Below are positions 1-32,699 of a stretch of 32,699 bases of DNA, in pieces. This DNA comes from a virus. A program made the position numbers and the translations under genes. The stretch spans positions 1 through 32,699 of IMG/VR virus record IMGVR_UViG_3300034682_000197. One strand, 5' to 3'. The notes below the pieces were generated by a model. It ran no database searches. It saw only the letters and a program-made list of their open reading frames with translations, and was not told the DNA's origin. The first letter of the stretch is position 1. Every line of letters begins with the position of its first letter.

Positions 1-204
1 GACAAGCTGGCCCGCACCGTCGGATTCCAGGACAAGGACGCGGCACCCATCGTCCCCCAGGCCCAAGCCGACATGCCCATGGCTGATGCCGTGGACATGG
101 GCACCAACACCAGCCCGGCATTCCCTGTCTTGCCCCCCACCGGTGGCGAGGGTGCGGCGACCGGCATCGAGACACCCGGCGCCGATGGCGTTCAACCCCA
201 GTAA
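1..204 (+). CDS. C-terminal end of probable phage portal protein (partial)
   Basis: The frame is open from the first base and stops at TAA 202-204, giving 67 residues of a C-terminal tail. The tail is rich in Ala, Pro, Gly and Asp (for example QAQADMPMADAVDMG), as is common in the disordered ends of large portal proteins. No catalytic motif is visible. The portal call rests only on order: in phages with an N4-gp56-type capsid the portal gene precedes the scaffold and capsid genes, which follow here. A typical portal would start far upstream of the window. A different head protein remains possible. Confidence 0.5.
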   Translation, partial: DKLARTVGFQDKDAAPIVPQAQADMPMADAVDMGTNTSPAFPVLPPTGGEGAATGIETPGADGVQPQ

Positions 205-215
205 GGAGAAAAACC

Positions 216-389
216 ATGCGAGGTATTGCGATGGACAAGGAATGGCAGGCAGAGGACGACATGCGCACCTTGGTGCGCGCCGAAGAGATCCGCAAGGACA
301 CCAAGCGCCTGAAGGCGGCCCAGGCCATGGCCAAGAAGCGTGCCGACGAACTCAAGAGCTTGGCGCCACAGTCACAGCCCAAGAAGTAA
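216..389 (+). CDS. small highly charged phage protein, 57 aa
   Basis: This short gene lies 11 nt after the portal-like stop. It has a good ribosome binding site (AAGGAG at about 204-209) before ATG 216 and ends at TAA 387-389. The product starts MRGIAMDKEWQAEDD and is almost wholly charged and helical, with many Lys, Arg, Glu and Asp, and ends QSQPKK. There is no membrane segment or Cys. It is too short for many gene callers, but spacing, ribosome binding site and codon use match its neighbours. Its function is unknown; its position suggests a head-assembly accessory protein. Confidence 0.6.
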   Translation: MRGIAMDKEWQAEDDMRTLVRAEEIRKDTKRLKAAQAMAKKRADELKSLAPQSQPKK

Positions 390-425
390 CCACTGACAAA
401 ACCACCACTGTAGGAGCAAGCAAAC

Positions 426-1472
426 ATGCCCAAGACGTTGAAGATGATGATGGCCCGCCTGATGAACGCCGCCGCAGAAGGGGCTGATCTGCCCGGGGAT
501 ACCGTGGTGCTGGACGACGAGCACCAGCCAGGCACCCCCGAGGACCGCGGCGATTTTCTGCCCGGCGATGACCTGGACCCCGAAGCCTTGGAGGCCGTCG
601 CGGCCGGTGCAGGGGGCAATGGCGGTGAACAACCCCCTGCACAGCAGCCCAGCACGGCCACCGAAGACCCGGACGAGGGCAAGGGCGGTAACAACAGCGG
701 CAGCGTGCCCCATGCGCGCTTTCATGAGGTCAACGAGCGTCGCAAGGCTGCGGAACAAGAACTCGAACTGCTGCGCAAGCAGCTGCAAGAGCGCGACGCG
801 CAAGCCGGTGATAGCAGCGATGGCAAGGAAAAACCAGGCCAGTCCAAAGACACGCAAGCACCAGCAGCTACGGTTTTTGATGTGGATGCCCAGGAGCAGG
901 CCTACCTGGATGCCCTGATGGAGGGGGACACCGCGCAGGCCAAGAAGATCCGCGCCGGCATCAACCAGCACCTGATGGAGCAGGCCAGCGCCACGGTCCT
1001 GGAGCGCGCGCGCGCCGAACAAGCAGCGCGTGAACTGGCGCAGGCACAGAAGAACGCGACTCAGCTGCTGGCAGAGACTGCCAATTCCGTGGTGGCCGAC
1101 TTCCCGTTCCTGGAGGAAGCAGAGCACAGCGAAGTGCTGGACATGATCGAGGCGCGCCGCGATGCCCTGATTGCCAAGGGCAAGGCCCCCCACCAGGCAC
1201 TGCGCGAGGCGGCCGATTTCATCGCCCCGAAATTCGCACCCGCAGGTTTCGCCCCGGCTAAGTCTTCGCCCGCAGCGCCTGCCAAGACAGACTTGCGCCC
1301 AGCAGCAGCCACAGCGCGCGGCGCCCAGGCATCCCTGGCGCAGCCACCAGTGCCTGCTGCGGGCATGGGCAACCGCGCCACGGGATCTGACCCCCTGAAC
1401 GTGGCCGCGATGGACGATGACCAGTTTGATCGTCTGTCCGAAGCTGAAAAGCGCCGTTTGCGCGGCGACTGA
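426..1472 (+). CDS. scaffolding-like head assembly protein, 348 aa
   Basis: The gene lies directly upstream of the major capsid gene, the usual place for a scaffold. The protein is acidic and low in complexity for residues 1-90, then has a charged helical stretch (about 95-130, ERRKAAEQELELLRKQ) that looks like a coiled coil. A linker and a second helical block (about 150-280, rich in Ala, Gln and Glu) follow. The end is basic, EAEKRRLRGD; a basic C-terminus is the part that contacts capsid subunits in many scaffolds. There are no membrane segments and no visible protease triad. The start at ATG 426 follows GGAGCAAG. The scaffold role is inferred from position and composition. Confidence 0.65.
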   Translation: MPKTLKMMMARLMNAAAEGADLPGDTVVLDDEHQPGTPEDRGDFLPGDDLDPEALEAVAAGAGGNGGEQPPAQQPSTATEDPDEGKGGNNSGSVPHARFHEVNERRKAAEQELELLRKQLQERDAQAGDSSDGKEKPGQSKDTQAPAATVFDVDAQEQAYLDALMEGDTAQAKKIRAGINQHLMEQASATVLERARAEQAARELAQAQKNATQLLAETANSVVADFPFLEEAEHSEVLDMIEARRDALIAKGKAPHQALREAADFIAPKFAPAGFAPAKSSPAAPAKTDLRPAAATARGAQASLAQPPVPAAGMGNRATGSDPLNVAAMDDDQFDRLSEAEKRRLRGD

Positions 1473-1489
1473 TCGCCGTGTGAGCCCTG

Positions 1490-1518
1490 GCAGTAGCAGA
1501 CCCGCCACCTGCTACTGC
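1490..1518 (+). other. 10-bp stem-loop between scaffold and capsid genes
   Basis: GCAGTAGCAG (1490-1499) pairs perfectly with CTGCTACTGC (1509-1518) across a 9-nt loop. It lies 18 nt after the scaffold-like stop. The downstream sequence is only moderately T-rich (ATTTCTGGCGTTTTCG), so it may be a leaky terminator or an mRNA-stabilising or processing hairpin rather than a strong stop. The gap from 1473 to 1647 holds no other feature that I can support. Confidence 0.5.
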
Positions 1519-1647
1519 GCCCAATTTCTGGCGTTTTCGTCTGTAGGCCGTGACGTAAAAGGGCCTGGCTTCTTGACTGCCCATGTCATGTCATTCGCTT
1601 GAGGGCGGCGCATGTCCCAAGAACCCGACCATTCTTAGGAGCAAGAC

Positions 1648-2748
1648 ATGCTGACGAATTTTGGCGCTTTGACACCCCAGCAAAAGCTGGTGTGGAGCCG
1701 TGATACCTGGAGCGCAGCGCGCGACCAGATGTTCCTCAAGCGTTTCATGGGCAAGACCCAAAACGCCATGATCCAGGTGATCAAGGAACTGACCAAGACC
1801 GAAAAGGGTGACCAGGCCCTCATCCAGCTGGTGGCCGATCTGGTGGAAGACGGCGTCATCGGGGACAACGAGCGCGAAGGCAACGAAGAGGCCATGCAGT
1901 CGTACAGCCAGGTGATCTCGCTGGACCTGATGACCCACTCGGTGCGCAACCAGGGCAAGCTGGCCGACCAGCGCACGGTGATCAGCTTCCGTGAGCAGGG
2001 CCGCGACAAGCTGGCCTACTGGCTGGGCAATCGCTTCGACCAGCTGGGCTTTTTGACCATGTCGGGCATCAGCTACGAGTTCAAGAACAACGGTGCGCGC
2101 CGCACAAACTCGCCCTTCCCGAAGCTGTCGTTTGCGGCAGACGTTGCGGCGCCCACCTCCAAGCGCTCCCTGATGTGGGATGGCCAGAGCCTGGAGTTCT
2201 CCAACACCGGCAGCATCACCAAGGACTGCCTGCCCAGCTACAAGATGATCGTGGACCTGATCGCCTACGCCAAGGAGCACTATGTGCGCCCCTTGAAGGA
2301 TGGCGGCAAGGATTACTTCGTCCTGCTGGTGGCGCCGGGCACCCTGGCCAACCTCAAGAAGGACCCCGACTACCAGCGCGCTGTGGTGGCCGTGGCCACC
2401 AAGGCCGGCACCGATTCCCCCTGGTTCACGGGTTCGACCGTGACCGTGGATGGTGCGGTGATCCATGAGCACAACCTGGTCTACACCACCAAGGGCGCGC
2501 CGGCGGGCAGCAAGTGGGGCGCGGGCGGCAATGTGAACGGCACCCGCACCTTGCTGTGCGGTGCACAGGCCATGGCCATGGTGGACCTGGGCGCGCCGGA
2601 CTGGGTGGAGAAGCTGTTCGACTACGACAGCCGCCAGGGCATCAACATCGACAAGATGCTGGGCCTGCTCAAGCCCCAGTTCTACAGCATCTACGACGAG
2701 TCGGTCGAGGACTTCGGGATCATCGGTCTCGATCACTACATCGGCTAA
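1648..2748 (+). CDS. major capsid protein, N4-gp56 family, 366 aa
   Basis: This is the main head shell subunit. The N-terminal half has the pattern remembered for the N4-gp56 capsid family: MLTNFGALTPQQKLVWSRDT at the start, then a helix with MFLKRFMG, and around residues 100-130 THSVRNQGKLADQRTV followed by REQGRDKLAYWLGNRFDQ. Length of about 370 residues is normal for small members. The C-terminal part is a mixed beta region ending DESVEDFGIIGLDHYIG. The start at ATG 1648 follows TAGGAGCAAGAC. A stem-loop precedes the gene and another follows it, which fits separate control of this abundant product. No protease site or fused decoration domain is apparent. Confidence 0.9.
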   Translation: MLTNFGALTPQQKLVWSRDTWSAARDQMFLKRFMGKTQNAMIQVIKELTKTEKGDQALIQLVADLVEDGVIGDNEREGNEEAMQSYSQVISLDLMTHSVRNQGKLADQRTVISFREQGRDKLAYWLGNRFDQLGFLTMSGISYEFKNNGARRTNSPFPKLSFAADVAAPTSKRSLMWDGQSLEFSNTGSITKDCLPSYKMIVDLIAYAKEHYVRPLKDGGKDYFVLLVAPGTLANLKKDPDYQRAVVAVATKAGTDSPWFTGSTVTVDGAVIHEHNLVYTTKGAPAGSKWGAGGNVNGTRTLLCGAQAMAMVDLGAPDWVEKLFDYDSRQGINIDKMLGLLKPQFYSIYDESVEDFGIIGLDHYIG

Positions 2749-2764
2749 CCCTTCCAACGCCCAG

Positions 2765-2781
2765 GCCCGCACCGCGCGGGC
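2765..2781 (+). other. GC-rich hairpin after the capsid gene
   Basis: GCCCGC (2765-2770) pairs with GCGGGC (2776-2781) around the loop ACCGC. A T-rich stretch (TTCCTTTTGTTGTTG) begins about 15 nt later, so it is not a canonical terminator. It could protect or weakly end the capsid message. Confidence 0.3.
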
Positions 2782-2826
2782 TGCGGGCGAAGTGGTTCCT
2801 TTTGTTGTTGAACAAGGAGAGCAGCA

Positions 2827-3213
2827 ATGCCTATCAAGAAAAACTCCGGCCGCCAGGACCTGCTGGTGGCCTTTGTGGATGTGAAGTTCAGTGATCTGGC
2901 CCCAGGTGCCAACCCCACCATTGAGGTGCCCCACGGCGCCGTGCTGGTGGGCGGCGATGTGGTGGTGACGACGCCTTTCAACTCGGCCACCTCGGCCACA
3001 GGCACCGTGGGCGACCAGGGCGATGCGGACCGTTACGGCACCGTGGACCTGAAGCAGGCCGGCCGCACCGCGCTGACCATCACCGGCCACAAGCACAGCG
3101 TGGCCGATAGCGTGCTGCTGGGCTTTGCCCAGGTGGGCAGCGCGACGGCCGGGGCCTTGCGCCTGACCCTGCACTACTACGTGGAAGGCCGCGCCGCCTT
3201 CAGCCAGGGCTGA
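2827..3213 (+). CDS. small virion protein, possible head decoration protein, 128 aa
   Basis: The gene starts at ATG 2827 after a clear AAGGAG site and is followed by a strong terminator, so it closes the capsid transcription unit. The product looks mostly beta-stranded, with alternating hydrophobic residues (IEVPHGAVLVGGDVVVTTPF; later ALTITGHKHSVADSVLLGFAQVG and LRLTLHYYVEGRAAF). There is no signal peptide or membrane segment. Size, beta content and position after the capsid gene fit a decoration or head-fibre protein, but no specific family was recognised. Confidence 0.6.
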   Translation: MPIKKNSGRQDLLVAFVDVKFSDLAPGANPTIEVPHGAVLVGGDVVVTTPFNSATSATGTVGDQGDADRYGTVDLKQAGRTALTITGHKHSVADSVLLGFAQVGSATAGALRLTLHYYVEGRAAFSQG

Positions 3214-3244
3214 AACACAGTGGTGGGGCTTCGCGCCCCTTTGG

Positions 3245-3279
3245 CCCGGTGACCGGTGGCCCCTGTCACCGGGGTTTTT
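3245..3279 (+). terminator. intrinsic terminator ending the capsid unit
   Basis: CCCGGTGAC (3245-3253) pairs with GTCACCGGG (3265-3273) over an 11-nt loop. G and TTTTT (3275-3279) follow immediately, which is a textbook Rho-independent terminator 31 nt after the preceding stop. Confidence 0.85.
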
Positions 3280-3315
3280 GAGCATCCCAGACCTTTGATT
3301 TCCAAGAGGTGATCC

Positions 3316-3717
3316 ATGAAATTCCGCAGCCCAGGCGAGCAGCCTTTGCACATTGGCCTGACCAGTGGCCACACGCTGGTGATTCCCCCCGAGGGCGTTG
3401 AAGTGCCCGATATGTTCCGCCGCGAAGCGATCTCGCGCGGGGCTGAGCCCCTGGCCGACTCTGGCGCCTCGATCGCTCCCGCTGGCGATGCGGCCCAGGC
3501 TGGCAGCGGCCAGGCCGCCGCCGACAAGCGCATTGAACTGATCAAGGATGCCCTGCGCACCATGCTCAACGGCGCCAATGAAGAAGACTTCACCGATGGT
3601 GGCAAGCCTGCCCTGCAGCGCCTGAAGGCGGTGGCGGGCTTCAACATCACGCGCGCCGAGGCGGATGAAGCCTGGGCCCAGGTCCAAGCCGAAGAAGCTG
3701 AAGCCAGCAACAGCTGA
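3316..3717 (+). CDS. phage head/connector-region protein, 133 aa
   Basis: The protein has two parts joined by an Ala/Gly-rich linker (about residues 50-75). The N-terminal beta part (MKFRSPGEQPLHIGLTSGHT... to PDMFRREAISRGAEP) looks like a small barrel. The C-terminal helical part (IELIKDALRTMLN... DFTDGGKPALQRLKAV... RAEADEAWAQV) follows a pattern recalled from small proteins of the Mu-like and related head regions (a target-like W/F-T-x-DGKP motif, then a helix with AW). The start at ATG 3316 has an AGAGGTGA site. It stops 17 nt before the adaptor gene. The molecular role is unknown; a head-to-tail region structural or assembly role is inferred. Confidence 0.6.
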   Translation: MKFRSPGEQPLHIGLTSGHTLVIPPEGVEVPDMFRREAISRGAEPLADSGASIAPAGDAAQAGSGQAAADKRIELIKDALRTMLNGANEEDFTDGGKPALQRLKAVAGFNITRAEADEAWAQVQAEEAEASNS

Positions 3718-3734
3718 TCCAGGCAGGGCGCGCC

Positions 3735-4409
3735 ATGAACCTCAAAGAGCTGATCAACGAGTTGCGCATCGCGCTGGCGGATGAGGTGGAGCCTTGTCTG
3801 TGGAGCGATGAGGCGCTGACCAGCTACCTCAACGAGGCCGTGCAGGAATCCTGCGAGCGGGCACTACTCATTGAGGACATGACGACAGAGGCGGTATGTC
3901 GCATTGCCCTGCAGCCAGGGCAGGCCGTGTACCGCCTTCACCCGTCCGTTTTGAAGGTGGAGCGCGCCCTGGTGGATGGCAAGCCACTGACCGAGACCAG
4001 CATTGAACGGCTGGACGAGGGCATGTCCAACTGGGAGGCGCGCCGCGGTGAGCCACGCCAGTATGTGTTTGTGCAAGCTGGCGGTGCTGGCCAGCCGGCC
4101 ATCCAGCTGGTGCCCGAGCCTGTTGCACCTGGGCTGCTGAAGCTGCGGGTGTACCGTGGCGCCTTGGTGCCGATGGCAGCGGCTGCAGCAGAGACCGACG
4201 CGCCGGAAATCCCTGTGCGCCACCATCGCAAGCTGATGAACTGGGCCCTGCGCTGTGCCTATCTGCGCCCCGATGCGGATGGCTATGACCGGGACCGGGC
4301 CCAAGTGCACGAAGCCATGTTTGAACGGGACTTCGGCGCGCGCCCGGATGCGAACGTGCAGCGCAAGCAGCGCGACAAGCGCCCGCGCCTGGTCAGATCC
4401 CACTGGTAA
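3735..4409 (+). CDS. phage head-tail adaptor protein, 224 aa
   Basis: The protein opens with helices typical of connector/adaptor proteins (MNLKELINELRIALADE..., LWSDEALTSYLNEAVQESCERALL), followed by a beta-rich insertion (about residues 50-150). It ends in a helical segment (RHHRKLMNWALRCAYLRPDADGYDRDRAQVHEAMFERDFG) and a basic tail. This arrangement matches the phage adaptor family recalled from SU10-like and N4-gp56-type podophages, where the protein forms the ring under the portal. Length is normal. The gene follows closely after its neighbour and precedes an intergenic gap with a recurring motif and hairpin. Confidence 0.7.
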   Translation: MNLKELINELRIALADEVEPCLWSDEALTSYLNEAVQESCERALLIEDMTTEAVCRIALQPGQAVYRLHPSVLKVERALVDGKPLTETSIERLDEGMSNWEARRGEPRQYVFVQAGGAGQPAIQLVPEPVAPGLLKLRVYRGALVPMAAAAAETDAPEIPVRHHRKLMNWALRCAYLRPDADGYDRDRAQVHEAMFERDFGARPDANVQRKQRDKRPRLVRSHW

Positions 4410-4421
4410 CCCCGCCTAGGG
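4410..4421 (+). repeat. recurring intergenic motif, copy 1 (CCCCGCCTAGGG)
   Basis: This lies immediately after the adaptor stop codon and 60 nt before the next start. It differs by one base from the 12-nt motif CCCCGGCTAGGG found exactly at 22492 and 30857 and, with one change, at 5833. The shared CTAGG core is notable because CTAG is normally rare in such genomes. Confidence 0.5.
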
Positions 4422-4439
4422 TTTGAGCCGCGAGGGTGC

Positions 4440-4473
4440 TTTGCTGACACTGCCAGCCAGTGAAACCAGCAAA
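4440..4473 (+). other. two-part hairpin just upstream of the 4482 gene
   Basis: TTTGCTG (4440-4446) pairs with CAGCAAA (4467-4473), and inside it CACTG (4448-4452) pairs with CAGTG (4458-4462). The structure ends 8 nt before ATG 4482 and covers the likely ribosome binding region (AAAGGCA), so it may tune translation of the following gene. There is no T-run, which argues against a terminator. Confidence 0.4.
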
Positions 4474-4481
4474 GGCACGTC

Positions 4482-5816
4482 ATGGCCACCGATCAAGAAC
4501 GCCAGCAACTGATTAACCAGATTCCAACCGAGCAGGGCCGTGCAGCACCGGCTGCGAAGCGGCTGGGCAGCTTGAGCACCTCGGAAGTCGGGCGCAACCT
4601 GGCCAACACCGCCATGGCCTTGCCCGCTGTTGGGGGCGCAGTGCGTGCGGCTGCGGCAGCGCCGGCGGTGTCCCGCCTGGTGGGTGCCGGCATGACCGGT
4701 GCGGGCAGCGTGGCTGGGGCTGCCAAGGCTGCTGCCCCTTACATCACCCCAGGCGCGGGCCTGGCTGCGGTGTCTGCTGCATCGGAAGCGGAGCGCCCAG
4801 CAACCGCGCAGCGCCTGGCCACCTACCAGCCCCAGGGCACGCCGCCCCAGCAGCCGGCAGTCGCATCACCGGTGCCGGCACAAACCGCCGCCGCGGCAAT
4901 CCCGAACGCCCAGACGGGCCAGATCGAGTTTGATGCGGCCACCAACACCTACTCCGGCAAGGACGTGGGCGCCGGGGCGCAGATCGTGAATGGGCGTGGC
5001 GGTGGTGCAGTCAGTGCACAGAACCAGCAAGCCGCTGATCGGCTGGCCCAAATGCAGCAGTTTGAGAGCGTGGCGCGCGTGGCCGGCAGCGACAACGTGC
5101 CGCAAAGCCCCCAGCGGGGCATGCTGGCCGTGCCGACGGCCACCCACAGCGGCAACGATTGGCGAGCGCGCGAGACCCTGCGCCGCCTGAAGATGGATGC
5201 CGACAGCCTGATCCACAAGGATCCACGGGCGCGCCGGCAGGCCCAGGCGGCTTATCAGCAGGCGGCAACAGCCGATGTGGCGGCCATGACCGGTGGGCAG
5301 ACCAACATCGACACCAAGGCGATGGAGCTGGATGCTGGACTGCAGCGTGAAGGCATGCAGCAGTCGGGAGCGAACCAGCGCGCCGCAATTGGTGAGCGCA
5401 CGGCTGCGCAGCGGCTGGCCATCGACGGCCGGCGCTTGAACCTGGAGGAGACGACGCAGGGCTTTCAAAACCGCCAGGCCCAGCGGGTGGAGCAGGCCCA
5501 AGCAGCGTATCTGGATGCCGAGACCGACGATGCGCGCAACGCGGCGCAAAAGCGGCTTGCCACGCTGACCGGGCGCACCGATGCTGCGGACTGGGGCGTG
5601 CAGGTGACGCCGACCACCAAGAACGTGGATGGCTCCACCACCCAGGGCAGTGTGATCCGCTACAACAAGCGGACCGGAGAGGTGCAGGAAGTCGGTTCAG
5701 GCACCAAGGCACCAGCAGCACCAGCGAATGCTGCAGAGCGTGTCGTGGGGCAGCTGTACACGGCGCCCAACGGTCAGTCAGTGCGCTGGACCAAGGAAGG
5801 ATGGCAGTCCAGTTGA
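4482..5816 (+). CDS. probable internal virion / DNA-ejection protein, 444 aa
   Basis: This Ala- and Gln-rich protein lies between the adaptor gene and the giant polyvalent gene, where podophages often carry internal virion proteins. Residues 30-110 form a hydrophobic, small-residue stretch (ANTAMALPAVGGAVRAAAAAPAV..., GAGSVAGAAKAAAPYITPGA) that could be amphipathic or membrane-active. The middle (about 210-370) is strongly helical (RETLRRLKMDADSL, NLEETTQGFQNRQAQRVEQAQ). The end is a small beta segment (VVGQLYTAPNGQSVRWTKEGWQSS). No enzyme motif was seen. The ejection role is inferred from position and composition. A hairpin covers its translation start. Confidence 0.55.
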   Translation: MATDQERQQLINQIPTEQGRAAPAAKRLGSLSTSEVGRNLANTAMALPAVGGAVRAAAAAPAVSRLVGAGMTGAGSVAGAAKAAAPYITPGAGLAAVSAASEAERPATAQRLATYQPQGTPPQQPAVASPVPAQTAAAAIPNAQTGQIEFDAATNTYSGKDVGAGAQIVNGRGGGAVSAQNQQAADRLAQMQQFESVARVAGSDNVPQSPQRGMLAVPTATHSGNDWRARETLRRLKMDADSLIHKDPRARRQAQAAYQQAATADVAAMTGGQTNIDTKAMELDAGLQREGMQQSGANQRAAIGERTAAQRLAIDGRRLNLEETTQGFQNRQAQRVEQAQAAYLDAETDDARNAAQKRLATLTGRTDAADWGVQVTPTTKNVDGSTTQGSVIRYNKRTGEVQEVGSGTKAPAAPANAAERVVGQLYTAPNGQSVRWTKEGWQSS

Positions 5817-5832
5817 TCCGGTTCCGAACTGG

Positions 5833-5844
5833 CCCCGGCTAGGA
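5833..5844 (+). repeat. recurring intergenic motif, copy 2 (CCCCGGCTAGGA)
   Basis: This lies in the 64-nt gap between the 4482 gene and the giant gene and matches 11 of 12 bases of the recurring motif. Its CCCCG (5833-5837) can pair with CGGGG (5876-5880), which abuts the ATG at 5881, so it could also control access to the start codon. Confidence 0.5.
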
Positions 5845-5880
5845 ATAGACCCAAAACACCGTCTCCGCGAACCTGCGGGG

Positions 5881-8800
5881 ATGGCACAAGACACTCAGCT
5901 GGAGAGCGGCGCAACTCCATCCAAACCGCGCATTTACTCGGACGCTGAACTGGGCTTCGGCACCAACAGCACCACTGCAGCATCCTCCAGCGCGCCCAAG
6001 GTCTACACCGATGCTGAGCTGGGCTTTGCCCCCCAGGCACCGAGCCTTGGGCGCTCGGTGAGCGACTCAGCGATTGCACTGGGCACTGGGGTGGCCCAGG
6101 GCGTCAAGATGGTGTCGGACGCCTTCGGGGCCAACAACGCGGTGTCGCGCCTGATGGGCAAGGGGATCCAGGCGGCCGAAGGCCTGGAGTCCGACTATCG
6201 CAAGGCAGAAAAGCAAGAGCGCGCCCGCAAGATCAAGGCCGCCGAGGATTCCGGCAGCACCTGGGAAGAGGTGAAGGCCTATGCCGGCAGCATGGTTGAT
6301 GCACCGCTGGACACGACGCTGAATGCCGTGGGCTCGGTGGTGCCTACCCTGGCCGCGGCTGCACTGACGGGTGGCGGCAGTGCGGCTGCCCAACTGGCCG
6401 CGCGCGCTGCACCGGTGGCGATAGGTGCGGTCCAGGGGGCCGGGGCGGTCAAGGGTGGCATTTATGACGCGGTGGAGCAGCGGCACTTGGAGGCCGGCGC
6501 CACGCCCGAGCAGGCCGCCGAGCGCGCCGGGGCGGCTCAGGCCTATACCGGCGACAACCTGGGCGGCATCGCCGCCGGCGCCGGGCTGGGCATGCTGGCG
6601 GGATCGACCGGGGCCGAGGCCGCGGTGCGCCGCCTGGCCCGCGTGGGTGCGGCCAAGCAGGCCGCTGACGCATCGGCCGTGGGGATCGCGAAGGGCGCGG
6701 CGGTGGGCGCTGCCAAAGAAGCGCCGATGGAGGCCGTGCAGGGTGGCCAGGAGCGACTGGCCGCCAACCTGGCAGAGCAAGGCGAAGGGTTCGACACACC
6801 GACGATGCGCGGTGTCTTGGGCCAGGCCGCGCTGGAAGGCATGGCCGCCGCGCCTCTGGGGGGCGGCTTGGGTGCTGTGGAGGCCAGCGGCCGCGCAGGG
6901 CGTACCGATCCTGCCGCTGCACGGCAGAACGCCGAGGCGGCAGCGCAGGATGCCCAGGCCAAGACCGATGCCAAGCTGGCGGACGCCACGATGGTGGCCG
7001 ATGCCCAGCTGCAGGCCCAGCAGCGCGCCCAGGAGTTGGCCGAGCAGGAGGCGGGCACACTGGACGTGCCCCAGACCACGCCGCCGGATGGTGCTGCAGC
7101 CCTGCGTGCCCAGCAGGAAGCCGCGGCAGCCGCGCGCCAGCAGGCGCTGGAGGCCAGCCGCGCCGTGCAAGAGCCCGACGACGAAATCCTGCAATCCACC
7201 GGCCAGGCCGAGCCCGTGCGCCCCAGCGAAGCCATGGGCCTGCGTGCAGATGCCGGTGGCCTGGAATCGGTGGCCGCCATGGCTGTGGATGCTGGATTGA
7301 CCGAGCAGCTGCAAGCCCAGGCGGCGGCCCAGCAGCCCGAAGCACAGCAAAAACAAGAGCAATCAGCGCAAGACCAGCAAGGCATCAACGCCGAAACAGG
7401 TGAGGTGTCTGACGCGGCGCGCGAGCAGCAGATCCGCGAGCGCCTGGACTTCCTGGGCCAGCAGGGGCGCGCCCAGGGCTGGTCGGCCGAAGCGGTGGCC
7501 CAGCGCGATGCCTTGCAGCAGGAGCTGGACTTGCTGAGCCCGGGCCAGCGCATCGAGCAGCTGAATGCCCAGGCAGATGCCGCCGCCGCACAGGCCGCCG
7601 ATTGGGCGGGACGCCAGTACAAGCCCAACCCCCAGGAGCTGCCAGAACACGCTGCCCAGGGCGGGCCGGCGGATGTGGGCGAGGCGAACGAGCAGCGCCG
7701 CCTCAAAAAAGTGGTGCAGGCCAAGGGTGAGGAAGCCAGCGCACGCGCCCAGGCCGATGCGCTGCAGGCGCAGGGCAATGCAGCGGCCCAGCTGGCCGCC
7801 AAGCACGACCTGGCAGCCCTGCGCCGCAAGAAAACGGACGAGATGAGCACCGAGGAGCTGCATGCCCTGGCCGCAGACCTGGGCCCCAGGCATGTGCGCG
7901 CCAAGCGGTTGCAAAAAGCGATTGCAGAGCGTGAGGCACAGGCGCAGCCAGCTATCAACCAAGGAGTGAATGACCGTGGCCCTCAAACCGATCAAACCCA
8001 GCAAGCAAGCCCGCAACAGCCGCAAGCAGGCACAGCGCCGGGCCTTGCAATCGACAGCGGCGCGCCAGCAGCTGGAGCGCAAGCAGCCAAACTGATCGCC
8101 CAGGAGGGCAACCAGCGCCGTGAAGCCGAGCAGCAACGCAAGCTGCAGGCCTCCGAGCGCTGGACGCGCATGACCACGGTGGAGCGCCAAGCCGCCGCCG
8201 AGCAGGCCCAGGGCCTGAATGCGGTGGCCAAGAAGAACCTGCACAGCCGCGCCTGGGCCGACATTTCAGAAAAGAACCGCAAGGCGCTGCTGGACGTGGT
8301 GGTGCCCCAGACCGAGGCGGCCAGCGACATGCAGGCCTTCGCGCCGGAAACAGGCACGCTGGGTATCCCGCGCGCCGAGATGCCCCAGGTGCCCACCCAG
8401 TCGCACGGGGGCCTGGTCAAGCACCTGAACGCCCAGGGCATTGCCCACGAAACCACGACGGTGGACGCGACCGCGCTCAAGCCCACCCAGGCGGAATACT
8501 CGCCCAGCAAGGTGGCGCAGGCCAAGCAAGCCACGGGCGGCCGGGCGGTGATCGTGTCCAACGACGGTCACATCATCGACGGGCACCACCAGGCCATGGC
8601 GGCAGCCGAAGACGGCAAGCCCGTGAAGGCCATCGTGCTGGATGCGCCCGTGGAGCAGGCCCTGGAGGCGGTGAAGGCCTCGCCCAGCGTGCAAAAGGAT
8701 GCCAAACCAAGTGAGGCGTCAGGTGCTGCTGAGAACGAAGGGAAATCTGTACGGCCCAATCCACGCAGCTCATCTGTCAAAAAGGCGGAAATTGCTGCCC

Positions 8801-11800
8801 GGGCACGTGCTGACTATTTCACCCCAGGAAATATCGTTAAGGGCTATGGAGGTCATGACCGTGTGGTGTCGTACAACCCACCCGACGAGGAAGGTCGTTG
8901 GAGCGTGACGGTACGCGCGGTGCGCAAGCAAGGCGATACCTGGGTGGACGTGCCGAATGAACGTGAACGCATCCACGCCACGGAGCCGGACGCCGGGGAG
9001 TTGAAGACCGGCCCGGCGGGCCAGGTGGAGGCATCCGCAGAGCAGGTAAGCGAATTCCCCATCAAGGAAGCATCCGCCAGTTATTCAGGAATTTCGCACA
9101 GCGGTGGCCAACGCGCCAAGGCTGACGCCGACGAGTTTGAGCGCTTCATAGCCGCCGAGCGCGATGCAGGCCTGGCCGTGGCCGTCACCGAGGCCCAGAA
9201 AGCTGCAGTGGAGCATGCCGTCGAGGCACTGCGGACCAACTATCTGGCCGCCTACGGGCGCCTGATGGCTGTCCGGGCCGGCACGTACAGCAGCTTTGTG
9301 GCTGGACGCTCCGGGCTCAACGCGAAGCAGGCCGACAAACGCAATGACGCCTTGAGCCGCGCCCAGGAGACGTTTTCGGCATGGCAAAAGGATGCCGCCG
9401 GGAGCGTGCAGCGTGCCGCGCTCGGTGCGCGTACCGACGAGCAAAAGCAGGCTGACCAGCAGGTCAAGGCGCGCGCCGCGGCCGACAAGGCCCAGCGCTT
9501 GGAGGATGCAGACCGCAAATTGATCCGCAAGCTGTTGTCTTGGAAAAAGGGCGGGGAGCCTGTGGTGGTTGGCAAGTCCGCCCAGGTGGCCGGCTTGAAC
9601 TTCGACCGTGACGGCTATCCGTCCAGCGTGAACCTGGTGCCTACAGATGGCACAACCCTGACAGACAACAAGTTCGACGTGGCCTCCTTTTTCCGCCGTC
9701 CTGGTGTCAGCGTGCCCGAGTCCAAGCGCCGTGTCCGCGAGCTGGTGGACGCCGTGCGCGCTGAAGATGCTGCCCAGCCAGCACCTGCAGCACCTGCAGC
9801 ACCTGCAGCACCTGCAGCACCTGCAGCACCTGCAGCACCTGCAGCACCTGCAGACAGCAAGACCCCAATCCTGGATTCCCATGTGGGGCTGATGGACCGC
9901 GTTCGCGCCGGCGAAGCCACGGCAGACCAATTGCGTGAATCCTTTGTGCAGTTGGATGCGCAGCGCGAGGCGATTGCGGCCGAGCTGAACACCATGAACA
10001 AGGACAAGCTGCTGCGCAGCGGTGGCTACTCCTTTGCCATGCGCCACCGCGACAGCAAGAAGCCTGAAATCGTTTCCGCCATGGTGGATGCGGTGCTGGG
10101 CGAGTACAGCCTGGGGCGCCAGTACGGACCCAGTACCTACACGCTGTCGTCGTCGGGCTTGGCGGCCCACGGTAAGGCCAAGGCAGAGGCCCTGCGCGAG
10201 CTGGTGGCCAACCTCACGGATGACGACATCGCCCAGCATGCCCAGGAGCTGGCACAGGCGCGCGCCGAGCTGAAGGCCCGCCGTGAAGCGACCCAGCAGG
10301 CGCTGGACAACCCCAAAACGCTGGCCGACTTCCGGGCTTTCATCAGCCATTGGCGCGAGAAGGGCGACACCAGCGAAGCAGCATTCCTGCGTTTGAACCC
10401 TGATCAGCGCCAGAAATATGATGCGCTGGAAGCGGAAAGCACGCGAGCCACCCGGGAAGAAGCCAAGGCACGGGCACGCCAGCAGAATGTGCGCAGCGCA
10501 GGCAATACCACCGCCGGCGAGGTGATCGCCACCAAGCACACCAAGCACGGGCACGACCTGTTCGTGGTTCAGCTGGCCGAGCGCGTAGATCGTGATGACT
10601 ACGAAACCTTGAACGCCAGCGCCAAGCGCATGGGCGGCAGTTACAGCAGCTACCGCGGCAACGGTGCCGTGCCAGGCTTCCAGTTCCGCACCCGTGAAGC
10701 TGCAGAGGCTTTCCAGAAGCTGGTGGCCGGAGATACCGGCGCGGCCCAGGAAGTGGCCCAGGCCCGCCGCGATGCCTTCGAGGATGACAAGAGCCAAACG
10801 GCCGTGGAGCGGCTGCGCACGATGGCTGATGCCATCGACGCCGATGCGGACGCACAGCTGTCGTTGGAGCGCAAGACGAACACCACCCGCCGCGCGCGCA
10901 TGGCCGCATCGGCCGAGCAGGCTGCACGCAACGGCAAGGCCTTTGCCAGCACCATGCGCAATCTGGCTGCAGCGATTGAGGCGGGAAATGCCCCATTTCT
11001 GGATGGCGTGCGAACAAAGTCCCAGCTGACGCAACTGCAGCAGGCCCTGGGTGCTGCAAAGTCAAAGCAGTTGTTGGAGAAGTACGGCAGCTGGTCCAAG
11101 GCTGAGGAACACAAGGGCGATCCCATGGATGCCCAGACTGTGGACTATGCGGAATTCCCGCGTTTCACCATGTACCGCAGTGACTTGGCCGGCCTTGCCC
11201 GCCAACTACTGGAGGTGGACGGTGGAAAGAAGGCGGGCGCGGCCTTGGCCAAGGTGGCTGACGATGTGAGTGAGGCTTACACCGAATGGGCCAAGGGCAA
11301 TCTGCTGCAGGTGAGCCAGTTTGTCAGTGGCGATGGCCTGGCAGACTTTGCGAACCGCGAAGCCGCGGAGCGCGCCATCAAGCGCAACGGCCTGGTGGGC
11401 AAAGCAGTGGTACTGGCCGTTAAGCGTGGGCAGAACCGCGTGATTCTCTCCCCTGGAGAGGCGATGCAACGCGGTCTTTGGACGGGTGATGGGGACAAGC
11501 GCATCAATCTGTCCATGGACTTCGTGCAAGACCTGGTGAAGCTGGGTAAACGCCGCGGCAGCAAGGCCATCACCATTCCATGGCAGCTGGAAAGTGTGCT
11601 GGAAAAGCGCCTGCGCCTGCAGCGCATGGGGATCCAGACGCCTGCTGAATATCGCAGTGCTCTGCGCGAGCTGGTCAATCTGCGTGAGGATGCCGCGCCG
11701 GCTGATCGCATCAAGGAGATGGAGCGCGCCATGGTGGGGCGCAAGTCCGACGGGCTGGATTTCTTCCCCACGTCGCCAGCAGTGGTGCAGCAGATGCTGG

Positions 11801-14800
11801 ACGCGGCAGAGATTGAGCAGGGCATGGCCGTGCTGGAGCCTTCAGCAGGTATGGGGCACATTGCCGACGCCATCGTGCGCGAACACGATGTTTGGCCCGA
11901 TGTGGTGGAGTTGTCGCCAGAGCGCAAGGAGTTGCTGGAGGCAAAGGGCTATCAACTCGCTGATGTGGACGACTTCACAAAGATGCAGCCGCGCACCTTC
12001 TTCACCTATGGCGATACCTTCCGCGCGCCCGATGGCGTGCAGGGCATCATGCGTGGATCCGGGGGCCTTGGCAGTGAACGGGTTCTGTTGGTCGGTGAGG
12101 ATGGCAGCACACGCGGCTACTACGACCGCAGCGAGTTGACGGGCATCGCCCAAAATGGCGTGTTGAGCGGGTATGACCGCATTGTGATGAATCCGCCGTT
12201 CTCGGATGGCCGTGACATCCAGCACGTGCGCCATGCCTACAGCCTGCTGCGCCCGGGTGGTCGGATCGTGGCCATCATGGGTGAGGGCGCATTCTTCCAG
12301 TCGAACAAGCGCGCCGAGGGCTTCCGCGAATGGCTGGAGAGTGTGGGCGGCACCACTGAAAAACTGCCGGATGGTTCGTTCATGGACCCCAGCCTGCCGG
12401 TCAACACCGGAGTCGCTGCCCGCATGGTGGTGATTGATAAGCCTGGTGATGCTCCCATGTTCCGTCGCAGTGACCCGGATGCTCCAGCTTTCGACGTTCA
12501 GGGTTTTCTGGGTGTGATGAATCAGGGGCGCCCAACATTGTCAGAGCAGGCGCGCTCACAGGCTGTCGAGAAAGTGAAGGGGACGGCCGATGCGATCCGC
12601 AAGGCCTGGGCAAATGGACCGGATGTGGTAGTGGCCTTCGACATGGCAGATCCTGTCATTCCTGCCGCGGTGCGCCAGGCGGATCTGCAGCAGCGCAGCG
12701 GTGGCGCCAGCGGCGCCCCTGAAGGCTTCTACCACCAGGGCAAGGCGTATCTGCTGGCCAGCCAGCTGCAAACGGCCAACGATGCAGCGCGCGTCCTGTT
12801 CCACGAATCATTGGGTCACCATGGCCTGCGAGGCGCGTTTGGCAAGGCGCTGGACGGCATCCTGGACGAGATCGCCATGGTGCGCAAAGCCGATGTGGAC
12901 GCGAAGATCCAGGAGTACGGCCTGCGTGGAGGGAAGGCCCTGGACCGCCGGATCGCGGCCGAGGAAGTGCTTGCCGAGATGGCGCAGAGCCAGCCCCAGA
13001 TCGGGTTTGTGAAGCGCGCGGTGGCGGCCATCCGGGCCTGGCTGCGCGCGAACGTGCCAGGGTTCAACAACCTGAAGGTGTCCGACGCGGAGCTGATCCG
13101 CAATTACATCCTGCCGGCGCGCGCCTGGGTGGAGCGGGGCGGCTTGCCTGCGTTGGCACAGTCAGAAGTCGGGTTCAGCCGCAGTGCGATGAAATCCGTG
13201 GATGCGAATGTGGCGCGCGGCCGGCGTGCGATGCAGAAGGTCTTGCTGGACAAGGCAGACCAGCATCGCGCCATGTTTCGCAACGGATTGGGGTGGGTGG
13301 ACTTTACTTGGGGCGACAGCAAGCGCGGGGTGGCACACATCATCAAGCGCCGGATGGAGTCGGACGGAATGAGTCTGGAGGACGTTCAGCGCATGCTGCT
13401 GGACAAGGTCGTGGAGACCATCGCCGCTGGGGTAGAAGTCAGGCGCGCCGAAAGTGGGCTGGCGACACGTTTGGTACTGGACCACAACGGGAATGAAGCC
13501 GTGTTGGTCAAACGCAAGGGTGCCAATGGCTGGCTGCTGACCGCATATGAAATGGTGCCCGGTGCATCGGCGGGGGGTGCGACCCGACCCTCTGCTACGC
13601 AATCCAGCGCTACACGTTCTCGAGATGAATTGGGCGCGGGCACGCCAACTATTCTGAAGAAGAACAAGGATGTTGGCAAGAAGGACGCAACGCAGGCCCA
13701 AAACGCAAAGCCACTTTGGGAACGCACCGGGCCCAGTGCGCCAACTGTCAAAGACAGCCCTCCTTATCCCAGGAGCCAAAGCGGCGAAGTGACTTTACCG
13801 CCAGCGTCCCAAAATGACAACGACGCGCCGATGTTCAGCCGCTCCAAGCTGGCGGACCTCAAAACCAAAGGTCTGGAGCTGGCCCACAACGCCTTGACCC
13901 ACCCCGGCAAAGTTTCGCTTTGGGACCGTAGCGTAGGCACCATGCGCCACATCGCCCAGCGATACCCGGCCTTCAAGCCGGTGTTTGAGTCGGCCCAACA
14001 GTTCATCGATGACGTGTCCAGCGTGGCCAACGAGGCCGCCCAGATGGCCCCGCGCCTGATTCCCCGGGTGGAGAGCCTGGGCGACCTGGCCAAGAAGCCG
14101 ATTTCTGTGGCGGACAACCAGGCGATTGGCAAGGCGCTGTTTGCCGGCACCCTGGACTGGGGGCGCGACCAGCACGGCAAGGCCATGCCGATGGAGGCGC
14201 TGCGCACGAAGTACTGGGGCCTGACCACCGAGCAAAAGGCCGAGGTGCTGCTGGCTGCCAAGAAGATCGAGCCCCAGATGCTGGCGGCCTTGCGGGGCAA
14301 GAAGCTGGAGCAGTTCGACACCCTGATCAACAACAAGTTTGAGAGCACGATTCTCAAAGCGGGTGCGGCGTTCAACCACAAAGAGCTGAAAGAGTTCTTC
14401 GGGCTCAATGACCAGCAGATCAGCCTGTACGACGAAGCCCGCGCGACCGTGGACAAGTCGCTGGACATCACCGCCCGCGCGGAGATGCTGCGCACGCTGG
14501 GCCGGGACTGGGACGGGATGCGAGAGATCGTGATGGACGCGCCCACGCTGACCGAGGCCTGGCAGTTGCTGGACGACGAGCTGGAGCAGCGCGCCAAGCA
14601 GCACCCGGACACGCGCGATCGGCAGGCCACGCTGATGCAGCAGCTGTCCACCACCGTGGCCAAGGCCAAGGAGCTGATGGACCATGGCTACATGCCGCTG
14701 CAGCGGTTTGGCAAGTACACGGTGGATGTGGTGGATGCGGCCGGCGAGCGCCTCTACTTCGGCATGTTCGAGAGCAAGGCCGAGAGCCACCGCATGGCCC

Positions 14801-16770
14801 GTGCCATGGAGCGTGAGTACCCGGGCGCGGTCGTGACCCAGGGCACCATCAACGACCAGCAGTTCAAGCTGTTTGCCGGCATCACGCCGGAGACGGCCGA
14901 GCTGTTTGGCACGATGCTTGGCCTGGACGCCGAGGGCAACCAGGCCAAGGACCAGGCGTTCCAGGAGTACCTGAAGCTGGCCAAGAACAACCACAGCGCC
15001 ATGAAGCGGCTGATCCACCGCAAGGGGATTGCTGGCTACAGCGAGGACGTGGGCCGGGTGCTGGCCAGCTTTGTCTACTCCAACGCGCGCGCCGCGGCCA
15101 CGGGGCTGAACGCCGGCAAGATGGAGGCGGCCATTAACACCCTGAACACCGAGCACAAGGATCAGGGCGAGCTGGGCGAGATTGCGGCCAAGCTGCGCAG
15201 CTACATCCAGGATCCGCAGGAAGAGGGCCAGGTCATCCGGGGCATGCTGTTTGCCCAGTACCTGGGCGGCTCCATCGCTTCGGCCATGGTCAACATGACC
15301 CAGCCGTTTGCGGTGACCATGCCCTGGCTGAGCCAGTACGGCGGCATGGCAAAGGCCGGGCGCTTCATGGTCGGGGCTTTGCAGGACATGAGCAAGAGCG
15401 CCATGGACAAGGGGTTCCGGTACGCGCCGGATCTGGCCCATGCCCTGAAGATGGCCGAGGACGACGGCGTGGTCTCGCCCCAGGAAATCCACCAACTGAT
15501 GGCCCAGGCGCGCGGCGCGGGCGGTCTGCGCAGCGGCGACGGCACCAAGCTGGGTGATGCGCGCGCCAAGGCCTCCAACCTGTGGGAAAAGGGCAAGGTG
15601 GCCTGGGGCCAGCCCTTCGCGCTGGCCGAGCAGTTCAACCGCCGCAGCACCTTCATTGCTGCCTACCGGCTGGCCAAGGACCAGGGCATGGACAACCCGG
15701 CGCAGTTTGCGCGGGATGCCGTGGTGGAAACGCAGTTCCTCTATACCAAGGCCAACAAGCCCCAGTGGGCGCGCGGCGCCATCGGCGGGACCTTGTTCAC
15801 CTTCAAGACCTATTCCGTCAGCTTCCTGGAGCTGATGCAGCGCACCTGGAATGCCGGCAAGCCTGGCAGCCCTGAGCGCGCCGCAGGCCGGCGGGCCGTG
15901 GGCTGGGCCATGTTGATGCTGATGCTCATGGGCGGCGCCGGTGGTCTGCCCTTTGTGGAGGATCTGGAGGATGTGATCGACGGTGCGGGCCAGGCCATGG
16001 GCTACAACCTCAGCAGCAAGCAGTGGCGCCAGGAGTTCATGGCCGAGTGGCTGGGGCAGGAGCTGGCAGGCTTTCTGGAGCAGGGCCTGTCAGGCCTGCC
16101 GGGCGCGCCCATCGATGTGTCGGGCCGCTTGGGCATGGGCAACCTGATCCCCGGCACCGGTCTGGCACTCAGCAAGCAAAGCAACGCCCGTGACCTCGTG
16201 GAAATGGTGGGCCCGGCCGGGGATCTGATCAAGCGCGGTTTCACCGGTGCGGGCGATGTGCTCAAGGGCATCGCCACCTTGGACGCCGGCAGCGTGGGGC
16301 GCGGGGCCCTGGAGGTGATGCCGAACGCCGTGCGCAATGCCGTCAAGGGCGCGGACATGGCAGCCAGTGGTATCTACAAGGACACCAAGGGCTACAAGGT
16401 GATCGACACCACCTTGGACGAAGCCGTGTTCAAGATGATCGGCTTTCAGCCGCGCAGCGTGGCCGAGGTGCAGGAGGCCAACAGCTTCATGCTGCGCAGC
16501 AAGTCCTTCTACATTCAGACCTCGAACGAGATCCGCGCCCAGTGGGCCAAGGCCTTGTTTGAGAAGGACGACGCTGCCGTGGCTGCCGCGCGCGCCCGCC
16601 TGGAACGCTGGAACAGCCTGAACCCGGATCAGCCCATCCGCATCAACATGCTGGACGTGTGGAGGCGGGCGCGGGAGATGGGCAAGGACCGCACACAGCG
16701 GATTGCGGAGACGGCGCCGACGGCGATCCGCCAGCAGATGCGGGCGGTGGCGCTAGAGCAGGGGCGGTGA
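5881..16770 (+). CDS. giant PLxRFG polyvalent protein, 3,629 aa
   Basis: The protein is one-third of the window and is probably packaged and injected with the DNA. Visible regions in order: two copies of a Y-S/T-DAELGF motif (about residues 17-49); Ala/Gly hydrophobic segments (about 140-340); long Ala/Gln/Glu helices (to about 820); a ParB-like region with IIDGHHQA (about 838-933); an AAP linker (1301-1324); a class I adenine-type methyltransferase with FFPTSP, LEPSAGMGHIAD (about 1985) and NPPF (2104-2107); HESLGHHG (2308), like a zincin metallopeptidase; a barnase/EndoU/ColicinE5-D/RelE-like (PBECR) region (about 2460-2563); MPLQRFG (2938-2944); and a hydrophobic segment (MLMLMLMGG) near the end. 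ATG 5881 was chosen because upstream codons only shadow the preceding gene. GGGG abuts it without normal spacing. Family assignment is firm; each domain's activity is inferred. Confidence 0.88.
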   Translation: MAQDTQLESGATPSKPRIYSDAELGFGTNSTTAASSSAPKVYTDAELGFAPQAPSLGRSVSDSAIALGTGVAQGVKMVSDAFGANNAVSRLMGKGIQAAEGLESDYRKAEKQERARKIKAAEDSGSTWEEVKAYAGSMVDAPLDTTLNAVGSVVPTLAAAALTGGGSAAAQLAARAAPVAIGAVQGAGAVKGGIYDAVEQRHLEAGATPEQAAERAGAAQAYTGDNLGGIAAGAGLGMLAGSTGAEAAVRRLARVGAAKQAADASAVGIAKGAAVGAAKEAPMEAVQGGQERLAANLAEQGEGFDTPTMRGVLGQAALEGMAAAPLGGGLGAVEASGRAGRTDPAAARQNAEAAAQDAQAKTDAKLADATMVADAQLQAQQRAQELAEQEAGTLDVPQTTPPDGAAALRAQQEAAAAARQQALEASRAVQEPDDEILQSTGQAEPVRPSEAMGLRADAGGLESVAAMAVDAGLTEQLQAQAAAQQPEAQQKQEQSAQDQQGINAETGEVSDAAREQQIRERLDFLGQQGRAQGWSAEAVAQRDALQQELDLLSPGQRIEQLNAQADAAAAQAADWAGRQYKPNPQELPEHAAQGGPADVGEANEQRRLKKVVQAKGEEASARAQADALQAQGNAAAQLAAKHDLAALRRKKTDEMSTEELHALAADLGPRHVRAKRLQKAIAEREAQAQPAINQGVNDRGPQTDQTQQASPQQPQAGTAPGLAIDSGAPAAGAQAAKLIAQEGNQRREAEQQRKLQASERWTRMTTVERQAAAEQAQGLNAVAKKNLHSRAWADISEKNRKALLDVVVPQTEAASDMQAFAPETGTLGIPRAEMPQVPTQSHGGLVKHLNAQGIAHETTTVDATALKPTQAEYSPSKVAQAKQATGGRAVIVSNDGHIIDGHHQAMAAAEDGKPVKAIVLDAPVEQALEAVKASPSVQKDAKPSEASGAAENEGKSVRPNPRSSSVKKAEIAARARADYFTPGNIVKGYGGHDRVVSYNPPDEEGRWSVTVRAVRKQGDTWVDVPNERERIHATEPDAGELKTGPAGQVEASAEQVSEFPIKEASASYSGISHSGGQRAKADADEFERFIAAERDAGLAVAVTEAQKAAVEHAVEALRTNYLAAYGRLMAVRAGTYSSFVAGRSGLNAKQADKRNDALSRAQETFSAWQKDAAGSVQRAALGARTDEQKQADQQVKARAAADKAQRLEDADRKLIRKLLSWKKGGEPVVVGKSAQVAGLNFDRDGYPSSVNLVPTDGTTLTDNKFDVASFFRRPGVSVPESKRRVRELVDAVRAEDAAQPAPAAPAAPAAPAAPAAPAAPAAPADSKTPILDSHVGLMDRVRAGEATADQLRESFVQLDAQREAIAAELNTMNKDKLLRSGGYSFAMRHRDSKKPEIVSAMVDAVLGEYSLGRQYGPSTYTLSSSGLAAHGKAKAEALRELVANLTDDDIAQHAQELAQARAELKARREATQQALDNPKTLADFRAFISHWREKGDTSEAAFLRLNPDQRQKYDALEAESTRATREEAKARARQQNVRSAGNTTAGEVIATKHTKHGHDLFVVQLAERVDRDDYETLNASAKRMGGSYSSYRGNGAVPGFQFRTREAAEAFQKLVAGDTGAAQEVAQARRDAFEDDKSQTAVERLRTMADAIDADADAQLSLERKTNTTRRARMAASAEQAARNGKAFASTMRNLAAAIEAGNAPFLDGVRTKSQLTQLQQALGAAKSKQLLEKYGSWSKAEEHKGDPMDAQTVDYAEFPRFTMYRSDLAGLARQLLEVDGGKKAGAALAKVADDVSEAYTEWAKGNLLQVSQFVSGDGLADFANREAAERAIKRNGLVGKAVVLAVKRGQNRVILSPGEAMQRGLWTGDGDKRINLSMDFVQDLVKLGKRRGSKAITIPWQLESVLEKRLRLQRMGIQTPAEYRSALRELVNLREDAAPADRIKEMERAMVGRKSDGLDFFPTSPAVVQQMLDAAEIEQGMAVLEPSAGMGHIADAIVREHDVWPDVVELSPERKELLEAKGYQLADVDDFTKMQPRTFFTYGDTFRAPDGVQGIMRGSGGLGSERVLLVGEDGSTRGYYDRSELTGIAQNGVLSGYDRIVMNPPFSDGRDIQHVRHAYSLLRPGGRIVAIMGEGAFFQSNKRAEGFREWLESVGGTTEKLPDGSFMDPSLPVNTGVAARMVVIDKPGDAPMFRRSDPDAPAFDVQGFLGVMNQGRPTLSEQARSQAVEKVKGTADAIRKAWANGPDVVVAFDMADPVIPAAVRQADLQQRSGGASGAPEGFYHQGKAYLLASQLQTANDAARVLFHESLGHHGLRGAFGKALDGILDEIAMVRKADVDAKIQEYGLRGGKALDRRIAAEEVLAEMAQSQPQIGFVKRAVAAIRAWLRANVPGFNNLKVSDAELIRNYILPARAWVERGGLPALAQSEVGFSRSAMKSVDANVARGRRAMQKVLLDKADQHRAMFRNGLGWVDFTWGDSKRGVAHIIKRRMESDGMSLEDVQRMLLDKVVETIAAGVEVRRAESGLATRLVLDHNGNEAVLVKRKGANGWLLTAYEMVPGASAGGATRPSATQSSATRSRDELGAGTPTILKKNKDVGKKDATQAQNAKPLWERTGPSAPTVKDSPPYPRSQSGEVTLPPASQNDNDAPMFSRSKLADLKTKGLELAHNALTHPGKVSLWDRSVGTMRHIAQRYPAFKPVFESAQQFIDDVSSVANEAAQMAPRLIPRVESLGDLAKKPISVADNQAIGKALFAGTLDWGRDQHGKAMPMEALRTKYWGLTTEQKAEVLLAAKKIEPQMLAALRGKKLEQFDTLINNKFESTILKAGAAFNHKELKEFFGLNDQQISLYDEARATVDKSLDITARAEMLRTLGRDWDGMREIVMDAPTLTEAWQLLDDELEQRAKQHPDTRDRQATLMQQLSTTVAKAKELMDHGYMPLQRFGKYTVDVVDAAGERLYFGMFESKAESHRMARAMEREYPGAVVTQGTINDQQFKLFAGITPETAELFGTMLGLDAEGNQAKDQAFQEYLKLAKNNHSAMKRLIHRKGIAGYSEDVGRVLASFVYSNARAAATGLNAGKMEAAINTLNTEHKDQGELGEIAAKLRSYIQDPQEEGQVIRGMLFAQYLGGSIASAMVNMTQPFAVTMPWLSQYGGMAKAGRFMVGALQDMSKSAMDKGFRYAPDLAHALKMAEDDGVVSPQEIHQLMAQARGAGGLRSGDGTKLGDARAKASNLWEKGKVAWGQPFALAEQFNRRSTFIAAYRLAKDQGMDNPAQFARDAVVETQFLYTKANKPQWARGAIGGTLFTFKTYSVSFLELMQRTWNAGKPGSPERAAGRRAVGWAMLMLMLMGGAGGLPFVEDLEDVIDGAGQAMGYNLSSKQWRQEFMAEWLGQELAGFLEQGLSGLPGAPIDVSGRLGMGNLIPGTGLALSKQSNARDLVEMVGPAGDLIKRGFTGAGDVLKGIATLDAGSVGRGALEVMPNAVRNAVKGADMAASGIYKDTKGYKVIDTTLDEAVFKMIGFQPRSVAEVQEANSFMLRSKSFYIQTSNEIRAQWAKALFEKDDAAVAAARARLERWNSLNPDQPIRINMLDVWRRAREMGKDRTQRIAETAPTAIRQQMRAVALEQGR
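9781..9852 (+). repeat. eight perfect tandem copies of 9-bp GCACCTGCA
   Basis: This in-frame array encodes Ala-Pro-Ala units that make a rigid linker in the giant protein (residues 1301-1324). The copies are identical, which implies recent slippage. Changes in copy number would keep the frame. Confidence 0.95.
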
Positions 16771-16906
16771 GGTGCTGGGGTCGGGCAGAGGTTCTGCTTT
16801 CGACCCGAAGCCGACCTTCGCCTCTCATGGCATCCAGCGACTGCTATCCGAGTTGACCGGTCATCGAGAGCGATTGCCCTCCGACAGCACATCGGCCAAT
16901 CCGGAC

Positions 16907-16914
16907 ATACGGTC
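16907..16914 (+). repeat. left part of an IS-interrupted dispersed repeat (ATACGGTC)
   Basis: ATACGGTC, followed after the IS by GTTGGGTGACGG (18113-18124), recurs on the - strand at 22415-22422 and 22392-22403 with similar spacing. The rest of 16771-16918 is a non-coding GC-rich remnant after the giant gene; I see nothing else in it. Confidence 0.45.
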
Positions 16915-16980
16915 GGCGGGTAATCCCCCCTAAAAACCAGCGTCTTGAGAAGTAGAGACCTCCCAAGGAGAATCTCTACT

Positions 16981-17247
16981 ATGAAAAAGTCACGTTTTAC
17001 AGACAGCCAAATCATCGATGCGCTCAAGCGTGCAGAAGCTGGCTTGGCTGTGCCCGAGCTGTGTCGAGAACTTGGCATCAGCGCAGCCACGTTCTACAAG
17101 TGGCGTGCCAAATTCGGCGGCATGGATGCCTCCCTGATGGCCCGCATGAAGGAGCTAGAAGAAGAGAACCGCCGCCTGCGCAAGATGTACATCGAAGAAA
17201 AGCTCAAGGCCGAGGTGGTGGCGCAGGCACTGGCAAAAAAGTGGTGA
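16981..17247 (+). CDS. IS3-family OrfA, 88 aa
   Basis: OrfA provides the DNA-binding part of the transposase. The sequence [20 protein letters not shown] followed by [24 protein letters not shown] is the family's helix-turn-helix. It continues into a leucine-zipper-like helix ([20 protein letters not shown]). ATG 16981 was chosen because AAGGAG precedes it and family members begin with MKKSRF. The gene ends at TGA 17245-17247, just after the slippery A AAA AAG at 17235-17241, where a -1 shift would fuse it to OrfB. Confidence 0.93.
17235..17241 (+). promoter_or_regulatory. -1 programmed frameshift site A AAA AAG
   Basis: The heptamer is in the correct phase of OrfA (GCA AAA AAG TGG TGA), and the -1 frame leads directly into OrfB. 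This is the standard IS3-family arrangement for making the OrfAB transposase. Confidence 0.85.
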
Positions 17248-17267
17248 AGCTATCTCGCAGACGCGAG

Positions 17268-18068
17268 ATGGCAGAACTTGCAGTTGCGCAGCGAGGGCTG
17301 AGCATTCGCTTGGCCTGCCAAGCGTTTCAAATAAGTCAAGCCTGCTACCGGTACAAGGCTCAGCGCTGTATCGAGGACGATGAGATTGCGCAGTGGCTAC
17401 TGCGCCTGACGGACAACAACCGCAATTGGGGCTTTGGTTTGTGCTTCCTGTATTTGCGCAACGTCAGAGGCTTTAAATGGAATCACAAGCGGGTGTATCG
17501 GATTTACAGGGAGTTGGAGCTCAATCTGCGCATACGGCCACGCAAGCGCTTGGACCGAGCCAAGCCTGAACCACTGACAGTGCCTGCGAGCAGAGATGTT
17601 GTGTGGTCAATGGACTTTATGCACGACCAGCTTGAAGATGGCCGCAGCATCCGGTTGCTCAACGTCATTGACGACTTCAACCGTGAAGCACTGGGCATTG
17701 AGGTGGACTTCTCATTGCCCTCGCAACGTGTAATTCGGGTGTTGGAGCAAGTCATGCAATGGCGTGGCAACCCCCAAGTCATTCGCTGCGACAACGGCCC
17801 TGAATACGTCAGTGCAACGCTGCAAAACTGGGCTAGTGCCAAAGGCATCCGGCTGGAATATATCCAGCCTGGCAAGCCTGCACAAAATGCCTATGTCGAA
17901 CGCTTCAATAGGACCGTTCGTTATGAATGGCTGTCGCAGTACCATTGGTGCAATCTTGATGAAGTTCGAGATTACGCCACCCAATGGATGTGGCGATACA
18001 ACCATGAACGTCCAAATATGGCATTGAGCGGCATTACCCCTAAACAGCGGCTTGCCATGGCCGCATAG
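17268..18068 (+). CDS. IS3-family OrfB transposase (DDE), 266 aa standalone
   Basis: OrfB carries the catalytic rve integrase core. The DDE residues appear in [18 protein letters not shown] and NAYVERFNR, with the usual IS3 spacing of about 35 residues between the second D and the E. An N-terminal HTH_21-like region contains [12 protein letters not shown]. The ATG at 17268 is only an internal start. The frame is -1 to OrfA, and slippage at 17235-17241 gives an OrfAB fusion of normal length, which is the active transposase in this family. The gene is intact and stops at 18066-18068, next to the right inverted repeat. Confidence 0.92.
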
Positions 18069-18112
18069 CTCTACTTCTCAGAGCAATGGTTTAAGGGGGG
18101 ATTACCGCGCCA

Positions 18113-18124
18113 GTTGGGTGACGG
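18113..18124 (+). repeat. right part of the IS-interrupted dispersed repeat (GTTGGGTGACGG)
   Basis: The same 12 nt lie on the opposite strand at 22392-22403. With ATACGGTC copies on the outer side of both, the pair forms inverted flanks around the accessory island. Confidence 0.45.
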
Positions 18125-18200
18125 GTGCCGACCGTTACCCGAAGTTGGAGCGCTGCCGAAATCGAACACCGCATCCACAAATGAATCGCGCGCAATTTCA

Positions 18201-18344
18201 ATGGCAGCTCAGGCGAACCCAACCATCAATGCGTTGAAGGTCATCGCCAATGGTCTTGGTCTTACCGTGTTCGAGTTGTTCGATAGGGTGCGGGAACAGA
18301 TGCCTGTGCCGAGGAAGCGTAGGCGGCCTAAAGCGCTGCCGTAG
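18201..18344 (+). pseudogene. truncated XRE-type helix-turn-helix regulator (C-terminal part only)
   Basis: The open frame carries ISMAAQANPTINALKVIANG followed by LGLTVFELFDRVREQ, which matches the last helices of an HTH_3/XRE domain (pattern: anPtl-tL--iA-gLg---elf). The first helices and a true start are missing; upstream codons in this frame look unrelated. The end is a basic tail (RKRRRPKALP). It lies 80 nt before the PLD nuclease gene, a place typical for a controller (C) protein of a restriction system. The truncation point is close to the IS and dispersed-repeat boundary, so it was probably lost by rearrangement. Confidence 0.6.
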
Positions 18345-18357
18345 CGAGTCCGGCAGG

Positions 18358-18389
18358 TTGAACAAATGAGATGAGCATATGGCTATACT
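18358..18389 (+). promoter_or_regulatory. possible promoter of the PLD nuclease gene
   Basis: A good -10 (TATACT, 18384-18389) lies 36 nt before ATG 18425. The best -35 (TTGAAC, 18358-18363) is 20 nt away, longer than ideal. An AAGGTGAAGG ribosome binding region sits between. Confidence 0.35.
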
Positions 18390-18424
18390 TGCCGTGGACT
18401 TTAACAAGGTGAAGGCTATAGCTC

Positions 18425-19687
18425 ATGAGGTATCACGACACAGGTTCGCGCAGTCCTGCGGAAGCATTGTCTACTTGGCTTCGCGAAGTCCTGACTGATG
18501 AAGTCACCGAGTTTCGTGTTCAGACTGGATATTTCTCGGCGAAGGCGCTTGGACTAGTCTTGCCCGTCATTGAACGGGCCGCCAAGGCAGACCTTGTCAC
18601 CAATGTTCTAGTTGGGTCAAACGATGCGTCCACTGTGAAGACTCACGTGGAAAAGCTTCTGGATGTAATGGGGATACCTCGTACGAACGCCCGCTTGGGT
18701 GTCGTTAGCTTCAAGAGGGGGCTATTCCATCCGAAAGTCTTCCACATTCGCCGGAATGACGACAGTCAAGCCGCCTTCGTTGGTTCGGCGAACCTGACCA
18801 GAGAGGGGCTAGCGCTGAACATCGAGGCCGCTATCTCGCTGGACACCAGAGACGGCGACGACGAAGGAGAAGTTACTAAGATCGCCACAGCAATCGATGA
18901 TTGGTTTGTCTTGCCATTACGGGAAGGAATCACCCTCGTTGACAGCCCCGATGTCATTGAGCAGCTAGTTGCGGATGGGATACTCGCCGAAACACCGCCA
19001 CCGAAGTCAGGTGGTGAGGGAACAGGTACTGGGACCGCTGGACCAAGACTCACGGCACTGATGCCATTGCCGACAATATTAATGTCGGCAGTGGAGATTG
19101 CAGGAACTGCTGACGACGACGATTTCGACCCATCGGTGCCGCCGGCTGCTCCTCCGCCCGTCACAATACTTACTCCGGGACCGGCCGCTACTGCTACAAA
19201 TCCCGCATCTGCGCCCGCGATAACTCAAGGCTTCGCTAACAAGAATGCATTCTGGATTGAGACTGGAGCGCTAACTGGGGGATCAAGGAATCAACTTGAT
19301 CTTTCCATGGTGACAAAGCACTCATTAATAGCAGGCAGCATTTCATTGTTTGGGGTAAACAGTGCTGCAACGACCACTGTAACGTCAGTGATAATCCGTT
19401 ATCAAGGCGTTGACTATACGAATTGCAAAATCAAATTTCCGGTTACCGCTTCCGGCAACTCTAACGGAACTTGGAGACTTCAGCTGAACGGGGTTGCATC
19501 AACAGGGCAAATACTGACGGCCAATTGTCCAAGTTTCGTGCACAAAATTTTAGTCTTTACCCCGCTGGCACAAAACCATTACGAAATTGCCCTGGTCAGC
19601 CCACGCTCAGCACTATCTGTATTTAAAGCGAACAGCACTGTATGGGACTGCAATCGAGGCGGTGGCAGGCATTTCGGCAGAATCTAG
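18425..19687 (+). CDS. PLD-superfamily nuclease, NgoFVII/BfiI-type restriction enzyme candidate, 420 aa
   Basis: Residues 1-190 form a phospholipase-D-like fold with one HxK motif: FHPKVFHI (His102, Lys104) and GSANLT (Gly120 to Asn123). Like BfiI and NgoFVII, which have one motif per chain, it would need to dimerise to make an active site. A Pro/Gly/Thr-rich linker (about 190-265) leads to a separate C-terminal domain (about 265-420) starting with FWIETGALTGGSRNQLDLS and mostly beta. In BfiI/NgoAVII relatives this position holds a B3-like DNA-recognition domain; that equivalence is inferred, not seen. The second half is clearly richer in AT than the phage genes. It faces two methyltransferase genes transcribed towards it. 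Restriction is the likely role; phospholipid hydrolysis is unlikely. Confidence 0.75.
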   Translation: MRYHDTGSRSPAEALSTWLREVLTDEVTEFRVQTGYFSAKALGLVLPVIERAAKADLVTNVLVGSNDASTVKTHVEKLLDVMGIPRTNARLGVVSFKRGLFHPKVFHIRRNDDSQAAFVGSANLTREGLALNIEAAISLDTRDGDDEGEVTKIATAIDDWFVLPLREGITLVDSPDVIEQLVADGILAETPPPKSGGEGTGTGTAGPRLTALMPLPTILMSAVEIAGTADDDDFDPSVPPAAPPPVTILTPGPAATATNPASAPAITQGFANKNAFWIETGALTGGSRNQLDLSMVTKHSLIAGSISLFGVNSAATTTVTSVIIRYQGVDYTNCKIKFPVTASGNSNGTWRLQLNGVASTGQILTANCPSFVHKILVFTPLAQNHYEIALVSPRSALSVFKANSTVWDCNRGGGRHFGRI

Positions 19688-19762
19688 TTAGAACGATTCC
19701 CTTGGTCGAGATCGCTTGGCTCGAAACGGATCTACAAGAAATGCGAAGTAGCTTGGGCTGCT

Positions 19763-20599
19763 CTAGAAACGACTTAGCCATTCCTGGTGTTTCCCTTTCC
19801 GAATTCCGCTAATACCGCCCTTTGCCCCGCCAAATGTGAGCATCACGGCATTGTTACTCAACTGGTTTCCTTCGGAAACGAATAACGGGGCCTGATTTAC
19901 TTCGCGGAAGCGGTTTATGAACGATGTTACATCGAAGCCGAACGCATACCCTGTCGTATTTTGATATGGCGGGTCTAAATACACGACAGCATTACTGGGA
20001 AAGGGATCACTAAGGACTGTCATGATGTTCGTGTTGAGGCAGGTTACTCCTCTCATTCCGTTTACGAGGGCATCGACTCGGCGACGCAGCTCGGTAGGAG
20101 AGGGTTGCATCGGATTGGCAGGGCTGCGGCGTATGCTCGTCGCAGTTGGCTCCCAGTAGTCCCGGAAGCAGGCGTTCGCCCAGCGTTCTCCATTGCGCCA
20201 AATTTGCTTCCCTCCAAAGGAACAAGCCTGAAGCACTGGGTAAAGCTCTACTTCATGGTCACCCACCGGGAGCGCCGACAACGCCGACATGTGAGCCTTA
20301 AAATCGCGTTTATCGAGCGGCAAGCCGGACAAAAACTGATCAAAAGTGTCCATGTTGAACGTGCCGGAGCCAATGGAGGACCAGAAGGCACCCCAAGAGC
20401 TGATGTCGAGCATCCAAATGCGTGATGGGGCGACACCTCTGTTAACCAGTTCGATGGATATCGCGGCAGATCCGCAGCATAGGTCGTAGAACTGTGAGTT
20501 CGGCCCGGGAGCAGCCTCTAGAAGAATGTCGACAATCTGAGCCGCTACGCGCTGTTTGCCGCCCTGATATGCGCAGGGTACGCGCATTCGACTGCTCAT
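19763..20599 (-). CDS. D12-class DNA adenine N6-methyltransferase, 278 aa
   Basis: The protein transfers a methyl group from S-adenosylmethionine to adenine in DNA. Motif X is seen as AYQGGKQRVA (residues 10-19), motif I as FYDLCCGSAAISIEL (37-51) and the catalytic motif IV as DPPY (209-212). The order X-I-IV is that of the alpha class, which includes Dam and M.DpnII. Length is normal and the gene looks intact. Its ATG overlaps the stop of the upstream fused methyltransferase by four bases (ATGA, 20596-20599), so the two are translationally coupled. It may protect the second strand of an asymmetric site or a second site. Recognition sequence is not predictable from what is visible. Confidence 0.88.
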   Translation of the reverse strand: MSSRMRVPCAYQGGKQRVAAQIVDILLEAAPGPNSQFYDLCCGSAAISIELVNRGVAPSRIWMLDISSWGAFWSSIGSGTFNMDTFDQFLSGLPLDKRDFKAHMSALSALPVGDHEVELYPVLQACSFGGKQIWRNGERWANACFRDYWEPTATSIRRSPANPMQPSPTELRRRVDALVNGMRGVTCLNTNIMTVLSDPFPSNAVVYLDPPYQNTTGYAFGFDVTSFINRFREVNQAPLFVSEGNQLSNNAVMLTFGGAKGGISGIRKGKHQEWLSRF

Positions 20600-21843
20600 G
20601 AAGATTTCCTGCGGATCAGTATTCGTGCATAAACACGCCGACCGTTGATGATGCCGACACCACCCCTGTCTTCAGAATGCGGACGATACCCTACCTCTGT
20701 AAGGGTCTTGGAAGATACGTTGGTGCGTGCGTTGCCGTTGGCAAGCATAACGATCTCGAACTGATCCGGGCTGTATTTGTCGAGGAACGTGATCGGCACC
20801 CCCATAACCCCGTCGTAGTCGACAGGAATATTTTGGGTGCGTCCGACATCAATCGCATCGTAGTTTTCGTAACGTGGATATTCGTCCGGAGTGTAGTGGC
20901 TGGTCAGTGCTATAGGCTCGTGCCGCCTGCTGGTGTCCAAGTTGGTAAACCAGCGTACGCCCTTCACTCGAATGAAGCGACGTCCTCTCTCGTCTATACC
21001 GCAGCCGGCGGCGTTTAGCGGGTAGTCATCGGGCACATAAAATTTTCGATCCCCAGAGCGGATGGATTCTCCGTACCAGACTCTATTGTCACGGAAGAGC
21101 GGGAAGATCTCCTTGCATGTTGCTGCGTTCATGTTCCCAAGAATAATGAAATCCTTTTCATGACGCTCTAGCTGGCTGATGTACTCGCGGAAAAGGCTGA
21201 AGGGTGGATTGGTGACCACGATGTCGGCTTCCTTGAGCAAAGCTTCGCACTCGTCTGACCGGAAATCGCCGTCACCAGCGAGATGCACGAGAGCGTTGCC
21301 TTGCATAGCAAACAAGGACTCTAAATCCAGCGAACCGTCTGGCCTCACCAGAGGCTCGTCAGGCACTTCGGTTACTACCGCCTTATAGGCGCCAGTCCCT
21401 CCCTCTAGTGGATATTCCCGTCCTGCCATTGGGGATCCGGCGTAGCAGGTGGATGTAAGTCCCGCCAGCCCTATCTTGTTGAAATGGAGCACAAAAAACC
21501 GGAAGAAAGCTGACTCAAAAGGATCGTCACAGTTACAAAGTATGGTCTTTCCCTTTAGTTGCTCTCTATGCTTAACCATTTCCCTAGTGACATCCTCGTA
21601 CTGCGTATAGAACTCATCTCTCTTGATGATGAACGCACGATTGAGTGTCGCATTTCTGGATTTCGAATGTGGTTTTGGATGTTCTGGCTTTATATCAAAC
21701 GGCATGGTGCCCTCGCGAACCACCGCTTTGAGAAAGGTATTAATTGCGGCGGACATGCCGATGCCAATCTCTTCGAATACCTCGCTGGCGCGTCTTTTGA
21801 CATCTAGGTCAATGCGTATTGTCGTAGTCGGTTTGACTGACAT
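20596..21843 (-). CDS. RelB/DinJ-type RHH domain fused to M.EcoRI-type adenine methyltransferase, 415 aa
   Basis: Residues 6-52 (TTTIRIDLDVKRRASEVFEE, then SAAINTFLKAVVREGTMPFDI) match the ribbon-helix-helix antitoxin pattern of DinJ/RelB. After a short linker, residue 63 onwards resembles M.EcoRI as I recall it: SRNATLNRAF, KRDEFYTQYEDV, TILCNCDDPFESAF (100-113) and catalytic NPPF (212-215). M.EcoRI has 326 residues and no such domain, so the extra N-terminus is a true extension. ATG 21843 was chosen over the upstream ATG at 21891 because the upstream codons lie inside the promoter-like repeats and MSVKPTTTIRID is the natural start of an RHH protein. No RelE-type toxin gene is adjacent. The domain probably binds the operon's operator; an antitoxin function is possible but unsupported. 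Confidence 0.82.
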   Translation of the reverse strand: MSVKPTTTIRIDLDVKRRASEVFEEIGIGMSAAINTFLKAVVREGTMPFDIKPEHPKPHSKSRNATLNRAFIIKRDEFYTQYEDVTREMVKHREQLKGKTILCNCDDPFESAFFRFFVLHFNKIGLAGLTSTCYAGSPMAGREYPLEGGTGAYKAVVTEVPDEPLVRPDGSLDLESLFAMQGNALVHLAGDGDFRSDECEALLKEADIVVTNPPFSLFREYISQLERHEKDFIILGNMNAATCKEIFPLFRDNRVWYGESIRSGDRKFYVPDDYPLNAAGCGIDERGRRFIRVKGVRWFTNLDTSRRHEPIALTSHYTPDEYPRYENYDAIDVGRTQNIPVDYDGVMGVPITFLDKYSPDQFEIVMLANGNARTNVSSKTLTEVGYRPHSEDRGGVGIINGRRVYARILIRRKSS

Positions 21844-21858
21844 ATTTGGCCCCGTGAA

Positions 21859-21900
21859 ATACAATGTAGCACAACTTATTGCGACATACAATGTAGCACA
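21859..21900 (-). promoter_or_regulatory. promoter with duplicated 15-nt operator for the methyltransferase operon
   Basis: ATACAATGTAGCACA occurs exactly at 21859-21873 and 21886-21900, 27 bp apart, and each copy holds the palindrome TACAATGTA. Read on the - strand, the upstream copy supplies TTGTAT as a -35 and, after 17 nt, the downstream copy supplies TACATT as a -10, before ATG 21843. RHH proteins bind short palindromes in tandem, so autorepression by the fused domain is likely. Confidence 0.65.
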
Positions 21901-22090
21901 TCATGAGAATGGCGCCGAAGACTAACGCTGAATATGGTACGGATAAGCCAAGCACATCAGCAACCGGACTTCCTGCCGAATGAGTGGTACGGCTACAGGG
22001 GGCAGGTCAAGAGGTTAGACAGATGAGCTCGGGTGATCACCAAGGAAGGTTCGTAACTGAACCACCACCGAACCTCTACCGAACCCGCCC

Positions 22091-22132
22091 TGCCTAGGCA
22101 AACTACGTTGGCGAGGGATAGCCTCGTTTGCC
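22091..22132. repeat. nested inverted repeats able to form a cruciform
   Basis: TGCCTAGGCA (22091-22100) is a perfect 10-bp palindrome. Overlapping it, GGCAAAC (22097-22103) pairs with GTTTGCC (22126-22132), with GAGG and CCTC pairing inside. There is no T-run, so a terminator is unlikely. It could be a recombination or protein-binding site at the island edge. Confidence 0.5.
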
Positions 22133-22150
22133 AGTTCCCAGCGCAAGAAA

Positions 22151-22181
22151 GAAAAACGGCCACCCATCAGGGCAGCCGTTT
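22151..22181 (-). terminator. intrinsic terminator downstream of the tRNA-Phe fragment
   Basis: On the - strand AAACGGC pairs with GCCGTTT over a 14-nt loop and runs into TTTTTC. It lies 10 nt after the CCA end of the tRNA fragment, as expected for a tRNA gene's own terminator. Confidence 0.75.
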
Positions 22182-22190
22182 AGGTATATC

Positions 22191-22237
22191 TGGTGGCCGG
22201 GGGCGGAATCGAACCGTCGACACTCGGATTTTCAGTC
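22191..22237 (-). pseudogene. tRNA-Phe(GAA) 3' fragment
   Basis: Read on the - strand, this gives the anticodon loop CTGAAAA with anticodon GAA, a variable region, T-loop GGTTCGATTCC, and an acceptor 3' strand ending GGCCACCA. The D-arm and 5' acceptor are absent upstream. The T-stem has an A-C mismatch and the anticodon stem cannot fully pair, so it is not functional. Such 3' pieces are typical of att sites left by elements that integrate in tRNA genes. Confidence 0.75.
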
Positions 22238-22391
22238 TGCGGATCGGCCACAAGCCGACGTTCCAGTACCTCGGCTAGATTGTCGGCTTTGTCCGAGTAG
22301 TTCGCGTTGGGCTTACGTCCGGTATTGGAGTGGACCGGCCCCATGAATGGCAACAGAAGGGAATTCGTGACTGTCCGCTTCTGGCCGATAG

Positions 22392-22422
22392 CCGTCACCC
22401 AACACTTGAAAGAAGACCGTAT
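22392..22422 (-). repeat. inverted copy of the dispersed repeat
   Basis: On the - strand ATACGGTC (22422-22415) is followed after 11 nt by GTTGGGTGACGG (22403-22392). This matches the IS-split copy at 16907-18124 in the opposite orientation, so the pair brackets the accessory island. Confidence 0.45.
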
Positions 22423-22450
22423 AGCGGGCCGTTAAACCCTGACCAATTTT

Positions 22451-22489
22451 GAAGCCTCAACAGCGCATGCAGTTGGGGCTTCTTTGTTT
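22451..22489 (+). terminator. intrinsic terminator, probably of the giant-gene transcript
   Basis: GAAGCCTCAAC (22451-22461) pairs with GTTGGGGCTTC (22472-22482), with one T-G wobble, over a 10-nt loop; TTTGTTT follows. No + strand gene lies just upstream now. It probably ended the giant gene's transcript before the island separated them. Confidence 0.75.
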
Positions 22490-22491
22490 CA

Positions 22492-22503
22492 CCCCGGCTA
22501 GGG
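22492..22503 (+). repeat. recurring intergenic motif, copy 3 (CCCCGGCTAGGG)
   Basis: An exact copy lies 2 nt after the terminator T-tract and 56 nt before the ATG of the next phage unit at 22560. The same terminator-motif-gene relation suggests a start-of-unit signal. Confidence 0.55.
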
Positions 22504-22559
22504 ATGGCAGCAAGTGGCAGGGCTGAAGAGACTGAAGGCTCTTTTCAGGAGCCCCAGTC

Positions 22560-22964
22560 ATGGCCAACAAGTTGTACCCCAAGGGGGCCGAAAAACTCCT
22601 CGGCGCCCAGATCAATCTCGCCACCGACCCGATCAAGGCGGTCTTGGTGCCCAGCACCTACACCTTCAGCAATGCCCACGAGTTCCTGGCGGACCTGGGC
22701 GCCGTGGTCGGCGCGGCGGCCACGCTGGCCAACAAGAGCATTGCCGGCGGCGTCTTTGATGCTGCTGATCTGGACTTTGGTGCGCTGGCCAGTGGCAGCA
22801 CCTGCAAGGCCCTGGTCTTGTTCAAGGACAGCGGCAACCCTGCCACGTCGGACTTGCTGTGCTACTTCGATGAAATCACGGGCTTTCCGTTCAGCACCAA
22901 CGGGGGCTCCGTGTGGGTCCCATGGTCGGAGGGGCCCGCCAAGATCATTTCGCTGGTGGCGTAA
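22560..22964 (+). CDS. conserved phage virion protein, 134 aa
   Basis: The sequence MANKLYPKGAEKLLGAQINL with DPIKAVLVPSTYTFSNAHEF, SIAGGVFDAADLDFGAL and FPFSTNGGSVWVPWSEGPAK matches a small conserved phage protein that I recall from many tailed-phage structural regions, where it is annotated only as hypothetical or structural. It looks all beta, without membrane segments. It is the first gene of the second structural unit. A Shine-Dalgarno-like AGGAG (in TTTTCAGGAGCCCC) precedes ATG 22560. The role is probably in tail, fibre or decoration; no enzymatic motif is visible. Confidence 0.7.
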   Translation: MANKLYPKGAEKLLGAQINLATDPIKAVLVPSTYTFSNAHEFLADLGAVVGAAATLANKSIAGGVFDAADLDFGALASGSTCKALVLFKDSGNPATSDLLCYFDEITGFPFSTNGGSVWVPWSEGPAKIISLVA

Positions 22965-22975
22965 GGAGAAGCAGC

Positions 22976-24103
22976 ATGCGTACCCTGTTTTTCCTGAACA
23001 ACGCTGCGTTCACACTGACAGAGGCTCTCACGGACGAGGCATTTACCGGCCAGCCGGTTCCCTTGTCTGCGGATCGTCCTTCCTCCTGGCCGAACATGCC
23101 AGAGGCGATGGAGGGCCTGTTCACGCTGGCCACGATCACCCACAAGGACATGCCCGGCCAGTATGAAATCGTCAATCTGCTGGGCTATGTCGACATGCCT
23201 GACGACACCCGCGTGCTGATGGTGGAGCGCGCCCGCGAGGATACCCAGGCGCAGGCCTGGCCTGTGGGCTCGGTCATGGAGTGCCGCGTGACCCAGAGCA
23301 TGCTGGAGCAGTTGGGCGCGGACACCCTGCACCACGCCCGCCATCAAGCGATCTCGGTGAACCTGGGAGATGCCTTCATCGACTGGGGCGCGCCGAGCGG
23401 CTTTGAGTTCATTCCTGGTGCCTTCGCCCTTGGCGGGCTGCCGGTCGCGCCAGCCCGTGGTTTTGGGGAGTCTGAACTCAACGGCGTGTTCGCTGGGATG
23501 GCACAGCAGGTGGAGGGCGTGGGCTACAGCCACATGGTGGAGTTGGGCGTTGCGCCCAATTTCAACCCCGCGGCGACCTACTACCCCGGCGACTTTGCTA
23601 GAAGCACCGACAGCCCGTTCAACACCTACTGTATGGGCCGGGGCCATGCATTCTCGGGTGGCGCTGCGCCTGCGTTGGGGGATTCGCCCTGGGTGCGTTT
23701 TGATCCGGGCAGCGACGGCAACATCGTGGCGCTCCCGCGCCTGGGGGCCAACGGCGAGAACACCGGCATCTGGTTCTACCCGACAGAAGTCGGTTTCATC
23801 TGCGATGCCTACGGCGCATCGACGCCGCCGACGATCACGGTCAAGGAAGTGGACTATGCCGGCAGCGTGGTTGGGGACTTGGTGGCCGCCAAGCAGCTGG
23901 TGGGCATTGGTGCGCGCCAGCGCATCGTGCTGTCCAACGCGATCACCAAGGGCATCAAGGGCTTTCACTTCGTGCGCAGCAGCACGGCCACCGGCGGCAC
24001 GTGCCGCGGGCGCTTTTACTGGAAGGGCCTGTTCGTGCACAGCAACGACGCGGACAGCTACCCAGCTGCGCCAGATTCGTTTGACGGCCTGTATATCCGA
24101 TAG
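22976..24103 (+). CDS. phage structural protein, 375 aa
   Basis: ATG 22976 follows TAAGGAGAAGCAGC, a strong ribosome binding site, and lies 11 nt after the previous stop; a longer frame to an upstream ATG would overlap that gene. The protein begins MRTLFFLNNAAFTLTEALTD and is rich in beta-type sequence throughout, with aromatic residues and Gly (GRGHAFSGGAAPALGDSPWV, GIWFYPTEVGFICDAYGA). It ends TCRGRFYWKGLFVHSNDAD...GLYIR. There is no signal peptide or membrane helix. I do not recognise the family. Its place in an unbroken run of virion genes suggests a tail or fibre component. Confidence 0.65.
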   Translation: MRTLFFLNNAAFTLTEALTDEAFTGQPVPLSADRPSSWPNMPEAMEGLFTLATITHKDMPGQYEIVNLLGYVDMPDDTRVLMVERAREDTQAQAWPVGSVMECRVTQSMLEQLGADTLHHARHQAISVNLGDAFIDWGAPSGFEFIPGAFALGGLPVAPARGFGESELNGVFAGMAQQVEGVGYSHMVELGVAPNFNPAATYYPGDFARSTDSPFNTYCMGRGHAFSGGAAPALGDSPWVRFDPGSDGNIVALPRLGANGENTGIWFYPTEVGFICDAYGASTPPTITVKEVDYAGSVVGDLVAAKQLVGIGARQRIVLSNAITKGIKGFHFVRSSTATGGTCRGRFYWKGLFVHSNDADSYPAAPDSFDGLYIR

Positions 24104-24115
24104 GGAGCGTGCCCC

Positions 24116-24991
24116 ATGGCCTTCCCACAGATCAACGCCGAGGCCATCAACGCGGCCGCCTCCGCGCTGGCGGTGCCAGAGCCTGTACCAGAACCTGCGA
24201 CGGCTACGCCTGGGGCGCTGATCAATGGCGGGGCCATCCATGGCTGGCAGATCAACGCCAGCACCGTGGCGGGTGGCGCGGTGGTGCCAGAGCCCGAACC
24301 CGAGGTGGTGGTGCCTTCCGCGCGCATCAATGCCGACGGCATCAACAGCTGGGCGATCAACGGCGGGGGCACTGCGGGCGGTGGCACGGTGCAGCCGCCG
24401 GCGTTCTTGGTTTCCAGCCTGGTGCCGGTGCGCTTGGGTGTTCCAGCCCTGCAGCTGGGCGATCCACCCACGCCCACGGTCGCCACCGTGCAGAGCCTGG
24501 CGCCGGTGCGCTTGGGCACCCCGCAGCTGGTGCAGGAGACGGAGCAGGGCAGCACGGCGTTTCCGGCGGCCAGCCTGCGGCCGGTGCGTTTGGGCGTGCC
24601 CACGGCTGCGCTGTCACTGCAGACCGGCCCCGTCCAGAGCCTGCACGCCGTGCACTTTGCGCCGGCGCGGCTGGTGCTGGCCCTGCCGGCCGCCAGCCTG
24701 CAGCCCGTGCGCCTGGGGGTGCCGGGGGTGGGTGCGCAAGCGCGCAGTGCATCGCTGCGCCCGGTGCGCATGGGCCCCCCGCGGCTGGTCTGCCACCTGC
24801 CGGTGGCCGGTATGCAGCCGGTGCACCTGGGGCGGCCTGGCCTGCAGCTGGCCGGTGTGACCCTGGCCGTGGCCAGCTTGCGGCCGGTGGTCCTAGGCAC
24901 GCCCGCTTTGGGCGGGGTGGCCCTGCGCGCCCGTGCCCTGTGCCCCGTGCGCTTGGGGCAGCCCACCTTACAAAGAGAGAGCACATGCTGA
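24116..24991 (+). CDS. repeat-built virion protein with PVRLG repeats, 291 aa
   Basis: The protein consists of repeats. Residues 1-90 hold units of the form INxxxINxWxIN (QINAEAINAA, LINGGAIHGWQINAS, RINADGINSWAINGGG) separated by Pro/Glu linkers. From about residue 95 there are nine degenerate units centred on PVRLGxPxL (for example LVPVRLGVPAL, LAPVRLGTPQL, LRPVRLGVPTA, LRPVRMGPPRL, LCPVRLGQPTL), 20-30 residues apart. This suggests a solenoid or fibrous beta structure. Its stop overlaps the next start by 7 nt (ATGCTGA). No known family was recognised; a tail-fibre or spike component is inferred. Confidence 0.65.
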   Translation: MAFPQINAEAINAAASALAVPEPVPEPATATPGALINGGAIHGWQINASTVAGGAVVPEPEPEVVVPSARINADGINSWAINGGGTAGGGTVQPPAFLVSSLVPVRLGVPALQLGDPPTPTVATVQSLAPVRLGTPQLVQETEQGSTAFPAASLRPVRLGVPTAALSLQTGPVQSLHAVHFAPARLVLALPAASLQPVRLGVPGVGAQARSASLRPVRMGPPRLVCHLPVAGMQPVHLGRPGLQLAGVTLAVASLRPVVLGTPALGGVALRARALCPVRLGQPTLQRESTC

Positions 24992-26151
24992 CCTTCAAAG
25001 GCTTTACCGGCATCAACAACGTGCTGCCCGAGCGCCGCATGGCGGGCAGCGACTTGCTGGCGGCCACGAATGTGGACTTTGGCCTGACGGGCGAGGTGAC
25101 GCGCCGCGCCGGTCTGGAGCAACAGTCCACACACTGCCACCAGAACCTGCACCAAGCCCCTGGCTTTCTGCTGGCCACCAGTGGCGGGGCCCTGGTGGCC
25201 CTGCATCCTGATGGGGCGCGCCACACCATCCACCCCGCGCTGGGCCCGGATCGGGTCTGGTACTGCGACCTGCCCGATGGGCGGGTCTGCTTCAGCAACG
25301 GGCTGATCCATGGCGTGACCGATGGCATCACCGGCGTGGAGCGCAGTGTGCCGGTGCCGGGCTCGCTGGGCGCGGCCGATGCCGCGTTTGGGGCGCTGGA
25401 GCCGGGCCAGTACCGCTACCACCTGAGTTTTGTGCGCCTGGCCGACCGGCTGGAGGGCCCGGCCATCAGCTCCGAGCCGCTGGAGCTGGCCCAGGGCGGG
25501 CTGCGCCTGGACGGCCTGCCCATGCTGGAGGGGCACGGGCTCAACGTCTACCTGAGCAGCCGCAGCGGGGAGGGCGCCTACCTGGCCGGCACGGCCCTGG
25601 GCGGCAGCTGGGAGTTTGCCGGCGGCAATGCCCAATTGGTGCTGCCCTGCCGCACCCTGGGGGCCGAGCCGTTCCCGGTGGGCACGATCACGGCGTACTG
25701 GCGTGGCCGGGTGCTGGTGGCCCAGGGCAATGTGCTGTGGGCTTCGCGCCCGATGGCGCCGCACCTGTGCGACTGGCGCGACTTCAAGGCCCTGCAGGGG
25801 CGCATCACCGCCATCCAGCCCGTGGACAACGGGATCTACGTGGGCACGGAGCACGACCTGGTGTTCCTGGCGGGCACGGACTGGGGGCAACTGGCCCATG
25901 TGCCCACCTTGCGCGGGCCGGTGGTGCTGGGCTCTGGCGTGGCCGCGCCCGGGCACCTGGTGCGGTTGGGCGATGGCACGGGCGCGGGCCAGGCCATGCT
26001 GTGTATTGCCGGGGGTGAGGTGGTGGCAGGCTTTAGCGGGGGGCAGACCGAGAGCCTGACGGACAAGCGCTGGCGCACCGAGGTCGCGCAGGTCAGTGCG
26101 GCGTTCCGGGAAGTCGATGGCCTGCCCCAGTATCTGGCGGTGCCGGTATGA
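24985..26151 (+). CDS. phage structural protein, possible propeller-like tail protein, 388 aa
   Basis: ATG 24985 sits after AAAGAGAGAG and overlaps the preceding stop; the frame is open far upstream, but that part only shadows the repeat gene. The protein begins MLTFKGFTGINNVLPERRM and has LLAATNVDFGLTGEVTRRAG, a wording that I recall from tail proteins of podophages. Repeated short beta segments with Asp-Gly turns (VWYCDLPDGRVCFSNGLIHG, NVLWASRPMAPHLCDWRDF, NGIYVGTEHDLVFLAG) give a beta-propeller look. It ends in an ATGA overlap with the next gene, so the two are translationally coupled. Its exact place in the virion is unknown. Confidence 0.65.
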   Translation: MLTFKGFTGINNVLPERRMAGSDLLAATNVDFGLTGEVTRRAGLEQQSTHCHQNLHQAPGFLLATSGGALVALHPDGARHTIHPALGPDRVWYCDLPDGRVCFSNGLIHGVTDGITGVERSVPVPGSLGAADAAFGALEPGQYRYHLSFVRLADRLEGPAISSEPLELAQGGLRLDGLPMLEGHGLNVYLSSRSGEGAYLAGTALGGSWEFAGGNAQLVLPCRTLGAEPFPVGTITAYWRGRVLVAQGNVLWASRPMAPHLCDWRDFKALQGRITAIQPVDNGIYVGTEHDLVFLAGTDWGQLAHVPTLRGPVVLGSGVAAPGHLVRLGDGTGAGQAMLCIAGGEVVAGFSGGQTESLTDKRWRTEVAQVSAAFREVDGLPQYLAVPV

Positions 26152-28409
26152 CGGGGCTGTGGAACCCCCACTCGTTTGATGTGGGCGGGCAGCCCTACGC
26201 CCTGAGCGCGCCCCCAGCCTTGCGCGCCATCGGCGGGCAGCTGACTGCGGCACAAGCGGCTATGGCCCAAGATGCGTTTGCGCGGTTTTGCAACGCGCAG
26301 CGGTATTCGCTGGTGCCCAACCCATCCGAATCGGGCCGGTTACCCGATGGCACGGCCTACCGCATTGACGTTGTAGGGGTGCAGGCCATCATGCAGGTGT
26401 GGCCTGCGGGCGCTGTGCAGGCCGTCCAAAGCGGCATTCTTTTTGGTGTGGCCGGATTGGGTGAGCGTTGGCTGCTGGTCAACAAGCCCACGGCGCAGGG
26501 CCAGCCGTCGGCCACCTGGACGCTGCGCAATATCTTTGCCCAGTACAGCGATGAGAGTAAGTTTGATCCGGTCGATCTGGCCGCCTCCAGGTTCAAGACG
26601 CTGCGCGTGGGTGGCGTTTGGCGCTACCTGTATGTGGCCCCGGGGGCCGGGCGCTTTGGGCACGTCAACGTGTTCGCCCCCCCCGAGAGTGGGTACATCA
26701 CCCACGTGACGGCGGCAGGCACCGTCATCGGGGTGGATGTGCTTTCTTGGCAAAGCTACATCGCGCAGTTCATCTTCAAGCAGAAGCTGGGGCAGTTGAC
26801 CCCACCACCCTACGGGGCTGGGCCTGCGACCAACGTAGTGGATCAGCAGGTCGAGGTGCAATCCTCCCAAGTGCCGCTGGGCACTGATTTCCTGGCGGTG
26901 ATGCGCCTGCCCGATTCGCGCACGCCCTACCATGTGTCATCGCCCCAGGGTCAGTATCTGGCCCTGTCCGTGATGAAAACCACCGGCCCGCTCAAGTCGT
27001 ACCTGGGTGACTTGGTGTACGCGCCCGATTACTTTGAGGTCATGGTCGATCTGTGGCCGGCGATCCTGGTGACGCGATTTGCCGATGGTGCGCAGATTTC
27101 CACGCAGCGGTTTTCCTCGGGGGCGCTGCCCACGACCTACACCGACAACGATGTCGAGGCCCAGGTGTTTGCGGCGACTGAGGCGGGCTTTGTGGCCCAC
27201 GCCGCTGTGCCATTGGGTGTGCTGGCATCTGCGTGCACGCCGACCATTGCCCGGCTGAGGGACGGGCGCATCGAGTCGACCAGCCGCTTTGGGGTACAGA
27301 TCAGTCAGCAGTTCTGGCCGCACCCGCAGCGTCTGTCCAAGGTGACGCTGCTGCGCACCTTGTCCAACGGTGACCGTGAAGTGGCGCAGGAGGCCAAGCA
27401 TTCCCACGTCTGTGGGTTCACGTTGAGCAAGAACTACCGCAATGTGCAAAGGCTGCTGGAAGGGGTGGACGCCGCTGGCCAGCTGTTGACCTATGACCAG
27501 GAGGTCAACCGCAGCTACACCCACCACTACAGCCGGCCGACGGTGGTGGACATTGAAACGACGGACGTGATCAGGGCAGGTCATGGACTGCCACAAGTCG
27601 GGGTGGGCCTGATTTCCGGCGAAGCCACCATCAGCCTGCACAGTGGCAGCTTTAGCTCGCAGGTGCATGCAGTGAACCGCATCACGCGCACATACAGCAG
27701 CGGTCTGGAGCTGATCACCTACGAAACAGACGTGCAGGCCACGCATACGGGCAACTTTAGCGACAACCTCTTGCGCGGCAGCGAGTCGCAATCGGGGGAT
27801 TCGGTGACCGACTACACCTCGCGCGTGGCTTCCCGCAATGTGCTGCTGCGTGACGCTGCAGCGGATGTAACCGCCTATGTGGAAACCATCGTCACCCTGA
27901 CGCACCACTCGACGCGCTCCTATGGGCAGGGCGCTGTGCAGGAAACGCACTCGAGCGCCGTGCCCACCACGATCGCAAAGGTTTGCCTGCTGTACGGCCG
28001 CCACCGCATTGAGGTGGACGTGACGCCCTGGGTGCCGCCACAGAGGTATGCCGGCTACGCGAACCTGGGTACCGCCATCACCCGCGATGGGGAGCTGCTG
28101 CGCGCGGTGGACACGGCCGATCTGGCGCGCACAGAGCCCGTGGGTGGCTTCGATACCCAGTTCCAAGCGCAAAGCGACTTTATCGACGTGACCCAAGACA
28201 GCTTGCTGGATGTGATTGCGTTGGACAACGTCGCCGTTCAGTGCCAATACGCCCACTGTCCAGAAACGGGCGGGATGCTGCTGGAGTTTTCCTTGGCCAC
28301 GGGGCAACGCTGGCGTTTCTTGCTGGACAGCGAGGCGGGAATCCGTGACGCCGCCACGGTGCTGGAGTGGCCCGAGGGCCTGAGCGAACGTGACTTTTTC
28401 ACTTTTTGA
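26148..28409 (+). CDS. large phage virion protein, 753 aa
   Basis: The start overlaps the previous stop (ATGA, 26148-26151). The protein begins MTGLWNPHSFDVGGQPYALS and is mainly beta-type, with many Thr/Ser-rich strands (RTYSSGLELITYETDVQATH, TAYVETIVTLTHHSTRSYG). It ends WRFLLDSEAG...LSERDFFTF. No signal peptide, membrane helix, hydrolase motif or collagen-like repeat is visible. It is the largest gene of the second structural unit, so a baseplate, tail tube or spike-associated protein is plausible. I do not recognise the family. The next gene starts 10 nt later with a GAGGGGCC site. Confidence 0.65.
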   Translation: MTGLWNPHSFDVGGQPYALSAPPALRAIGGQLTAAQAAMAQDAFARFCNAQRYSLVPNPSESGRLPDGTAYRIDVVGVQAIMQVWPAGAVQAVQSGILFGVAGLGERWLLVNKPTAQGQPSATWTLRNIFAQYSDESKFDPVDLAASRFKTLRVGGVWRYLYVAPGAGRFGHVNVFAPPESGYITHVTAAGTVIGVDVLSWQSYIAQFIFKQKLGQLTPPPYGAGPATNVVDQQVEVQSSQVPLGTDFLAVMRLPDSRTPYHVSSPQGQYLALSVMKTTGPLKSYLGDLVYAPDYFEVMVDLWPAILVTRFADGAQISTQRFSSGALPTTYTDNDVEAQVFAATEAGFVAHAAVPLGVLASACTPTIARLRDGRIESTSRFGVQISQQFWPHPQRLSKVTLLRTLSNGDREVAQEAKHSHVCGFTLSKNYRNVQRLLEGVDAAGQLLTYDQEVNRSYTHHYSRPTVVDIETTDVIRAGHGLPQVGVGLISGEATISLHSGSFSSQVHAVNRITRTYSSGLELITYETDVQATHTGNFSDNLLRGSESQSGDSVTDYTSRVASRNVLLRDAAADVTAYVETIVTLTHHSTRSYGQGAVQETHSSAVPTTIAKVCLLYGRHRIEVDVTPWVPPQRYAGYANLGTAITRDGELLRAVDTADLARTEPVGGFDTQFQAQSDFIDVTQDSLLDVIALDNVAVQCQYAHCPETGGMLLEFSLATGQRWRFLLDSEAGIRDAATVLEWPEGLSERDFFTF

Positions 28410-28418
28410 GGGGCCTCC

Positions 28419-28853
28419 ATGTTTGTCGTCAACACCCTGACTGGCGCTGTCTCCGAGTACAGCGGCCATGAATTTCAGAGCATCACCCCCACGCACGGGG
28501 GCAGCGCCGCCGGCCTGTTTGCCTTCGGGGGCGAGACCGACCACGGCGCGCCCATCGTGGCGCAGCTGCGCCTGCCGGCCACGGTACGTGAATCCACGCT
28601 CAAGCAGAGCATCGAGATGGTCTACCTGTCGATGCAGGGGCAGGGCGAGGCCGAGTTTGCGGTGTACGGCCCGGCCGCCCAGGCCTGGCGCTACCGCTTT
28701 GCACTGCGCGATAGCGAGCAAACCCGCTGCCCGGTGGGCCGGGGCATCCGCGAGAACTACATGGGGTTTGGCCTGAGCACCCCGGACGGCCAGGCCTTTT
28801 GCCTGGACCGCATCGAGGTGCTGACGGCCAAGTCCAAGGCACGGAGAGTTTGA
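28419..28853 (+). CDS. phage structural protein, 144 aa
   Basis: The protein starts MFVVNTLTGAVSEYSGHEFQ and has a compact beta-type sequence (APIVAQLRLPATVRESTLKQ, RYRFALRDSEQTRCPVGRGI). It ends DRIEVLTAKSKARRV. The last 12 codons and the following spacer take part in a 181-bp duplication with the start of the 29036 gene. The family is not recognised; genome position indicates a tail component. Confidence 0.6.
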   Translation: MFVVNTLTGAVSEYSGHEFQSITPTHGGSAAGLFAFGGETDHGAPIVAQLRLPATVRESTLKQSIEMVYLSMQGQGEAEFAVYGPAAQAWRYRFALRDSEQTRCPVGRGIRENYMGFGLSTPDGQAFCLDRIEVLTAKSKARRV

Positions 28854-28953
28854 TATGGGGGCGGCATTCAAACACAACGGCCCGGCCGAGATTGTTCGGA
28901 GCAAGTACGAGCGTTCGATTGAACTTGCCAAGCAGGCGGCGCTGGAGGCCGGC
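28818..28953 (+). repeat. diverged tandem duplication, copy 1
   Basis: Running from GTGCTGACGGCCAAGTCCAA through the AC-GGAGAG spacer and the start codon to GCGGCGCTGGAGGCC, this segment recurs 181 bp downstream (28999-29134) with scattered substitutions. It joins the end of one gene to the beginning of another. Confidence 0.8.
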
Positions 28954-29046
28954 ACTTGTGCGCCGTTCACCTTGCGCGTGCGACTGGGCCCCATCACGGT
29001 GCTGATCACCAAATCCAAGACACGGAGAGCTTCCAATGGCAACTGA
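28855..29046 (+). CDS. 63-aa duplicate of the next gene's N-terminus (chimeric remnant)
   Basis: Residues 1-32 (MGAAFKHNGPAEIVRSKYER...AKQAALEAG) copy the N-terminus of the 29036 protein (MATDFEFNGPAEIVQDKYQR...AEQAALEAK). The end (PITVLITKSKTRR) copies the C-terminal end of the 28419 protein (RIEVLTAKSKARR). It has its own ribosome binding site (CACGGAGAG) and could be made. It overlaps the next gene by 11 nt. It is best read as a by-product of tandem duplication followed by an internal deletion, not a designed protein. Alternatively it is a small chaperone or competitor of the full-length protein; nothing in the sequence decides this. Confidence 0.55.
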   Translation: MGAAFKHNGPAEIVRSKYERSIELAKQAALEAGTCAPFTLRVRLGPITVLITKSKTRRASNGN

Positions 29047-29134
29047 TTTTGAATTCAATGGCCCGGCCGAGATCGTCCAGGACAAGTACCAACGCTCGAT
29101 CGCCATGGCCGAGCAGGCGGCGCTGGAGGCCAAA
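28999..29134 (+). repeat. diverged tandem duplication, copy 2
   Basis: This segment matches 28818-28953 at a constant offset of 181 bp, including GTGCTGA, the ribosome binding segment CACGGAGAG, the start codon, GGCCCGGCCGAGAT and GCGGCGCTGGAGGCC. Confidence 0.8.
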
Positions 29135-30853
29135 TCCATGCAGGATGCGCTCAATGCCAGCATCTACGCGCCGCCCACCATCAGCGTGCGCTGGAACACG
29201 CTGGCCGCACCCAGCCTGCCGGATGTGCCCGAGCTGCCGCAACTGCCCACGGTGGGATTCACCCCGCCCGGCAATGAGCCAGGCGCCCTGGACCTGGCCG
29301 ATCTGCCCGCGGTGGTGGTGGACAGCTTCACGCAGCCACCCCCGGAGATGCACTTTCCCCAGGCGCCGAGCATTGCGATTGGTACTGTGCCCACGCTGCC
29401 GCAGGTGGGGCAGGTGGCCATTCCCGACGCGCCCGATGTGCAGCTGCCCGATGCCCCGGCCTTTTTGGCGCTGACCACCCACAGCTTTGGTGGGGTGGAG
29501 CTGCACGAGGACTGGCTGGCCAAGCTGGACGATGTGCCGCAGCTGGAGCTGCTGGCGCCTGCACCGTTTGAGTTCAGCCGGGCGCCGGGCTATGCCTCGC
29601 AGTTGCTGGGCACGCTCAAAGCCATCATCGCCGCGCGCATCCAGGGCGGCACCGGGCTGAACCCGGCGGTGGAGCAGGCCATCTGGGACCGGGCGCGCGA
29701 CCGCGAAACCCGCGTGGCGCTGGCCCGCGAGCAGGAGGTGATGCGCGCGGCCGAGGCCTTGGGCTTTCCGCTGCCCTCCGGCGTGCTGGCCGGCCAGCTG
29801 GCCGATGCGCGCCGGGAGTACCACGACAAGCTGGCCGAGCTGTCCCGAGAAATCGCCATCAAGCAGGCCGAGCTGGAGCAGTCCAACGTCAAGGACGCGA
29901 TCCAGCAGGGGCTGCTGCTGGAGGGCCAGCTGATGGACCAGGCCCTGAAGCTGGACCAGCTGGCGTTTGAGGCGGCCAAGGCCGCGGCCGAGAACGCATT
30001 GGCCGCGTACAACGGGCGCATCGAGCAGTACAAGGCGCTGCTGGAGGGCTACCGCACCTACGCCGCGGCCTATGAGACGGTCATCAAGGCTGAGATGAAC
30101 AAGGTCGAGGTCTTCAAGGCGCTGCTGTCGGCCGAGCAGACCAAGGCCCAGATCAACGAATCGCTGGTGGCGCGCTACAAGGCCGAGATCGAAGGGCGCA
30201 TGGCGTCCGTGGAGATCTACAAGGCCCGGGTGCAGGCGGCCCAAACCCTGGTGAGCCTGGAGCAGACCAAGATTCAGGTGGGGGCCGAGCAGATCCGCGC
30301 CTTTGTGGCAGCCACCAATGCCGAGACCGCCAAGGTGGAGCTGCACAAGGCCAGCATCCAGGCCGAGGGGTTCAAGCAAGAAGCCTATAAGTCGCAGGTG
30401 CAGGCCTTCAGCGCCAAGGTCAGCGCCCAGGCCGAGGCGGCGCGGGTGGCCATTGCCCAGACCCAGGCCAAGCTGTCGGCCAAGGAAATGGAGTGGAACG
30501 CCTGGAAAGCGCGCCTGTCTGCCGAGGTGGCCAAGATGGATGCCGCGGCCAAGCAATCGGCCATCCTGGTGGACGGCTACCGGGTCAGCGCCTATGCGGT
30601 GGAGGCCAAGGCCAACAGCTTCATGCGCCGCTGGGAGGCCGAGGTCAAGCAGTACGACGCCATCACCAACATCAGCCTGCAAACGGCCAAGCTGAACACC
30701 GATGCGGCCATCCAGACCAACAACGCGCGCCTGGATGCGGCCAAGATCGGCCTGGCCACCGCCGCACAGCGCACCGCGTCGGCCTGGAGCATGGTGTCGG
30801 CATCGGCCCAGATCAGCGGCAGCGTGACGCAATCGGGCACAGCCCCTGCGTAA
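29036..30853 (+). CDS. long coiled-coil virion protein, 605 aa
   Basis: After a short N-terminal helix (residues 1-42), a Pro-rich extended region (about 43-170) carries repeated short phrases such as LPDVPELPQLP, PEMHFPQAPS and IPDAPDVQLPDAP. From about 190 to the end the protein is almost wholly helical and Ala/Glu/Lys/Gln-rich (KAIIAARIQGG, REYHDKLAELSREIAIKQAE, RYKAEIEGRMASVEIYKARV), as for a long coiled coil. A polar Ser/Thr tail (VSASAQISGSVTQSG) closes it. It is probably a rod-like tail or stalk component; no family name can be given. A terminator follows, so it closes the structural unit. Confidence 0.7.
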   Translation: MATDFEFNGPAEIVQDKYQRSIAMAEQAALEAKSMQDALNASIYAPPTISVRWNTLAAPSLPDVPELPQLPTVGFTPPGNEPGALDLADLPAVVVDSFTQPPPEMHFPQAPSIAIGTVPTLPQVGQVAIPDAPDVQLPDAPAFLALTTHSFGGVELHEDWLAKLDDVPQLELLAPAPFEFSRAPGYASQLLGTLKAIIAARIQGGTGLNPAVEQAIWDRARDRETRVALAREQEVMRAAEALGFPLPSGVLAGQLADARREYHDKLAELSREIAIKQAELEQSNVKDAIQQGLLLEGQLMDQALKLDQLAFEAAKAAAENALAAYNGRIEQYKALLEGYRTYAAAYETVIKAEMNKVEVFKALLSAEQTKAQINESLVARYKAEIEGRMASVEIYKARVQAAQTLVSLEQTKIQVGAEQIRAFVAATNAETAKVELHKASIQAEGFKQEAYKSQVQAFSAKVSAQAEAARVAIAQTQAKLSAKEMEWNAWKARLSAEVAKMDAAAKQSAILVDGYRVSAYAVEAKANSFMRRWEAEVKQYDAITNISLQTAKLNTDAAIQTNNARLDAAKIGLATAAQRTASAWSMVSASAQISGSVTQSGTAPA

Positions 30854-30856
30854 GCG

Positions 30857-30868
30857 CCCCGGCTAGGG
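30857..30868 (+). repeat. recurring intergenic motif, copy 4 (CCCCGGCTAGGG)
   Basis: An exact copy lies 3 nt after the stop of the coiled-coil gene and about 90 nt before the lysis cassette. Here the terminator comes after the motif, unlike at 22492. Confidence 0.55.
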
Positions 30869-30928
30869 TTAGGCATTCCTGCCCCCGGCCGAGACACTGC
30901 CCCCCAGAAGGCAGTCCACCCCAAACCG

Positions 30929-30948
30929 CCGCCTTCGGGCGGTTTTTT
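30929..30948 (+). terminator. intrinsic terminator before the lysis cassette
   Basis: CCGCC (30929-30933), the stable loop TTCG and GGCGG (30938-30942) are followed by TTTTTT (30943-30948). It ends the structural unit or acts as a leaky stop that lowers holin expression. Confidence 0.85.
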
Positions 30949-30959
30949 ACGCCCGAAAA

Positions 30960-31271
30960 ATGTACGAACTTGTCCAACACATCAAGACCCTTTTGGGCAT
31001 GGCCAACGGCATCAGTGCCGAGCAGAAGCACGATATTTTCAAAGCGGGTTTGCAGGCTGCTCCAGCAGGAGGTGCAGGCGCAGCGGCAAGCATAGCGCCA
31101 GTCACAGAAGGCAGTTTTCTCGGCTTTGCCGGCAACACCTGGGTGGTGTTCGCCAGCTTGTTCTTCATCAGCCTGCAGATTGCGCACCTAGTCTGGAAAT
31201 GGCGGCGCCAAGCCAAGATCGACGCCACGCGCACTGCCGCAGGCCTGCCCCTGGAATCCCTGGAGAAGTGA
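30960..31271 (+). CDS. phage holin-like protein, 103 aa
   Basis: This small protein has one clear membrane segment (about residues 60-79, TWVVFASLFFISLQIAHLVW) followed at once by a basic stretch (KWRRQAK). That fits a positive-inside anchor with the long N-terminal part outside. A weaker hydrophobic Ala/Gly stretch precedes it (about 31-48). It lies one base before the endolysin start and just after a terminator, the standard place for a holin or pinholin releasing a SAR endolysin. ATG 30960 has no strong Shine-Dalgarno (only CGAAAAA upstream), which would keep synthesis low. The holin call rests on topology and context. Confidence 0.7.
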   Translation: MYELVQHIKTLLGMANGISAEQKHDIFKAGLQAAPAGGAGAAASIAPVTEGSFLGFAGNTWVVFASLFFISLQIAHLVWKWRRQAKIDATRTAAGLPLESLEK

Positions 31272-31272
31272 C

Positions 31273-31920
31273 ATGCAGCAGTCCAAGAAATGGATCGTCG
31301 GGCGCCTGCTGGCCCTGGCCATGCTCACAGGCGGTGGCGGCGCGTTCTATGCCCAGCACCAGGGCGAGGTGGCGCGGGCCGAGGTGCAAGCCGCGGCCGC
31401 AGACCCCTACGTGCAGGCCGTGGCCCGTGATGCCGGCACCAGCGATGCGGTCAAGATCGCCATGCTCATGGGCCACCTGTACGAATCCAGCGGCAAGCAC
31501 GTGGGCACGCCCTACATCGACAAATTGGGCCGCGGTCAGCCGCTGACGGTCTGCAACGGCATCACCGGCGCGGGGGTGGTCGCCGGCAAGTGGTACACCC
31601 CGGCAGATTGCTACGAGCTGGAAAAGGGACGGTATCTGCAGGCAGAGCGCGTGGCAAAGCGCCTGTTTGCCTACTGGGCCAACTACGACGCCATCACCCA
31701 GGCCACGTTCCTGGACTTCATCCACAACAAGGGCGATGGCGCGCTGGCCGCCAGCACGATGCTGCGCAAAGCCAACGCAGGGGACGTGCAGGGGGCCTGC
31801 CGTGAGAACCCCAAGTGGAACAAGGGCACGGTCAAGGGCGTGCTGACCGTGCTGCCAGGTCTCAAAGACCGGGCTGACACGAATGCAGGCTTCTGCCTGG
31901 ATGGTGGCTGGAATGGCTGA
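31273..31920 (+). CDS. SAR endolysin, GH24-type lysozyme, 215 aa
   Basis: The enzyme cleaves the glycan backbone of peptidoglycan. The N-terminus is a weak, Gly/Ala-rich membrane segment after a basic start (residues 1-26, KKWIVGRLLALAMLTGGGG), typical of a signal-anchor-release domain that lets the enzyme reach the periplasm without full holin pores. The lysozyme part has HLYESSGKHVGTPYIDKLG and LTVCNGITGAG, like the E...YxD...TxCxGxTG pattern of phage lysozymes. Glu71, Asp83 and Thr92 are the likely triad; spacing is wider than in T4 lysozyme, so a family variant is probable. The stop overlaps the Rz start by 8 nt. Confidence 0.83.
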   Translation: MQQSKKWIVGRLLALAMLTGGGGAFYAQHQGEVARAEVQAAAADPYVQAVARDAGTSDAVKIAMLMGHLYESSGKHVGTPYIDKLGRGQPLTVCNGITGAGVVAGKWYTPADCYELEKGRYLQAERVAKRLFAYWANYDAITQATFLDFIHNKGDGALAASTMLRKANAGDVQGACRENPKWNKGTVKGVLTVLPGLKDRADTNAGFCLDGGWNG

Positions 31921-32401
31921 CCCACGAAATTCGCTCAAAGCGCTGGTGATGTTTGCGCTGATAGCTATTGTTTTTTACACAGGCTGGCAGGTCAACGGCT
32001 GGCGCCTGGATGGACAGCACGCCGCAGAGCTGGCCCAGCGTGACCGGCAGGCGCTGGAAGTGGCCGAAGCCATCAAGCAAGCTGGCATTGAAGCCAACAA
32101 CGCAATCTCAGCCGCCGACGTGCGCGCATGGAAAGGACTGGAAGATGACAAGAAAGAGCTACGCCGCCTGCGCGGCTGTGTCGCTGATGGCACTTGCGGG
32201 GTGCGCCTCATCGCCGCCCAAAGTGGTCACAGGCCCAGCGATCCAGGCGCCGGCAGCGTGGGCCATGACACCGTCGAACTCGATCCAGACGTACAACGCC
32301 GTGTTCTCGACCACCGAGAAGCCATCGGAGAAGATGCCGCAAAAATAGATTACCTGCAGGACTATGCGGCGCAGTGTTGGCGGTCAACGCAGCCCAAATA
32401 A
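31913..32401 (+). CDS. Rz: i-spanin (Rz-like), 162 aa
   Basis: ATG 31913 lies within the end of the endolysin gene (ATGGCTGA). The protein has one N-terminal membrane helix (about residues 10-28, ALVMFALIAIVFYTGWQV) and then a periplasmic helical, charged region (AELAQRDRQALEVAEAIKQ, WKGLEDDKKELRRLR), which is the Rz plan. It includes a Cys pair region (RGCVADGTCGVR) as in many Rz proteins. The second-frame Rz1 gene lies fully inside it. Together they bridge and fuse inner and outer membranes in the last step of lysis. An upstream ATG at 31883 was rejected because it overlaps deeper into the endolysin and spoils the N-in signal anchor. Confidence 0.85.
   Translation: MADPRNSLKALVMFALIAIVFYTGWQVNGWRLDGQHAAELAQRDRQALEVAEAIKQAGIEANNAISAADVRAWKGLEDDKKELRRLRGCVADGTCGVRLIAAQSGHRPSDPGAGSVGHDTVELDPDVQRRVLDHREAIGEDAAKIDYLQDYAAQCWRSTQPK
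32145..32348 (+). CDS. Rz1: o-spanin lipoprotein (Rz1-like), embedded in Rz, 67 aa
   Basis: In another frame within Rz, ATG 32145 begins MTRKSYAACAAVSLMALAGC, a lipoprotein signal with lipobox LAGC; Cys20 would be lipidated after cleavage. The mature part is 48 residues, with Pro-containing segments (SSPPKVVTGPAIQAPAAW), the mark of Rz1 proteins. It lacks a Lol-avoidance Asp after the Cys (CASS), which fits outer-membrane targeting. The longer open frame upstream (from 31968) has no sensible signal and is not the gene. It partners the Rz protein in the spanin complex. Confidence 0.85.
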   Translation: MTRKSYAACAAVSLMALAGCASSPPKVVTGPAIQAPAAWAMTPSNSIQTYNAVFSTTEKPSEKMPQK

Positions 32402-32405
32402 GAAA

Positions 32406-32438
32406 CCCCCTCTAGCTTGCGCTGGAGGGGGCTTTTTT
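32406..32438 (+). terminator. strong intrinsic terminator after the lysis cassette
   Basis: CCCCCTCTAGC (32406-32416) pairs with GCTGGAGGGGG (32421-32431), with one wobble, over the loop TTGC; C and TTTTTT (32433-32438) follow. It lies 4 nt after the Rz stop and ends the late transcript. Confidence 0.92.
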
Positions 32439-32507
32439 GCGTTTTGGCTGCCTGTTTTTGCTCCGCAATTGGCTGTGCAAAAACGAAATAACGCGGGCTA
32501 GATCACT

Positions 32508-32555
32508 GTTTAAACGTACATGAATGCGGGGCGGAAACTGCCGCGCAACCCGCAT
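32508..32555. repeat. palindromes at the phage right end (attachment arm candidate)
   Basis: GTTTAAAC (32508-32515) is a perfect palindrome. ATGCGGG (32524-32530) pairs with CCCGCAT (32549-32555), with GCGG and CCGC pairing inside. They lie between the last terminator and the tRNA junction, a plausible integrase or IHF arm region. No integrase gene is in the window. Confidence 0.4.
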
Positions 32556-32575
32556 AAAACCTAGATTTCTTGGTG

Positions 32576-32617
32576 AGCTTAGAAGGCTGTTGCTCTATCC
32601 AACTGAGCTAACGCCAC
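32576..32617 (-). pseudogene. 5' half of tRNA-Arg(UCU), split at the phage junction
   Basis: On the - strand, GTGGCGT (acceptor), TA, GCTC-AGTTGGATA-GAGC (D-arm), ACAGC and the loop CTTCTAA (anticodon TCT) followed by GCT form the first 40 or so bases of a tRNA-Arg. After 32576 pairing with the stem fails (C instead of G) and no T-arm follows. The core GCTTAGAAG is therefore a likely att core, and bases to the right are host chromosome. Confidence 0.8.
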
Positions 32618-32621
32618 CGCG

Positions 32622-32650
32622 TTTGTATATCTGTGCCTGTAGCTTCACAA
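32622..32650 (-). promoter_or_regulatory. probable host promoter of the split tRNA-Arg gene
   Basis: On the - strand TTGTGA (32650-32645) lies 17 nt before TACAAA (32627-32622), which is only a few bases from the tRNA start at 32617. This supports the right side being chromosomal. Confidence 0.4.
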
Positions 32651-32699
32651 AACATAGCGGTAAATGGTGCGCTGCGGGCTGCAACTGGCTTTTTCACCG

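Follow-up and report, generated by a model that had tools for sequence, protein, structure and literature searches.

Introduction

Type II restriction-modification systems can be controlled by C proteins, separate proteins of the helix-turn-helix class that first activate the nuclease gene and later repress it. In other systems the methyltransferase represses its own synthesis, as EcoRII, SsoII/Ecl18kI, and ScrFI do through an N-terminal helix-turn-helix (review PMC3874152). Autorepression through a different fold is documented for the antitoxin DinJ, which uses an inverted repeat to repress its own promoter; the R13A substitution in its ribbon-helix-helix (RHH) domain abolishes binding, and the operator of E. 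coli DinJ, two 9-bp half-sites with 2 bp between them, overlaps the −10 element (PMC9592637). For the restriction-modification module of the Psychrobacter plasmid pA3H10, methylation was tested and neither enzyme alone protected DNA, while regulation was not the subject of the study (PMC10457243).

The locus considered here lies in a viral sequence of 32,699 nucleotides, analysed as a whole and called the window below. Its gene M1 joins a RelB/DinJ RHH domain to an EcoRI-family adenine methyltransferase, and on comparative sequence evidence the M1-M2 operon is very probably repressed by the fused protein it encodes, through a RelB/DinJ-type operator. By analogy, M1 would resemble the autorepressing methyltransferases that carry an N-terminal helix-turn-helix, but with a RelB/DinJ domain.

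Results

The Fusion Protein and Its Module

The product of M1 has 415 residues, with the RelB/DinJ part at about residues 6–57 (the Pfam RelB match covers 9–53) and the methyltransferase at ~67–413 (Table 1). The N-terminus belongs to the RelB/DinJ profile TIGR02384 (53.4 bits, cut-off 45.65) and scores 36.3 against a cut-off of 22.4 for PF04221; its sequence matches in the PDB, obtained with phmmer, are DinJ structures only. In the predicted monomer model, helices 13–25 and 30–44 are followed by a low-confidence linker (50–74) and then by the methyltransferase, and the Foldseek list for this model includes DinJ chains, weakly. The arginine of the strand (xRID) in the N-terminal segment is invariant across all fusions and sits in the segment corresponding to the RHH arginine of DinJ. 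Assignment of the remainder to the EcoRI family is given by 423 bits to PF13651 and by an invariant NPPF motif, N212-P213-P214-F215.

Table 1. Coordinates and basis of the genes and operator copies in the window
Feature	Position	Strand	Description	Basis or remark
M1	20596..21843	(-)	RelB/DinJ RHH domain + EcoRI-family adenine methyltransferase	Pfam PF04221, PF13651; NCBIfam TIGR02384; phmmer to DinJ structures
M2	19763..20599	(-)	D12-class adenine methyltransferase	PF02086; start overlaps M1 stop (ATGA)
R	18425..19687	(+), convergent to M1-M2	PLD/NgoFVII-type nuclease	PF13091, PF09565; no operator copy upstream
Proximal operator copy	21859..21873	(-)	TGTGCTACATTGTAT	candidate extended −10 TGCTACATT within
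Distal operator copy	21886..21900	(-)	TGTGCTACATTGTAT	candidate −35 TTGTAT within

M1 matches only positions 5–56 of the 85 in the RelB/DinJ profile, at which point the methyltransferase follows. The toxin-binding C-terminal part of the antitoxins is therefore absent, and the next gene is a second methyltransferase rather than a toxin gene. A role for M1 as the antitoxin of a toxin-antitoxin pair was rejected on both grounds.

M1 and M2 probably form one operon, because the start of M2 overlaps the stop of M1. Both genes are present in 18 of 18 homologous loci, and R is found in all but one of them (L024, where the contig ends). A search for an operator above chance before the R genes gave none. 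It had been proposed that the fused protein does the job of a C protein; that part of the proposal is not supported, and a C-protein model was rejected, since the nuclease gene is convergent, lies outside the M1-M2 operon, and carries no such operator.

The nuclease gene of the window has a history of its own. It shares 24%–33% identity with the R genes of other modules, which are themselves mostly 57%–76% identical to one another, while M1 and M2 show about 75%–90% identity to the closer modules. Past the R stop, at ~19710–19762, lies a short relic of the usual R C-terminus (RLARNGSTRNAK-LGLL). Since R has diverged where M1 and M2 have remained similar, and this relic persists, R of the window seems to have been exchanged. 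An IS-type transposase with an integrase core (17061–18068) lies immediately upstream of the exchanged gene. Upstream of the module, on the minus strand at 22190–22260, is a sequence resembling a tRNA 3′ end and terminating in CCACCA, for which ARAGORN and Rfam made no call; a similar stretch occurs at the same place in L002, and it is possible that the sequence is an integration site. Rfam gave no credible match at the locus. Elsewhere in the window, positions 5728–16770 hold an open frame of 3680 aa with a PBECR1 nuclease-like domain.

A Duplicated Palindrome Precedes M1

The predicted perfect duplication upstream of M1 is exact: two copies of ATACAATGTAGCACA lie 27 bp apart, start to start, both reading TGTGCTACATTGTAT on the gene strand, with cores 28 and 55 bp upstream of the M1 start codon (ATG, 21843). 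No other 15-mer in the window is exactly repeated within 60 bp, and TACAATGTA is restricted to the two copies. The 9-mer palindrome described originally is indeed present, but the element of which it forms part is longer. As read from relatives it is the palindrome TGTGCTACA-W-TGTAGCACA, two 9-bp half-sites separated by 1 bp. Complete forms occur upstream of the fusions L018 (TTTGTGCTACAATGTAGCACAAA) and L029 (AGTGCTACATTGTAGCACAC), and the copies in the window can thus be understood as sites with one perfect half and one degenerate (right) half.

The Operator Follows the Fusion

Relatives of M1 were drawn from viral contigs, plasmids (L018), and genomes, giving 19 fusions including that of the window. 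They come from Proteobacteria, Actinomycetota, and Spirochaetota, together with one MAG labelled Chloroflexi; complete E. coli genomes yielded no near match to the L020 fusion. In a tree of 18 fusions, with L018 left out, they form a single clade (support 100/99). Apparently, one ancestral fusion arose and then spread across phyla.

The core TGCTACAWTGTA, counted as present at a match of at least 10/12, is found 28–70 bp before 17 of the 19 fusion genes. Among 77 EcoRI-type methyltransferases that lack the RelB part, one reaches 10/12 and none reaches 11. The difference corresponds to a Fisher p of about 1e-15, a value uncorrected for relatedness; the fusions are one clade, so the counts are not independent. 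Fusions L030 and L031, the two without this core, are preceded by other palindromes, whose cores resemble TACAATGTA. Upstream of position 3001 in L032, a Kocuria fusion, the same half-sites recur in another arrangement, a 29-bp inverted repeat TGACATACAAT-N7-ATTGTATGTCA.

The main evidence that the operator copies are under selection comes from the seven loci with tandem copies. Mean identity among them is 91% for the distal copy and 100% for the proximal copy, and only 42%–58% for spacers, flanks, and fourfold-degenerate sites. Loss of the repeats upstream of close homologues had been named beforehand as the result that would overturn the original prediction; the comparison did not give that result.

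Across 13 genomes that carry a fusion, TGTGCTACAWTGTA (one mismatch allowed) is nearly confined to the fusion gene. A blind scan of 369 Gammaproteobacterial genomes with the same tolerance found the full palindrome twice, each time immediately ahead of the gene for a stand-alone RelB/DinJ antitoxin. Another four such antitoxin genes (L142, L146, L149, and L159) are preceded at 34–40 bp, an offset close to that in the fusions, by GCTACAWTGTAGC, exact or with one mismatch, and the plasmid antitoxin genes L134 and L136 have related palindromes in front. The exact operator is absent from many other stand-alone RelB/DinJ genes, and none of the four matches to the exact palindrome in viral contigs lies at a gene recognisable as that of an antitoxin or a methyltransferase. 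That the motif tracks the fusion and also stands before stand-alone antitoxins supports its reading as an operator of the RelB/DinJ RHH type. One branch of this antitoxin family thus shares with the fusion both its DNA-binding domain and its operator; the RelB-type RHH assignment made at the outset is upheld by Pfam and NCBIfam scores above their cut-offs.

On a Collinsella plasmid (L168, 1451–4306), a gene for a 65-aa RelB/DinJ-like protein, which shares 57% identity with the N-terminus of the fusion, adjoins a large N-6 DNA methylase gene. It is possible that this pair is an unfused version of the same control. The RelB-like gene has no relatives in viral contigs.

Relation of the Two Copies to a Candidate Promoter

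The hexamers at the two copies, TTGTAT and TACATT, are separated by 17 nt and match the σ70 consensus at 3/6 and 4/6 positions; a TG-extended −10 (TGCTACATT) improves this weak candidate. A consensus promoter scan of the window did not list an M1 promoter built on the two copies. On the opposite strand, the same scan places a promoter-like CTGACA-17-TACAAT (10/12) at 21837–21865, which uses the proximal palindrome and has its −35 in the M1 start codons.

Seven of the 17 core-bearing fusions have two clear copies 26–28 bp apart (the window, L001, L019, L022, L023, L024, and L027), three have a degenerate second copy at 27–28 bp (L025, L028, and L029), and seven have a single recognisable copy. 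With the proximal copy as −10 and the distal copy as −35, distances of 26–28 bp yield spacers of 16–18 nt. In L025 the proximal palindrome has decayed, yet TATATT is kept 17 nt from the distal TTGTAT, which fits the −35/−10 reading. The predicted placement of the copies on the −35 and −10 is thus plausible, and only plausible, because the hexamers are weak and the promoter is missing from the consensus scan: the spacing speaks for it, the weak −35 and the seven single-copy fusions against it.

The same spacing puts the centres of the copies 171–240 degrees apart around the helix, on roughly opposite faces at 27 bp. Direct contact between bound dimers was rejected for this reason, and with it the suggestion that RHH dimers bind the two copies cooperatively by touching each other. 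The spacing therefore looks set by the promoter. Bound dimers may be bridged through their methyltransferase parts.

Discussion

A simple cycle would account for these features. When the module enters a new cell, its promoter would be free, and both methyltransferases would be made fast. As the fused M1 builds up, its RHH dimers, bound at TGTGCTACA-W-TGTA(GCACA) across the promoter, would block RNA polymerase, so that methylation is held at a set level. That the fused protein shuts its own promoter, as first proposed, is very probable, given the 17/19 against 1/77 distribution of the motif and its retention amid sequence drift.

Other explanations can be offered for the palindromes. Their main binding partner might be a stand-alone RelB/DinJ antitoxin already resident in the host, so that host toxin-antitoxin systems control the operon by cross-talk and the fused domain is secondary, and the presence of the same GCTACAWTGTAGC operator at stand-alone genes lends this idea some substance. 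It is nevertheless improbable, as the motif follows the fusion across phyla, is missing from unfused EcoRI-family methyltransferase genes, and hardly occurs elsewhere in fusion-bearing genomes, which argues against the general presence of a resident antitoxin with such an operator.

A slightly less probable explanation dispenses with a protein operator and takes the repeats as conserved promoter elements, either two extended −10-like boxes or a −35/−10 pair. TGnTACATT lies inside each copy, the distance between copies matches a 16–18-nt spacer, and L025 preserves its −10 despite a degenerate proximal copy. Promoter function would not account for the conservation of TGTGC and GTA outside the hexamers or for the near-perfect palindromes of 17–19 bp in L018 and L029, and a motif common to promoters would be expected at other genes of the genome too. 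Hardly credible is a functionless repeat produced by chance or by recent tandem duplication: the two copies in the window are identical, and an exact 15-mer repeat within 60 bp appeared in one of 200 simulated windows, but both copies are kept in orthologous loci whose spacers have diverged, and this conservation contradicts the idea. Autorepression by the fused protein remains the preferred explanation.

More speculatively, the RelB/DinJ RHH domain could be a plug-in regulator that recurs among DNA methyltransferases. Because such domains keep the ordinary antitoxin operator sequence, incoming restriction-modification modules and resident toxin-antitoxin loci could then repress each other; we regard this broader proposal as unlikely. 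The locus itself predicts cross-talk between restriction-modification and toxin-antitoxin systems. What the locus brings together is an antitoxin DNA-binding domain and its operator on a restriction-modification enzyme, by which EcoRI-type enzymes would gain a thermostat for the methyltransferase level, an arrangement of which we found no description in the literature. Among the papers searched, none carries the operator sequence or describes autorepression by an RHH-methyltransferase. The RelB/DinJ domain also accounts for the antitoxin label that an annotation pipeline gives to such a methyltransferase.

The module of plasmid pA3H10 (PMC10457243) has the same three genes, with an M1 that is 81% identical; its operator, TTTGTGCTACAATGTAGCACAAA just before the gene, is a single full palindrome, unlike the arrangement in the window. 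RptR of type I systems (PMC12255303) is likewise a small repressor acting at repeated short palindromes in a restriction-modification promoter, but it is a separately encoded four-helix protein, not an RHH protein, and has a 6-bp TAGCTA site. With the C proteins M1 would have in common the control of restriction-modification by a small dimeric DNA-binding domain at repeated operators; in the M1-M2/R module, however, the operators are found at the methyltransferase operon only. DinJ-YafQ and RelBE autoregulation (PMC9592637) involves the same RHH family and a comparable operator design, whereas in M1 a methyltransferase replaces the toxin-binding C-terminal part and no toxin gene comes after. 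EcoRII, SsoII/Ecl18kI, and ScrFI share with M1 an N-terminal DNA-binding domain and an operator that overlaps the enzyme's own promoter, an overlap that is predicted here. M1 differs from them in that its domain is a RelB/DinJ ribbon-helix-helix with the operator of that family, its enzyme part is an adenine methyltransferase of the EcoRI family, and its nuclease gene is convergent.
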